From contig NZ_ANOH01000278.1 in NCBI RefSeq assembly GCF_000346505.1, forward strand, positions 1 to 54,530: a stretch of 54,530 nt of DNA. The letters run 5' to 3'. Every line of letters begins with the position of its first letter. The stretch's first letter is position 1. A model generated the notes under the pieces. The model was not told the origin of the DNA, did no database searches, and saw only the letters and a program-made list of their open reading frames with translations. The position numbers and the translations under genes are program-made. Below, piece after piece: positions 1 to 54,530 of this stretch. This DNA is from Aporhodopirellula sallentina SM41 (GTDB lineage: Bacteria > Planctomycetota > Planctomycetia > Pirellulales > Pirellulaceae).

Positions 1-2
1 GT

Positions 3-2200
3 GGGCTGGAAAACTGGGCGATCACGAATGGCAACGGTGATGGGATTTTGCGATCGATTCGTCGACCGGTGAGCTGACGATTCTCAATAACGCGAACCTC
101 GATCGTGAGACCACCGCGAGCTACACGTTGACGGTTCAGGTGGAAGACGGAACCAATACATCGTCGACCGAGACGATTGAAATCACCATCAACGACGTCA
201 ACGACAACGCTCCTGTGGTGGAGGCTTCCCAGACGTTTAACGTCAGCGAAGATGCGGCGAACAGCTTCTCGTTGGGATCGGTTTCGGCAACGGACGACGA
301 CTCGGTCGGTGCGATTACGAATTGGAGCATCGTTTCAGGAAACGGAGACGGTGTTTTTGCCATTAACGCGACCACCGGCGAGCTGACCGTCGCGGACAAC
401 AGCAACTTGAACTTTGAATCTGCATCGACCTATACGCTCGGGATTACGGTCGAAGACGGCACGAACACGTCCGCAACGCAAACGATTTCGGTTTCGGTCG
501 GCGATATTAACGAAGCGCCCAGTGTCTCATTAACTCCAGTCGTCACAACGATTGACGAGAACACCGACACCTCGGCGCCCATCGTGGTGGCTACCATCAC
601 GATCGACGACGACGATCTCGGCAGTGAGTCGGTGACGTTGGATGGTGCTGACGCGGGAGCGTTCGAGATCGTTGGCAATGACCTGCGGTTAAGAGCCGGG
701 ACCGATTTGGACTTTGAAACGAAATCATCGTTCGATGTCACCGTCACTGTCGACGACGCCACTTTAGGCGGAACTCCCGATGACTCAGCGGCGTTCACTT
801 TGACGGTCGCCGATGTGAATGATCCGGCAACGGGGAATGCTGTGATCAGCGGAAGCCTCATCGACGGAGAGACGCTCAGTGTTGATGCGAGCAGCATCTC
901 CGACGAAGACGGGCTGAACCCGTTTGCCTATCAATGGACCCGCGACGGCGTCAATATCGCAGGAGCCAACGCGACGACCTACGTGTTGACGACAGATGAC
1001 ATTGGTTCGGCAATTCGGGTCGCGGTGACGTATACCGACGGTGGCGGGAATGCAGAGTCGATTCTTAGCAGTCCGACCGGTGTGGTTGTGGCTGCAAACA
1101 TCGCTCCGACGTTAACTAACTACGAAACCACCGGAACATCCAACGTCGCGAAGGTCGTTCCGGCGAGTGTGTTCGAGTCACTCTCGGGCGATGCCGACGG
1201 CGATGCATTGACGGCGATGCTCGTGACACCACCCGCGTCAGGAAACTTGGTTCTGTTGCCTTCGGGTGAGTTCACGTTCACTCCGGAAGCAGGATTCATT
1301 GGCGAAGTGACCTTCGAGTGGAAAGCGAATGATGGTGCGAGCGATAGCAATGTCGCAACGGTGACGATCGAGTTCGCACCCGTGTTGCCTCCGCCGAGTG
1401 CCACCGCGGTCACGACGACGCAAACCGACAGCGGCACCGATAATGGGGACAACAACAATAGCAACGAGGAACCCGCCGAGACGGAATCCGAGTCCGAGTC
1501 GGATAGCAGTGAATCGGAAAACAGTTCTGAGGAAGAGAAGTCAAGCGAGTCGAGTGAAGGAGATTCCGTCGACCCGGTGCAATCCGGTATGCGTGGGGAG
1601 TCACAGTCCGAGTCACGATCGAGCGAAAGTACGCAAGCCGTCAATGCGGTCGAGGTTGCGATCGAGGGGCAAGCGGACGGGCAATCCAAACAAGCGACCA
1701 CCAGCGATGCATTGATCAAGCAGTTGTCAGAATCGTTTTCGGAACATATCACGGGGTCGTCTCGCGAAGCCGCTATGCAAGCGAGTGATTCATCGACTCC
1801 GTTGAGCGATTACCAAACACGCAGCCTCGTGATGGCGGATTTCGCGTTGATGACTCGCCCGGGAGCGATGTGGGATCAACTCGACAATTATCAGAAAGAC
1901 GTCGACTCTCGCATCCATGGTGACCTGATCATGGTCGGTTCGGCCGGTGCGGCGGCTTCGAGTTTCACGGTCGGTGTGGTCGCCTGGGCACTTCGCAGCG
2001 GATTCCTTGTGTCCGGTTTGATTGCACACATGCCAGCATGGAGTGGTGTTGACCCGTTGTTGATTATGAACGGGTTAACCGGTTCGGCGGGCGCCGGTGC
2101 GGCCGGGAGTGAAACGCTCGAACAATTGATGGACCGACAAAACCGCGAGGTTACCCAATCACCCGACGCGGATTCATCCGATGTGCCGGACAACGCATAG
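3..2200 (+). CDS. Giant cadherin-repeat surface protein, C-terminal part (5' end outside window; frameshift near position 46)
   Basis: This is the C-terminal end of a large extracellular protein. It holds several cadherin-like repeats with the signatures ATTGELTV, DFE and ITVEDGTN, and calcium-ligand type DVND motifs. A further Ig-like/cadherin-like domain follows, then a low-complexity Ser/Glu-rich acidic linker (about residues 440-520 counted from the ATG at 128). The end has a hydrophobic stretch with the pattern VGVVAWALRSG followed by MPAW..VDPL. I recall this pattern from the C-termini of giant surface proteins and read it as a membrane-anchoring or sorting tail. The reading frame from 128 extends upstream only to a stop at 38-40. 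The homologous upstream repeat (ENWAITNGNGDGI) is in another frame, and one extra T in the T run at 46-49 would join the two. The true start lies outside the window. Likely roles are adhesion or envelope structure. Confidence 0.8.
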
Positions 2201-2251
2201 CCATCTATTTTTAATTCACGACGTATCTGTATTTGAAACTACTTCGAACTC

Positions 2252-5200
2252 ATGCTCTCTTTTATCCCCATTCGACTCCGGCTTTCCTTTGGATTGGTCG
2301 GTCTGATGACCGGTACGCTGCTGGTAGCCAGCGCGGGTGGTTTTTTTCCAAACGAGCAAGAAGAGATTCTGCGCGGACGGGCAAAACTATGTGAAACGCT
2401 CGCGATCGGCGGGACCGCGATGGCGTCGAGCGGTCAGATCGAAAGCCTTCAAATCACGCTGGAATCGGTCGTTCACCGGGACGAGGCGATCCGCAGCATT
2501 GGTCTGATCAGCATCGAAGGTGGATTGATTGTTTCGTCCGGTCCACACGAAGAGATTTGGGACGATACGCTCGATGATCCCATGACACAAATGCGTGTCC
2601 CCGTATTTCGCTACGGGAAGCAATGGGGCGAAATGCAGATTTCGTTTGAATCCACCGGTGGGCTGTTTGGGCTGAATTACTGGGCCCCGGCATGGTTGTT
2701 GATCGTGTTGGTGCCGGCTTGTTTCGTGCAGTTTTCGTTCTTTTTGAAGAAGACGCTGCAGAGCCTCGATCCGTCCGGTGCGGTGCCGACGCATGTTGAG
2801 AAGGCGCTCGATACGTTCACGGTCGGACTCGTTCTTCTCAACGCCGATCAACGAGTTCTGTTCGCGAACAAACGTTTGACGCATCTGATCTCGAGAGAAT
2901 CGAGTGAACTCGTTGGCAAACCCGTCGGCACATTGCCGTGGATTGATCCCGATTCCGGCAAACGCGAGGATGGAAATGAATCAGACGATGGCACGATCGA
3001 AGAAATGCCATGGGCGGTTTCCAAACGAACCGAAGACTCCGTTCACGATCGCATCCTGCAACTCGAAGTTGACGGCCGCACGCTGACTTTCTCGGTGAAC
3101 TGCACGCCGATCACCGGGCAAGGGTTCTTGGTGACGTTTGACGATATCACCTTGATTGAAGAGAACAAGGTCGCGTTGGCTCAAGCACGCGACGCGGCTC
3201 AGAACGCCAACGAGGCGAAAAGCGAGTTCCTGGCCAACATGAGCCACGAAATTCGTACGCCGCTCAACGCGGTATTGGGGTTCACCGATGTCTTACGCCG
3301 AGGGTTGGTTACCAACTCTGACGAAGCCGTCGGGCATCTCAACATGATCCACCGCAGCGGCGCGCACTTGCTCGAACTGATTAATGATATCCTCGATTTG
3401 TCGAAGATCGAAGCGGGGCAAATGCAGGTCGAGTCGATCGAAACGCATGTGGATCGAGTGTTGGTCGACGTTGCCAATACGTTGCAGGTTCGGGCGGATG
3501 AGAACTCGCTCGATCTGAACGTTCGATTCCAATCGGCGATCCCGCGAACGATACAGTGTGACCCGACTCGATTGCGACAGGTGATCACGAACCTCGTCGG
3601 CAACGCAATCAAATTCACCGAACAGGGAAGTGTCTCGATCATCGCGGCGATGCGAGACGCCGATCCTGAAAACCTTTTTGTCGAGCATGAAAACCCGTCT
3701 CTCGTCGATTCCACCAGCGACCAGGTGCTACGTATTGACGTGGTTGATACCGGGATCGGGATGACGCCGGAGCAGCAAGCAAAGATTTTCCAGTCGTTCG
3801 TCCAGGCGGACGCAACGACGACCCGAAAGTTCGGTGGTACCGGACTCGGACTGTCGATCAGCCGTCGTTTGGCCGAAGCGATGGGAGGCACGCTTAACGT
3901 GCTGAGCAAACCCGGGATGGGAAGCACGTTCCGGTTGGAACTGCCGTTGAGCAGTGCGGATCTGACGGACTTGGTATCGCCCGCGGAGTTGAAGAAGTCT
4001 TCCGAGAATCGCAATTCCGACGCCGCCAATTCGGACCTTGCTTCGTTGCCGCCGAAGTTGGTTTTGGTTGTTGACGACGGTGAGGCGAACCGACGACTGA
4101 TCGACCTCGTGCTGACGCGTGCGGGAGCGACTGTGATTTCCGCGAACAATGGTCTCGAGGCGATTGAACGTGTCGCCGAACAAACACCTGCGTTGATCCT
4201 GATGGACATGCAAATGCCGGTTCTCGACGGATACACCGCGACGCGACGTTTGCGCGACGCTGGGTTTGCCGAACCGATTGTGGCGTTGACCGGTAACGCG
4301 ATGCGAGGAGACCGCGAGAAATGTGTCGACGCCGGTTGTGATGACTTCATGACCAAACCGATCAATATCGACCAATTGTTGGCATTGGTGTCAGGCTATC
4401 TCGGTCCGGCCGGTGAACCGGTGGAGACACCGACCGACCTGCCGTGCATTTTGCTGCCGCATGATGAAGCCGGCGGACACGGTCGAACGGACGGCACGCC
4501 GGAGGATGCGATCATCCCGACACTGCCGATGGATGATGAGGACTTCCGAGCGATCACGAGTGACTTCCTCAATCGATTGCCTGCGAGACTCGATGCGATC
4601 GAAGCGGCGTTGAATGAAGCCAATTTCGAATCGGTTCACGGCGATGCGCACTGGCTCAAAGGGGCCGGCGGAACTGTCGGGCTCGGCGTGTTCACGGCAC
4701 CGGCCAAGCAACTCGAAGTGGCAGCCAAAGGTGAAGAGGTCGACATCGCGCTGCAAGCCCTCGCACAGATACGTGAACTCAATGCACGTGTGGTGATACC
4801 GACCAACGAGACATCGGAGCCCGCCTCGTCAGTGACCGAAGAGTCCGCGACAACCGGTCCGGCTGAAACGACCGAGTCGCAGGGCTCGCGCGGTTTGATA
4901 CCTTCCACGACGACCATGGCGAACTCCGAATCGACGTTCGGACTGTCGGATGTCGCGGTCGCCGATCCGATTCAATGCAGTTTACCACTCGATGACCCGG
5001 ATTTCTTTGAGATCGTGCGAGGTTTCATCGAACGAATGGACGCTCGCCTGCCGCAGATGCGTGACGAGCTCGCCGAAGGTCGGCTCTATGAACTCGCTCA
5101 AAGCGCTCACTGGCTCAAAGGTGCTGGGGGAACGGTGGGGTACTCGGATCTCACCCAACCGTCGCGAAATCTGCTCGCGGCGGCCGGGGCGGGGAACCTC

Positions 5201-5278
5201 GATGAGTGTGATCGTTGGATCGCAAAAATCGAATCGATTCGCGGACGGATGGTTGTTCCGCAGGTAGCCGAGTCATGA
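2252..5278 (+). CDS. Hybrid sensor histidine kinase with receiver and two Hpt domains
   Basis: A 1008-residue membrane-bound phosphorelay kinase. An N-terminal membrane helix (about 10-30), a short sensor segment and a second helix (about 149-168) are followed by a PAS-like domain (about 185-300). The HisKA motif [10 protein letters not shown] carries phospho-acceptor H332. The ATPase domain shows N, G1 and G2 boxes ([25 protein letters not shown]). A receiver domain follows with [10 protein letters not shown], phospho-acceptor D652 and a KP motif. Two Hpt domains come last, each with [11 protein letters not shown]; the His residues are H800 and H953. Two Hpt modules after one receiver are unusual; they may give two outlets or reflect duplication. 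The neighbouring receiver/HD-GYP gene about 180 bp downstream on the same strand is a plausible output partner. Start: ATG at 2252, directly before the first hydrophobic segment. Confidence 0.95.
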
Positions 5279-5456
5279 GAACGACGGTTGGTTCGCAGGC
5301 AGACGCCAGTCACCGACAGGCTTGCCTGATATTCCGCATAATCGCACCTTTCTTGTGCTCGTTTGTCGCGTCAAATCGCACTATTGCGTTCGCGCCCCCT
5401 GGCTTGACGTACGATTCAACTGAGAAAACAAAATTCCGCTTTCACTCGACAGCAAC

Positions 5457-6719
5457 ATGAGCGACATGCTTTCCGCTACCGATACCGCATCCGTGCCAGC
5501 GGCAGGAGCCCATACAGGGTTTCCGGTCGTCGCGCCCGGAGGGGCCAAGCCAGCCTCGGCAAACAACGCTGCGTCGACGACCCGTGCGCTGCCGGGCAAG
5601 ATCATGATTGTCGACGATGAAATCGCCAACGTCCTGATCGTCAAAAAATACTTAGAGCGAGCGGGCTATCGAGATTTTGAGACAACCACCGATTCGACCG
5701 CCGCGATGCGAATCCTCGCGGCGACACGTCCAGACGTCTTGTTGTTGGACGTCAACATGCCGAGCGTTGATGGGATCGAGATCCTCCGGAAAGTTCGCGA
5801 AGAACCGCAGTTCCGACATTTGCCTGTTCTGATCCTTACCGCAAATACCGACGAACAGATTAAACTGACCTGTCTCGAACTAGGCGCGACTGACTTTTTG
5901 CTCAAACCCGTCGACCCGATGGATTTGACTCCTCGGGTTCGCAACTCATTGCAAGCCAAATCGTTCCAAGACCGGTTGCAACATCACGCAACGGAACTCG
6001 AACTGAAAGTCGAACAGCGTACGCGAGAACTCGAGGCGTCGCGTCGAGAAGTTGTTTACTGTTTGGCTCGCGCGGCTGAACTTCGTGACAATGACACGGG
6101 TAACCACGTCATTCGCGTGGGACGTTTTGCTGGGATCATTGCCAAGGCGATGGGATTGCCGGATTGGTTTGTCCGCGATATCGAAATGGCGGCTCAACTC
6201 CACGATGTGGGTAAGATCGCGATTCCCGATGCGATCCTGCTCAAACCGGGCAAGCTCGAACCGGAAGAGTTTGAGATCATTCAGGATCACGTCAAGTTCG
6301 GTCACCAAATCATCCAGCCGCATGCCGGACAAGACGCCCGTCTGATGAGACGCCATGTTGAGTATGGCAGCGACATGCTCCGCAACGGGAGTGCCTTGAT
6401 GCGACTCGCCGCGAGTATTGCACAAACTCACCACGAGCGATTTGACGGCACCGGATACCCGCTCGGTCTCGCGGCGGATGACATTCCGCTCGAAGGACGG
6501 ATCACGGCCGTGGCCGATGTTTTCGACGCCCTTTCAGCCGAGCGTCCTTATAAAAAAGCAATGCCACGCGAGAAGTGCTTCTCGATTCTCGAAGAGGGTC
6601 GTGGCTCTCACTTTGACCCTGATGTTCTCGACGCGTTCTTTGCGTCGACCAAAGAGATCGTCCGCGTGCAACTCGACTTCATGGATCACGTCGATTCACC
6701 GACACCACCAACGGAATAG
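5457..6719 (+). CDS. Response regulator with HD-GYP phosphodiesterase domain (RpfG type)
   Basis: A 420-residue cytoplasmic response regulator. An N-terminal receiver (about 47-165, phospho-acceptor D98 in LLLDVNMP, KP at its end) is joined by a coiled-coil linker to an HD-GYP domain. The metal-binding and catalytic signature is complete: HDVGKIAIPD with H249/D250, HVEYG, HHERFDGTGYP with H325/H326 and GYP at 333-335, and DVFDALS. The family hydrolyses cyclic di-GMP. It follows the hybrid kinase gene, so phosphorelay control of c-di-GMP turnover is the likely role; that pairing is inferred from order only. A palindromic repeat starts about 20 bp after the stop. Confidence 0.95.
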   Translation: MSDMLSATDTASVPAAGAHTGFPVVAPGGAKPASANNAASTTRALPGKIMIVDDEIANVLIVKKYLERAGYRDFETTTDSTAAMRILAATRPDVLLLDVNMPSVDGIEILRKVREEPQFRHLPVLILTANTDEQIKLTCLELGATDFLLKPVDPMDLTPRVRNSLQAKSFQDRLQHHATELELKVEQRTRELEASRREVVYCLARAAELRDNDTGNHVIRVGRFAGIIAKAMGLPDWFVRDIEMAAQLHDVGKIAIPDAILLKPGKLEPEEFEIIQDHVKFGHQIIQPHAGQDARLMRRHVEYGSDMLRNGSALMRLAASIAQTHHERFDGTGYPLGLAADDIPLEGRITAVADVFDALSAERPYKKAMPREKCFSILEEGRGSHFDPDVLDAFFASTKEIVRVQLDFMDHVDSPTPPTE

Positions 6720-6738
6720 ACGACGCGTTTTCACGTCG

Positions 6739-6786
6739 TGGATCTTGTGAAAGATCCTGCTGCATGAGGATCTTTCAAAAGATCCA
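6739..6786. repeat. Palindromic intergenic element, copy 1 (inverted loop orientation)
   Basis: Two 19-bp arms (6739-6757 and 6768-6786) are inverted repeats with a single mismatch: TGGATCTTGTGAAAGATCC against its complement. The central bases read CTGCTGCATGAG, the reverse complement of the centre in the other copies, so this copy is inverted. It sits between two convergent genes, the HD-GYP gene on the plus strand and the end of the cobalamin-linked operon on the minus strand. It could act as a bidirectional terminator or RNA-stabilising hairpin, but there is no T tract. Confidence 0.85.
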
Positions 6787-6856
6787 TTTCGGACGCCCCG
6801 AAGGCTAACCCGCGTCGGAATTCTAGAGCATGTTGGGATGAAACCTGCGATATCTG

Positions 6857-7138
6857 TCACATCCGCGGATCGGTCGGGATCGCGATGCTCGACCGACGAC
6901 GTAGCCACGCCGCCAATGCGAGCCGATTGTGGAAGTTCGTAGGGCCGTCGATCAGCATGCCGGTGCGGGATAATTGCATGATTCGAAACGGGCCGTCGTC
7001 GTTGGGGATGTCGTAGCCGCCCGAATCGGTCAGCAGGAAATGATCTCCGTTCGTTTCGACGCGGATTAAAGATCGAGAAACGCCCGGTGTGTGTTCAACC
7101 TCAAACCCGTGTTCAATCCATTGGTCGTAGAGAGTCAC
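6857..7138 (-). CDS. Small protein of unknown function, last gene of the cobalamin-linked operon
   Basis: A 93-residue protein I do not recognise. It starts with GTG at 7138, which overlaps the TGA of the preceding DUF4465 gene (GTGA), a sign of translational coupling. The sequence is hydrophilic, without signal peptide or membrane helix, and contains LIRVETNGDHFLLTDSGGYD and a C-terminal AAWLRRR. It is the fourth and last gene of the operon behind the cobalamin riboswitch. A cytoplasmic accessory role is possible but not shown. Reality as a gene rests on the coupling and the protein-like composition. Confidence 0.6.
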   Translation of the reverse strand: MTLYDQWIEHGFEVEHTPGVSRSLIRVETNGDHFLLTDSGGYDIPNDDGPFRIMQLSRTGMLIDGPTNFHNRLALAAWLRRRSSIAIPTDPRM

Positions 7139-8103
7139 GCGCGAGACCTCCCTTCGGTGTCGACGACGGTTTGCGACCGTCCACGTTTTCGCAGCGCCAC
7201 CGACAGGACTGCGGCGACGGTCAACACGGCGAAACTGCCTGGTTCAGGGACAGCGGTTGTTGAATAGGTGAAATTGTCGAGCGCGAAATAGCCTGGTGTG
7301 TTCATCCCGTTTGCGTTGGTGTCGGACGACTCCAAGTTAAAGTGCAGACTGATCGCTTCATCAAGAGGTGATAGGTCGAGAAACTCCCATGTGTCGACGA
7401 TGTAGTCTTGTGAATTGTCGTCAAAGCGGTAATCGGCGAGGTAGAACTCGACTTCGGAATCGAGCGTTTGTCCAGCCGCGTCGACGCCATAGACGGACAG
7501 TTTGAGGTAGTCCGGATCGTCTCCGGTTGTTCCGCCGAACTGCTTTGAGAAGTCGTCGCCCGTTTGCATCGAGAGTGCAGCGTATGTCGTGTTGGTGATC
7601 AATGCCGACACCGCGGTTGCTCCTTCGGGAAGGAAAATTGTCGGCAGGTTCATCAGGTGATCGATGTTGGTGGCGTCGAAGGGGACCCCTGCGAAGTACG
7701 GGTGATAGAAGGAGCCTCCCGGTTCGTGGTACCCGAACGCGACGGCGTACTGGGACGATCCCTCCGCTCCGCCGCCGGCGATCGCACTGGACTCGTTGAG
7801 ATAGCTCCCTGATGTCGTGTCGGTTGTGTTGGATATGGAAAATCCGGATTCACTTCCAAACGCGTTCACCACGTTTTGAAACCTGACTCCGTCGCTCTCA
7901 TAGCTGCCGACTTGGTCAGGACCGCCGTAGGCACCGTTCGGATCCGTGACAGCGTTGGGAGCCGGTCCGCTGAGGTATCCGTCGGCTTCGCCAAAGAGAT
8001 CAAAGCTCTCGAAATCGACGACAACGTCCGCGTGCAGTGACGGTGAAAGAATGATGAACATCGCAAGAGCCGCGACGCATCGGAAACGAAATTGCTGGGT
8101 CAT
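7135..8103 (-). CDS. DUF4465-family PEP-CTERM exported protein
   Basis: A 322-residue exported protein. An N-terminal signal peptide (about 1-25) is followed by a DUF4465-type domain (VVDFESF near the start; WEFLDLSPL and FALDNFTYS near the end). A PEP-CTERM sorting signal closes it: AVPEPGS, a hydrophobic helix and an RKRGR tail. PEP-CTERM proteins are thought to be processed by exosortase and retained in the envelope. From memory, DUF4465 proteins recur beside cobalamin transport genes in Bacteroidetes, which fits the cobalamin riboswitch at the head of this operon. It follows the pseudopilin gene by 22 bp and overlaps the next gene by 4 bp. Binding of a corrinoid is inference. Confidence 0.85.
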   Translation of the reverse strand: MTQQFRFRCVAALAMFIILSPSLHADVVVDFESFDLFGEADGYLSGPAPNAVTDPNGAYGGPDQVGSYESDGVRFQNVVNAFGSESGFSISNTTDTTSGSYLNESSAIAGGGAEGSSQYAVAFGYHEPGGSFYHPYFAGVPFDATNIDHLMNLPTIFLPEGATAVSALITNTTYAALSMQTGDDFSKQFGGTTGDDPDYLKLSVYGVDAAGQTLDSEVEFYLADYRFDDNSQDYIVDTWEFLDLSPLDEAISLHFNLESSDTNANGMNTPGYFALDNFTYSTTAVPEPGSFAVLTVAAVLSVALRKRGRSQTVVDTEGRSRA

Positions 8104-8125
8104 GTGAGTTCTCGGTGTTGGTCGT

Positions 8126-9259
8126 CTAGAAATCGGAGATCAGTTCGCCGCCACGACGCGACAGCAAAGCGGCAAAGGTTTTCAGGTCGAGTTGTTCGGT
8201 CACGAACCTCACCGAACCGTCCACCATCAAGAAGTTGGATCCGCCGGGGTGGTAGCTGTGGAACTCTTGACCGAAGTCGCAATAGTCACCGTGCCTGCTT
8301 TTGAGAGAGGGGGCACAGGAACTCCAGGTCGTGCCGCTTTTCACACGGGCGTTTATCGGTGCGCTTTGGTCGAATAGGTTTTTGTGGCCGATCCAAATCG
8401 AATGCAGGCCTTCGGGGGCTTCGCCTACAACAATCGTTTGCGAGGCTCCGTCGAAGATGTCTCGCAATCCGATCTGTGGATCTTTGCCAAAGAGCAGAAC
8501 GCCTCGGCCGACACCGTCGGTTATGCCGATGTCCGAGTAGTCGTTTCGGCAACTTCCGTGAGGAGCACACCGCAGCCCGCGTTCGCCATAGTTTCCGCCG
8601 TAGTCTGTTCGTCCAAATTGAACGTCCGACCAAGGAGTGTCGCCGTTAGGACGCGTCGATTCCAATTGCGGTGCGGACGGGCACAAATAAGTCGGAACGA
8701 GCTTGGCTCCGCCGGCATGGTTGACCGCGTCCACATAGGGAGTGTCCAGGTTCAGTTCCTCGTAGAGTGCCTGTTGTTCGAGGAACGGCAGCAGAACCGA
8801 ACCCCAACTCGGACGCCACATTTCCCGAATCGCAGGATTGGTTGCGGACACCACACCAGCACCTCCGGTAGGAAATTTCCGATAGACGCTGTGGTAGTTG
8901 TGAAAGCCCAGGCCGACCTGTTTGAGGTTGTTGGCGCATTGGATTCGTCTCATGGCCTCACGAGCCGATTGAACCGCCGGCAACAACAACCCCATCAGTA
9001 ACGCGATGATTCCAATGACGACCAACAACTCGACCAGCGTGAAGGCATGACGCGTTGAGTCGAGACGTTGCCGTGACTTGGCGACCACGTTTGCTTTCGC
9101 AACCGAGTCGAGCGTCGTCCAGCGTCCGATTTCATCGGCGGTGCGTCCGCAACCGATGCAGATTCGACTTAGGTCGAGTCGGCAAACTCCGGTGCAGGGA
9201 GAGGCAACGTCAGGTCCGCCGTTGTCTTGGCTCGGCGTCGTTTTCATGGCCTCGCTCAT
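8126..9259 (-). CDS. DUF1289 domain fused to a DUF1559 type II/IV pseudopilin-like protein
   Basis: A 377-residue two-part protein. Residues 20-66 form a DUF1289 domain with the four-cysteine motif SPCTGVC...CIGCG (C22, C26, C34, C37), then EIGRW and a helical tail. In frame follows a prepilin signal HAFTLVELLVVIG (E77 in the +5 position) and a DUF1559 body with CANNLKQVGLGFHNYH and the C-terminal LMVDGSVRFV. A DUF1559 protein normally begins a few residues before the prepilin motif, so the 70-residue N-terminal extension is abnormal. An in-frame GTG at codon 59 could start a pilin-only form. The ATG overlaps the stop of the preceding gene by one base (TGATG), indicating coupling. Function is unproven; surface assembly is likely for the pilin part. 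Confidence 0.85.
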   Translation of the reverse strand: MSEAMKTTPSQDNGGPDVASPCTGVCRLDLSRICIGCGRTADEIGRWTTLDSVAKANVVAKSRQRLDSTRHAFTLVELLVVIGIIALLMGLLLPAVQSAREAMRRIQCANNLKQVGLGFHNYHSVYRKFPTGGAGVVSATNPAIREMWRPSWGSVLLPFLEQQALYEELNLDTPYVDAVNHAGGAKLVPTYLCPSAPQLESTRPNGDTPWSDVQFGRTDYGGNYGERGLRCAPHGSCRNDYSDIGITDGVGRGVLLFGKDPQIGLRDIFDGASQTIVVGEAPEGLHSIWIGHKNLFDQSAPINARVKSGTTWSSCAPSLKSRHGDYCDFGQEFHSYHPGGSNFLMVDGSVRFVTEQLDLKTFAALLSRRGGELISDF

Positions 9260-10149
9260 CAGGCCGCATCATCGTTGGATGTCGCTGCTTTCGATGTCTC
9301 ACGCGGATGTCGCCGCCGACGTCGATGACGAGCGACGAATCCCGCGGTGAGCATCCCCATGATCGCCAAACTCGATGGTTCGGGAACGGCCGTGACGCTG
9401 TTGAGGACTCCAATCGCACCGGTTGGCAGGCCGACGTAGTCGAAACCGCCCGAACCGGATGTCGGGAAGTTGTCATAGATCGGATTGCCAAGGCTGTCGG
9501 TATACGATCCGTCGCCAGGGATGTCTGTCAGGCGGATGTAGTTGATCTGGTCGAGGTTGACGATGCCGTTGAGGACGAGCGTATCCGTGCTGAGTGCGTC
9601 CAGGTCAAACGGCGTTCCCCAGTTGGCCGCGTGCTTCCCGGCGAGGTTGTTGACGTTGGTGACGTCAAAGCCTGAGAAAGCACCGCCGAATCCGCCGGGC
9701 AATGGTCCGGAGTTTAAGTTGATGCTGGGGAAGCGAAGGAAATCGCTGCCGTTCGTGCTGACGTCGACATACGCGAATTCGGCAAAGAGTCCGGGCACAC
9801 CGTCCGAATTCGTACCAAAGTTGAATCCGTTTTCAAAGACGGCAAAGTCGGCTCCGAGTCCGTTGGTGATCGGCGCGTCGAACCCAAGGGTGATGTAACC
9901 TGGCGTGCCCGAACCGTTGACCTCGCCGAGCGAACTCAACCCTGTTTCGGGATTGGTAAAGCTCGGGCTCACTCCCGCGGCGGGAAAGTATTCGACCACG
10001 CTCGTTTCGAACGTCGAGACGGCGCTGCGTGCGATCGGATTGTCGGGGGCTCCGTTCGTCGTACCGGACGGGCCTGAGTAGATTCCGCCCGATACAGCGG
10101 AGGTGAGGCATGCAGTGATCACTGCTGCCGAGAACATGCGGCAAAACAT
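9259..10149 (-). CDS. PEP-CTERM exported protein, first gene behind the cobalamin riboswitch
   Basis: A 296-residue exported protein. Signal peptide (about 1-20), then a beta-rich body with GYITLGFDAPI, ADFAVFENGF, AEFAYVDVSTNGSDF and GFDVTNVNNLAGKH, then a PEP-CTERM signal (AVPEPSS, a helix and an RHRRRRR tail). The body resembles exported cell-surface proteins that I recall next to B12 uptake genes in Bacteroidetes; this is recognition from memory only. It is the first gene of a four-gene minus-strand operon, and its ATG lies about 230 bp after the B12 box of the riboswitch. Expression should fall when cobalamin is plentiful. A role in corrinoid capture at the cell surface is inference. Confidence 0.85.
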   Translation of the reverse strand: MFCRMFSAAVITACLTSAVSGGIYSGPSGTTNGAPDNPIARSAVSTFETSVVEYFPAAGVSPSFTNPETGLSSLGEVNGSGTPGYITLGFDAPITNGLGADFAVFENGFNFGTNSDGVPGLFAEFAYVDVSTNGSDFLRFPSINLNSGPLPGGFGGAFSGFDVTNVNNLAGKHAANWGTPFDLDALSTDTLVLNGIVNLDQINYIRLTDIPGDGSYTDSLGNPIYDNFPTSGSGGFDYVGLPTGAIGVLNSVTAVPEPSSLAIMGMLTAGFVARHRRRRRHPRETSKAATSNDDAA

Positions 10150-10286
10150 CGTGTTGCGTTATTCGTTGGAACTCGGCGGTTCGCTCGAGACGCACCTTCA
10201 TCGCAGATACCGCAGTCAATTCACTGCAGAACAAACGCGCGAATGGGAACGCTAGAGTGGTCGCTGAGTCAGTTCAATGAAGAATC

Positions 10287-10333
10287 CAAAAGCCAAACGT
10301 TCCGCGTTTGAACACAGCAATGTGTGGCTTTTG
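10287..10333 (-). promoter_or_regulatory. Three-way-junction structure in the leader between the B12 box and the first gene
   Basis: A closing stem (10287-10295 with 10325-10333, CAAAAGCCA and its complement) encloses two small hairpins: AAACG/CGTTT (10295-10299 with 10305-10309) and ACACA/TGTGT (10312-10316 with 10321-10325). It lies in the minus-strand leader, 45 bp after the B12 box. It is a good candidate for the expression platform or an adjoining regulatory structure. No clear T tract follows, so a simple intrinsic terminator is not obvious. Confidence 0.55.
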
Positions 10334-10375
10334 CAACGACCGCCCCAATCCAGGAGGGCACTGAGCCGTCTCGTT

Positions 10376-10600
10376 CAAGGTAGGTCTTCTGACTCACCAC
10401 TCTTCCGTCTCGCTCGCTGCCTTCTCATTCGTGATTCACGAACAATGGCACTTTCAAAGAAAGGAGCGACGGATGCGAACTGTTAAGAACGCAAGTGGCA
10501 CACAGCGGCCGGACCGTCTCGGAATTGACATCGACAAAAACGACGTCGCACCGAAGTTCCCTGTTCACGAACGAGGCTGAAACCACGTTCGTCACCATGA
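10376..10600 (-). promoter_or_regulatory. Cobalamin riboswitch
   Basis: Read on the minus strand, the classic elements come in order. First is a GGTG start and a P2 hairpin (ACGAACG...CGTTCGT). Then comes AACAGGGAA followed by CGGTG, then ATTCCGAGACGG continuing into GTCCGGCCGCTGT, close to the consensus GCCACTGT core. A variable peripheral region follows, and the B12 box GAGTCAGAAGACCTACC lies at 10378-10395. This is the adenosylcobalamin-type aptamer layout (core, variable arm, B12 box). The regulated unit is the four-gene operon 10149-6857. No B12 synthesis gene or BtuB is nearby, so the switch controls surface proteins only. I could not fold it by computation; the boundaries are approximate. 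Confidence 0.9.
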
Positions 10601-10689
10601 ACGCACGAGATGTTACAAGGGACGATGGAACTGTCAATGATGTAAAAAAGTTTACATGACCGACGCATCTTCGTTTGGGTCGGCGGTCG

Positions 10690-10737
10690 TGGATCTTAGG
10701 AAAGATCCTCATGTCACAGGATCTTTCACAGGATTAA
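10690..10737. repeat. Palindromic intergenic element, copy 2
   Basis: Arms at 10690-10708 and 10719-10737, with TGGATCTTAGGAAAGATCC on the left and a slightly diverged complement on the right. The centre reads CTCATGTCACAG. It lies about 30 bp beyond the stop of the DUF11 lipoprotein gene and upstream of the cobalamin riboswitch. It is the most diverged of the six copies. Confidence 0.75.
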
Positions 10738-10766
10738 CAACGCGAAAGTTGAGTCGACGTCAACGA

Positions 10767-13637
10767 CTAAGGCGTCACTTCGGTGGGCTGTCGTGCGGCG
10801 ATTCCCGCGGGGAAGTTTCGACTGACCGCTTCGATCAACAGATTGAACGTTTGCGGTTGGTTGCTGCGGAGGACGAGTTCGTAGTCGATCGATTCACCTG
10901 GTTTGATCGACCGAATCTCTTCGAAGTAGATCGTGTTGCCGCTGCGATTGAATCGACTCAGCTCGGGGCTTTGCGTCTGCGAAAGTCTTTCGATGGAAAC
11001 ACCCGGTGGCAGGTCAAACGCGATCTGCACCCCGTTGTCGATCAGGTTCGTGTCGTTGGTCAATCGAAGGCTGTAGCCGATCGCGTCACCGACCCGTGGT
11101 GAAATGTCCCGTTGTAGCACGTCGAGTCGGAGCGACCCGGTGTTGGCGGCGTTGCGGTCCGATGGGCTCGACGGCGTCGTTGGAGGCGGGGTGTTCGATG
11201 GTGGAGGAGTCCCCGGTCCGCCTGGGATCGCCGGCGGCGTGAGGGCCGGTGGAAGAACCGGTGGGGCGGTGAGCGGACGATCCGGCGTGTTGTTGGGAAG
11301 GATTTGCACGCGAGTGGAAGCACTGCCACGGGCTCCTTCGGAGGATTCAGCGGTGAAGATGAATTGGCTGCCGGGACTGGTTTGTTGTGCGGAGAATTCT
11401 CCTTCGAGCACAGCGGTTTCGCCGGCGGGCAACTCTTCAATCGTCCACGCGATCAGGTAAGCCGTGTCGAGACTGCGAGGGAAGTCCACGGTCGCCTGTT
11501 CAGGGACGACCTGAGGATCGTACGACATGGTGACACGCACACTTTTGAGTGGAATGCTGCCGGTGTTCTCGACTCTGCCGCGGATGAAGACGCGGTCGCC
11601 CACGACGATGCGATCACGAGCGGCGGAAACCGTCACCGCCATGGCAGGTGTTGGCGGTGCGCGGTTGATGACCGTTACGCAGGACGACTGCGACTGTTGC
11701 TGTCCGCCGGTCGCCGATGCGGTGAAGTTGACGCAGCGTAGGCCGGAATCGAGTGACGTGAACGAAACCGTACTTCGCCAAACTTCCCCTGGTTGCAGTG
11801 GACCATCGGTTTTGTCGTTTGCGACCTCACGGCTGTTCTTTTCCGTGTGGGTCATGTATTCGTCTCCCCGCGCGATCAACCCGACGTCACGCAACGGACG
11901 ATCTCCGGTGTTTTCGACTTCGATGGTGTAGACCACGTTGTCGCCTGCTTCGTAGCGTTGTTTCTCCGGGCTAACCCGCAACACGAGCGATGGGCGATAG
12001 ATGTCCACGCGAACGTCGTCATCGACTGCCAAACCGCCGTCGCCGCGAGCTTCAAACGCGATCGAGATCGGCGAGGTGGCACTGAGTTTGAGACCAATGT
12101 CGAGTTGTTGTTGCGGCGGAATGGTGCCGATTTCCCAAACGACGCTGTTCGGGAACACCTTCGCAAAGGCGTCCGACGAGATCACTCGGACGCCTTCAGG
12201 AATCGCCGCGCGGACTTCCACACCGGTTGCGTCTTGGTCGCCGGGGTTTGCGATGTTTGCGAAGACATCAAACGGGACGTCGTACGACGCGACCTCGGGA
12301 CCACCTGCCCGGAGTGTCAACTGCGGCGCCGACCATGTGACATAGGATTGTCCACGACCGAGGGTGAGATCGGGCATGTTGTCGCTCAGGCCTCCCGGAC
12401 GGATGACTCGGATGTCGATCACTGCGTTTCCTGCGGTTCCTGGGATCGGAACCAAGGTCGCCGGCGCGTTGCCGGAATCGTCCACGTTGACTTCGACAAT
12501 CGACGAGCCGTCTGTTCCAGCGAACGTTGCCAGTTCCGGATTCATCAATTCATATCGCACCTTCCATCCGCGTGCGGGCAAACTGCCTTCGGCACGAGTG
12601 ACTCGGGTGACGAGTTCGGCTGCGACGCCGGCGTTCAACCGTTGAGGTCCCGGGAATTGCCAACGGGCGTCGACCCAGTAGATCGTCGCGTTGGCTTTGC
12701 GTTGATCCCAGCACTCACTCTCGGGAGCCAACACGGTCACGTGGCTGGTTCCCTCGCTCGGGCTGCTCAGCGTTAACCATGTTTGACCCTTTTCGAGTTT
12801 GACGTCGTCGTTCGGATTGGTGTTTCCGCGAGTGATGAGCGCCGCTTTGGTGCTGGTAACGCCCAACGCGTACGCGCCGTCTTGCTTCTTTGCCGCAGGC
12901 ACCTTGGCGAGCCGATGCAGAACACCCGGTGCGTCGTCACCGACGGCAATGATGTTCCCGACGCTGTCGTTGCTGAGCATCCACTCGAGCGGTTCGCCGA
13001 CTTGCAGGTATCCGTCGGTGCCACAAATTCCGGAAAGCAACATGACCTCACCGCCGACCGGGGCGACGATTTTTTGGGGAGTCAGCAAGATACAGCCGCG
13101 TTTTCCGCGCGGAGGGAGCTTGCACGCTTTCGTCGCGTTGATCTCAGTTCCATAAAGGACCGCGGGAGGACCCACGAGGCAATCGCCACCGCAGCCTGGG
13201 CCGGGAACGCAGGGTTCGTTGTTCGCGACACCGCTGCCTGTCACCGCGTTGGGGTTCACGCATGCCGGGGGATCGGCAGGATCTTGGAACGCGGGATCAG
13301 GAAAGGAAAATCCGGGACAACGCAGGCACGAACCCAATCCGCCAAGACAACCGAGGCAGCGGCACGGGCCGTTGAGGGCACATTCACCGTTCGTGCACGG
13401 CAACGCGAGCCGGGTGGTCGTCGGCAAAGGTGAGAACAGGCAACTGCCGGTCGGGTCAATCGCGGGGAGTCGCAATTGGCTGCATCCGCTCGTCAGGGAA
13501 ACCGAAGCCAAAATCATAATGGCGAGTACGCCATGCAGCGATCGAGCGACCAGCGGCGACAACGCAGCGACACCGGCACGACGTGATGAATCACATCGTC
13601 GGTTCTGTCGATCGTCGTTGATCACTGTCAAACTCAT
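10767..13637 (-). CDS. DUF11/conserved-repeat lipoprotein
   Basis: A large exported lipoprotein of about 956 residues. I chose the ATG at 13637 because it gives a normal signal sequence ending in a lipobox (SLTSGC, Cys52); an upstream in-frame start would add 38 residues that do not look like a leader. After the lipobox comes LRLPAIDPTGSC, a phrase I recall from planctomycete DUF11 proteins, then a Cys-rich segment (about 60-130). The rest is a series of Ig-like DUF11/CARDB-type beta-sandwich repeats (VENTGDRPL, VENTGSIPLKSV, LTNDTNL), with a Pro-rich linker before the last repeat. The family is envelope-located, with no enzymatic role known. Confidence 0.85.
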   Translation of the reverse strand: MSLTVINDDRQNRRCDSSRRAGVAALSPLVARSLHGVLAIMILASVSLTSGCSQLRLPAIDPTGSCLFSPLPTTTRLALPCTNGECALNGPCRCLGCLGGLGSCLRCPGFSFPDPAFQDPADPPACVNPNAVTGSGVANNEPCVPGPGCGGDCLVGPPAVLYGTEINATKACKLPPRGKRGCILLTPQKIVAPVGGEVMLLSGICGTDGYLQVGEPLEWMLSNDSVGNIIAVGDDAPGVLHRLAKVPAAKKQDGAYALGVTSTKAALITRGNTNPNDDVKLEKGQTWLTLSSPSEGTSHVTVLAPESECWDQRKANATIYWVDARWQFPGPQRLNAGVAAELVTRVTRAEGSLPARGWKVRYELMNPELATFAGTDGSSIVEVNVDDSGNAPATLVPIPGTAGNAVIDIRVIRPGGLSDNMPDLTLGRGQSYVTWSAPQLTLRAGGPEVASYDVPFDVFANIANPGDQDATGVEVRAAIPEGVRVISSDAFAKVFPNSVVWEIGTIPPQQQLDIGLKLSATSPISIAFEARGDGGLAVDDDVRVDIYRPSLVLRVSPEKQRYEAGDNVVYTIEVENTGDRPLRDVGLIARGDEYMTHTEKNSREVANDKTDGPLQPGEVWRSTVSFTSLDSGLRCVNFTASATGGQQQSQSSCVTVINRAPPTPAMAVTVSAARDRIVVGDRVFIRGRVENTGSIPLKSVRVTMSYDPQVVPEQATVDFPRSLDTAYLIAWTIEELPAGETAVLEGEFSAQQTSPGSQFIFTAESSEGARGSASTRVQILPNNTPDRPLTAPPVLPPALTPPAIPGGPGTPPPSNTPPPTTPSSPSDRNAANTGSLRLDVLQRDISPRVGDAIGYSLRLTNDTNLIDNGVQIAFDLPPGVSIERLSQTQSPELSRFNRSGNTIYFEEIRSIKPGESIDYELVLRSNQPQTFNLLIEAVSRNFPAGIAARQPTEVTP

Positions 13638-14029
13638 CGGTCCATCGGTCGAGCGGGGAAAAGAATTCGTCCGTAGGAAAGCTAGCACGCAATCCCCGAA
13701 GAGGCGGTGGATGCAAGTGGGAAAACAAAATTCTTTCGCAATGGCAGACAACTGCGTTCGGATTCTGACGCGTGTCCTGGTTGCAACGATCCCGGGTGAT
13801 CTTTAGCGGTGCGGTGCCGAGTTTTGATGGAGAGACCGAGAGCCAACATGCAGTGTTGAGGCGATCGAACGGGATTGCTGACCGGTTGTGAACGAACAAG
13901 CGAACGGGTCGAATAGGTGGCCGACAACCCTGATCGGAAGCTTGTCGTTTGCAGGCGATGTTGCGCAAACGCATGCAATCCTTCCGTAGGGTTTCGTGCA
14001 TTCCATTTACTTAATCGTTGGCCGACGAC

Positions 14030-15202
14030 ATGACGCATTCACCAGTCCGATTTGGCGTTCTTGGGACGGGAAGAATTACACGACGGATCATCGCCGATCT
14101 GCAATCGACTCCTGGTGCGACGGTGTCCGCGATCGCATCGCGTAGTGAAGAGCGGGCTCGGTGGCACGCCGACAGTCACGGGATTCCGGTCGGCGTCGAG
14201 GGCTATCAAGAATTGTTGTCTCGCGATGACGTTGACGCTGTCTACATCGCCCTGCCGCCGTCGATGCATCACGAATGGACGTTGGCGGCGTGTGAGGCAG
14301 GGAAACATGTTTTATGTGAAAAGCCTGTCGCGTTGTCGGCCGATCAGGTGCGAGAAATGATCGACGCGGTGAATCGGGTCGATGTGCGTTTCCTCGACGC
14401 AACGGCGTGGTTGCATCACGAGCGAACCGACCAATTCCGGCAATGGCTAACCACGGTGGGCCCGGCTGAGGATTCTGTCAAAGCGGCTGCGAAAAAGGAT
14501 GACTTGTTCAGCGATGAAGAAGACGACGTAGCGGCAATCCCGTTTCGGCTCGGGCCGCTACGGCACCTTAGCGCGTCAGTGTCGTTTCCCAATCCGTTTC
14601 TCGACGGCGATCATCGACTGCACGCCGATCTCGGCGGCGGTGCTTTGTTGGATCTGGGGTGGTATTCAGTCGGCTTGGTTCGCTTTGCCAGCGGCCGGTT
14701 GCCTGACGAGGTTTATGCCCACGCGGTGATGCGAGGCGAAATCATTGCCCGCGTTTCGGCGACGATGATTTATGCGGATCAATTGACCGCCACGGTCTCC
14801 TGTGGTTTTGATACCTCAACGCGGAAGTGGTTCGAGATCGCGGGCCAAGACGCGTCGATCGTTTGCGATGACTTCACGCGACCGTGGGCTGACAAACCGG
14901 CGCGAAGTTGGGTTCACGAGGCGTCGGGCAAGGTGCATTCGTTTGTGCCGCCGAGTGAAGTGGGCGTGGACGAAGCGACAGCTGACGCTTCTGCAAACGA
15001 GCCAAACAGCGGCCGGTGCCAACAGGAACGCGTCATGATCGGTACGCTCGTCGATTGGATTCGGCAAGGTAGCGAATGCGGAGAAGAGAAACCGTGGGAG
15101 TCGTTTTATCGTCAGGCTCTCGACACGCAAATCATGCTCGATGCGTTGCAAGCGTCGATCGATCGAGGCGAACCGGTTCGGCTGAACTCCCCGGAAGTTT
15201 GA
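14030..15202 (+). CDS. Gfo/Idh/MocA family NAD(P)-dependent oxidoreductase
   Basis: A 390-residue predicted cytoplasmic oxidoreductase. The N-terminal Rossmann fold shows GVLGTGRITRR and the substrate-domain hinge has the family motif CEKPVAL (Lys98). The C-terminal half is the alpha/beta domain of the MocA type, with GGGALLDLGWYSVG. Members act on sugars, inositols or dihydrodiols; the substrate cannot be told from sequence. The ATG at 14030 is preferred to an in-frame TTG at 14018. A low-complexity insert around residues 145-170 (acidic, Lys-rich) is unusual. It is monocistronic, with a palindromic repeat 14 bp after the stop. Confidence 0.9.
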   Translation: MTHSPVRFGVLGTGRITRRIIADLQSTPGATVSAIASRSEERARWHADSHGIPVGVEGYQELLSRDDVDAVYIALPPSMHHEWTLAACEAGKHVLCEKPVALSADQVREMIDAVNRVDVRFLDATAWLHHERTDQFRQWLTTVGPAEDSVKAAAKKDDLFSDEEDDVAAIPFRLGPLRHLSASVSFPNPFLDGDHRLHADLGGGALLDLGWYSVGLVRFASGRLPDEVYAHAVMRGEIIARVSATMIYADQLTATVSCGFDTSTRKWFEIAGQDASIVCDDFTRPWADKPARSWVHEASGKVHSFVPPSEVGVDEATADASANEPNSGRCQQERVMIGTLVDWIRQGSECGEEKPWESFYRQALDTQIMLDALQASIDRGEPVRLNSPEV

Positions 15203-15216
15203 TTCCCGGGCAGATG

Positions 15217-15287
15217 GTAGTGAATCTTGTCAAAGATCCTCATGCAGCAAATCTTTATGCTGCAGGATTTTTAACAAGATTCACTAC
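15217..15287. repeat. Palindromic intergenic element, copy 3 (expanded form)
   Basis: Outer arms GTAGTGAATCTTGT (15217-15230) and its exact complement at 15274-15287. The inside carries the usual AAAGATCCTCATGCAGCA and then a second, inverted copy of the GCAGCA segment (TGCTGC at 15259-15264), making this copy longer than the rest. It starts 14 bp after the stop of the oxidoreductase gene. Confidence 0.85.
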
Positions 15288-15463
15288 TGGGAGATTGAGC
15301 TGACATAAACGACAGGTGCGTCAGAGAACGGGACCAGCCGCAATTAAATTGTCCGGCAGCGGGTGGTTGTGACGCGGACGGGCGGTCGGGGAGTTGTTGA
15401 TGGTTATCTCTGTGGGGTATTCTCCATCGTTTCGTATTGACGCGTAAAACGAATGAGAAACTG

Positions 15464-15892
15464 ATGGCAGTCGAAATCAATGCGGTGTACCAAGGCGAGC
15501 TTCACTGCGACGCCACGCACGGCCCGAGTGGACAAACTCTATCAACGGATGCTCCGACCGATAACGGCGGGCGCGGAGAAGCGTTTTCGCCCACGGACTT
15601 GGTCGCGACCGCTCTGGGGACCTGTGTGCTGACGATCCTCGGATTGGTATCGGCGCGTCACGACCTCGATTTGAAAGGCACAACGGTCCACGTCACCAAG
15701 GAAATGATCCAATCTCCGGTGCGTCGGATTGGGCGTCTGACCACAGTCGTCACTTACCCTGCGTCGGTGGAATTGGACGATGAAATGCGATCACGCCTCG
15801 AGTCGGCGGCCCGCCATTGCCCGGTTCATCAGAGCCTGCATCCCGATATCGATGCCCCGATCGAGTTCCGGAACGCGGATCAGACCGCCTAA
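15464..15892 (+). CDS. OsmC/Ohr-family protein
   Basis: A 142-residue protein of the OsmC superfamily, thiol peroxidases that reduce organic hydroperoxides. Both family cysteines are present: C54 in TALGTC and C119 in ARHCPVHQS. The general order (beta-rich N-terminus, FSPTDLVATAL helix, C-terminal two-layer fold) matches. The ATG at 15464 is chosen over an in-frame TTG at 15437. The sequence is closer to the YhfA/OsmC-like branch than to true Ohr, so the physiological substrate is open. No partner genes are nearby. Confidence 0.9.
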   Translation: MAVEINAVYQGELHCDATHGPSGQTLSTDAPTDNGGRGEAFSPTDLVATALGTCVLTILGLVSARHDLDLKGTTVHVTKEMIQSPVRRIGRLTTVVTYPASVELDDEMRSRLESAARHCPVHQSLHPDIDAPIEFRNADQTA

Positions 15893-16085
15893 AGTAACGA
15901 AAATAGGGAGTTGATCGCGGGAATCTGACCGAAAGCCCCTCTCGTAGGCTGGCTAGTCTAGGTTTTGCCGATCATACTTTGCCATCCGACCTCCGGACTC
16001 GTCCTATTGTTTTTGAACTGATTGTGCTCCCGAGCACCTTCGTTCACTTTTCGATCGAAATGGCCCAACTGCCCACGCTTGCCCC

Positions 16086-17537
16086 ATGAAATCATCCGAC
16101 CTCGTGATCACCGGCGTTGGAATGGTTTCGTCGATCGGAGTAGGACGTCAATCGTTTACCGAGTCATTGCTCGGCGGCGTCAGTGGTGTGAAGCGGCTCG
16201 ATGGCGAGACGTCTGAGGAAAATGAGCACGTCACGCGGCGGTACCTCACCGTCGACGGTGAAGCCATCTTGGACGAGGAAACCGCCGTCGTCGCTAGTCT
16301 GGTTGATTTCGATGGGAAGGACTTCGTGAAACCTCGCAAGGCCTTGAAGGTCATGTGCCGCGAAATTCAAACGGCATACGCGGCCTCGCAGTTGGCGGTC
16401 CAGGACGCAGGGTTGCAGCCATACCTTCCGGCAATCCCGGCAGACGAGTCGCAGGGACAAACGCCGCGGGTAGGCGGAAAAGCTGTCCGGCCTTGTTACA
16501 CCGATGGTGGACGAATTCAGAGCGACCGAATCGGGACGGTCTTTGGTAGTGAGATGTTGTACGGAACGCCCGAAGAATTGTCGGACGCGTTTCATGATTG
16601 CTTAGGCGAAGACGAAAAGTTCTACCCGAGCCAGTTCGGCAATGCGGCGATGAAACGGATCACGCCGTTGTGGTTGTTGAAGTACCTACCGAACATGCCC
16701 GCATGTCATTTCAGCATCGTGCTCAATGCCCATGGGCCGAATAATTCGATCACGGTCGGGGACACATCCGGCCAAGCGGCGTTGATCGAAGCCTGCGGAT
16801 ATCTCAAACGCGGGATCGCTGATTTCATGGTGGTCAGCGCAAGTGGTTCGCGGCTCAACGCGACGCGGGCTCTGTTCACCGAAGATCAACCGCTCGCCAA
16901 AGTTGTCGAACCGGTATCGCTCAGCAGCCGACCGCACGCGATGGACGCGGACGGTTTGGTTCGAGGAGAAGGTGCCGGCGGTGTCATCATCGAACGAGCG
17001 GAGATGGCGGAGGCTCGCGGTGTCAAACCGATCGGCAAAGTGACCGGTTACGCGTCACGGTTCCTTCCTTCCCACGCGTTCGCCAACAACCAACAAAACG
17101 CAGACCTGCGTCCTGACGCCGGACGAGGCAACCCGGCGGCGATCGTTTCCGCGATGCGTGGGGCGATGGAGGAGGCCGGTGTTACCGCCGACCAGGTTGG
17201 GGCAATCGTAGGACACGCCTGCGGTGATCCCGTGCTCGATGCGTGTGAACGTCAGGCGATCAACGAGGTCGCTCCCGAGGCTCCGGTAATTTTGCCGTCA
17301 TCGTTGCTGGGCCATACCGGTGCGGCGAGCGGAATGATGGGATTGCTTGCGGCTTGCGTTACTTTGCAATCAGGAAAAATCTCTCCGGTGCCTCATGCTG
17401 ACGGCTGTGTCGATGCGAGCGGCAAGGTGCAACCGTTGAACGTCAGCAGTTCGGTTCGACCTCTCGAAAAACGAGTGGTGTTGGCGATCGCCCACACATC
17501 ACCGGGCAACGCAACCGCTGTCGTGATCGAAGACTAG
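16086..17537 (+). CDS. Beta-ketoacyl synthase homologue lacking the catalytic cysteine
   Basis: A 483-residue thiolase-fold protein related to FabF. The N-terminus has VVITG-type VITGVGMVSSIG, and the body contains GLVRGEGAGG, GHACGDP (H377) and LGHTGAASG (H410). An ungapped comparison with the active-site segment of E. coli FabF (recalled) puts D226 (ITVGDTSGQAA) where the catalytic Cys should be, and Ser where the conserved Lys lies. The two His residues remain. It is therefore unlikely to perform standard condensation. It may act like a decarboxylating or chain-length-factor partner, or have another role. No acyl-carrier or other fatty-acid gene is adjacent. Confidence 0.85.
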   Translation: MKSSDLVITGVGMVSSIGVGRQSFTESLLGGVSGVKRLDGETSEENEHVTRRYLTVDGEAILDEETAVVASLVDFDGKDFVKPRKALKVMCREIQTAYAASQLAVQDAGLQPYLPAIPADESQGQTPRVGGKAVRPCYTDGGRIQSDRIGTVFGSEMLYGTPEELSDAFHDCLGEDEKFYPSQFGNAAMKRITPLWLLKYLPNMPACHFSIVLNAHGPNNSITVGDTSGQAALIEACGYLKRGIADFMVVSASGSRLNATRALFTEDQPLAKVVEPVSLSSRPHAMDADGLVRGEGAGGVIIERAEMAEARGVKPIGKVTGYASRFLPSHAFANNQQNADLRPDAGRGNPAAIVSAMRGAMEEAGVTADQVGAIVGHACGDPVLDACERQAINEVAPEAPVILPSSLLGHTGAASGMMGLLAACVTLQSGKISPVPHADGCVDASGKVQPLNVSSSVRPLEKRVVLAIAHTSPGNATAVVIED

Positions 17538-17748
17538 TCTTTTGACATAGGTTCGTTCTCGAGTAGATCCACTACGCTAGGTCTGGCGATGTCGGCGAGG
17601 TCCTTTTGGAAACGCTCACGTGGTGCGGCACGATCAAGAATGAGGGGGCCGACGCGTAGCGAGAGTCGCTAAAACATTCGGTGATTCACGATCTCTCCCG
17701 AAACTCTTGGCGAGTTTCGCTACCCTAAAACGTGGCTTGGACGCACTT

Positions 17749-18330
17749 CTAGCCTTGCAGGTTCAATCCGCCGGAAACGGGCGGGGCGGGTGCGGATCCT
17801 GGCGAGGTTCGTGCGAGAACATCGGCGGCACGAGTTTGAGACGCGGTTGCACCGTTTTCTTGCATGCAGACCATTCGCCATGTTTCGGCTTCGGTTTCGA
17901 GGACCAATCGAATCTCATCGATCATGGTCGCATCGCCGTTTTCTTCCGCCGCGATCAGGTGTTGGCAGAGGAACACATACATGTCAGCAACCGTGCGGCA
18001 CACTTCGACTTTGTCATCGGTGACACCCGAGAGTAGTTCGCTCAACAGTTCGAACAGTTTCAACGAATGCTCGTTCGTGCCACGTTTGCCTGGTGATTCC
18101 CGCCATAGGCCCGCGAGATGTCGGGCCACCTCGACGCTGCGTTCAATCAGCATCAAACGCAATTTGGCCGGGGAAGCCGTTGCGATCATCGATTCCAGAT
18201 ACGTGTCGCTGCTGCGACGACCAAAACCGGCAGGCGAGGGACCGCTGAGCGAGTCGATCGGCGTTGGCGGTGCAATACGTCGTTCGTTGCCTTGGAAACT
18301 GTTCATGAGCGGATTGGCCGATGGATACAT
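17749..18330 (-). CDS. fliS: FliS-like flagellar export chaperone
   Basis: A 193-residue cytoplasmic helical protein. Residues about 40-165 match FliS, the chaperone that binds flagellin and prevents premature polymerisation: a tyrosine-containing entry helix (YLESMIATASPAKLRLMLIE), then a helical bundle. The N-terminal 40 residues and a C-terminal Ala/Pro-rich tail are extra relative to the usual 130-residue FliS. The ATG at 18330 is used; an internal ATG at 18306 is possible. No other flagellar gene is in the window, so it is isolated here. Confidence 0.75.
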   Translation of the reverse strand: MYPSANPLMNSFQGNERRIAPPTPIDSLSGPSPAGFGRRSSDTYLESMIATASPAKLRLMLIERSVEVARHLAGLWRESPGKRGTNEHSLKLFELLSELLSGVTDDKVEVCRTVADMYVFLCQHLIAAEENGDATMIDEIRLVLETEAETWRMVCMQENGATASQTRAADVLARTSPGSAPAPPVSGGLNLQG

Positions 18331-18645
18331 TCGTGCGGGACATCGTTTTTGAGGATTAAGACAATGCTTCGGATACTCCGTATTGAAAGTATCGTCCAGG
18401 ACGCGGCACTATCTTTGAACCACGTTGGCTCGTCGTTAAACCCGATGAAAGTTTGACGTTGAAACTATGCACCTTGATGAAAGCCGAGGGCGGCAAAGTT
18501 TCATCAGCCCGCACAAATATTCACTTCACGCTCCTTGCGGCCTGAAAAGACCGCGCAACCGTTACCTCTTCACAGTTTCTGAAGAATCGTGTTGTTTTAA
18601 AAGATTCGCGAAAGGTTGTTCCGCGAACCGCATCACGGGTGAGGC
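18331..18645. other. Intergenic stretch without recognised feature
   Basis: About 315 bp between the start of the FliS-like gene and the end of the next minus-strand gene. It should contain the promoter of the FliS-like gene. I see no convincing ORF, terminator or repeat in it. Confidence 0.5.
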
Positions 18646-20148
18646 TCAAACCACCGACGTCATCATTCCCGCGGCCGGAATGAGCGGCGCGAGCGGTGCA
18701 GCGACGGGCGTGAGCGGTTGTGCCGGAGCGGTCTTGGTTGTTTGGTTCGCACGCCGGCAGCCGAAGTAGCCGCGTTGTTGAATCAAATCGGCTACAACGA
18801 CCGGAACGTGTTCTCTCCACGCCGGGTCGCCTTGCTCGATCTGTCGGAGCACTTCCCGTGAGAACGTCGAAAGGTGTTCGGGATCGTAGGCTTCGAGTTG
18901 CTCGATGCATCCCTTGTCGACGAGATATCGATAGAGCGTGCGTAGTTCGCTCGCAATCTCTAGGTTGTCGACTTTGGTCAGTTCGCCGGTTTCGCGGTTG
19001 AGCAGCGGGTAGATGTAGAGTTTCAGGTCATTCTTGAACAGTCGCCCGAAGGATTCCAAAATCCCGCCATCGAGTGTTGTGTAGTACTTGTCGTCGAACA
19101 ATTCGATCAAGCTAGCTGCACCCATCGTGATGCCGATCTTCTTTTTGCTATGACGGGCGAGATATGCCGCCAATCGATAGTACTCGAAGTAATCCGAGAT
19201 CAACACCGTCATGCCTGCAGCGGCGAGCACATCGACTCGTTCGAGGAAGTCACGGAGATCGATATCCCCGTTGGCTTTCAGGTTCCGCATCGTTATTTCA
19301 GCCAGCGTGACGACGTCGTTCGATTCGACATCGTCTTCGCCTTTGAACTTCGCCTTCGCCGCTTCGAGCATGTCGATGTTGACGTTCGTCAGCGGTCGGA
19401 AGCTGCCTCGTTCGACGAGAATTGGCTTCTTGTAAAGTACTTCGGACGGTTGCAGGACTTCGCCGTCGGCCGAGAACATGGCCGCCTTGCTGAGTCCGAG
19501 TTGCACGAGGCGAAGGCTCATCACGCGGTTGTCGACATGGCGAAACGCGATGCCCGAGAATTCGATCATGTCGATCTCGATGCGGCGTGTGCTGAGGTTG
19601 TCGAGCAGCGATTCGATCAATTGGTCGGGTTCGTGATTTAAAAAGAACGCACCATAGAGCAGGTTCACGCCGACGATGCCGAGGGCTTCCTGTTGAAGTG
19701 CGTTTTCGGTGTCGAGCATCCGGACGTGCAAGATGATTTGACTGTCCTGATCACGCGGGTGAGCTTGGAACCGGATCCCCATCCAACCATGGCATTCGTT
19801 GGTGCCGTGGAAGTTTCGTGCCGAGACGGTGTCGGCAAATGCGAAAAACGCCGTGGTGTCGCCGCGACTCTCTTTGAGCCGCTCGAGGTTCAGGGCGTGT
19901 TCGCGATCGAGCATGTCTTGCAGGCGTTGGCGGCAAACATAACGTTCGCATTGTCCGTAAATCGCGTCGCTGACAGACATGTCGTAAGCGGACATGCTCT
20001 TTGCGATCGTTCCCGCAGCGCCGCCGACACGGAAGAACCATCGTACGACCTCTTGGCCGGCACCGATCTCGGCGAAGGATCCGTATCGACGAGAGTCGAG
20101 GTTGACTGCGAGAGCTTTTCGTTCAGTGGTCGGACGTTCCAATGGCAT
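18646..20148 (-). CDS. Conserved protein of a widespread family with unproven function
   Basis: A 500-residue, apparently cytoplasmic protein. It opens with LDSRRYGSFAEIGAGQEVVRWFF, continues with GTIAKSMSAYDM, AFADTVSARNF and WMGIRFQ, and has a long alpha/beta body. The last 30 residues are Ala/Pro/Thr-rich. I recognise the family from many phyla, where database names such as TonB-dependent receptor or nicotinate-nucleotide adenylyltransferase appear. Neither name is supported here: there is no signal peptide, no beta-barrel and no HxGH nucleotidyltransferase motif. A good ribosome-binding site (GGGGAAAG) precedes the ATG. It is monocistronic. Confidence 0.8.
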   Translation of the reverse strand: MPLERPTTERKALAVNLDSRRYGSFAEIGAGQEVVRWFFRVGGAAGTIAKSMSAYDMSVSDAIYGQCERYVCRQRLQDMLDREHALNLERLKESRGDTTAFFAFADTVSARNFHGTNECHGWMGIRFQAHPRDQDSQIILHVRMLDTENALQQEALGIVGVNLLYGAFFLNHEPDQLIESLLDNLSTRRIEIDMIEFSGIAFRHVDNRVMSLRLVQLGLSKAAMFSADGEVLQPSEVLYKKPILVERGSFRPLTNVNIDMLEAAKAKFKGEDDVESNDVVTLAEITMRNLKANGDIDLRDFLERVDVLAAAGMTVLISDYFEYYRLAAYLARHSKKKIGITMGAASLIELFDDKYYTTLDGGILESFGRLFKNDLKLYIYPLLNRETGELTKVDNLEIASELRTLYRYLVDKGCIEQLEAYDPEHLSTFSREVLRQIEQGDPAWREHVPVVVADLIQQRGYFGCRRANQTTKTAPAQPLTPVAAPLAPLIPAAGMMTSVV

Positions 20149-20567
20149 TTTTCTTTCCCCGTGTGTATCGGCGAAATCGCCGCAAAATAACTACCCAACG
20201 CACAGGTATGGGTCGCGCCCCGGAATGGGGTGGGGAGAATTGTCAGGGATCGGCGAGAAAACTCTATCGCCAACCCTCACAACCGGCACGGTCCTTGTTT
20301 CCGATTTACGAGGACAGGACTCAACCAATCGCCAATTACCCGATCGGTGTTCGAGTGTTTTGTAATTTAACGAGCGGGATCTCTGTGGCTGGACTCGTCA
20401 GAGATCAGGTCAGCGAATTAGGGCAACCTCGGCTACGGCATTTTCTAGAACGCTCTCGTATTCCGACGCAGCATGGTATTGCGGTAGGTGGTAGTGGATC
20501 TTGTGAAAGATCCTCATGCAGCAGGATCTTTCCCAAGATCACTACCCGGAAATGAAGCTGAGGCAGC
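20149..20567. other. Intergenic region with a palindromic repeat
   Basis: About 420 bp between two minus-strand genes. It must hold the promoter of the gene ending at 18646. The only clear structure is the palindromic element at 20490-20546; I see no gene. Confidence 0.6.
20490..20546. repeat. Palindromic intergenic element, copy 4
   Basis: Near-canonical copy. The left arm reads GGTAGTGGATCTTGTG then AAAGATCC, the centre CTCATGCAGCAG, and the right arm is the complement with one base missing near the outer end. It lies about 20 bp beyond the stop of the minus-strand membrane-protein gene. Confidence 0.9.
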
Positions 20568-22367
20568 CTACGCCGCACGGCCGCTGCGTTTGAGTTGTTT
20601 TCGCATGCGTCGCCGTTCGGCTTTGTTCATGCTCGACCAATCGATGTCGTCTTCTGACATCGGTTCGGAATCGTCGGAGTCATCCGCGTCTTGATTGGCC
20701 GTTGGTTGCGACTTCACGGAGGCGGCATTTTGCGGCCGAGAGGATTGCCCGCTCGGGGTTGCCGATGAGGCGTCGTCGTTAGTCTCAGCACCTTCGTCCG
20801 CCGGTGCCTTCTTTTTGCGCCGCAATAACGACCCGAGTCCAAAGCTTTTCTTCTTCGGCGCATCGGTGGACTCCTCGTCCGAGTCCGTTTCGCTCGGTGG
20901 CGATGGTCTGGCCGACTTGTTCGTTGCTACGCGAGCATCGTCGATGGCGTTGGAATCTTGATCGTCGCTTTCATCGCTCGCATCTGTTTGGGCGGGCTTG
21001 GCTTTTCTGCGCAGACTCGGCAGCCAACTGCGTTTCTTCTTCGGTGACTTGGTATTGGTGTCCCCTTCATCGGAGTCTTCATCGATCGATCCGGCGGTGG
21101 CGGTCTCTTTGGTAACGCTCGACGCTTTTGCGGGCGTCCGTGCGATCGGTTCGGCTGCGTCGTCTTCGGCCGATGAGGCTGCATCGGAGTCGTTCGATGA
21201 TTGCTTCTTGGCTTTAGGAGGTTTGGGTTTGGCGGGTCCTAAGAGTCCGAACCAACGGCGTTTCTCTTTCGGTGCCGCGTTGGTGTCGGACGCGTCGGAT
21301 TGGTTTGCTTCGTTGTCGTCGTCGGTGTCAGCGTCATGAGTTTGAGGCGTTGACGCTTTGGCGACGTTAGTCTTCGCTTTCGGTGCGGCTGGCTTGCGTG
21401 CGGTGGATTTGGCGGTCGGCTTCTGAGGCGATTTGCCTGCGGCTTCTTCTTTGGCTTCGCTACGCTCTTGGGCTCTTCGCGCGAACGAGTCGTTGAGTCG
21501 CTGAATGATTCCTGCGGAAGGTTCGATACCACGGACTTCGAAGTACAGCGAACGGAGGTAGGTCACCGATGCAGCGAACCAGAACGTGACCGCGAGCAAA
21601 TTGGACGACGTCACCAGCGTCCAACGCAGATTGGTGTTCGTGGTCAGGATGTTCCAATCGACCGAGATCGGGAGTGTTGACCAAAGCCAACCGACGACCA
21701 GCAGCGAAACGCTCACCCGGTAGCGACGCATTTCGGCGATCGAACGCATCGCCAAGATGGCCCCGCCGATGATCAAAAATAGTCCGATCCAATCCCGACC
21801 TGACAAAGCGATCCGTTTTCCCATCACCCATTCGATGGCTTCGCCGAGCATCGCGAGGATCGGGACGACATGTCCGATACTGGAGATCAACGCGAGGCTG
21901 ACGATCCATTGCCAAACGCGGTAGTGTCCGCCGAAGTCATCGTTGCGAAAGCGTCGGAGTTGATAGATCATCCATCCGGATCCGGCCAACGCGAGATACA
22001 TCACCCCGGTGAAGTACCGCCCCAGGCTGCCGTACTCGGTGATACGGAAGACGCGTACGAACGAAGGGCGATCAGCCAAGGTCGCAAACCTTGCCGTGGC
22101 GTCGTTGAGCAGAATCAGGGCGAGTGCGATGATCGACAGGACCGAAAATAGCTTCGCCACCGTGGTGCGTTGAACCGGCACAAGCGAGAACCATCGACCT
22201 CGCAAACACTTTCGCACGCGGGAACCGTATGCGAGCGCGGGCCGGCGTGCCTCGCGGAGTTGTTCCATGCGGGTGCGCGACGCCGCCGAAGGGGCTGAGG
22301 CGGAAACCGACGCGGACGTTAACATCACGCGGCGGCGGCGGTCGTCAATTCGACGAGATTGCAGCAT
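20568..22367 (-). CDS. Membrane protein with a long charged low-complexity tail
   Basis: A 599-residue protein I do not recognise. Six probable membrane helices lie at about 72-90, 117-136, 152-180, 192-209, 217-235 and 250-271. The C-terminal 300 residues are soluble, rich in Asp, Ser, Ala and Lys. Three spaced basic-aromatic modules stand out in an acidic background: KEKRRWFGLLGPAK (367), SPKKKRSWLPSLRRKAK (441) and APKKKSFGLGSLLRRKKK (503). The protein ends with DDIDWSSMNKAERRRMRKQL. It starts 2 bp after the stop of the lipoprotein gene, so it closes a three-gene operon with a parvulin-type foldase. A scaffold or nucleic-acid/membrane-binding role for the tail is speculative. Confidence 0.8.
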   Translation of the reverse strand: MLQSRRIDDRRRRVMLTSASVSASAPSAASRTRMEQLREARRPALAYGSRVRKCLRGRWFSLVPVQRTTVAKLFSVLSIIALALILLNDATARFATLADRPSFVRVFRITEYGSLGRYFTGVMYLALAGSGWMIYQLRRFRNDDFGGHYRVWQWIVSLALISSIGHVVPILAMLGEAIEWVMGKRIALSGRDWIGLFLIIGGAILAMRSIAEMRRYRVSVSLLVVGWLWSTLPISVDWNILTTNTNLRWTLVTSSNLLAVTFWFAASVTYLRSLYFEVRGIEPSAGIIQRLNDSFARRAQERSEAKEEAAGKSPQKPTAKSTARKPAAPKAKTNVAKASTPQTHDADTDDDNEANQSDASDTNAAPKEKRRWFGLLGPAKPKPPKAKKQSSNDSDAASSAEDDAAEPIARTPAKASSVTKETATAGSIDEDSDEGDTNTKSPKKKRSWLPSLRRKAKPAQTDASDESDDQDSNAIDDARVATNKSARPSPPSETDSDEESTDAPKKKSFGLGSLLRRKKKAPADEGAETNDDASSATPSGQSSRPQNAASVKSQPTANQDADDSDDSEPMSEDDIDWSSMNKAERRRMRKQLKRSGRAA

Positions 22368-22369
22368 GT

Positions 22370-23086
22370 TCAGCGTCCGTCGGGTTTGGTGACACGTCCG
22401 AAAAGATCTTTCAAGATCGCTTGTTCCAAAACGGTGTCACGGCCGAGCGGTATCCAGCCGAGAGTTTGAGGACTGTCGTCGAAACCGTCGTCCCGGCTGA
22501 CTCGCGAGCCGTCATGACGAACGCCTGCGGTCGATTCGGTGGCGTACTGAGTGCGGTCGGTGTCCTCGAGGTCTTTCTGCACGATCACCTCGACGGAGTA
22601 CCCGGTCATGTTGGGGCGAACGGTGACAATCGCTCGTCGACGGATCGATTGCAGCGTGCTTTGCAAACGTTCAAACCCGGTCGTGCTGTCTTTCCGCCAT
22701 GGTTGAAAGATCGAACCGGCGACTTTGTAGCTGGTTTCGATTTTGCCTTCGAGCACGAGGCCGCGTCGATTCACCACTGGTTGTTGTCTAGCGATGCGGA
22801 AGTAGTCGTCGAGCGTATCGACCACCTGCAGCCAAAGGAAATCGTCCGGAACCTGCGGCAGTTCTAGCGGGTTCGGTACGTACTGCTGGGGAACGTCACT
22901 GGTTAAACGATAGGCGAGTTGACCGCAGCCACCGAGGGCAAGGGTTCCGCCGATGACGACGAGCAAGATCAACGCAGCGATCGATCGTCGAAGCGTTGGA
23001 AACGTTTCGATGTCGCGGACCGTGCGTTCCGACTGACTTTCACCCGAGCACGATCCGGCGTGTTGATCTTGCACGCTCAAACTCAT
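22370..23086 (-). CDS. Predicted lipoprotein of unknown function
   Basis: A 238-residue protein. The ATG at 23086 overlaps the TGA of the preceding gene (ATGA) and is chosen for that reason. A hydrophobic segment (about 36-52) ends in a lipobox LALGGC (Cys54), although the N-terminal region before it is longer than usual. The mature part contains LPQVPDDFLWLQVVDTLDDYF and VTVRPNMTGYSVEVIVQKDLED, a mixed alpha/beta domain that I do not recognise. It sits in an operon between a foldase and a multi-pass membrane protein, suggesting an envelope role. Confidence 0.8.
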   Translation of the reverse strand: MSLSVQDQHAGSCSGESQSERTVRDIETFPTLRRSIAALILLVVIGGTLALGGCGQLAYRLTSDVPQQYVPNPLELPQVPDDFLWLQVVDTLDDYFRIARQQPVVNRRGLVLEGKIETSYKVAGSIFQPWRKDSTTGFERLQSTLQSIRRRAIVTVRPNMTGYSVEVIVQKDLEDTDRTQYATESTAGVRHDGSRVSRDDGFDDSPQTLGWIPLGRDTVLEQAILKDLFGRVTKPDGR

Positions 23087-24417
23087 TGGCGATTCGGGAA
23101 TCGAGCGGCGACTTGCGGCAGAGGTTTCGCACCCGGAACGTCTTCGGGGAAGATCGACCAAACCGGGACGCGTTTTTGAACCGCTTCCAGCGCTTCTTTT
23201 TGGGCGACCTCGATTTTTTGGTCACGCAAAATCGTGCGAATGTCGTCCTGCACGTCAGCCAACGGCACGAGGCCTTCTGGTTCACGTTCGGTCACTCGGA
23301 TGATGTGGTAGGCATCAACGTCCTCGATGATTTGGCTCATGGCCATGATCGGGATCGAGAAGACCTGTTTGTCGAGAATGGTCGAGGCGAGGGCGCCTTG
23401 GTTGGTCCAATCATGCACTCCTCCATCGCTGGCGAAAGGTTCTTCGCTTTTCGCGCGAGCGATCGCTTGCATGTTTCCACCAAAGAATGCTTCCCGCCCC
23501 ATCGCCCAGATTGCATCGTAGGCGGCTTTTTTGCTCGGGTGGTTTGCAAATTTGACGGTGATCTGTTCCCAACGTGCACGCGACTTTCGGTAGAACTCGT
23601 CATGGTGCGTCGTGTAGTACTCGTGAATCTCGGCGAGAGAAACCGAGGGGTCGCGGTTGACTTTGCCACGGATGTAAAGGTGTCCGAGCATTGCGTCGAT
23701 GAATTCTCGTTCGCGAGCGGCGAGCGACGTTCCTTTGTTGCGGAGCTTTTCGTCGAGTTCGGAGACCGTTGTCGCTTCGTACTGTTTTCTCAGTTCGGGG
23801 ACTTCGGATTCGAAAAACATCTGCCGCGCTTTCGCTTGCATTTCCGCGTCGGCTTCGCGTCGTTTCTCAGCCGTTTGCGTTGCGACTTGATCGAGTAAAA
23901 ACGATTCCCGCATCATCCGATTTTGGATCGTTTGCGCGAGCAGCCCACGCAACATCCGGACGCGAGCGAATTTGATTTGGTCTTCGGGGACCTCCTGCCC
24001 TGCTTTCTCCAGGACGTCTTTGATGCGAGCGTCGATTTTGGGGTTCAGTTCACCCAGCAAGATCGGGCTCTGGCCAACCATCGCGATCAGTGTCGCCGGA
24101 TCGGTAGGTAGCTCGATTTGCAACGCCTCGTCCATCTGCGCCTGAGTCGGCATCTGCGCGATCGCGTTGGATGCGAAAGCGAGCGTCAACGCAAAGACCG
24201 CTAGCACGCTTTTGCCGTCGCGGCCGAGGGCGGATAGCGTTCGGGAATGCGAGGGAATCGTGCCGGCACGCCGACGAGAATTCTCGGAATTGAACCCGTT
24301 GGTGTCGGATTCATTGCGGCAACGACTGCGAATGCACAGTCGGCTGGCTTCGAGTTCGTGCGGGCCCACGGCGGCCGTTTGCGAGCTTCGATGGCAGGAA
24401 ATGGGCAGCGGGGGCAT
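23083..24417 (-). CDS. Exported parvulin-type peptidyl-prolyl isomerase (SurA/PpiC-like)
   Basis: A 444-residue predicted periplasmic foldase. A hydrophobic signal segment ends near SNAIAQ (about residue 87), preceded by an unusually long N-terminal stretch, so the true start may be downstream of 24417; a GTG at codon 17 is one option. The mature protein has a helical SurA-like N-domain (LLAQTIQNRMMRESFL) and a rotamase domain (about 265-390, with FASDGGVHDW and VFSIP). It heads the operon with the lipoprotein and the charged-tail membrane protein, joined by an ATGA overlap. Role: folding of exported proteins. Confidence 0.85.
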   Translation of the reverse strand: MPPLPISCHRSSQTAAVGPHELEASRLCIRSRCRNESDTNGFNSENSRRRAGTIPSHSRTLSALGRDGKSVLAVFALTLAFASNAIAQMPTQAQMDEALQIELPTDPATLIAMVGQSPILLGELNPKIDARIKDVLEKAGQEVPEDQIKFARVRMLRGLLAQTIQNRMMRESFLLDQVATQTAEKRREADAEMQAKARQMFFESEVPELRKQYEATTVSELDEKLRNKGTSLAAREREFIDAMLGHLYIRGKVNRDPSVSLAEIHEYYTTHHDEFYRKSRARWEQITVKFANHPSKKAAYDAIWAMGREAFFGGNMQAIARAKSEEPFASDGGVHDWTNQGALASTILDKQVFSIPIMAMSQIIEDVDAYHIIRVTEREPEGLVPLADVQDDIRTILRDQKIEVAQKEALEAVQKRVPVWSIFPEDVPGAKPLPQVAARFPNRQ

Positions 24418-24836
24418 GGCGGGCCCGGTGGAAGGTAGTTCGGTAGATCAGTCAGAAGTGATGGTTGCCTTCGCTTTTAGGTGATTTCGCACGTTGTCTG
24501 CAACAGAGATTCGGCGGGCAATTCGCCTCTCTCGTGAGCCAGGGATTGAGCCAGGGATTGAGCCAGGGATTGAGCCAGGGATTGAGCCAGGGATTGAGCC
24601 AGGGATTGAGCCAGGGATTGAGCCAGGGATTGAGCCAGGGATTGAGATTGCCGGGCCGCAGAAATTACGCGTATTAACAACGCCGTACATGCGGAGCAAA
24701 CGGTACAAACGAAACATATTCTCAAATGTCGATTGCCCGCTGCGAAAACGCCGAAATCTAAGGGTGACCTCCCTCCCGCTCAGACGACACCCTCCCACGT
24801 CTGCTGGGCAAGCACATAACGATCGGACCGCATGAC
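24418..24836. other. Divergent intergenic region containing a 12-bp minisatellite
   Basis: Promoter region shared by the minus-strand foldase operon and the plus-strand sigma factor. The centre is taken up by the tandem array at 24541-24648. Reading frames across the array are open on both strands only because its unit is a multiple of three; I do not call a gene here. Confidence 0.6.
24541..24648. repeat. 12-bp tandem repeat, nine units
   Basis: Unit AGGGATTGAGCC, eight exact copies and a ninth ending in GAT. It lies between the divergent starts of the foldase operon and the sigma factor. Perfect identity of the units suggests recent expansion or slippage, so copy number probably varies among strains. 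Confidence 0.97.
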
Positions 24837-25742
24837 ATGACCTATTCAGAACAACTGGAGCAAGACGAAGTCGCATTGCTAAAATCGCGAAGTCGCCGGA
24901 AAACACCCAAACGCAGCGAAGCGGCACAGTCGCCGTTGGAAACGTATCTTCGCGAGATCAACGAAACTCCCCTGTTGTCAGCCGAAGAAGAAATGGATCT
25001 GGCCGCCCGCATCGCCGAAGGTGACGTGATGGCCCGCGACCAAATGGTGCGTGCGAACCTCCGTTTGGTTGTGAACATCTCGCGTGGCTACACCGGCAAA
25101 GGTCTCGGCTTGCAAGATTTGATCGAAGAAGGCAACCTCGGCTTGCTGCGTGCGGTCGAAGGTTTCGATCCGGTTCACGGAACTCGTTTCAGCACCTACG
25201 CGAGTTACTGGATCAAACAGTCGATTAAACGAGCCCTTATCAACAGTGCCAAGACAATTCGTATTCCCGCCTACATGGTCGAACTGTTGAGCAAATGGCG
25301 TCGAGCGACGGCACGTTTGAGCGAAGAACTCGGACGCACCCCGACCAACGAAGAAGTCGCTCGTGTGCTCGGGCTGCCCAAAAAGAAACTGCCGATCATT
25401 CGCAAAGCGATCAAGATCAACAACTCGACCCCGCAAAGCGATCAAACCGAGTCAGGTTGGTCTTTGGGCGACATGGTGATGGACGAGCGTTTGAAGTCGC
25501 CCGATGAGGCGATGCTCGACCATGACATCCTCAAACACGCGATGGGACTTCTCGATGATCTCGACGAGCGGGACTCGATGGTGTTGAAATTGCGTTTCGG
25601 TCTCGGCGGCAGCGAACCGATGACGCTCAAAGAAATCGGTGCTGAACTCGGCCTGACCCGTGAACGCGTTCGTCAAATCGAGACGGAAGCTCTTCGCCGG
25701 TTGGCCGACGGTTTGACAGACCCTCGTGAGTTGGGATTGTAG
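24837..25742 (+). CDS. RNA polymerase sigma-70 family factor (group 2, RpoD/RpoS-like)
   Basis: A 301-residue sigma factor with all main regions: 1.2 (SPLETYLREINETPLLS), 2.1-2.4 (NLRLVVNISRGYTGKGL..DLIEEGNLGLLRAVEGFDP and FSTYASYWIKQSI), 3 (RIPAYMVELLSKW..LSEELGRTPT) and 4 (LKLRFGLG, then the helix-turn-helix LKEIGAELGLTRERVRQIE). It lacks the long region 1.1 of the housekeeping RpoD, so it is an alternative or group 2 factor. The ATG at 24837 sits two bases after the TGA of a spurious frame that crosses the minisatellite. It is convergent with the HlyIII gene. Confidence 0.92.
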   Translation: MTYSEQLEQDEVALLKSRSRRKTPKRSEAAQSPLETYLREINETPLLSAEEEMDLAARIAEGDVMARDQMVRANLRLVVNISRGYTGKGLGLQDLIEEGNLGLLRAVEGFDPVHGTRFSTYASYWIKQSIKRALINSAKTIRIPAYMVELLSKWRRATARLSEELGRTPTNEEVARVLGLPKKKLPIIRKAIKINNSTPQSDQTESGWSLGDMVMDERLKSPDEAMLDHDILKHAMGLLDDLDERDSMVLKLRFGLGGSEPMTLKEIGAELGLTRERVRQIETEALRRLADGLTDPRELGL

Positions 25743-25824
25743 TCGCCGGTTGTCACGCACGACGCGACCATTGCTGTGCACCACACGACCCGGATCCGAA
25801 GGAATCTGGGCGAGTTGCGGGCCG

Positions 25825-26547
25825 CTACAAAGGGACGTTAACGACGTATCGCATGATTCCAACGAAATGGATGATCGACGCCGAAATGACCACCAAATGC
25901 CAAACGGCGTGGAAGTATCGAACGCGACGATCATTGATCAGGAACAGCACACCAACGCTGTAGGCAACACCACCGGCAAGAACGTACAGGAAAAGATTAA
26001 ACGGAACGCGCCCGTAGAGCGGTATTGCGGGCAGCCAACCGAGTAACAGGTACGAGACGGTGCTGATCGAGTGGATGCGGTGACTGAAAATCGCTTTCTT
26101 CGTAAAACCCCAAAACGCATAACTCCACATCAACGCTAGCAACCAGTCGCGATGTGCGGGATTGGCGTAGCGGCACATGATGGGTGTGTAGGTCCCGGCG
26201 ATCATCAAATAGATCATCGCTTGGTCCCAGGCCCGGAAACGGTCGAGCAGGGGGCGTTGCAAAAACGTGTGCGATAACGTGGAGCAGGCAAACGTCCCCA
26301 CGACGCTCGCGCCGTAGGCCGCGCAGGCAATCATGATCGCAGTCGTTACCTCGGCGGCCTGCCCTACCAACCAAAACGACAGCACGACCCAGGTCGCGGC
26401 GGCGAGCCCGTGTGTCAGCGCGTTGGCCCATTCCTGGTCCGGTTGAATCGGGGGGATGTCCTCGTTGGGGAGCAGTTTTTCGAATGAGTCAGATACTTTC
26501 GATGGCCCGATCGCCAAACTGGGATCGTCGACCGTCTCGTTACTCAT
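25825..26547 (-). CDS. Hemolysin III / PAQR family membrane protein
   Basis: A 240-residue, seven-helix membrane protein. The family metal-site residues are visible: Ser/His in STLSH, Asp in RAWDQAMIYLMIAGTYTP and the C-terminal pair in FHAVWHLVV. The soluble N-terminus (about 45 residues) is acidic. PAQR proteins are linked to lipid hydrolysis and membrane homeostasis; lytic activity should not be assumed from the name. It is monocistronic and convergent with the sigma factor gene. Confidence 0.9.
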   Translation of the reverse strand: MSNETVDDPSLAIGPSKVSDSFEKLLPNEDIPPIQPDQEWANALTHGLAAATWVVLSFWLVGQAAEVTTAIMIACAAYGASVVGTFACSTLSHTFLQRPLLDRFRAWDQAMIYLMIAGTYTPIMCRYANPAHRDWLLALMWSYAFWGFTKKAIFSHRIHSISTVSYLLLGWLPAIPLYGRVPFNLFLYVLAGGVAYSVGVLFLINDRRVRYFHAVWHLVVISASIIHFVGIMRYVVNVPL

Positions 26548-26596
26548 CGCTTTTCCTTGCTAGGCGAAACATCACGGTACTTGGCGAAACGCCGCG

Positions 26597-26676
26597 GCGG
26601 GGTTGGGAACGCTGCGGACGGGTATCGCTGCGGTTTGGGAGCGCAGCGGTTGGGAGACGCAACGGTATGGGAGTGG
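26597..26676. repeat. Degenerate 16-bp tandem repeat, five units
   Basis: Units read GCGGGGTTGGGAACGC, TGCGGACGGGTATCGC, TGCGGTTTGGGAGCGC, AGCGGTTGGGAGACGC and AACGGTATGGGAGTGG. The shared core is GCGG...GGG...CGC. It is upstream of the HlyIII gene. Confidence 0.7.
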
Positions 26677-27026
26677 GGCGTGGAAGTACCTAAAAAGCAC
26701 GCTCCAATGCAAAACACGGTGCAAAAGTAGCATGAGGATCACTTTCCCGCGAGTGCCGTTGGTTTTGGCCCGGCGGATCTGGCTTTGCTGTCGTGATCCG
26801 GCACGTCTGTTTGTTCAGCGGTGTCGCGGTTTTGATCGCCGTTCAACTACGGCACGGGCGGGGATGGCGGTCTTTGATTGCGCGTTTGGGGTGTTCCCTC
26901 TGCCATGGTGTTCGTTGATGTTGAAAACGACTAGATGTTCAGATAGGGGCGATCCGCTATCTTACGAACTCAATTCCTGCTTCCATTTGTCACATGGGTG
27001 AACCGTTTTTGCGCAGAGGCAAGTTG

Positions 27027-27071
27027 GTTCGGATCGATGTTGTCCGGATCGCAGCTAACCGGATCGCTGAA
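27027..27071. repeat. Degenerate 15-bp tandem repeat, three units
   Basis: Units GTTCGGATCGATGTT, GTCCGGATCGCAGCT and AACCGGATCGCTGAA share CGGATCG at the same place. It lies about 60 bp before the XylR-type regulator and could be repeated operator sites or another slippage array. Confidence 0.6.
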
Positions 27072-27131
27072 GTTTGTGTGCCAAGTGGCTGCGTCATCGT
27101 GTCGTGAATCGCGTTCTCGATTGTTGAAGGT

Positions 27132-28283
27132 ATGAAACCGAAAGTTGCGTTGATCGTCGAAACGTCGAGTGTCTATGGCAGGGATCTCCTGTCAGGGATT
27201 GTGCGTTACATGCGCATGCACGATCAGTGGTCGGTTTTTCTAGAGCAGCGCGACCTGCAGTTGGAACCGCCGCAGTGGCTCGGCAGTTGGCGGGGCGACG
27301 GGATCATCAGCCGTGTGACGACTCCGACGTTCATTGAGGCAATCAAGCAGACGGGGGTTCCGCTGGTCGAACTTACCGATCGCTTCGGCGCGTCGCAGTT
27401 TCCTGGCGTTCGATCGGACGATGCCGAGATCGGACGGACGGCGGCGAAGCACATGATCGAACGAGGTTTTCGTAACTTCGCTTTCTGCGGTTTTTCCGGC
27501 GAGGCGTGGTCGCAGCGGCGACAGGACGCTTTCGTCGAAGCAACCCGCGAGCATTCGTCCAACGATTGTGCGATTTATCATTCGCCCTGGACCGGGCCGG
27601 CGGCGCGGACTTGGGAAGAGGAGCAACAACATCTTGTCGACTGGCTCAAAGAGATTACTCCGCCGGTCGCCATCATGGCGTGCAACGACCTGCGCGGCAT
27701 GCACCTGATCGATGCGTGTTCCCGAGTGGACCTGGCGGTGCCCGAAGAGGCCGCGGTGATCGGTGTTGATAACGACGAGATGCTTTGCCGGGTCTGCTCG
27801 CCGACATTGTCGAGTGTGATTCCGAACGCGGAGTTGGTCGGTTTTCGTGCCGCCGAGTTGTTGGCTCGGTTGATGAAAGGCGAAACGCTCGACGCTCCGC
27901 TCGAACCAATTCCGCCGCTGGGAATCGCCGCTCGTCAGTCCACTGATGTGGTCGCAATTGATGACAGCAACATCGCCGCGGCGTTGCGCTACATGCGGGA
28001 GAACGCATGCCGTGGAGTGACCGTCGATGAAGTGATTGATAACACGGCGATTTCGCGAAGCACGCTCGAGCGTCAAGTTCGCAAGTATCTCGGACGAACG
28101 CCACAGGAGGAGATTCGCCACGTCCAAATCAAACGTGTTCGCGAGTTGTTGCAGACCACCGATCTACCCGCCGATCGGATTGCCGCCCTCTGCGGGTTCG
28201 CGCATCCGGAATACATGCATGTGGTGTTCAAACGGGTGATGGGGGTCACGCCCGGTGAGTTCCGGCGGCGGGCTGAACTATAG
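27132..28283 (+). CDS. XylR-type AraC family transcriptional regulator
   Basis: A 383-residue regulator. The N-terminal two-thirds is a LacI/periplasmic-binding type sensor domain (VALIVETSSVYGRDLLSGIVRYM, GVRSDDAEIGRTAAKHMIERG, VIGVDNDEMLC). The C-terminal 100 residues are an AraC DNA-binding domain with two helix-turn-helix motifs (ISRSTLERQVRKYLG, ADRIAALCGF). This build is that of E. coli XylR, which responds to a sugar. A GAAGG ribosome-binding site precedes the ATG. The aldose epimerase gene follows 170 bp downstream, so control of sugar use is likely; the ligand is unknown. Confidence 0.92.
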   Translation: MKPKVALIVETSSVYGRDLLSGIVRYMRMHDQWSVFLEQRDLQLEPPQWLGSWRGDGIISRVTTPTFIEAIKQTGVPLVELTDRFGASQFPGVRSDDAEIGRTAAKHMIERGFRNFAFCGFSGEAWSQRRQDAFVEATREHSSNDCAIYHSPWTGPAARTWEEEQQHLVDWLKEITPPVAIMACNDLRGMHLIDACSRVDLAVPEEAAVIGVDNDEMLCRVCSPTLSSVIPNAELVGFRAAELLARLMKGETLDAPLEPIPPLGIAARQSTDVVAIDDSNIAAALRYMRENACRGVTVDEVIDNTAISRSTLERQVRKYLGRTPQEEIRHVQIKRVRELLQTTDLPADRIAALCGFAHPEYMHVVFKRVMGVTPGEFRRRAEL

Positions 28284-28453
28284 TGTGGTCGCCGGTCGCA
28301 TCTGCTGCACTGTGACGCAACGCCGCGGTGCCGCGTACCGCGATATCAGAGACGTGATTGTGGTATGATTTGTCACGCCGATCGCAGTGCTGGTCACCCT
28401 CGATTCGTGGCGGTCCGTCGTTGAGCAGGTCCGCGTTAGGATTCAACAACGTG

Positions 28454-29569
28454 ATGAAACTTCCGTCTTTCCCTTCGCTTTATTTCACCCTCGCAATACT
28501 TCTGATGACTGCTCCTGAATCTGTTGCCGTTTCCGCGGAAGAAGCCTCTCAATCGGCTCGCCTCTACAAACTCACCAACAAGAACGCGATGGAGGTTGTC
28601 GTCACCAATTATGGCGCGATCATCACGTCGATTTTGACGCCCGACCGTGACGGCAAGATCGGTGACGTCGCACTCGGACATCGGAATGCGGTGGAGTACA
28701 TCGAGGCGGAGGAAAAGCCCTATCTCGGTGCTCTCGTCGGTCGGGTCGGAAATCGCATCGCCAAAGGTGTCTTTTCGCTCGGCGGGAAGGAGTACTCACT
28801 CGCTATCAACAACGGCGAGAATCATTTGCATGGCGGAGAGGTCGGCTTTGACAAGGTTCTTTGGAAAGTAGAATCCGCAGATACCCAGTCCATTCGGATG
28901 TCGTATCTGTCCAAGCACCTCGAAGAGGGCTATCCTGGAAACCTGAACGTCACGGTCACCTACACTCTTACCGACGAAAACTCACTCATCGTCGATTATG
29001 TTGCGACCACTGATCAGGCGACGCCGGTCAACCTGACTCAGCATACGTATTTCAACCTTGCGGGCGAGGGCACCGGCAACGTTCTCGATCATGAGGTGAT
29101 GCTCAACGCTGATCGCTTCACCCCGATTGATGAACGGCTGATCCCCACCGGTGAATTGCGTGCGGTCGCCGACTCACCTTTCGATTTCACTTCACCCAAA
29201 ACGATCGGACGCGACATCAACGCAGACGATGAACAGCTCAAACGCGCCAACGGGTTTGACCACAACTGGGTTCTGAACAAAGGTGTCGATGCGACCGAGT
29301 TGACTCTCGCGGCCGTTGTCTATGAACCAACCACCGGTCGTTTGCTCACGGTCAGCACAACCGAGCCCGGAGTTCAGTTTTACACGGGCAATTTCCTCTC
29401 CGGAAAACTGATTGGAAAAACGGGCAAGGCCTATGCCCATCGTGGCGGATTCTGTTTGGAGACTCAGCATTTTCCCGACAGCCCCAACCAACCCAGCTTT
29501 CCTTCGACAGTTTTGAAGCCGGGTGACACCTACCAATCGCAAACCGTGTTCGCGTTTTCGGCGAGGTAG
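28454..29569 (+). CDS. Exported aldose 1-epimerase (galactose mutarotase)
   Basis: A 371-residue enzyme interconverting alpha and beta anomers of aldoses. The ATG at 28454 gives a clear signal peptide (about 1-24, ending SVAVSAEE), so it acts outside the cytoplasm, unlike E. coli GalM. Catalytic residues are present: NHLHGG, the acid His197 in LTQHTYFN and base Glu336 in GFCLETQHFPDS. A GTG at 28451 is an alternative start. It follows the XylR-type regulator, and a strong intrinsic terminator lies 36 bp after the stop. Confidence 0.95.
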   Translation: MKLPSFPSLYFTLAILLMTAPESVAVSAEEASQSARLYKLTNKNAMEVVVTNYGAIITSILTPDRDGKIGDVALGHRNAVEYIEAEEKPYLGALVGRVGNRIAKGVFSLGGKEYSLAINNGENHLHGGEVGFDKVLWKVESADTQSIRMSYLSKHLEEGYPGNLNVTVTYTLTDENSLIVDYVATTDQATPVNLTQHTYFNLAGEGTGNVLDHEVMLNADRFTPIDERLIPTGELRAVADSPFDFTSPKTIGRDINADDEQLKRANGFDHNWVLNKGVDATELTLAAVVYEPTTGRLLTVSTTEPGVQFYTGNFLSGKLIGKTGKAYAHRGGFCLETQHFPDSPNQPSFPSTVLKPGDTYQSQTVFAFSAR

Positions 29570-29604
29570 CCGAGGTCGGATCGGCTGCTTGCCTTCGTAC
29601 GACT

Positions 29605-29636
29605 CTCTCCGCCGGTGATCCGGTGGGGAGTTTTTT
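29605..29636 (+). terminator. Intrinsic terminator after aldose 1-epimerase gene
   Basis: An 11-bp stem (CTCTCCGCCGG at 29605-29615 with CCGGTGGGGAG at 29620-29630, two G-U pairs), a four-base loop and a run of six T. Confidence 0.9.
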
Positions 29637-29779
29637 ATGCGCCGACGACGGTGATGGTGACCGATTGTGTAGGCGATCGAATCGGCATGGTGTTTGCGAT
29701 GCACTGCTAATGCCCGTTGTGGGTTATGCCGCGTCGGTCGTGACGCGTGAAGCCATCGCCAACCAATTAGGAATTCGAT

Positions 29780-30250
29780 ATGTACCGTTCTGTTCTCACT
29801 CTTGTCACCATGGCCGTTGCCATGACCGTCTGTCCGGCCGCTCGCGCCGAGGAAGGTACCGACTCGGTCATGGAAAAACTGCAGGGCGTGTGGAACGTCA
29901 CGCGTGGTGTTAGCCAAGGCGAGGATATCCCGAAGAAGGATCTCAAGGGAACGAAGATGAAAATCGAGGACAATGTCATCGTGACCTACGACGCAGACGA
30001 GAACGAGAAGTACCGTGCGAGTTTCTCGATTAATTCCAGCGTTCAGCCGATCGCGATCGACATGGAAACGAAAACGAAGGGGATGCCACCGATGAAATCG
30101 CTAGGGATCGTGAAGCTGAGCGAAGGCAACGGACTGAAACTTTGTTACGCCCTTCCGGGAGTCGATCGTCCTGCCAAGTTTCAATCGAAGGAAGGCGAGA
30201 TGACCATGTTGTTCATGGCCAAGAAAGAGTCGGCAACGAAATCGAAATGA
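29780..30250 (+). CDS. Small exported protein, TIGR03067-like
   Basis: A 156-residue protein with a signal peptide (about 1-24, ending ARAEEG). The mature part matches the planctomycete TIGR03067 pattern: LQGVWNVTRGVSQGED, a lipocalin-like beta-rich body, a central IAIDMETK strand and GLKLCYALPGVDRPAKF near the end. The function of the family is unknown. An AGGA ribosome-binding site precedes the ATG. The next gene starts 41 bp after the stop and may be cotranscribed. Confidence 0.8.
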   Translation: MYRSVLTLVTMAVAMTVCPAARAEEGTDSVMEKLQGVWNVTRGVSQGEDIPKKDLKGTKMKIEDNVIVTYDADENEKYRASFSINSSVQPIAIDMETKTKGMPPMKSLGIVKLSEGNGLKLCYALPGVDRPAKFQSKEGEMTMLFMAKKESATKSK

Positions 30251-30291
30251 TTGATGGTCATTAACCGTGCACGCTCTTGGGAGATAGATTG

Positions 30292-30786
30292 ATGTCGAAC
30301 GAATGCTTAGTTGCTGAATTTTCAAACGCGGAGTCTTTGGGCCTCGCGCTCGAGGTGTTGGAGAAAGCCGGATACGGTCGTGATCAGGTGTCGATTGTTT
30401 CGACGCCTGATCAAGTGGAACGCTACGTACCGCACGATGGTGGCAGCAATGCCGATGCACCGCCGGCCGAAAAGACGACCGGGGCGTCGACGCTCGCAGG
30501 CGGTGCGATTGGCGCTATCCTTGGGGCGGGAACCATGATCGGTCCGCTGCTAGTGGCCGGACCGATCGTTGGGATGGCGGTTGGCGCGGCCGGTGGTGGG
30601 CTGTTGTCCGCAGTGGGCTCGCTCAGCATCAGCAAAGACGCCGCGTCGCGGTATGAACGAAACGTCGCCACCGGTGCGTCGCTCATCGTCGTGATAGATG
30701 ACTCGATCAAGCTGAACGACGCTGAACGTGGGCTGAAAACATGCGACCCGGTGAGCCTCGAACGTTACGACGTGAAGCGAGATTGA
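30292..30786 (+). CDS. Glycine-zipper membrane-associated stress-type protein
   Basis: A 164-residue protein. The ATG at 30292 has a GGGAGA ribosome-binding site 7 bp upstream. An N-terminal ferredoxin-like domain (LVAEFSNAESLGLALEVLEKAGY) resembles the general-stress GSP17M/DUF1269 group. It is followed by a Gly/Ala-rich hydrophobic stretch (about 66-112) typical of glycine-zipper segments, and a C-terminal domain. It probably associates with the membrane. The stress link is family-based inference. Confidence 0.7.
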   Translation: MSNECLVAEFSNAESLGLALEVLEKAGYGRDQVSIVSTPDQVERYVPHDGGSNADAPPAEKTTGASTLAGGAIGAILGAGTMIGPLLVAGPIVGMAVGAAGGGLLSAVGSLSISKDAASRYERNVATGASLIVVIDDSIKLNDAERGLKTCDPVSLERYDVKRD

Positions 30787-30928
30787 GAGCTAGTCCGAAA
30801 GCTTCGGTGAGCAATCCCGTCGCTGGATTCGTCAGTATTCAAACCACCGAAGTCTGGCGACATCGGCTTTTTCGCCGTGTAAAAACGTTCTGGCGTTGAT
30901 GACGGCAGTCGTGATTTCCGGGCTGCGT

Positions 30929-31426
30929 TTAGCAGTCGTTTGCGCGGGCTCGCTCGACGAGGTAACGCAGCGACGGAGAAATGCCGCTGGCCTCTTGGAT
31001 GTCGGATTGTAGACTCATGTAAACCGGTTCGACGGGACGTTGCGACAGCACGCATCCGACGACCTCATGTAGCACGGTTTTGTTGAGAGGTTTGAGAACC
31101 AAGGTCGTTCCGCCGAAGTCTTGCACAACATCCGCGACTTGCTCATCGAGCAAGCTTGTGACTACGATCGCAGGCATGTTTTGATATCGGGGATTCTCGC
31201 CTGAACGCATGTTGTTCAGGAGTTCCAGACCGCTCATGCCCGGCATCTCAATGTCGGTGATCAGTAGGTCGCAGTCGTCTTCCTGGATACTCTCCCAAGC
31301 GGCTAGGCCATCCGACTCACAGGAAGTCACCAGCCCAAACTCTTGCAGCCATCGATTGAGGACTTCTCGAGAGCTACGGACATCGTCAGCGATCACGCAT
31401 CGACGGCCTTCAAAAACTGGTTGCAT
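30929..31426 (-). CDS. Single-domain response regulator (CheY-like)
   Basis: A 165-residue receiver protein. The ATG at 31426 is used, since upstream in-frame sequence does not resemble a receiver. The acidic pair D14/D15, phospho-acceptor D58 (LLITDIEMPGMSG), Thr90 and Lys112 (LVLKP) are all in place. There is no output domain; about 35 extra residues follow the receiver. It might serve a phosphorelay or chemotaxis-type switch, but no kinase is adjacent. Confidence 0.9.
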   Translation of the reverse strand: MQPVFEGRRCVIADDVRSSREVLNRWLQEFGLVTSCESDGLAAWESIQEDDCDLLITDIEMPGMSGLELLNNMRSGENPRYQNMPAIVVTSLLDEQVADVVQDFGGTTLVLKPLNKTVLHEVVGCVLSQRPVEPVYMSLQSDIQEASGISPSLRYLVERARANDC

Positions 31427-31943
31427 ACAAAGTTCTAACGTTGCGAAAACTGGACGGTTCGGCCACCGAGTTTTGGTGGCGAGGTGCGTTTGCCATGGGA
31501 ACGCACACCGCGTACCCAATAGAGCTCGGGATTTTACCCGCCTTAGAGGGTTTGGGTAGGGAGTCTTGTTCGGCGTTCTGGTTAAATTTACATGTGCGAG
31601 TGGATAGTTTTTCTACAAGTATTTTCTCGACGACCTTGACCGCCTCTCGACTGATCGGTGATCGACCAAAGTCGGGCAGGCGTGGTTTATCCGCGAACAG
31701 AAGTAATCAAATTCCCCGGGCTGTACACCGATTGAGGTCGACCGGGCCTACCGAGAATTAATTGATTGTGAGCGGTGATTCCTTAGGCTCCTTGCTTCGT
31801 CGTGCCATTAATGCTGGGCACGTCCGTCGAGCAAGTTGACATCTGTTAACCGTCGCCAATCCGATGTTTCGAACCGTCCGAAAAGGCGATAACCAGTTGG
31901 CCGGAATTCGTTCGCTTTGGCGTGAGAACCTAGCTACGCGTTC
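31427..31943. other. Intergenic stretch without recognised feature
   Basis: About 517 bp upstream of the response regulator and beyond the end of the ABC permease, both on the minus strand. It should carry the regulator promoter. I see no gene or clear repeat. Confidence 0.5.
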
Positions 31944-32930
31944 TCAAAGAGGGGCCGGTAAATCGCGTTTTTCGAACCGGACAATTGCGACCAGGTAGAG
32001 GATCGCCCCCATGATCAGAAGAAGCCCAGGGTAGGAAAGAGGTGGGTATGTCCCGTCGCCCATTGGCGTCGTCAAGTTCCACGGCGACCACAAGTCTCCG
32101 TCGCGAACGAGCCCCGTCATCTTCTGAGGTCGATAGCAGTTGAAGAACGACATCGACTGCAACCAAGAGAGCGACTCGGCGGCTTTGCCAAGGCCGAACA
32201 TCACCAGTTGGATCACGTACACGGTCATCACGCCGCCGATCGTGCGCCAGCGATAACGATCGAAGCTGCTAAAGCAAGAACTCATCCCGAGCAGGAAGAA
32301 TCCGAACGCGAAGAGATGGAACACCGCGGCGGTGTAGGTCAGCGGATTCACCCGTTCGCTCATTCCAAAAGAGATCTCGGTGGGAGCGTCGTTGGTCAGC
32401 GGCAATTCGAATCCGAGAAAGGGGACTCGCATCGACGGTGGGGGAATGGTTTCGGTCAGCGTGGTCGTCTCGATTCCAACCGTCATTCCTGCCCATAGCA
32501 AAACGCACAGCGTGATCAGTCCAGCGATGCTGACGGTGGCGTGCGATAGGATGAATCGTGTGCGGCTGATCGGTTGGCTTAAGAGCATTTCCAGCGTGCC
32601 GCGTCCGAGTTCACCACTGACGACATCGCTGCCGCGGGCAACGCACCAGATCACGGTGCAAAGGATCACGATCGGTTCGTCGAAGGTCATTCCGACCCGT
32701 CCGGTATACGTAAACAGCGCGTCGAAAGAAACCGGCGCGAACTTCTCGTAGTCGCGGAACTGTTCGATGATTGTTTGGAACTTTCCCATGTCGAGCAGTT
32801 TGACGACCCAAACCCTTACCCATCCGAACGCGAACAACGCGACGGCGAGGAAGGCGAACAGTAACGATGCTTGGCCGATGTTTTTGCGAATCATCATTCG
32901 GTCGACACCGATGTCTCTTAGTCGGATCAT
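31944..32930 (-). CDS. ABC-2 type transporter permease
   Basis: A 328-residue multi-pass membrane protein. The ATG at 32930 overlaps the stop of the ATPase gene (ATGA), which fixes the start. About six hydrophobic helices are visible, with a large loop between the first two and the pattern RGSDVVSGELGRGTLEMLLSQPISR typical of ABC-2 permeases. It forms an exporter with the upstream ATPase. The substrate is unknown. Confidence 0.9.
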   Translation of the reverse strand: MIRLRDIGVDRMMIRKNIGQASLLFAFLAVALFAFGWVRVWVVKLLDMGKFQTIIEQFRDYEKFAPVSFDALFTYTGRVGMTFDEPIVILCTVIWCVARGSDVVSGELGRGTLEMLLSQPISRTRFILSHATVSIAGLITLCVLLWAGMTVGIETTTLTETIPPPSMRVPFLGFELPLTNDAPTEISFGMSERVNPLTYTAAVFHLFAFGFFLLGMSSCFSSFDRYRWRTIGGVMTVYVIQLVMFGLGKAAESLSWLQSMSFFNCYRPQKMTGLVRDGDLWSPWNLTTPMGDGTYPPLSYPGLLLIMGAILYLVAIVRFEKRDLPAPL

Positions 32931-33946
32931 GATGCGGCTCCGCTGGCTTGACGCGAGACTTCCGTGGTGCGAGACCACTTCGGATCGTTGCTGTCTTTGC
33001 CCAGGTGCACCGAGTGGTACACGGAATGAAGACCGAGTGGTTCGATGCGCATGTGTTCGAGGTTAAGTGATGCGATCCAGTTCAGCGTAGGTGCTAAATC
33101 GCCTGCGGTATCGATGCAAACGTTGCGGCCGTGAGGTCCGGACGGCCCGATGCGAAATTGCTCGATCCGGTTCCGCAGGTCGTCGGGCACTTGGCTGAGT
33201 CGGTCTTCTGTTTCAGTGGTCGGCGAGCCTTCTTCAGGTAGCCACGCCGTTAGCCGATGACGTTGGAATAGATCTTCCATGACCAGTTTTTTCGCGAGTT
33301 CACCCTTTCGGAGGAACGCGACACGGTCGCAGGTTTGCTCGATCTCTGACAGAACGTGAGATGAGAACATCACCGTTCGACCGGCATCTCGTTCCGCCAG
33401 CACGAGTTGCAGGACTTCGCCGCGAACGGTCGGGTCGAGGTTTGCGGTGGGCTCGTCGAGAATCAGCAACGGCGTCCGTGGTCCAAACACGACAGCCAAC
33501 GCGAGTTTCTGCCGCATGCCGGTCGACATGAACGCGACGCGACGAGAGAGATCGAGTTCCAACCGCTCGGCAACGTCGAGGCTGCGTTCCAAATTTCCCT
33601 GTGGGTGCATTTGCGAGAAAAAACGCAGCACCCCGCTGCCTCGCATGTGACGCGGTAGCCTCGCATCGCCAGGCAAATAGGCGACACGTGATCGCACCGC
33701 GACGGAGTCTTGTTCGGGATCGAAACCCACGACTTCGCACGAGCCAGACGTGACGTGCAGGTAACCCAGCAGCAAACGGATCAACGTCGTTTTGCCGGCT
33801 CCGTTGGGACCGAGCAATCCAAAAATTTCGCCTTTGTGGACCTCAAGGCTGCAATCTCGCAACGCTGTGAAATCGCCGTAGCTCTTCGTCAAACGGTGCG
33901 TCGTGACGATGGGCGTCGGTACGGAAGGATCGAGGGATGATTCCAC
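32927..33946 (-). CDS. ABC transporter ATP-binding protein
   Basis: A 339-residue ATPase. Walker A is GPNGAGKTT (Lys52), the signature is MSTGMRQKLAL, Walker B is LLILDEPTANLD, and the switch His is in SSHVL. A C-terminal extension of about 110 residues after the core may contact the permease or substrate. It is the first gene of a two-gene exporter operon with ATGA coupling. The type is that of gliding, antibiotic or Cu-processing exporters; the substrate cannot be assigned. Confidence 0.92.
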   Translation of the reverse strand: MESSLDPSVPTPIVTTHRLTKSYGDFTALRDCSLEVHKGEIFGLLGPNGAGKTTLIRLLLGYLHVTSGSCEVVGFDPEQDSVAVRSRVAYLPGDARLPRHMRGSGVLRFFSQMHPQGNLERSLDVAERLELDLSRRVAFMSTGMRQKLALAVVFGPRTPLLILDEPTANLDPTVRGEVLQLVLAERDAGRTVMFSSHVLSEIEQTCDRVAFLRKGELAKKLVMEDLFQRHRLTAWLPEEGSPTTETEDRLSQVPDDLRNRIEQFRIGPSGPHGRNVCIDTAGDLAPTLNWIASLNLEHMRIEPLGLHSVYHSVHLGKDSNDPKWSRTTEVSRQASGAAS

Positions 33947-34289
33947 GAGGCGTGATTAATGTGAAGAGCGCGAGAAGGTATGTGAACAATCGTTTGCGAG
34001 AATTCTTGAAAGGGGCAAACGTGTTGTATCGTCCGTGTCTTTATTGAAGTCTGTCAATGCTTTGTTCGTGTCGGCGACTGTTTGCCGCGTCCGCGTGGGC
34101 AGCGTGGCAACAGTGAATGTAGACGAGAAACGATTGAGACGCTCGACCGGGGAAGTTTACGGGAGGCTGTGCTAACGACGGATTGCTCAATTTGCAGCGG
34201 TCGCTTGGGAAACGAACTGGATCGACAGCGGTTATCAAGACGCGACGAATGCAGAGACAGCGAGCGGACGAGTCAACTTTCCAAATGCT
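33947..34289. other. Intergenic stretch without recognised feature
   Basis: About 340 bp holding the promoter of the ABC operon on the minus strand and the 3' flank of the M20 deacylase gene. No gene, repeat or strong terminator was found. Confidence 0.5.
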
Positions 34290-35504
34290 CTAGCAGCACC
34301 AGCGGCGTATTGTGTCTTCGTAAAAACGAATGCCGGTTTCGAGTTGTTCGATTTCGATAAACTCGTCGGTCGTGTGAGCCTGTGAGATGCTGCCCGGGCC
34401 GCAAACGACTCTGTGCTGAAGCTGGCCGAAGGCACACGCGTCGGTTGCATAGCAGACCGCTTCGGGGGAGTTGGGGCCGATGTAGGTGGATGCCAGTTCG
34501 CAGAATTCTCGGATGAACGGAGCCTCCGCGTCGGTGTGCATCGGATCGCCGCCGGAGTAGAGGGTGAACGTCAGTCCGAGTTCGTCGGCGCGTCGTTTGA
34601 CTTGTTCGATGATGTCTTTCCCGTCAACGCCGGGCATGGTTCGCATGCTCGCCCAAGCGTTGCTGTGATCGGGAACGATGTTAACCGTCTTCATCCCGTC
34701 GCTGACGCCAAAGTTCCACGTTAAGGTCGGTGGATCGAACGCGTCGTTTCGCAGTGCCTCGTCCGTAAGGCAGCGGTTGTGAATTTCTAGGAGCGTTTGC
34801 AGCATCGGTACCATTGCCACATTTGCGTTGACGCCCATGTCCGTACTGCTGTGTGCGGCGTGGCCTTGCGATCGGATTTGCATCCCGCAGATGCCTTTGT
34901 GTGCATGGATCACGTGCAACATCGTCGGTTCGCCGATGATGCTCACCGGATCGGCGGCGACGAGTTCTGTGTACGCGTTTGAGTTCTCGGTCAAAAAGCG
35001 AGCGCCTTCGAACCCGACTTCTTCGTCCGCGGTGCATGCGATCCACAGCGGCAGTTTTTGCTCTTCATGGGGCGTTTTCCTGGCCGCGTCGAGGAACGCA
35101 ACGAGTGAGCCCTTCATGTCGCAGGCACCGCGGCCATAAACCCGTCCGTCGAGAACGATCGCACTGAACGGGTCACCGCCCGGACCGGTCCAGCGGTCTG
35201 CGGTCACAGTGTCGGTATGGCAAAAGTAAGCTAGGCCACCGGGAGCGTTCTTTGGCGATGTTTCCTCGTCGCTCGCAGAAGACGACTGCGTCTCGTCCAG
35301 CTTCGGATGCGAAGAGAGTGGACGGCGACACGCGAGCAGATTGCATTTGAGCACCCCGCGAGCATCCATGTACGTTGTGCGTTCGACCTCGAAGTTCAAT
35401 TCCTCGAGCAAGGATGAAACGTAATCCGAGATCGGTTCGTTTGAATTCTTGCTGACGGAATCGAACGAGATCAGCCGGGTCAGATTGTCTAGGGCGTTTA
35501 ACAT
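34290..35504 (-). CDS. M20 family deacylase, acetylornithine deacetylase (ArgE)-like
   Basis: A 404-residue metallohydrolase. Metal and catalytic residues are seen in order: YFCHTDTV, GRGACDMKGS, ADEEVGFEG, and the C-terminal GPGSISQAHTTDEFIE. The dimerisation domain lies between (GICGMQIRSQGHAAHSS). An extra Ser/Pro-rich stretch around residues 58-88 (before YFCHTDTV) is not part of the usual fold. ArgE removes acetyl from N-acetylornithine in arginine synthesis. Related M20 enzymes act on succinyl-diaminopimelate or other acyl-amino acids, so specificity is open. No arginine gene is adjacent. Confidence 0.88.
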   Translation of the reverse strand: MLNALDNLTRLISFDSVSKNSNEPISDYVSSLLEELNFEVERTTYMDARGVLKCNLLACRRPLSSHPKLDETQSSSASDEETSPKNAPGGLAYFCHTDTVTADRWTGPGGDPFSAIVLDGRVYGRGACDMKGSLVAFLDAARKTPHEEQKLPLWIACTADEEVGFEGARFLTENSNAYTELVAADPVSIIGEPTMLHVIHAHKGICGMQIRSQGHAAHSSTDMGVNANVAMVPMLQTLLEIHNRCLTDEALRNDAFDPPTLTWNFGVSDGMKTVNIVPDHSNAWASMRTMPGVDGKDIIEQVKRRADELGLTFTLYSGGDPMHTDAEAPFIREFCELASTYIGPNSPEAVCYATDACAFGQLQHRVVCGPGSISQAHTTDEFIEIEQLETGIRFYEDTIRRWCC

Positions 35505-35637
35505 AACCTTTTGTTTATCATCTCGCCCCCGTGCCGGATAGATCCGCGATGGCGCGTCCGCCGCAGTAACTCGGTCAACGCGGTTTTGATGAGCCTTGCG
35601 TGCTCACCATTTGAATCCCGCGATCGCGGGCGCAACG

Positions 35638-35671
35638 AAACGCCTGAATCCCGTGAGAGATTCAGGCGTTT
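35638..35671 (-). terminator. Strong hairpin downstream of the helicase gene
   Basis: A perfect 13-bp stem (AAACGCCTGAATC at 35638-35650 with its complement at 35659-35671) and an 8-base loop, about 85 bp after the helicase stop. On the minus strand the 3' arm ends in GTTTCGTT. A 14-bp palindrome CCCGCGATCGCGGG lies next to it at 35617-35630. Confidence 0.75.
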
Positions 35672-35755
35672 GAAGTAGAGAAGCCGAGCAGTGTCTACGC
35701 GGCAAAGCGGATCGGTTCGTTAGCCAGCAAATTTGTCAGCGAGCTGACGCGATTA

Positions 35756-37099
35756 TTAACGGGCTGACGCGGAGCGACTCGATTGGCCGTTGGACCTGGA
35801 GTTGCTCGTGAATCCACGTTTGTTTTTGTTGCCCGAGCGACCACGGGACTGACCGGAGCCGGAGCGTTGGTTTTGCGAGCGTCCGGAGCTGGGGCGTCCG
35901 CCACCTGAACGTCCGCCGCCGGATCCACCTCGGCCACCACGTTGTTTCGGTTTACCGCTGGGGGCTTCGAATTGTTCTTCGGGGTTTTCGACTTGGATCT
36001 TCTGGCCGATCAGGCTTTCGATCGCGCGAAGTTCATCACGTTCGTCTCCGGTGCAGAAGGAGATCGCAATGCCGTCTTGGCCGGCTCGTCCGGTTCGTCC
36101 GATCCGGTGCACGTAGCTCTCCGGTTCGACAGGCATGTCGTAATTGACGACGTGCGAAACGCCATCGATGTCGATTCCGCGGGCGGCGACATCCGTTGCG
36201 ACGAGCACTTTGATTTTGTCGTTTCGAAACGCGTGCAGTGCTTTTTGTCGCGCGTTTTGCGTTTTGTTACCGTGAATCGCGACGGCTTGGATCCCGCTCT
36301 TGTCGAGTTTCCGCACCAACGCGTTTGCACCGTGTTTTGTTCGTGTGAAAACGATCGAACGGGTAACGTTCTTGCCGGTGAGCAGGCTGGTCAGCGTTGA
36401 GACCTTGTTGTCACGTCGCACGATGCGCAAACGTTGTTCGATCAGTTCCACGCTCTTCTTCTTCGGCGTGACGTTGATCGAGATCGGGTTGAACAGGAGC
36501 GATCCGGCGAGTTCGCGAATTTTCGGAGCGAGCGTTGCCGAGAAGAACATGGATTGCCGTTGCGACGGAAGGGCCGCGATGATCTTTTTCAACGCAGGCA
36601 GGAAGCCCATGTCGAGCATCCGGTCGGCTTCGTCGAGAACGAAAATTTCCACGTCACGCAGATCGATGTGGCCTTGGTCCATCAGGTCGATCAAACGCCC
36701 CGGTGTTGCGATCAGGACGTCAACGCCGCGGCGAAGCGAGTTGACTTGACCGTTCTGTCCGACACCGCCGTAAACGAGTGCGGAATGGAATTTCATGTGC
36801 TTGCCGTAACTGCGGAAGCTGTCACCGATTTGAATGGCGAGTTCACGCGTTGGGGCGAGGACGAGGGTGGTCGGTCGGTTGGGACGGGCACGTGGTTTTT
36901 CGTGGCCGAGGTAGTCGAGGATGGGTAGCGCGAATGCTGCGGTTTTACCGGTCCCGGTTTGGGCACATCCGAGGACGTCTTGACCGGCGATTGCCGGCGG
37001 AATCGCTTTGGCTTGAATCGGGGTCGGGGTGACGTAGTCGAGTTCGGCGAGGGCGCGTTGAAGTGGAGCGTACAGGTCGATGGATTCGAATTTTTTCAA
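35756..37099 (-). CDS. DEAD-box RNA helicase, RhlE-like
   Basis: A 447-residue ATP-dependent RNA helicase. The Q motif is FESIDLYAPLQ..PTPIQ, Walker A AQTGTGKT (46-53), PTRELAIQ, DEAD at 156-159, SAT, and HRIGRTGRAG. The last 70 residues are a Gly/Arg/Ser/Asn-rich RNA-binding tail. This order and tail are typical of RhlE, which works in RNA turnover and ribosome assembly. The 3' hairpin provides termination. Ribonuclease Y lies 1.1 kb away on the other strand, but linkage is not shown. Confidence 0.93.
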   Translation of the reverse strand: MKKFESIDLYAPLQRALAELDYVTPTPIQAKAIPPAIAGQDVLGCAQTGTGKTAAFALPILDYLGHEKPRARPNRPTTLVLAPTRELAIQIGDSFRSYGKHMKFHSALVYGGVGQNGQVNSLRRGVDVLIATPGRLIDLMDQGHIDLRDVEIFVLDEADRMLDMGFLPALKKIIAALPSQRQSMFFSATLAPKIRELAGSLLFNPISINVTPKKKSVELIEQRLRIVRRDNKVSTLTSLLTGKNVTRSIVFTRTKHGANALVRKLDKSGIQAVAIHGNKTQNARQKALHAFRNDKIKVLVATDVAARGIDIDGVSHVVNYDMPVEPESYVHRIGRTGRAGQDGIAISFCTGDERDELRAIESLIGQKIQVENPEEQFEAPSGKPKQRGGRGGSGGGRSGGGRPSSGRSQNQRSGSGQSRGRSGNKNKRGFTSNSRSNGQSSRSASAR

Positions 37100-37384
37100 A
37101 AGTCTGCTTTGAATTGAATTGTTTGGGCCTCTGGGTAGGTTGCACAGAATTTGCCGAGCGGTTTCGCACGTTTTGCGAAGGTCCGTTTAGAACGGTTCCG
37201 GTGCAATCCTTTTTCCAGGGGGCGTGTCGAAACGAATCGCGGATAACAATCCAACAACGATTCGGCGAAACGCGGTGGCCATGAGGAGTGAGCTGGTTTG
37301 GAAAATCCGAGGTGGATCTTCCAGGGACTTCGGACTAACAAGAAGAGTTCCGAGGTCGTTTGCTTTCGTAAATACGATCGCGTT

Positions 37385-37590
37385 TGGGAGCAGCTTTCCA
37401 GGATGGGTCAACGGGACCGCACAGGTTGGCAGCGGTGGGTGAAACGATGTGCACCCGGGACGAGTGGCTGAAACCCTAGCTCAGCAGCATTGTCTCGTCG
37501 GTCGATCAAACGTCGGCTGGCTTTGCCGCGTTTCTTGTTGCCGATCGACCAGCAACATTATCCCGCCAATCCGTTTGGCGGGTTTCTTCT
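37385..37590 (+). ncRNA. Possible small structured RNA ending in an intrinsic terminator
   Basis: No coding gene precedes the terminator at 37562-37588, so a transcript ending there is likely to be a non-coding RNA. A segment at 37394-37480 (GGGACCGCACAGG...GCAGCGGTGGGTG...GATGTGCACCCGGGACGAG) resembles the 3' half of signal recognition particle RNA helix 8, but the hallmark GGAA-loop motif is not there. I treat SRP RNA as unproven. Boundaries are guesses. Confidence 0.3.
37562..37588 (+). terminator. Intrinsic terminator without an upstream coding gene
   Basis: Stem CCCGCCAA (37562-37569) with TTGGCGGG (37575-37582), a five-base loop and a TTTCTT tail. It faces away from the helicase gene and lies about 620 bp before ribonuclease Y. 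Confidence 0.8.
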
Positions 37591-38208
37591 ACAGCGAACT
37601 CTACACCGGAGGGTGTCCAGAGCCAAGCCCAAAGGTTGAGATTCGATGATGTTCACGTCGTTTCGGTGCGCGTCGTGCCGAGGGGACCGGTCCTGCGGCA
37701 CGCTCGTTCCCCTACCGGAGCGGGTGCATTACACTAGCGTGCTAGACGAAGAAGATGTGTGCATTGCACGTTTTTTTCTTTAACACTTTCCCACCTAACC
37801 TCCCACGCTTCTTTCGGGAACACGTCTGACCTCCGCTGTCCCCGCGTTGCTGTACGCAGCGACGCTCGATCGGCCAAGATCGGAACAGACGTTGTTTTTG
37901 ATGGAACGCCCAGGTTTGACTGTAGAAGATCTCATCAGCCATGTGGCATTTCCTCTGCACCGCTGTCTTCACGTTCCAAATGATTGGTGTGTGGCGACGC
38001 TCTCGGATCGCGACACGCGAACAGGCACAGCGGTTTATCATGCATGAGGCTTTGACGGGCTCGCCGTTCGCGGGACCGGCAATTGCTCGGCCGCCATTGG
38101 CGAGACCGGTTGTTACGGGCTCGACATGTTCCGTCCGATACCCCACGCATGACCGAATTGACGATTTAACGCAAACCATGGGCTTATGGAAGCGGATCCA
38201 AAGCCACC

Positions 38209-39777
38209 ATGAATCCAGAAATCGCAACGACGATTCTCTATTGTCTGTTTTTCTTCTTCCTAGGCGTTGCCGCCGTATTGGGGATTGCGCAGCGTCATGC
38301 TGCGCGCCGCGCGGCGCGATTGCAGGAGGAGGCCGACTCGATCCTTTCGGTTGCCCGCCGTGAGGCCGAGAACGAGTCCGCACAGATCGTTCTCGATGCC
38401 CGTGAAAAGGCGCTCGCTATCAAAGCGGAAACAGAACGCGATCTCGCCGCACTGAAAGAACAGGAACTCCAACGCGATCGGAAACTCGATGCCCGGGAAG
38501 ACCAGCTAACCGCAAACCAAGAGGCGTTGCGGAAAGCCCAACGTGGCCTCGAGAGCAGCCAGAATCGACTCGCCGCGCAGATGCGGACGCTCACCGAACA
38601 GCGTGGCGAACTCGACCGTCTGGTTCAGGAGAATCAGCGTTCGCTCGAACAGGTCAGTGGCATGACCCGCGAAGACGCTGCTGCCAAACTGATCGACTCC
38701 GTTCACGCGGATTTGGAACACGAGATCGGCACCGCCGTTTTGAAACAACGTCGCGAGTTGACCAAACGCGTCGACGAGCAAGCACGCGAAATGCTGTTGA
38801 CCGCGATGCAGCGGTACTCGTCTGCGCACACCGCCGACACTACCACCAGCACCGTTGGCGTTCCGACCGATGACATGAAGGGGCGGATCATCGGTCGGGA
38901 AGGACGCAACATCCGCGCGTTCGAAAAGGCGACCGGCGTCGACCTGATCATCGACGACACGCCCGGCGTGGTGGTTGTCAGTGGGTTCGATCCCGTTCGA
39001 CGCGAAGTCGCCCGGATGGCTCTGGAGAAGTTGATCGCCGACGGCCGGATCCATCCTTCGAAGATCGAAGAAATCGTCGAACAGACCAATCAAGAGATCA
39101 AAGACTTTATCATCAAAAAGGGTGTCGAAGCGGTCAACGAAGTCAATGTCTCGGGGCTCCATGATCGCGTGATCGAAATGCTCGGGCGACTGCACTTTCG
39201 AACGTCTTACAGTCAGAACGTGCTGCGGCACAGCGTCGAGGTGGCGTTCCTGTCGGGGATGATGGCGGAGATGATCGGGTTGGACGGTGACCTCGCCCGA
39301 CGCGCCGGTTTGTTGCACGACATTGGCAAAGCAGCCGATCACGAACTCGAAGGCGGGCACCCGAAGATTGGTGGCGATTTGTTGCAGCGTCATAAGGAGG
39401 GAGAAGAAGTCGTTCACGCCGCTCGCGGACACCATGACGAAATCGTCACCGAACGCCCCTACACGATGCTCGTGGCGACCGCGGATGCCTGCAGTGCGAG
39501 TCGTCCGGGGGCTCGACGTGAATCGCTCGAACGTTACGTCAAACGCATGGAAGAACTCGAGGCGATCGCGCATCGGTTTGACGGTGTGCAGCAAGCGTAC
39601 GCGATCTCGGCCGGACGTGAACTCCGTGTGATCGTCGGCAGCGGGCAGATCAGCGACGAACGTGCGGCCGCGATTTGTCGCGACATCGCACAGTGCTTCG
39701 AAAAGGAACTGACCTATCCGGGTGAAATCAAAGTCACCGTCGTTCGCGAATCCCGCTTTACCAGCACGGCGAAATAG
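38209..39777 (+). CDS. rny: Ribonuclease Y
   Basis: A 522-residue membrane-anchored endoribonuclease that starts mRNA decay. It has one N-terminal helix (about 5-26), a long coiled coil (about 30-185), a KH domain ([17 protein letters not shown] near 223) and an HD domain with [11 protein letters not shown] (H370/D371) and HHDEI. The C-terminal region is complete and the length matches the family. The ATG at 38209 places the helix at the very start. It is monocistronic by spacing. Confidence 0.97.
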
Positions 39778-40019
39778 TCGGCTGGGAATCGTATCGGTAG
39801 GTCACAATAGTTGAGCGGGGAACAGTAGGTGGCTGTGAACGCGGTGTTGAAACGCGGTGTGGGTGAGGATAGTTGCGTTTTCGTGGCGAGGCTTTAAGTT
39901 GGTCATGCTGGAGAATCTTTCGTTTTCCGGCTTCTCCCACCTCCACCCTCCGTCCTCAACGCTCCTCCTTCCCATCCCTGCTTGGCTGCTGCCTCCCTCC
40001 TTCACCAAGGCGTTCCTCC

Positions 40020-41339
40020 ATGCTTCGAAGTTGTCTGACAACCGTTCTGTTCGTGCTGTGCCTCAATCTCGGGTGTCGATCCCGTGAGTCGACGACCGAG
40101 AACGACACACCGACTCAAAGTCCTGACGTCGCGGAAACCGCACCGGCGAAACGCCCTGATGACTCCCCCGAAGCGGTTGCCGCGATCGAGGAAGCCGGTT
40201 TCTCTGTCGTCAAAGACAGCGACGGCTATGTGATCGAGATCAGCGGCGGGAACGAGAACGTCGAAACCGTGCTCTCGCACCTCGGCGGCGTTCCCAATGT
40301 TCAGTTGCTCGCCTTGATCGGTCCTGCGGTCAGTGACGCGGGGATCGAAAATTTGACCAAACTGACGAAACTGAAACGTCTCGACCTCACCGGTTCGGCG
40401 ATCACGGACGCGGCGCTGGAACCGATCGGCAAACTGAGCAAGCTCGAGTTTCTCGGTTTGCGGCGTACCGGAGTGACGGACGAAGGTATGAAAGCGTTGT
40501 CGGATTTGGACCGTCTGCGGGCGATCGATCTTAGGAACACCAACATTAGTGATGCGGGCATGCAGCCGATCACCGAGCTGGACTCGCTCGTTGACCTGCA
40601 GTTGGAAAAGTCGAAGGTCACTGACGAGGGATTGGTGCAACTCGCGCCGATGAAACTCAAGTCGTTGAATTTTAATTACTGCACCACCGTCAGCAACAAA
40701 ACCATGGCGGTGCTCGGCCAGATGCCGACATTGGAATCGTTGCAGGGAGATTACTCCAAAGTCAACGATGCGGGTTTGGAAGAGTTAAAGTCATTGACCA
40801 ATCTGAAGCGTTTGCGCTTGCGTGGGTGCGACGTTACCGGTGACGGGATCGAACACATTCGTGGGAACACCAAACTCGCTCGGGTTGAGTTGCGAGATTC
40901 GTCGCTCGACCGAAGGGGGCTGGAGATTCTTTCGCAAATGCCAACGATCACGTTCTTTGACATGAGTGAATGTCGTTTGGCAAAGCCGGAGGATATCGCG
41001 TTGGTCGGAAAGTTGACCGGGCTGACTTACCTCGGGCTTTGGGAGACGGCAACGAACGATGAAACCGTATTGGCGTTTTCTTCGCTGACCGAATTGAAGG
41101 AATTGAACTTGAAATCGGCGTCGGTGGGAGATGACTCATTGCCAACGCTGCTAAAATTGAAAAAGCTCGAACGTTTGAACGTTGCCGGGACTCAGTTCAC
41201 TGACGATGGCTTTGAGCAACTCGGGCAATTGCCGAATTTGAAGTACCTCAATGTTGCCAACACCAGCATTGGGTTTGACGTGATCGATGAACTCGTGGAA
41301 GCCCATGAAGGGCTCGAAGTAGTGGATTTCGAAAATTGA
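40020..41339 (+). CDS. Leucine-rich repeat lipoprotein
   Basis: A 439-residue lipoprotein. The ATG at 40020 gives a signal sequence ending LNLGC (Cys19); an upstream frame from 39873 adds a leader that is not protein-like. A short linker precedes about 12 leucine-rich repeats of some 24 residues (LTKLKRLDLTGSAITDAAL, LPNLKYLNVANTSIG). LRRs of this kind mediate protein contacts, and the location is the periplasm or surface. The following gene overlaps or follows by a few bases. Confidence 0.88.
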   Translation: MLRSCLTTVLFVLCLNLGCRSRESTTENDTPTQSPDVAETAPAKRPDDSPEAVAAIEEAGFSVVKDSDGYVIEISGGNENVETVLSHLGGVPNVQLLALIGPAVSDAGIENLTKLTKLKRLDLTGSAITDAALEPIGKLSKLEFLGLRRTGVTDEGMKALSDLDRLRAIDLRNTNISDAGMQPITELDSLVDLQLEKSKVTDEGLVQLAPMKLKSLNFNYCTTVSNKTMAVLGQMPTLESLQGDYSKVNDAGLEELKSLTNLKRLRLRGCDVTGDGIEHIRGNTKLARVELRDSSLDRRGLEILSQMPTITFFDMSECRLAKPEDIALVGKLTGLTYLGLWETATNDETVLAFSSLTELKELNLKSASVGDDSLPTLLKLKKLERLNVAGTQFTDDGFEQLGQLPNLKYLNVANTSIGFDVIDELVEAHEGLEVVDFEN

Positions 41340-41353
41340 ACGCAACCAAAACT

Positions 41354-41896
41354 ATGAAATCACGGCGTCCTGGCCAGACGGATCTTTCATTGGACGTCCA
41401 CTGGGATTATGTCAACCGTGTCGAAGGTGAGTGTGTGCTCACCGTGCTCAGTGAACAGTTGCACTGGATCTGTGAGCTAGGCAGTTGTTTGTCGTCCGAA
41501 CTGGTCGATCGGGTTCACGCACCCTATCAATGGACGGTTCGTCAGGTCGTCGAACACTGCGTCGATGCGGAGCGGATCTTTGGCGATCGGATGCTGCGGA
41601 TTGCTGCCGGCGACAAGACCGACCTGCCGGCGTGGGATGAAAATGCCTATGCCGATGCGCGATTCGGGCTGGGGAACATCGGGCATTTGATCAGCGAATT
41701 TGGTTACCTGCGACAGGCCAACCTGGTTTTGCTGGGGCGATTGGTGCCCTCGGCATGGGATCAGGTCGGGGCCGTCGATTCGCACCCGGTCACCCCACGC
41801 GGGATCGCTTGGTTGGCGGCCGCTCACCTGCAGCATCATTTCGAGATTATCGAACGTCGTTGCGAGATCATGCCGCAGCGAAAGCCGATGTCGTAG
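41354..41896 (+). CDS. DinB-like domain protein
   Basis: A 180-residue cytoplasmic protein with a DinB_2 type four-helix fold: WTVRQVVEHCVDAERIFGDRML supplies the first His ligand, and HLQHHFEIIERR near the end supplies others, so a metal site is possible. Family members include thiol transferases, hydrolases and uncharacterised stress proteins. The ATG at 41354 is taken; a TTG at 41336 overlaps the stop of the LRR gene and would couple translation. Cotranscription with the LRR gene is likely. Confidence 0.8.
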   Translation: MKSRRPGQTDLSLDVHWDYVNRVEGECVLTVLSEQLHWICELGSCLSSELVDRVHAPYQWTVRQVVEHCVDAERIFGDRMLRIAAGDKTDLPAWDENAYADARFGLGNIGHLISEFGYLRQANLVLLGRLVPSAWDQVGAVDSHPVTPRGIAWLAAAHLQHHFEIIERRCEIMPQRKPMS

Positions 41897-41912
41897 TTTG
41901 CGGTCTGTGCAG

Positions 41913-41975
41913 GCTATCGGAGTAGCGCTGCTGGCTATCGCAGTGGCGCTGGTGTCTATCGGAGCGGCGCTGGCC
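41913..41975. repeat. 21-bp tandem repeat, three units
   Basis: Units begin GCTATCGGAGTAGCGCTG, GCTATCGCAGTGGCGCTG and TCTATCGGAGCGGCGCTG, followed by three variable bases. It begins 17 bp after the DinB-like gene stop, in the gap before the ion channel gene. Confidence 0.75.
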
Positions 41976-42083
41976 CCATGTGGGTTCGCGGACGGTAGGT
42001 TATGCTGGTGAGCCTGATCTCGTCTCCCGTCGGCTCGTGGATGTCGGCGTTTCCAGGGCCGTCCCTTCTGTGCCGCGACCGCG

Positions 42084-43064
42084 ATGAATACTCCCCGACG
42101 CACCAACTCCGCCGAAGCATCCGCCGCTGTGCTTCGTCGCCGGATGGTGCAGCGTCCCGAGCATGCGGGATTTCGGCAGCGGATGTATGACATCATTTTC
42201 GAAGCCGATTGTTCGGCGGGGCGTGCGTTTGATGTTGGTTTGTTGATCGCGATTATCGCCAGCATCACATTGGTCTCGCTCGAAACGCTCCCGGCGTATC
42301 GTGGCATGGACGCGACCGTGATCGAAGGTGAGGCTGCGGCGCGGGCGATGCCCGATGACGCGAACATTCCGTTTTGGTTGATCGCCGGTGAGTGGTTCCT
42401 GACGATTCTCTTCACCATCGAATACGTCGCCCGACTCTCGTGCGTGCGGCATCCGATGCGATACGCGACGAGTTTTTGGGGCGTGGTGGATCTGCTCAGC
42501 ATCCTGCCGAGTTATCTGGTTTTCTTCTTCGCGTCGGCCCGTTCGTTCGCAATCCTCCGCAGCATTCGTTTGCTGCGTGTGTTCCGGGTGCTGAAATTGT
42601 GGCGGATGATGAGCCAGGCGGATGAGCTCGCCGATGCGGTCTGGCACAGTCGAGACAAAATTGTCGTATTCCTATCGGTCGTGTTGGTCGCCGTTACGAT
42701 CAGTGGCACGTTGATGTACCACATCGAGACGGTGTTAACCGAGAATGAAATCGAAAGCGATTTCACCTCCATCCCGCAGGCGATGTATTGGGCGATCGTG
42801 ACGATGACCACGGTCGGTTATGGGGACATCGTGCCTCACACGACGATCGGGAAAATCATTTCGGCGATCTTGATCCTGTTGGGGTACAGTCTGATCATTG
42901 TCCCGACGGGTTTCGTCAGTGCGGAATTGTCGAGCCGGAATGTGGGCCCCGAGCACGATCTCCACCCCTGTCCGAATTGCGGGGTATCGCGACATCGCCG
43001 GGATGCGGACTATTGTTATCGTTGTGGTGCCCATTTAGAAAACCATTCGCCCGATGAGGCGTAA
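42084..43064 (+). CDS. Voltage-gated potassium channel with C-terminal zinc ribbon
   Basis: A 326-residue, six-helix channel. The S4 sensor has Arg/Lys at every third place (RSIRLLRVFRVLKLW). The selectivity filter is TVGYGD at 243-248 and is followed by S6. A first extracellular loop inserts about 25 residues. After S6 comes a short tail with a four-Cys zinc ribbon (CPNCG...CYRCG, about 302-319), not a usual part of Kv channels. The tail may tetramerise or sense redox or zinc. ATG at 42084. The next gene also codes for a zinc-ribbon protein. Confidence 0.93.
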   Translation: MNTPRRTNSAEASAAVLRRRMVQRPEHAGFRQRMYDIIFEADCSAGRAFDVGLLIAIIASITLVSLETLPAYRGMDATVIEGEAAARAMPDDANIPFWLIAGEWFLTILFTIEYVARLSCVRHPMRYATSFWGVVDLLSILPSYLVFFFASARSFAILRSIRLLRVFRVLKLWRMMSQADELADAVWHSRDKIVVFLSVVLVAVTISGTLMYHIETVLTENEIESDFTSIPQAMYWAIVTMTTVGYGDIVPHTTIGKIISAILILLGYSLIIVPTGFVSAELSSRNVGPEHDLHPCPNCGVSRHRRDADYCYRCGAHLENHSPDEA

Positions 43065-43188
43065 TTGAAAGATTGATCGGAACGCTGATTTCGGCACCCG
43101 GGCGGGGTTCGAATAGAATGACGTGGTCCGGTATCCGTTTGCCTGAACCCTTTTCCCCTATTGGCTCGTTTATCGGGCTCATTGATCT

Positions 43189-44070
43189 ATGCCGATTGCA
43201 GTGAAATGCGGCTGTGGTAAGCAGCTCAACGTAAAAGACGAACTCGCCGGGAAGGCCATCAAATGTCCCGGGTGCGGGAAGGTCATCCGGGTCGGTGCCG
43301 CCGGTGGCGCACGTCCCGCGGCGAAATCGCCCGCCGCAGCCAAACCTGCTGCCGCAAAACCAGCCCAGGCCAGACCTGCCGCGTCCCGCCCAGCTTCGTC
43401 CGGGCCCTCTGCGAGTCCAGTTGCCCCGGCCGCGAACCCGATGGGCGTTGCTGCGTCGCAATCGACGATGGATGATCTGTTCGCCGAAGAAGGTCTCGAT
43501 CGTGAGGTCCATGCCTACTGCCCGTCGTGCAACAATGAGTTGAAGCCGGGCGCGGTGCTCTGCACCAACTGCGGGTTCAACATCAGTACCGGTGAAGTGC
43601 TCGACGGACACAAGGTCGTCGGCGTCGACATCGACAAGGGAACGATGGCTCTCAACAAAGCCGAACGTGACATCGCGGCCGCCAAGAAAGCTCAGGCGGA
43701 CCTGATCGGCAAGGCGGGGATGCCTCCGTGGATGCTGGCTTTGGTGTTGTTCATTTTGGGCAGTGCGGTCAGCATCGCGGTCCTCGCGGTGAACGCGTCG
43801 CGGCGCGAGGAAGCGATCGCGTTTAATCCAATGCAGATGTTCATGAACCTCGGCGGGGCCGCGTTTTTGCTGGTGTCGATCGGAGCTCTGCTGAGTTTGG
43901 TCGCACTCGCGTTTCGCACCGATCGCACACAAGGGCTGCTTTCGCTGACGATTATCTATCTGTTTGTTTTCCCGTTTCGATACGGAAAAGGCAGTTGGAA
44001 GATCCTCGCGGTGGCGTTGGTTTGCGGCGGGATCGCGGGAGCGTTCTTCGCCGGTGCGTCGAGCATGTAG
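43189..44070 (+). CDS. Zinc-ribbon membrane protein of unknown function
   Basis: A 293-residue protein. An N-terminal zinc ribbon (CGCGKQL...CPGCGK, about 7-26) is followed by an Ala/Pro-rich linker (about 38-85). A second zinc ribbon (CPSCNNE...CTNCGFN, about 107-127) leads into four membrane helices (about 180-202, 222-243, 250-266, 270-290). The layout of a zinc ribbon, linker and membrane domain is common in planctomycetes, with no known function. The stop lies 64 bp before a palindromic repeat. Confidence 0.82.
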   Translation: MPIAVKCGCGKQLNVKDELAGKAIKCPGCGKVIRVGAAGGARPAAKSPAAAKPAAAKPAQARPAASRPASSGPSASPVAPAANPMGVAASQSTMDDLFAEEGLDREVHAYCPSCNNELKPGAVLCTNCGFNISTGEVLDGHKVVGVDIDKGTMALNKAERDIAAAKKAQADLIGKAGMPPWMLALVLFILGSAVSIAVLAVNASRREEAIAFNPMQMFMNLGGAAFLLVSIGALLSLVALAFRTDRTQGLLSLTIIYLFVFPFRYGKGSWKILAVALVCGGIAGAFFAGASSM

Positions 44071-44134
44071 CCGGGCTGGCTTCAGGGTGTTTTACCGGTG
44101 AGTTCGTCGTGTATGCCAGCTCGATTTTCGGGGC

Positions 44135-44184
44135 GTGGATCTTGTTAACGATCCTCATGCAGCAGGATCTTTGACAAGACCCAC
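44135..44184. repeat. Palindromic intergenic element, copy 5
   Basis: Arms at 44135-44154 (GTGGATCTTGTTAACGATCC) and 44165-44184, the complement with several mismatches, around CTCATGCAGCAG. It lies between convergent genes, 64 bp after the zinc-ribbon protein stop and 35 bp from the end of the minus-strand gene. Confidence 0.85.
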
Positions 44185-44219
44185 TACCATCCACCCGGGA
44201 ACCATGCTGCGTCGGAATA

Positions 44220-44837
44220 CTATCGTGGGCCGACGAAATCGAATGAGTATCGCAGTGACCGGGAATCGCCGGAGGCATTCTTTCGATCGTGATCCTGCCG
44301 ATCGCTGGGGCGAAGGCTTCGATATCCGCCGCGATCGATAATTCGGCCAGGTGGAGCCGGTTTGCCGGGGAGTTGAACGACACAAAAATCGTCGCTCCAG
44401 GCAGCGCCGAGTTCGCCGGGTTCGTCCACGACGCCGTTTCGATTGTCGTCCCATGATGCCCATCCGGGCTGTCCGTCCTCGCCCGGCGTGATCCAAACAG
44501 GCAACGAAGCGTCCCAAATTTCGATGCCGGTTTCTCGCAGTGTCACATTTTTCTGAGAGGCCGCGGAGTCGGTGTTCTGGCTAGACGACGGTTCGGACGT
44601 GTCTCGTTTTTCCTGGGACGATGCAAACGATATCCGCCACGGGACGTTTCCGTCGTGAAGCGGGCTGTCGGAGAAGGAGCCATCGGAAGAATTGTTTTTG
44701 CCGCGGACCTCGAGGCTGGCTGCTGTCGCGGCAACGTCGGCTTGGCTGCACGTGTCGGGGACGCCGGACGCCAGCCAGACGCCGCGCCAAAGTGCCAGCA
44801 AGGCGATCGCGAAATTGGTGGCGGGAAAGACTTTCAT
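44220..44837 (-). CDS. Small exported protein of unknown function
   Basis: A 205-residue protein that I do not recognise. The ATG at 44837 starts a plausible signal peptide (about 1-22, WRGVWLASG). The mature part is polar, with a Ser/Gln-rich linker and then ETGIEIWDASLPVWITPGEDGQPGW and DDNRNGVVDEPGELGAAW, an EF-hand-like DxDxNGxxD calcium loop. It diverges from the ECF sigma factor by about 180 bp, so it may be a target of that factor; this is inference. Confidence 0.65.
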   Translation of the reverse strand: MKVFPATNFAIALLALWRGVWLASGVPDTCSQADVAATAASLEVRGKNNSSDGSFSDSPLHDGNVPWRISFASSQEKRDTSEPSSSQNTDSAASQKNVTLRETGIEIWDASLPVWITPGEDGQPGWASWDDNRNGVVDEPGELGAAWSDDFCVVQLPGKPAPPGRIIDRGGYRSLRPSDRQDHDRKNASGDSRSLRYSFDFVGPR

Positions 44838-45018
44838 AGCGAACGATTCGAGGGGGTGTTTAGCAGATGTGTTAGCGCTGCGAGCCGACTGCGTCAAATC
44901 CACCTGTTTTCGAGCAGGTGTGCTGAAAGAAAGATTGTGTAGAATACGACGCACTGAATCGATAGCATCCTATCGTTTGGCTTTTCGAAACTCTTATCGC
45001 GATCGCATCGTAGATTCT

Positions 45019-45582
45019 ATGGCATCGGTTACCGAAATCTTGCAGTCTAGCCAGAAAGGCGATGTGAAGAAGACGGACCAGCTATTTACGGTGCTCTACG
45101 ACGATCTGCACAGGATGGCCGGTCGGTTTTTGCGGTCGGAACCTCAGCGGCAGAAGCTCAGCAGCTCGTCACTTGTTCACCAAGCGTACGTGCGAATGGT
45201 CGATCAAGACGAGGTGGACTGGCAGGGCAAAACGCATTTCTTTGCGATCGGGGCGACGGTGATGCGTCGCATTTTGGTCGATCACGCGCGTCACACGCGG
45301 GCTCAGAAACGCGGCGGCGGGTGGCTACGGAGGCAACTCGATGATGAAGTCACCTTCGTTCTCGACCGTGATGAAGACGTGGTCGCGTTGGACGAACTAC
45401 TCAATACACTCGCCGAATTAAGCCCGCGTCAGGCGAGGATCGTCGAATACCGTTTCTTCGGAGGTTTGGCGATGAAAGAGATCGCCAACGAGCTCAATCT
45501 CGGCCTTCGCACCGTCGAAAAGGATTGGGCCATGGCTCGTGCCTGGATGCGACGGGAACTCCGCGATCCCGATCAAGAGTAA
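45019..45582 (+). CDS. ECF RNA polymerase sigma factor (TIGR02999 type)
   Basis: A 187-residue ECF sigma factor. Region 2 has LFTVLYDDLHRMAGRFLR and SLVHQAYVRMVDQ; WQGKTHFFAIGATVMRRILVDHARHTRAQKR matches the TIGR02999 pattern, and region 4 ends with LNLGLRTVEKDWAMARAWMRREL. The ATG at 45019 is used; the upstream extension of the frame is not sigma-like. It is followed 8 bp later by the membrane Ser/Thr kinase, so the two form a unit. Planctomycetes often pair such factors with kinases instead of anti-sigma factors. Confidence 0.93.
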   Translation: MASVTEILQSSQKGDVKKTDQLFTVLYDDLHRMAGRFLRSEPQRQKLSSSSLVHQAYVRMVDQDEVDWQGKTHFFAIGATVMRRILVDHARHTRAQKRGGGWLRRQLDDEVTFVLDRDEDVVALDELLNTLAELSPRQARIVEYRFFGGLAMKEIANELNLGLRTVEKDWAMARAWMRRELRDPDQE

Positions 45583-45590
45583 GGTGCGTC

Positions 45591-48200
45591 GTGGACGCAA
45601 AACGATATCAACAGATCCAAGATCTTTTTTGGGCGGCGGAAGAATTGCCGCGCGAGGATCGGGACGATTTTCTCGCTCGCAACGCGGGCGATGATCAAGG
45701 GTTGATCGACGAAGTGCGGTCGTTGCTGCGTGAGCACGACCCCAATGCGGCGCAGATCGAAGGCCGTTCTGCCAAACCGGTGCGGCTGCCGGGGGCGACC
45801 AAGATCGGGCACGCGTCGATGGCGGACGACGACTCGGATCGTTACCCCGGTGGCTCAAACGATGCCGACGGAGAGTCTGCGACGGGGGCCGAACTAGCCG
45901 ATCGCGATCGTCCGGACTTGCGAAAAACCGTGCCGATGGAACGGTCGACACCTAAACGCAATTGGGGAGGCGGGCAAACACCGAAGACCAATTCGCCTTC
46001 GAAGTCAGGCAAAGCGTCGACGACGAAGAAGGGCCAGAAGGGCGGTTCGAGGCGAGACGCAAATCAACGAACGGTCAGCGGCGCCCAGCGAACTCACGCG
46101 GCACCGCGACACCCGGTTTCACGTCGGCGAAGACGTGGTCGTGGGCCGGACAGCGGTGGCCGATCCACACAGTCCCTGCCCACTTCCGTCGGTCCTTCTC
46201 AACGACGGTTCACGTGGTTGCCGTTGTGGATCGCGATCACGTTGGCTGGACTGATCCCCATTTGGATCGCGGCATGGGTGATGGGGAACAACTACATCGA
46301 GAGTCGGCAAGTTGCAAACGAGCGATTGTTGGGATCGGTGCTCGAGCAGACGCGACTTCGATTCGAATCGATCATCGATCACGACCAACATCGCAGCGAA
46401 CGTATTGCTCGACAGGCCAGCGATGGGGCGATTCTGGTCGATGAAACGAACCCGTACGGAGATTCCTCCAACGCTCAAACGACGTTGGACGCGTTCCTTG
46501 CCAAACAGTCACCGACGGCCCGCGATGAATGGACGTTTGTCGTTTGGGATCAAAAGTTCCGCGTGGTAGCGATGGCGTCCGCTCGCGACCTTCGACCCGA
46601 AGCGATGACGGCCCGCTATGCAGGATTGGTCGCACGGTGTCTCGAGCATCGGCCTGTTTTTGTCGGCCCCTCGAGTCGTCCACATCTGGGCGACGAGACC
46701 TCACGCGACATGATCGCAGACCACGGCAACGGATGGATGTTCCCCGTGACTGCTCCGTCGGATCCGACTCGGGTGTTGGGGGCTGTGATGATCACGAAGA
46801 TGTCGTTGTGGCCGGTGGTCAACGAAGCGTTCGATCAAATTGCCGGCGAGGCTGGCACGGACGTCTATCTCGTGGATCGTCATGGCATCATGCAAACCAA
46901 CAGCCCCACGGCGGAATCGTTGCGGAGTCGGCAGGGAGAGAACGCGAGTGGTTCGGCGTTCCGTGTGGCCGAGTTTACCGCCGGCGATACCTCTCTTGAG
47001 TCGGCCAACCGCGTGTCCCCTTTAACAGTCGCCGCTGCTTCGGTCAGCACGAATCGCGGGAACGTGATCCATTCGGTGGCGTATCCGAGCTACCACGGGG
47101 GCGACGTCTCCGGTGCATGGCGTTGGTTGCCTTCTTACGGGCTCGGGGTGATTGCGGAGGTGCCAGTCCACCAATACGCCTCCGCTTTTTCGCCTTCGTT
47201 GTTTTGGGCGTCGCTGGCGAGTTTGCTGGTGTTCGGATTGGCGTCCGGTGTGACGTGGTGGCATCAGGAAACCTTGTCAACGATTCGAGACGCTCGGCAA
47301 CCACTCGGTCGCTACGAAATCGACCGCGAAATCGGTAGCGGCGGGATGGGGGTGGTCTATCGCGCCCGTCACAAGGAACTCGGACGTGACATCGCGTTGA
47401 AAGTTCTCCGAGGCGACCGGCAAGACGAAGACGACCGACAACGGTTCGATCGAGAGGCGCGTTTAGCGTCTTCATTGTCCTGCCCTCACAGCGTTACCGT
47501 GTTTGATTTTGGTTACACGGAGGATGACGCTGCGTTCTGCGTGATGGAGTTGCTGCACGGTTTGACGTTGGCGGAGATTGTCGCGCGGGGCGGTGCCCAG
47601 TCGCCGGGCCGCGTCGTGTGGATCATGCAGCAAATCTGCCAATCGATGCTCGAAGCCCACGGCAAGGGACTCATGCACCGCGATTTGAAACCGCAAAACG
47701 TGATGCTCCGTTTCGACAGCGTTGTCGGGGATTGGGCGACGGTATTTGATTTCGGTTTGGCCAAACCGATCGAACCGGATCAGGACGTCTTTCAAACGGC
47801 AGAAACGATTTGGGCGGGAACGCCGATGTACATGGCGCCGGAACGTTTTCGCGATCCTTCCTCGATGGACCCGCGCAGCGACATTTATTCGATCGGCTGC
47901 ATTGCGTATTACCTGCTCGCCGGGAATCCGCCGTTTGCCGAATGTGATCCCGAGTCCATGTTCGCGTTAATCATGAGCGAACATCCGATCGGCATCTCCA
48001 CGCACCGAGACGAACCGATCGATCCGCGGCTGGATCGCTGGGTCAGCGACTGCATGCGGAAGGACAAAGGCTCGCGAGCAGAGAGCATCCCCGAGTTGAT
48101 CCGCGAACTGCAGCGATTGTCCAGTGACATGCCGTGGACCCGCAGCGATGCCGAGCAATGGTGGGCGACTCACGCGAAGGAAATGATCAACGAATCTTAA
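45591..48200 (+). CDS. Transmembrane Ser/Thr protein kinase with extracytoplasmic sensor domain
   Basis: An 869-residue receptor kinase. A cytoplasmic N-terminus (YQQIQDLFWAAEELP, then a charged low-complexity linker) precedes a membrane helix (about 209-231). An outer Cache-like sensor domain follows (about 232-533), then a second helix (about 534-559) and the kinase (about 575-840): GSGGMGVVYRA, Lys604, HRDLKPQN with Asp698, DFGLAKP with Asp720, and APE. The kinase lies C-terminal to the sensor, the reverse of the common PknB layout. The start is the GTG at 45591 with an AAGG ribosome-binding site, 8 bp after the sigma factor stop. Confidence 0.94.
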   Translation: MDAKRYQQIQDLFWAAEELPREDRDDFLARNAGDDQGLIDEVRSLLREHDPNAAQIEGRSAKPVRLPGATKIGHASMADDDSDRYPGGSNDADGESATGAELADRDRPDLRKTVPMERSTPKRNWGGGQTPKTNSPSKSGKASTTKKGQKGGSRRDANQRTVSGAQRTHAAPRHPVSRRRRRGRGPDSGGRSTQSLPTSVGPSQRRFTWLPLWIAITLAGLIPIWIAAWVMGNNYIESRQVANERLLGSVLEQTRLRFESIIDHDQHRSERIARQASDGAILVDETNPYGDSSNAQTTLDAFLAKQSPTARDEWTFVVWDQKFRVVAMASARDLRPEAMTARYAGLVARCLEHRPVFVGPSSRPHLGDETSRDMIADHGNGWMFPVTAPSDPTRVLGAVMITKMSLWPVVNEAFDQIAGEAGTDVYLVDRHGIMQTNSPTAESLRSRQGENASGSAFRVAEFTAGDTSLESANRVSPLTVAAASVSTNRGNVIHSVAYPSYHGGDVSGAWRWLPSYGLGVIAEVPVHQYASAFSPSLFWASLASLLVFGLASGVTWWHQETLSTIRDARQPLGRYEIDREIGSGGMGVVYRARHKELGRDIALKVLRGDRQDEDDRQRFDREARLASSLSCPHSVTVFDFGYTEDDAAFCVMELLHGLTLAEIVARGGAQSPGRVVWIMQQICQSMLEAHGKGLMHRDLKPQNVMLRFDSVVGDWATVFDFGLAKPIEPDQDVFQTAETIWAGTPMYMAPERFRDPSSMDPRSDIYSIGCIAYYLLAGNPPFAECDPESMFALIMSEHPIGISTHRDEPIDPRLDRWVSDCMRKDKGSRAESIPELIRELQRLSSDMPWTRSDAEQWWATHAKEMINES

Positions 48201-48287
48201 CGACAGATTCTCAGCGACATCGACAGATCACAACGAAGAACCGGACAGAAAGACGAACCGAACTGAAAACCTGGCCGCGACCGCCGC

Positions 48288-48307
48288 CCGATCGGAGGAT
48301 CGGTTTT
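48288..48307 (+). terminator. Short intrinsic terminator after the Ser/Thr kinase gene
   Basis: A six-bp stem (CCGATC at 48288-48293 with GATCGG at 48298-48303), a GGAG loop and four T. It lies 88 bp after the stop and is modest in strength. Confidence 0.55.
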
Positions 48308-48452
48308 CGGGTTTCAGGAATCCCTCTCGTGGGCAGAGAACTCCTCGTGTCAGACAAATCGGGCGGTCATGTGGTTGATATCTGGTCACCGACCGGTGAC
48401 ATATGTTATCCCTCCGGTTCTCAGTTTCGTTTCGATCTTTGATTTGCCTGCA

Positions 48453-49007
48453 ATGCCGATTCTGCCTCCTGAACCCGATTGTTTTCCCGACGATCTGCTC
48501 GCCCAACCCGAATCGCTCGAATCCCAGTGGTGGCTTTTGTACACGCGGACGCGTCAGGAAAAGAAAGTCGTCCGCCAGCTCCGCGACGCGGAAATTGGTC
48601 ACTACGCACCGATGATTCCCAACCGGATGCGTTCCCCGGCTGGGCGTATTCGCACGTCGTTCGTTCCGTTGTTTCCGACCTACGTGTTTCTGCGTGGAGG
48701 CGACGAGGCGCGGCATGAGGCGATCTGCACCGGATGCGTTTTGAAAGCGGTGGAAATTCTGGAAATTGAGCAGCTTGTTGAAGATTTAACACAAATCCGG
48801 AACCTCGTCGAAATGGGCGTTCCCATGACAATCGAGAGTCGGTTGGAGCCCGGGACGATGGTCCGGGTCAAGAACGGCTCGTTTCGCGGGTACGAGGGCA
48901 CGGTTATTCGTCGCGAGAACGAACGCCGGCTCCTCGTCGCGGTCCGTTTCATGGAACAAGGCGTCAGCGTGAAGCTGGAGGATTGTCAGCTCGAAATGAT
49001 CGGGTGA
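48453..49007 (+). CDS. NusG/RfaH-like transcription elongation factor
   Basis: A 184-residue specialised NusG paralogue. The NGN domain (about 25-125: WWLLYTRTRQEKKVVRQL, YAPMIPNR, FVPLFPTYVFLRG) is followed by a KOW domain (about 130-184, MVRVKNGSFRGYEGTVIRR). Start: the ATG at 48453, since the preceding frame is not conserved in type. RfaH-like factors allow transcription of long surface-polysaccharide or secretion operons, but no such operon follows here. An acidic N-terminal extension (about 1-22) is present. Confidence 0.9.
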   Translation: MPILPPEPDCFPDDLLAQPESLESQWWLLYTRTRQEKKVVRQLRDAEIGHYAPMIPNRMRSPAGRIRTSFVPLFPTYVFLRGGDEARHEAICTGCVLKAVEILEIEQLVEDLTQIRNLVEMGVPMTIESRLEPGTMVRVKNGSFRGYEGTVIRRENERRLLVAVRFMEQGVSVKLEDCQLEMIG

Positions 49008-49227
49008 ACGTGTCAGGGTGGGTTTGGTAGGACGTTTTGGGAGCGGAGACAGGAGCCCTGCAACCTGTTTAGGGGAGTGCAGGGGGTGCCTGACGTGTTA
49101 TTCTGGTCGTGGTGCAATGCGAGCAGCCGGTCGAGATTGTCGGTGATTCGCGGATTGCTTTCCCACCTGGGACTCATTCGACTCCCGAATTTCCCACCTA
49201 ACTCCATTTTTGGACGACTTCAAACTC

Positions 49228-49935
49228 ATGCGATTCACGCTACTTTCCCTTTCACTCCTAGCACTGCTGACTATGACAACGTCGACTAGCGGACAAGATG
49301 CCGATACTCAGGTCGACGATACCGTCGGCTATTTCCTAGGTTTCTCGGTCGGACAATCGTTCGCCCAACAAGGTTTCCAATCCAGCGACTTCACGATCGA
49401 AGGAATGCAGCAAGGGCTTTCCGACGCCCTTTCGGGTGAGGCACCAGCTCTCACGGACGAGCAACTCGCGACGGTCCAAGGCAAGATCCAGGCCATTCTG
49501 CAAAAACGCCAAAACGCCCGCGCCGAAGAAATGCGGAAGCAGGCTGTGTTGAATCTGGAAAAGAGCAACGTCTGGATGGAGCAAAACGGCAAAGCCGACG
49601 GCGTCAAAGATCTCGCCAAAGGCATCCAGTACAAAGTCATCAAAGAAGGTGAAGGTGGTTCACCATCGCCACAAGACACCGTTCGAGTGCATTACACCGG
49701 CAAGTTGACCAACGGTGAGGTCTTTGACAGCAGCGTCGCTCGTGGCGAACCGGCCGAGTTCCCCGTCAACGGCGTCATCCAAGGTTGGCAACTCGCTCTG
49801 CAAAAAATGAAAGTCGGTTCGAAATGGATGCTCTACATCCCACCGGACATGGCATACGGTGAACGTGGATCGATGCCGAAGATCGGCCCTAACGAAGTAT
49901 TGATCTTCGAAGTCGAGTTGCTCGAGATTCTGTAG
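49228..49935 (+). CDS. Exported FKBP-type peptidyl-prolyl isomerase
   Basis: A 235-residue foldase. Signal peptide (about 1-22, TSTSGQ), N-terminal dimerisation domain of the FkpA/Mip type (VGYFLGFSVGQSFAQQ, then a long helix), and C-terminal FKBP domain with VRVHYTGKLTNGEVFDSS, VIQGWQLALQKMKVGSKWMLYIP and AYGERG. The ATG at 49228 is preferred over an in-frame TTG at 49210. It likely catalyses prolyl isomerisation of periplasmic proteins. Monocistronic. Confidence 0.95.
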   Translation: MRFTLLSLSLLALLTMTTSTSGQDADTQVDDTVGYFLGFSVGQSFAQQGFQSSDFTIEGMQQGLSDALSGEAPALTDEQLATVQGKIQAILQKRQNARAEEMRKQAVLNLEKSNVWMEQNGKADGVKDLAKGIQYKVIKEGEGGSPSPQDTVRVHYTGKLTNGEVFDSSVARGEPAEFPVNGVIQGWQLALQKMKVGSKWMLYIPPDMAYGERGSMPKIGPNEVLIFEVELLEIL

Positions 49936-50105
49936 TCTCGACGACTGACGTTCACGACTGATGATTATCGCGTACCGCGATCACGTATCAGGTGCGCGTG
50001 CCCGACAACGCGGAGCCTGTGAATGCGGGTTTCGCGTGTAGTCTTTTGTTCACTCACCTGTCGTCGTGTTTCGCTGTTGTGCGGATACACAAGGTGCTTT
50101 CTTCC

Positions 50106-50153
50106 TGGCAGGCAAAGTTCGTGGCAGGCAAAGTTCCCGGCAGGCGAACCCAT
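50106..50153. repeat. 16-bp tandem repeat, three units
   Basis: Units TGGCAGGCAAAGTTCG, TGGCAGGCAAAGTTCC and CGGCAGGCGAACCCAT. The first two differ by one base and the third is diverged. Confidence 0.8.
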
Positions 50154-50194
50154 AGTCGCATTGGCACCGGTAGTTTATATCACTTCCATTTTCG

Positions 50195-50252
50195 GGTAGC
50201 GGATCTTGTGAAAGATCCTCATGCAGCAGGATCTTTCATAAGATCCACTACC
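50195..50252. repeat. Palindromic intergenic element, copy 6
   Basis: Near-canonical copy with the full outer arms (GGTAGCGGATCTTGTG... and ...AAGATCCACTACC) and the centre CTCATGCAGCAG. It lies between the FKBP and NiSOD genes, 260 bp after the former's stop; that is further from the stop than in the other copies. Confidence 0.9.
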
Positions 50253-50465
50253 ACCTACTCGAAAAACGTGCTGGGGCGTGACGCACTGCTAACATGTTGG
50301 CAGAAAAAGCATGTCGCAATGAAGGCATGTCGCAAAAAAGACTGTTGATGTTTCGCGAAACCTGCCTTTGCCACCGCGTCGTGCGATAGAATGTGGTCGC
50401 AGTAGGATAAAGCCCTGCGACAGATACCCGTTCCCTTAGAACTTTACACTCACGAGGATATCAAG

Positions 50466-50930
50466 ATGTTGCGTTGTTTTACGTTGGTTGCGTTGCTGTT
50501 TGGTTCGTTGGCGTTGGCCTCGACGGCACATGCCCACTGCCAAGTTCCGTGTGGAATTTACGGCGACCAGTTGCGTTTTGAGATGATGCTCGAAGACGAG
50601 CACACGATCTCGAAAGCCCAAACGGAATTGAACACGCTCAAACCGACCGATGCTCAATCGATCAACCAGTTGACGCGTTGGGTGACGACCAAAGAAGACC
50701 ACGCGAGCCGTATCCAAGAAACGATTGCGAGTTACTTCATGGCGCAGCGGATCAAAACGAGCGATCCGGCATACGTCAAAAAACTCGCCGCCGCTCACGC
50801 CGTGATGGTCAACGCGATGAAAGCGAAGCAGTCCGCGGATCCCGCGACTGCGAAGGCGTTGGAAAAGTCGATTTTCGACTTCTACCGCGCGTATGAAGGC
50901 AAAGAGCCCACGTTCGAGCACAGCCACTAA
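50466..50930 (+). CDS. sodN: Nickel superoxide dismutase, exported form
   Basis: A 154-residue NiSOD precursor, which converts superoxide to oxygen and peroxide. The nickel hook HCQVPCGIY is intact: His24, Cys25 and Cys29 become residues 1, 2 and 6 after cleavage. The preceding 23 residues form a classical signal peptide ending in AHA, so signal peptidase cleavage would itself expose the essential N-terminal His. In Streptomyces and cyanobacteria this needs the SodX protease on a cytoplasmic pro-peptide. No sodX is adjacent. The four-helix body follows with normal length. The next gene starts 12 bp after the stop and is probably cotranscribed. Confidence 0.95.
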   Translation: MLRCFTLVALLFGSLALASTAHAHCQVPCGIYGDQLRFEMMLEDEHTISKAQTELNTLKPTDAQSINQLTRWVTTKEDHASRIQETIASYFMAQRIKTSDPAYVKKLAAAHAVMVNAMKAKQSADPATAKALEKSIFDFYRAYEGKEPTFEHSH

Positions 50931-50942
50931 TGACGCGGTGAC

Positions 50943-52400
50943 GTGAGCTCAAATCCACCGACTCCGGATCAGCGACGAAAGCGTTTGTATTGGCTGTCGA
51001 AGTCACGCGGCTCTGCGAGTTTCGGTCGTGGCGTGCGGTGGTGGTTTTGTTCGATCGGCCGAGTGCAATGGTCGATCGCAATCTCTTTGCCGATGGCTGG
51101 CATCGCGGTCTTTTTGATCGCGATGGCTCCCATCATGCTTGGTCAAGACCATAACGAAACGGCTGTTTGGGCGCTGAGCCTCACGATTGTTTGGTGTGCC
51201 GGTCTGCTTCTTCAATCGGTGCTGACTCAGATTCTGTTTTCGGTCGGGCGTCCGCTCCGCGATCTCGCCCGACGTGACCTCCGGCCCGCGATGTTGGGCC
51301 GTCGTCCTGAACCGGTGGCTAGCACCGACGACGCGTCCGGACACAGCGTCACGTTGACCGTTGGCGGGGTGTGGGTAGCGGTTCCTAGCATCCAACAGTC
51401 GCTGCGCTATCAACCGAGCGTGGACCCATACGACCTATTCGTTGAGGACGATGGTCTTGGCACTGGTCTAGTGGGCACTGGCCTCGGGGGCACTGGTCGC
51501 GCGGTCGCTGGTAGGGGGCTCACCGGTCGCGGGGAAACCGGTTTCGCGGGCCACTACGAGAATTCGAAGTCTTCGATACTCGAATCATTCAGCGGCGTCA
51601 GTCGTGTGCTTGCGTTGTGGTCGGCCCAATTGATGGCGCTCGGGTTGGCGGCGCTGGCTTGTCTGTTGCTCGATCGTTGGACGCAGGGCCCTTTCGTCTC
51701 CGGTGCAGTCGATTCGGGAACGTCCGCGGTCGATGGTTCGGGGGCATGGATCGCATCCATTGATCGTCCTTGGATTGCCGCGGCATGGATGTTCTGCCTG
51801 CAGGGATTTTGGCAATTGCTGCCGGTTCCTCAATCGCTCGGCCGTGTCGGATGGTCCTCGGTGATTGGTTTGTTTGCTAACGTTGATGATGATGCGGCGA
51901 GCGAAATCATGCGTGCTAACCACGCCGTTCGATCGGTGCGATGGGGGATCATCGGGTTCGCCGTCTTGACGTTGGTCGGGGGCGTTATCGCGATTCGGGC
52001 GAGTGACATCAGCAGTCAGGCAGGCGGACGAGCCTTCCCCGCGTTCGCCGGTATCACGTTGCTCGCCCTTTGGCTGGTGGCATCCACGCGGGGAGAGGAC
52101 TTGTTTGCCTCGCAGTTGACGATTGCGGAAAACGGTGAAACGGGAGTGATGAGGGCTCGGTACGGAATCGGTGCGATCCTCCTTCGACGAAAACAACGCC
52201 GCGTCGAAAAAGAACGGCTGCGACTCCTTCGCGAGACCGCACAACGGGAGCGATCCGAAGCAACCGATGCGGCCCGAGCGGATGAGATTCTACAGCGTTT
52301 GCACTCCGACGGCCCTGGTTCCTTGAGCGAAGAGGAGCGACAGATTCTCGGCCGCGTCAGTGAGGCGATCCGGCGTGAACGTGAGCGTGATGCCCAGTAA
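50943..52400 (+). CDS. Multi-pass membrane protein cotranscribed with NiSOD
   Basis: A 485-residue protein I do not recognise, starting with GTG at 50943, 12 bp after sodN. About six membrane helices (43-66, 74-100, 223-245, then three between 275 and 385). Between helices 2 and 3 lies a soluble loop with a Gly-rich repeat (GLGTGLVGTGLGGTGR, residues 171-203). The C-terminal 70 residues are a charged coiled coil ending with SLSEEERQILGRVSEAIRR, a motif that I recall from membrane proteases of the rhomboid/site-2 type, though no HExxH or GxSG motif is visible. The link to NiSOD, for nickel supply or maturation, is inferred from position. Confidence 0.75.
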   Translation: MSSNPPTPDQRRKRLYWLSKSRGSASFGRGVRWWFCSIGRVQWSIAISLPMAGIAVFLIAMAPIMLGQDHNETAVWALSLTIVWCAGLLLQSVLTQILFSVGRPLRDLARRDLRPAMLGRRPEPVASTDDASGHSVTLTVGGVWVAVPSIQQSLRYQPSVDPYDLFVEDDGLGTGLVGTGLGGTGRAVAGRGLTGRGETGFAGHYENSKSSILESFSGVSRVLALWSAQLMALGLAALACLLLDRWTQGPFVSGAVDSGTSAVDGSGAWIASIDRPWIAAAWMFCLQGFWQLLPVPQSLGRVGWSSVIGLFANVDDDAASEIMRANHAVRSVRWGIIGFAVLTLVGGVIAIRASDISSQAGGRAFPAFAGITLLALWLVASTRGEDLFASQLTIAENGETGVMRARYGIGAILLRRKQRRVEKERLRLLRETAQRERSEATDAARADEILQRLHSDGPGSLSEEERQILGRVSEAIRRERERDAQ

Positions 52401-52832
52401 AGCATCCCGCGTTCGAGCAATGACGCCGAGCTATGACGCCGAGCAATGACGCCGAGCAATGACGCCGAGCAATGACGCGTTGTGCGGCTACATCGAGAAC
52501 CACATCGCAGGTGGAAACGCAGGCGTCTGGAACCCATCTGGTGGGGGCGTTCCCGTGCGTGGCTGCGTTGTTCTGACGCGGAGAACGGTCCGGAATGAAA
52601 CCGGCGACTTGGCAACGCGAATGTTGCGGTCGGGCTAGACCTGCGTTCACTCCTTTTAACCGTCATGACCGGAAGACTCATGCGGAAATTGCCCTGTTGG
52701 GTGTCGGATTTCGCGTGAGGCTCGTCGCGCAGTCGATCTGACGTGGCATATGGTTGTTCGGAGCAAAAGCGACATGCTCGCTTTTTTCAAATTCTGCTGG
52801 CTGCGGCCCCCTCCTCGTTCAACGTTCGACCT
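52401..52832. other. Intergenic region with a 13-bp minisatellite
   Basis: About 430 bp between the NiSOD-linked membrane protein and the second HD-GYP gene. The array at 52418-52479 begins 18 bp after the stop. The rest should hold the HD-GYP promoter; I see no gene. Confidence 0.6.
52418..52479. repeat. 13-bp tandem repeat, four units plus a partial
   Basis: Unit CAATGACGCCGAG with one variant (CTATGACGCCGAG). The unit length is not a multiple of three, consistent with a non-coding position. Confidence 0.9.
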
Positions 52833-54185
52833 ATGCCATCACGTTTCAATTCGATTTCGTCTTCTGATGACCGTCTGCACGAAGGTGAGACTGCCGGATC
52901 GTGCGCGTTGGCATCGCAGGACGACGCAGACACGAGCGCGGTCATGTCGGCTGAAACGGAACTGTCGTTGTTGTCTGATATCGAATCGTTGTCGGCGTCG
53001 CTCGGTGAGAAGTTCGAAGAGATTCGAATGATTCACGACCTCACGGCGCGGCTCGAACTGCAGGACGACCCGAGCGAAACGTGTCAGGAGTTGTTGGAGC
53101 AGTTGATCGTTTGCGTTAGCTGCGAGACGTTGATCATTCAGTTAGATCCTGATGAAGACGATGTGCTCGGCGGTGGCATCCAGGGAATCGGACGACCGAT
53201 CGAGTTGACCGACCTCGACCGTGTCGTGCATGCCGCGATTGTCGAGAGTGGAATCGAGTCCATTGACGAAAGCGTTTGCGCCGATCCGGAAACATCCTCA
53301 GCTTCCGAGGTGACCGCGCAGCGTCGTGCCGGTGATCGGCCGGATTGGCGGAAAGAAACCGTCATCGTGAATCATTCGTCGCATCCCGATCTGGAAAACC
53401 GACGGATTGTGATGATGCCGATCGCCCGAGGTTCGGTGCGGCTGGGACGTTTGATCGCGATCCGAAACAGCAATTCAAACGAGTTCGGAACCATTGAAGT
53501 TGATTTGATGCGTTCGGTGTTGATGGTGTTGGCGTTGCACCTGATGAACAAACGCCAGTTCCATGAAATGCAGTCCATGCTCGAAGGTACGGTGCGTTCA
53601 CTCGCCTCCGCATTGGATGCAAAAGACGCTTACACACACGGTCACAGTTCCCGCGTGGCCGACCTCGCGGTGCAGTTGGCACTGCGTTTAGGTTTAGGAG
53701 ATCGCTCCGCCGAGGCTTTGCAGTTGGCGGGCATCCTTCACGACATCGGCAAGATCGGGATTGATGATTCGGTGTTGAAGAAACCCGGTTCGTTGACTCC
53801 CGAAGAATTCGATCAGATCAAACGGCATCCGGTGCTCGGCTATGAAATCCTGAAAGACATCCGCCCGTTCCGGCACATTCTGCCCGCGGTGCGACACCAT
53901 CACGAATCCTGGGACGGACGCGGTTATCCCGACGGGCTCGTGGGTGACGAGATCCCACGCGATGCACAGATTCTCGCGGTAGCAGATGCCTTTGACGCGA
54001 TGATCAGCGATCGGCCTTACCGCCGTGGAATGCCTTTGGAAAAGGTTCGTGAAATTTTCCAAAAGGGACGCGGCCAACAGTGGGCCGCCGACGTGGTCGA
54101 CGCTTTGCTGCAAAGCCATGATTTGATGCAGGCATACGCCGAGCAACGCCCGTTCGCTCGTCCTGACCTGCAACCTCAGTCGTAA
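52833..54185 (+). CDS. HD-GYP domain protein with N-terminal GAF-like sensor
   Basis: A 450-residue cytoplasmic protein. The ATG at 52833 is used; an ATG at 52945 is possible. Residues about 45-250 form a GAF-like sensor domain preceded by a helix. The HD-GYP domain follows, with complete signature: HGHSSRVADL, ILHDIGKIGID (H303/D304), HHHESWDGRGYPDG (H355-H357, GYP 364-366) and DAFDAMISDRPYR. It should hydrolyse cyclic di-GMP. Unlike the HD-GYP protein at 5457 it has no receiver domain, so it would respond to a ligand instead of phosphorylation. Confidence 0.93.
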   Translation: MPSRFNSISSSDDRLHEGETAGSCALASQDDADTSAVMSAETELSLLSDIESLSASLGEKFEEIRMIHDLTARLELQDDPSETCQELLEQLIVCVSCETLIIQLDPDEDDVLGGGIQGIGRPIELTDLDRVVHAAIVESGIESIDESVCADPETSSASEVTAQRRAGDRPDWRKETVIVNHSSHPDLENRRIVMMPIARGSVRLGRLIAIRNSNSNEFGTIEVDLMRSVLMVLALHLMNKRQFHEMQSMLEGTVRSLASALDAKDAYTHGHSSRVADLAVQLALRLGLGDRSAEALQLAGILHDIGKIGIDDSVLKKPGSLTPEEFDQIKRHPVLGYEILKDIRPFRHILPAVRHHHESWDGRGYPDGLVGDEIPRDAQILAVADAFDAMISDRPYRRGMPLEKVREIFQKGRGQQWAADVVDALLQSHDLMQAYAEQRPFARPDLQPQS

Positions 54186-54530
54186 TGCAGTTCGCGTTGT
54201 CCAACGCGTCTACTCCTCGATTGTCTTCGGCGACTCAAGCCTCCCTGACATCCGGTCGCACCCGGATCGCGTCTGCAGGGCGGCTGCTCTCGCTAGCACT
54301 GCTTGTCCGGGGAAACGCATTGCGACGTTTCGGCAGGCCTTCTTTTCCAACCGCTGCGCGGTGAGTTTCAGACGGAACGTTCGCGAGTGGTGTCCGACTG
54401 ATAACACCGCTCGGTAAGGTCTATACTGCCTGACTGCTCTTTTGTCGCAGGGGCTTCTTGATCACGCGTGTTCGCTTGAAACTATCTTGCGTCTTGTGCG
54501 ATAAACATCGCCTCAGAAACACCTATGAAA
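54186..54530. other. Terminal non-coding stretch; a gene may begin at 54525
   Basis: About 345 bp without recognised gene or repeat. The window's last six bases (54525-54530) read ATGAAA and could begin the next gene, which cannot be judged. Confidence 0.3.

Follow-up and report, generated by a model that had tools for sequence, protein, structure and literature searches.

The window, i.e., the whole stretch of DNA analysed (54,530 nucleotides of a contig of Aporhodopirellula sallentina SM41), carries on its minus strand a cobalamin riboswitch aptamer followed by four ORFs on the same strand (Table 1). Genes 1 and 2 overlap by 1 nt, genes 2 and 3 are separated by 22 nt, and genes 3 and 4 overlap by 4 nt, in agreement with the tight packing (gaps or overlaps of 1-22 bp) described in an earlier note on this DNA. 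The full aptamer reported there was likewise borne out: the check with RF00174 proposed for the surroundings of positions 10370-10610 gave, in a search of the window, a match above the gathering cut-off of 31.5 bits (E 1.7e-14), the alignment of which spans the full model (1-189).

Table 1. Features of the riboswitch-linked operon and its flanks (positions in the window)
Feature	Position	Strand	Evidence or remark
REP-like hairpin upstream of operon	10700..10727		one of 5 copies in window
Sigma-70-like promoter match TTGACA-16-TAACAT, just 5' of aptamer	10610..10637	-	pattern match only
Cobalamin riboswitch aptamer RF00174	10362..10614	-	67.2 bits, complete model
Leader, aptamer to gene 1	10150..10361	-	complementarity test, no expression platform above chance
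Gene 1, 296-aa PEP-CTERM protein with BtuH-like domain	9259..10149	-	Pfam, profile, fold
Gene 2, 377 aa, DUF1289 fused to prepilin (N_methyl + DUF1559 / H-X9-DG)	8126..9259	-
DUF1289 of gene 2, residues 20-65, ahead of prepilin cleavage motif	9065..9202	-	PF06945 57.2 bits
Cleavage/methylation motif of the gene 2 prepilin, residues 70-93	8981..9052	-	PF07963 26.5 bits
Gene 3, 322-aa DUF4465 protein (BtuJ family)	7135..8103	-	PF14717, phmmer
DUF4465 domain of gene 3	7270..7860	-	phmmer alignments; residue roles from PMC13398666
Gene 4, 93-aa protein	6857..7138	-	without Pfam family
REP-like hairpin downstream of operon	6749..6776

Concerning the promoter-like pattern, one match was found in the 4.1 kb scanned, against 1.3 expected by chance. 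Within the leader, a fold had suggested an anti-B12-box expression platform, which was dropped because its 8-nt complement does not exceed chance (p 0.25 in the window). A complement at p<=0.05 (rough shuffle) occurred in none of the 34 loci used for this test (window included), 26 further loci with an unmatched B12-box pattern being omitted. Control of the operon by B12 through the aptamer is putative.

The PEP-CTERM signal of gene 1 scores 26.2 bits in Pfam (cut-off 20.7). The best match of its A2 profile in the PDB is 8blw_B (E 2.4e-4; second best 0.21), and 8blw_B is also the sole Foldseek match below 1e-3 (E 2.8e-4) obtained with the AlphaFold model of gene 1 (pLDDT 82, pTM 0.87), with a low TM-score (TMq 0.53; rmsd 11.9 across 313 columns). 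This structure is BtuG1 of B. theta, bearing a BtuH domain; the structure of BtuH2 is not among the Foldseek and profile matches listed for gene 1. The profile and the model point to a remote relative of BtuH, a B12-binding surface protein, and cobamide binding by gene 1 is putative. As BtuH genes do, gene 1 sits in a riboswitch-linked locus, both in the window and in relatives.

Gene 2 scores above cut-off for DUF1289 as well as for PF07963, PF07596 (DUF1559, SBP_bac_10), and TIGR04294, such that the fusion of DUF1289 with a pseudopilin, as described earlier, stands; it was found again in nine other ORFs. The protein is a predicted member of the type II/IV prepilin family (DUF1559, H-X9-DG).

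Gene 3 reaches 172.5 bits for DUF4465 (PF14717; cut-off 25), and phmmer aligns it to 9hmu (E 4e-19), 9qpm, and 9fct. According to these alignments, both B12-contacting tyrosines are kept, i.e., Tyr174 (TNTTY, DE helix) and Tyr272 (NTPGYF, HI loop). Its PEP-CTERM match remains below cut-off (17.3 vs 20.7 bits), with a VPEPGSF...RKRG tail visible by eye. By its domain match, gene 3 is assigned to the BtuJ family, for which B12 binding was published only in 2025-26, in eight members including one planctomycete protein (PMC13398666). The view that the operon contains no known B12 gene is therefore overturned by gene 3 as a BtuJ-family member, and gene 1 resembles BtuH. Three relatives have a homologue of gene 4 (51-55% identity), in each case flanked by nrdA and nrdB, downstream of a cobalamin riboswitch.

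A survey of related genomes found the link between riboswitch and operon kept at 60 of the 61 Pirellulaceae loci examined (window included). The prepilin is present in 45 of 54 DUF4465 loci and absent from nine, and is therefore not always needed. Among 30 high-scoring cobalamin riboswitches of Pirellulaceae, sampled at one locus per genome, 20 are followed by the prepilin within <=700 nt on the 3' side, which makes it the commonest target in this sample, an unexpected result; the remaining ten precede NrdA, MetE, SUMT, DUF1289-DUF6580, or DUF4465 genes (mostly read by eye).

Confirmed relatives of gene 1 number at least 549, of which 80 loci, from some eleven phyla by record titles, were kept; DUF4465 occurs in 41 of these 80 loci, a BtuB-like ORF in 36, and an adjoining prepilin in 22, mainly in the PVC group. 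At 21 of the 22 prepilin-adjoined loci, no BtuB-like ORF was found. Only three supported independent pairs are available for this exclusion of BtuB and prepilin, too few to attain 0.05, and shared ancestry may account for it. Cobalamin-type riboswitches were present at 17 of 20 loci sampled from the 80. The capture proteins are thus not specific to planctomycetes: of the earlier reading, riboswitch-linked corrinoid capture at the surface holds, whereas planctomycete specificity does not. In the panel studied in PMC8941943, more than 80% of btuH homologues are encoded together with btuB; among the 61 Pirellulaceae loci, none had a BtuB-like ORF (two query receptors, E 1e-6). A search of 149 genomes with gene 1 gave strong matches (E<=3e-24) in 26; at E<=1e-3 there were 50, many of them weak and covering the tail region only.

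The genome itself encodes B12-dependent NrdJ, MetH, and methylmalonyl-CoA mutase (MCM), and CbiC was not found in a genome search; A. sallentina SM41 is probably a B12 auxotroph, as predicted from its gene content. The model planctomycete Planctopirus limnophila has a strict need for added B12 (PMC12639061), and no uptake route was named among the open-licence papers listed for planctomycetes and B12; nor was a paper found there for "cobalamin riboswitch" together with "Planctomycetes". Concerning known importers, the genome yielded two FecCD/BtuC (PF01032) matches, both below cut-off (21.7 and 21.4 vs 26.5 bits; 13 of 14 control genomes above it), and zero EcfT (PF02361) matches (10 of 14 control genomes matched). 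No BtuB-like TonB receptor was found: the one plug domain of the genome belongs to a receptor whose 755 residues in the locus give their highest score with a copper-receptor model, without reaching any NCBIfam cut-off. These genome-wide absences come from a search that begins with a loose prescreen. The riboswitch of the window was initially taken as the only one of the genome, which was overturned by a second (56.8 bits, contig C90) upstream of a giant DUF4465 gene; as this one was missed at first, the search can miss a match.

The single genome copy of DUF6580 lies in this second riboswitch operon, not in that of the window. No paper on DUF6580 was found in the open-licence literature. Its profile has 6fnp_A as sole, weak match in the PDB (E 0.0064); 6FNP is ECF-CbrT, with CbrT being a B12 S-component that supports growth only with an ECF module (PMC5997447). 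High-probability Foldseek matches are S-components (TmRibU and BtuM, prob 0.99-1.00, E 0.04-0.1), and the predicted fold compares with that of BtuM, likewise a B12 S-component (PMC6072759), at TM 0.61/0.71. DUF6580 thus has a predicted S-component-like fold, although its similarity to ECF-CbrT and BtuM is remote; as no EcfT was found in this genome, it would have to act alone.

The organization of the locus resembles that of the cobamide loci of B. thetaiotaomicron (btuB, btuG, btuH, btuJ, btuK) in cobalamin riboswitches and exported binders of BtuH and BtuJ type (PMC12751083, PMC8941943). There, however, the binders are lipoproteins accompanied by BtuB/BtuG and BtuFCD, whereas here PEP-CTERM proteins occur with a prepilin, no BtuB is found in the locus, and no BtuC was found in the genome. 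With the other DUF4465 / IPR027828 binders (BtuJ1, BtuJ2, D5EK51, and the planctomycete "Pan"), gene 3 shares Pfam membership and both tyrosines; it differs from them in the operon context with a DUF1289-prepilin and in the existence of a giant multi-domain form, in which proteins of about 2000 aa, encoded behind riboswitches, combine gene 1-like with DUF4465 domains, in relatives and in the own genome (in the latter with F at two of three HI-loop tyrosine positions). In Methyloversatilis (L188), a riboswitch is likewise followed by gene 1-like and DUF4465 genes in one run, but a TonB receptor takes the place of the prepilin; it is BtuB-like by position and similarity, below the NCBIfam BtuB cut-offs. 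In Candidatus Sumerlaeota (L185), a cobalamin riboswitch precedes a gene 1-like gene and then a prepilin, which is very divergent (branch length 3.47); this locus differs by BtuF-, BtuD-, and BtuC-like genes, above cut-off in Pfam and below it for the NCBIfam equivalogs. BtuF-like ORFs also occur at two relatives' loci (L149 and L154) and were counted against the explanation given next.

The locus is very probably an operon for cobamide capture, repressed by B12, in a predicted auxotroph; in it, a dedicated prepilin takes the position that BtuB occupies in other phyla. Cobamide capture by its products is well supported, whereas the way in which the prepilin acts is inferred. At low intracellular B12, the riboswitch would permit expression, and the BtuH-like gene 1 and BtuJ-type gene 3 proteins would bind cobamides outside the cell. 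The prepilin may then help to expose these capture proteins or carry cargo through the outer envelope. For the inner-membrane step, DUF6580 from the second riboswitch operon appears the most likely candidate, rather than BtuCD, and gene 4 would add a small protein that is elsewhere linked to the B12-independent reductase NrdAB. The operon family provides a short parts list (BtuH/BtuJ-type capture proteins, riboswitch-linked prepilin, DUF1289, and DUF6580) and points to an unusual B12 feeding, in which a riboswitch would govern likely capture proteins together with a pilin-like protein and for which the usual import pump was not found.

A serious competitor, to which we give somewhat less than an even chance, is plain surface storage or scavenging, with the prepilin merely secreting or displaying the binders (T2SS-like pseudopilus) and uptake proceeding by an unrelated porin or transporter. 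Secretion is the general role of prepilin-like proteins, and the nine DUF4465 loci without prepilin fit such a display as well. So does the large size of the paralogous DUF1559 family, of which Planctopirus limnophila has 68 copies and R. baltica 74 (PMC10632474, PMC2754498), and for which no link to B12 was found in the accessible parts of the open-licence literature. Within the 30-locus sample, however, riboswitches with a prepilin behind them also occur in genomes that lack DUF4465 (e.g., G019, G128, and G066), and where a prepilin adjoins gene 1, a BtuB-like ORF is nearly always missing, two patterns that speak against this reading and yet are compatible with display.

Rather doubtful is a fibre route, in which a B12-repressed prepilin pseudopilus would take B12 from the BtuH/BtuJ-type proteins to the periplasm, for import by DUF6580 alone. 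If true, fibre-based cobamide import would stand in for BtuB and BtuCD in PVC bacteria. A riboswitch-linked prepilin would connect the fibres of planctomycetes, which have been observed to bind dextran (PMC5394234), with the uptake of a small nutrient.

That the riboswitch governs B12-independent relief genes such as nrdAB, with the surface genes as passengers, is very improbable: the position of gene 4 homologues between nrdA and nrdB and the seven of 30 sampled riboswitches preceding nrdA or metE (read by eye) are set against a window operon without nrdAB, a genome in which the sole Ribonuc_red_lgC protein found is B12-dependent NrdJ, and the published B12 binding of DUF4465 (PMC13398666). 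A degenerate or idle aptamer with a coincidental gene order, to which the complementarity test without expression platform might lead, can scarcely be reconciled with the complete aptamer match, the arrangement common to 60 of 61 loci, and the riboswitches at 17 of 20 sampled gene 1 loci.

The REP-like hairpin situated upstream of the operon is probably no part of the mechanism.

The minus strand of the window carries the cobalamin riboswitch claimed in the earlier note (RF00174, complete model, 67.2 bits vs a gathering score of 31.5), and the run of four genes behind it matches the earlier description, with its domains upheld by Pfam and NCBIfam; aptamer and gene order are established, and no expression platform could be named for this riboswitch. 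Concerning the two PEP-CTERM proteins previously proposed, the tail of gene 1 lies over the Pfam cut-off, whereas that of gene 3 lies under it (17.3 vs 20.7 bits). The operon is a probable cobamide-capture operon of known kind in a new arrangement: its predicted capture proteins are related to BtuJ (gene 3) and, probably, to BtuH (gene 1), B12-binding surface proteins of B. theta, and the place of the prepilin (the N_methyl and DUF1559 protein type of gene 2) is that of BtuB in BtuB-bearing loci. Two of the five copies of a REP-like hairpin in the window (four exact, one with three mismatches; shuffles expect 0) flank the operon, and a shorter exact pattern of this hairpin matches 3 of 244 loci, all three being pieces of the window itself.

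Coordinates of the features in the window and in two loci from other phyla
Feature	Location	Strand	Description
Cobalamin riboswitch	window 10614-10362	-	RF00174
Gene 1	window 10149-9259	-	BtuH-like (probable)
Gene 2	window 9259-8126	-	DUF1289-prepilin
Gene 3	window 8103-7135	-	DUF4465
Gene 4	window 7138-6857	-	93 aa
REP-like hairpin	window 6749-6776, 10700-10727, 20505-20532, 44146-44173, 50210-50237		GAAAGATCCT-8nt-AGGATCTTTC
Gene run in Sumerlaeota	L185 7439-12012		riboswitch to transporter-like genes
Riboswitch and gene 1 relative in Paenibacillus	L195 7615-9746		RF01482, 655-aa ORF

The statement that the operon contains no known B12 gene is out of date, since gene 3 falls by its sequence (DUF4465 domain, 172.5 bits in Pfam) into a family of which eight members, including the planctomycete protein "Pan" of Mucisphaera, have been shown to bind B12 (PMC13398666). 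In PDB, phmmer matches gene 3 to 9hmu (E 4e-19), in which Coraliomargarita D5EK51 is complexed with B12, to 9qpm, named in the table entry just as a DUF4465 protein, and to 9fct, which is B. theta BtuJ1 (PMC13398666). Tyrosines of the HI-loop and the DE-helix are described as conserved B12 contacts of the family (PMC13398666), and in the phmmer alignments Tyr272 and Tyr174 of gene 3 align with them.

Gene 1 is probably BtuH-like, albeit by a remote link. Apart from PEP-CTERM, Pfam gives no domain over cut-off. A profile of 25 relatives finds a single PDB match up to E 5 (8blw_B, E 0.0041), and a broader 37-sequence profile finds the same chain (E 2.4e-4; runner-up 0.21). The match spans residues 372-477 of 663 and thereby shares ground with the C-terminal part of B. 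theta BtuG1 (BT_1490), described in PMC8941943 as the BtuH homology region. With the AlphaFold model (pLDDT 82.1, pTM 0.87), Foldseek gives one match below 1e-3, again 8blw_B (E 2.8e-4, prob 1.00, TMq 0.53, rmsd 11.9).

Fusions tie the parts of the operon together. In Pirellulaceae of several genera, single proteins of about 1500-2600 aa join a gene 1-like domain to usually three DUF4465 domains, and that of the same-genus genome G115 contains a dockerin domain as well. DUF1289 precedes the prepilin cleavage motif in 10 fused ORFs, that of the window included; in other loci, a separate DUF1289 is placed after the giant gene. The own genome possesses such a giant gene on a second contig, C90, where another cobalamin riboswitch, scoring 56.8 bits, is followed by a prepilin, a protein of 1956 aa (gene 1-like with three DUF4465, F standing at two of the three HI-loop tyrosine positions), DUF1289 and DUF6580. 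This order is found in the own genome and in four of five same-genus genomes (L108, L109, L111, L114, L116); in the fifth, G130 (L121), DUF6580 was not seen within the fetched stretch.

Among 149 Pirellulaceae genomes (own included), RF00174 occurs in 123, DUF4465 in 59 and, by hand count from the search listing, a strong gene 1 relative in 26. The 60 fetched regions with a DUF4465 or gene 1 match cover 52 of the 59 DUF4465 genomes (left out are G072, G075, G084, G108, G118, G119 and G144) and form, together with the window, a set of 61 loci, some from one genome. The link between riboswitch and operon is conserved in related genomes, as the earlier note had required of its reading: a same-strand upstream riboswitch at gathering score is present in 60 of the 61 loci (43 by coordinates from the genome survey, 16 of the 17 others by locus scans, the window by its own scan), the exception being L127. 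With gene 3 as query, 54 of these 60 contain a DUF4465 ORF; among the 54, a prepilin lies within 2 kb of the riboswitch in 45 (all except L117, L123, L131, L134, L143, L150, L153, L154 and L158), DUF1289 is found in 22, a gene 1 relative in 21 and DUF6580 in 8. The same search revealed 6 prepilins outside riboswitch operons in the same 850 kb. Judged by the DUF1559 share reported for P. limnophila (68 of 4258 proteins; PMC10632474), chance alone should give a rate of 1-2 per cent.

The prepilin is also the commonest riboswitch target in a sample of 30 high-scoring riboswitch loci, one per genome, five of which (L023, L026, L028, L033, L034) are DUF4465 loci of DUF4465 genomes: its motif follows within 700 nt in 20 (18 by pattern, L028 and L035 by eye). 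The other ten riboswitches precede genes, mostly read by eye, for NrdA (5), MetE (2), SUMT, DUF1289-DUF6580 and DUF4465 (1 each). On a tree of 79 prepilins, the context groups require 6 label changes, whereas shuffling the labels gives 29.9 on average and none of 200 shuffles is as low; the riboswitch-linked prepilins thus fall into a few lineages, the contrast set consisting of just 8 non-riboswitch prepilins. In L008 and L010, riboswitch and prepilin are followed by CobQ (cobyric acid synthase, by eye), such that the prepilin adjoins a B12 synthesis gene; in L015, L017 and L018, the gene after the riboswitch-linked prepilin encodes, by eye, a small protein that is lipoprotein-like and bears a CxxC pair.

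Beyond this family, at least 549 gene 1 relatives were confirmed in the genome collection. By record title, the best 80 of these belong to Planctomycetota, Verrucomicrobiota, Lentisphaerota, Kiritimatiellota, Cyanobacteria, Pseudomonadota, Desulfobacterota and other deltaproteobacteria, Myxococcota, Spirochaetota, Bacillota and Sumerlaeota, and 41 of the 80 loci contain DUF4465. A same-strand cobalamin-type riboswitch is present in 8 of 10 loci chosen for variety (none in L171, L177) and in 9 of 10 selected because a prepilin is adjacent (none in L210), in some of these 20 several kilobases upstream. Of the 80 loci, some of them truncated by contig ends, 21 have a gene 1-adjacent prepilin without BtuB, 35 BtuB without adjacent prepilin, one both (L182) and 23 neither (Fisher p 3e-6, the loci sharing ancestry). 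Within Verrucomicrobiota the numbers are 7, 8, 0 and 5 (p 0.015, again with shared ancestry), and a tree-aware test finds just 3 supported independent pairs, fewer than a level of 0.05 requires. "BtuB" here means similarity to the TonB receptors of L188, itself under the NCBIfam BtuB cut-offs, or L179, such that divergent receptors may escape. The same queries found neither BtuB nor BtuC in the 61 Pirellulaceae loci; BtuF-like ORFs occur in L149 and L154, BtuD-like ORFs in L117 and L131. In the Sumerlaeota locus, a single run comprises a riboswitch, a gene 1-like gene, a prepilin of divergent sequence and genes resembling BtuF, BtuD and BtuC, and in the Gram-positive Paenibacillus the gene 1 relative lies directly behind a riboswitch of the AdoCbl class.

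With a size of 8.19 Mb, a completeness of 99.99% and a contamination of 2.79%, the own genome encodes MetH, methylmalonyl-CoA mutase and NrdJ (NF005122, 1427.5 vs 859 bits), the only Ribonuc_red_lgC protein found. CbiC and CbiQ/EcfT were not found and no FecCD lies above cut-off, in searches whose loose first look missed one riboswitch; with one marker gene behind it, B12 auxotrophy is a tentative prediction. The one TonB plug found belongs to a receptor which, over the 755 residues that the locus contains, is similar to copper receptors and stays under every NCBIfam cut-off. DUF6580 exists in a single copy, that of the C90 operon. A 9-sequence profile has 6fnp_A as its sole PDB match (E 0.0064), from an ECF-CbrT entry (PMC5997447) whose chain A, judging from its name and length, would be CbrT itself; the model (pLDDT 78.5, pTM 0.69) matches S-components at modest E-values, with the top TM-scores for BtuM (0.61/0.71).

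We suggest that B12 would repress the operon, that the products of genes 1 and 3 would bind it, that the prepilin may act in exposure or passage, and that DUF6580 would be the importer. As fibres from planctomycete crateriform structures are reported to bind dextran (PMC5394234), fibre-aided uptake is conceivable, the observation being on dextran and not on B12.

Gene 4 shows 51-55% identity to proteins situated between nrdA and nrdB behind cobalamin riboswitches in the genomes G105, G025 and G086 (the Pfam check of NrdA and NrdB covers L149 alone). NrdA was not found in the own genome, although gene 4 is kept; there, gene 4 may be a remnant or may serve another purpose.
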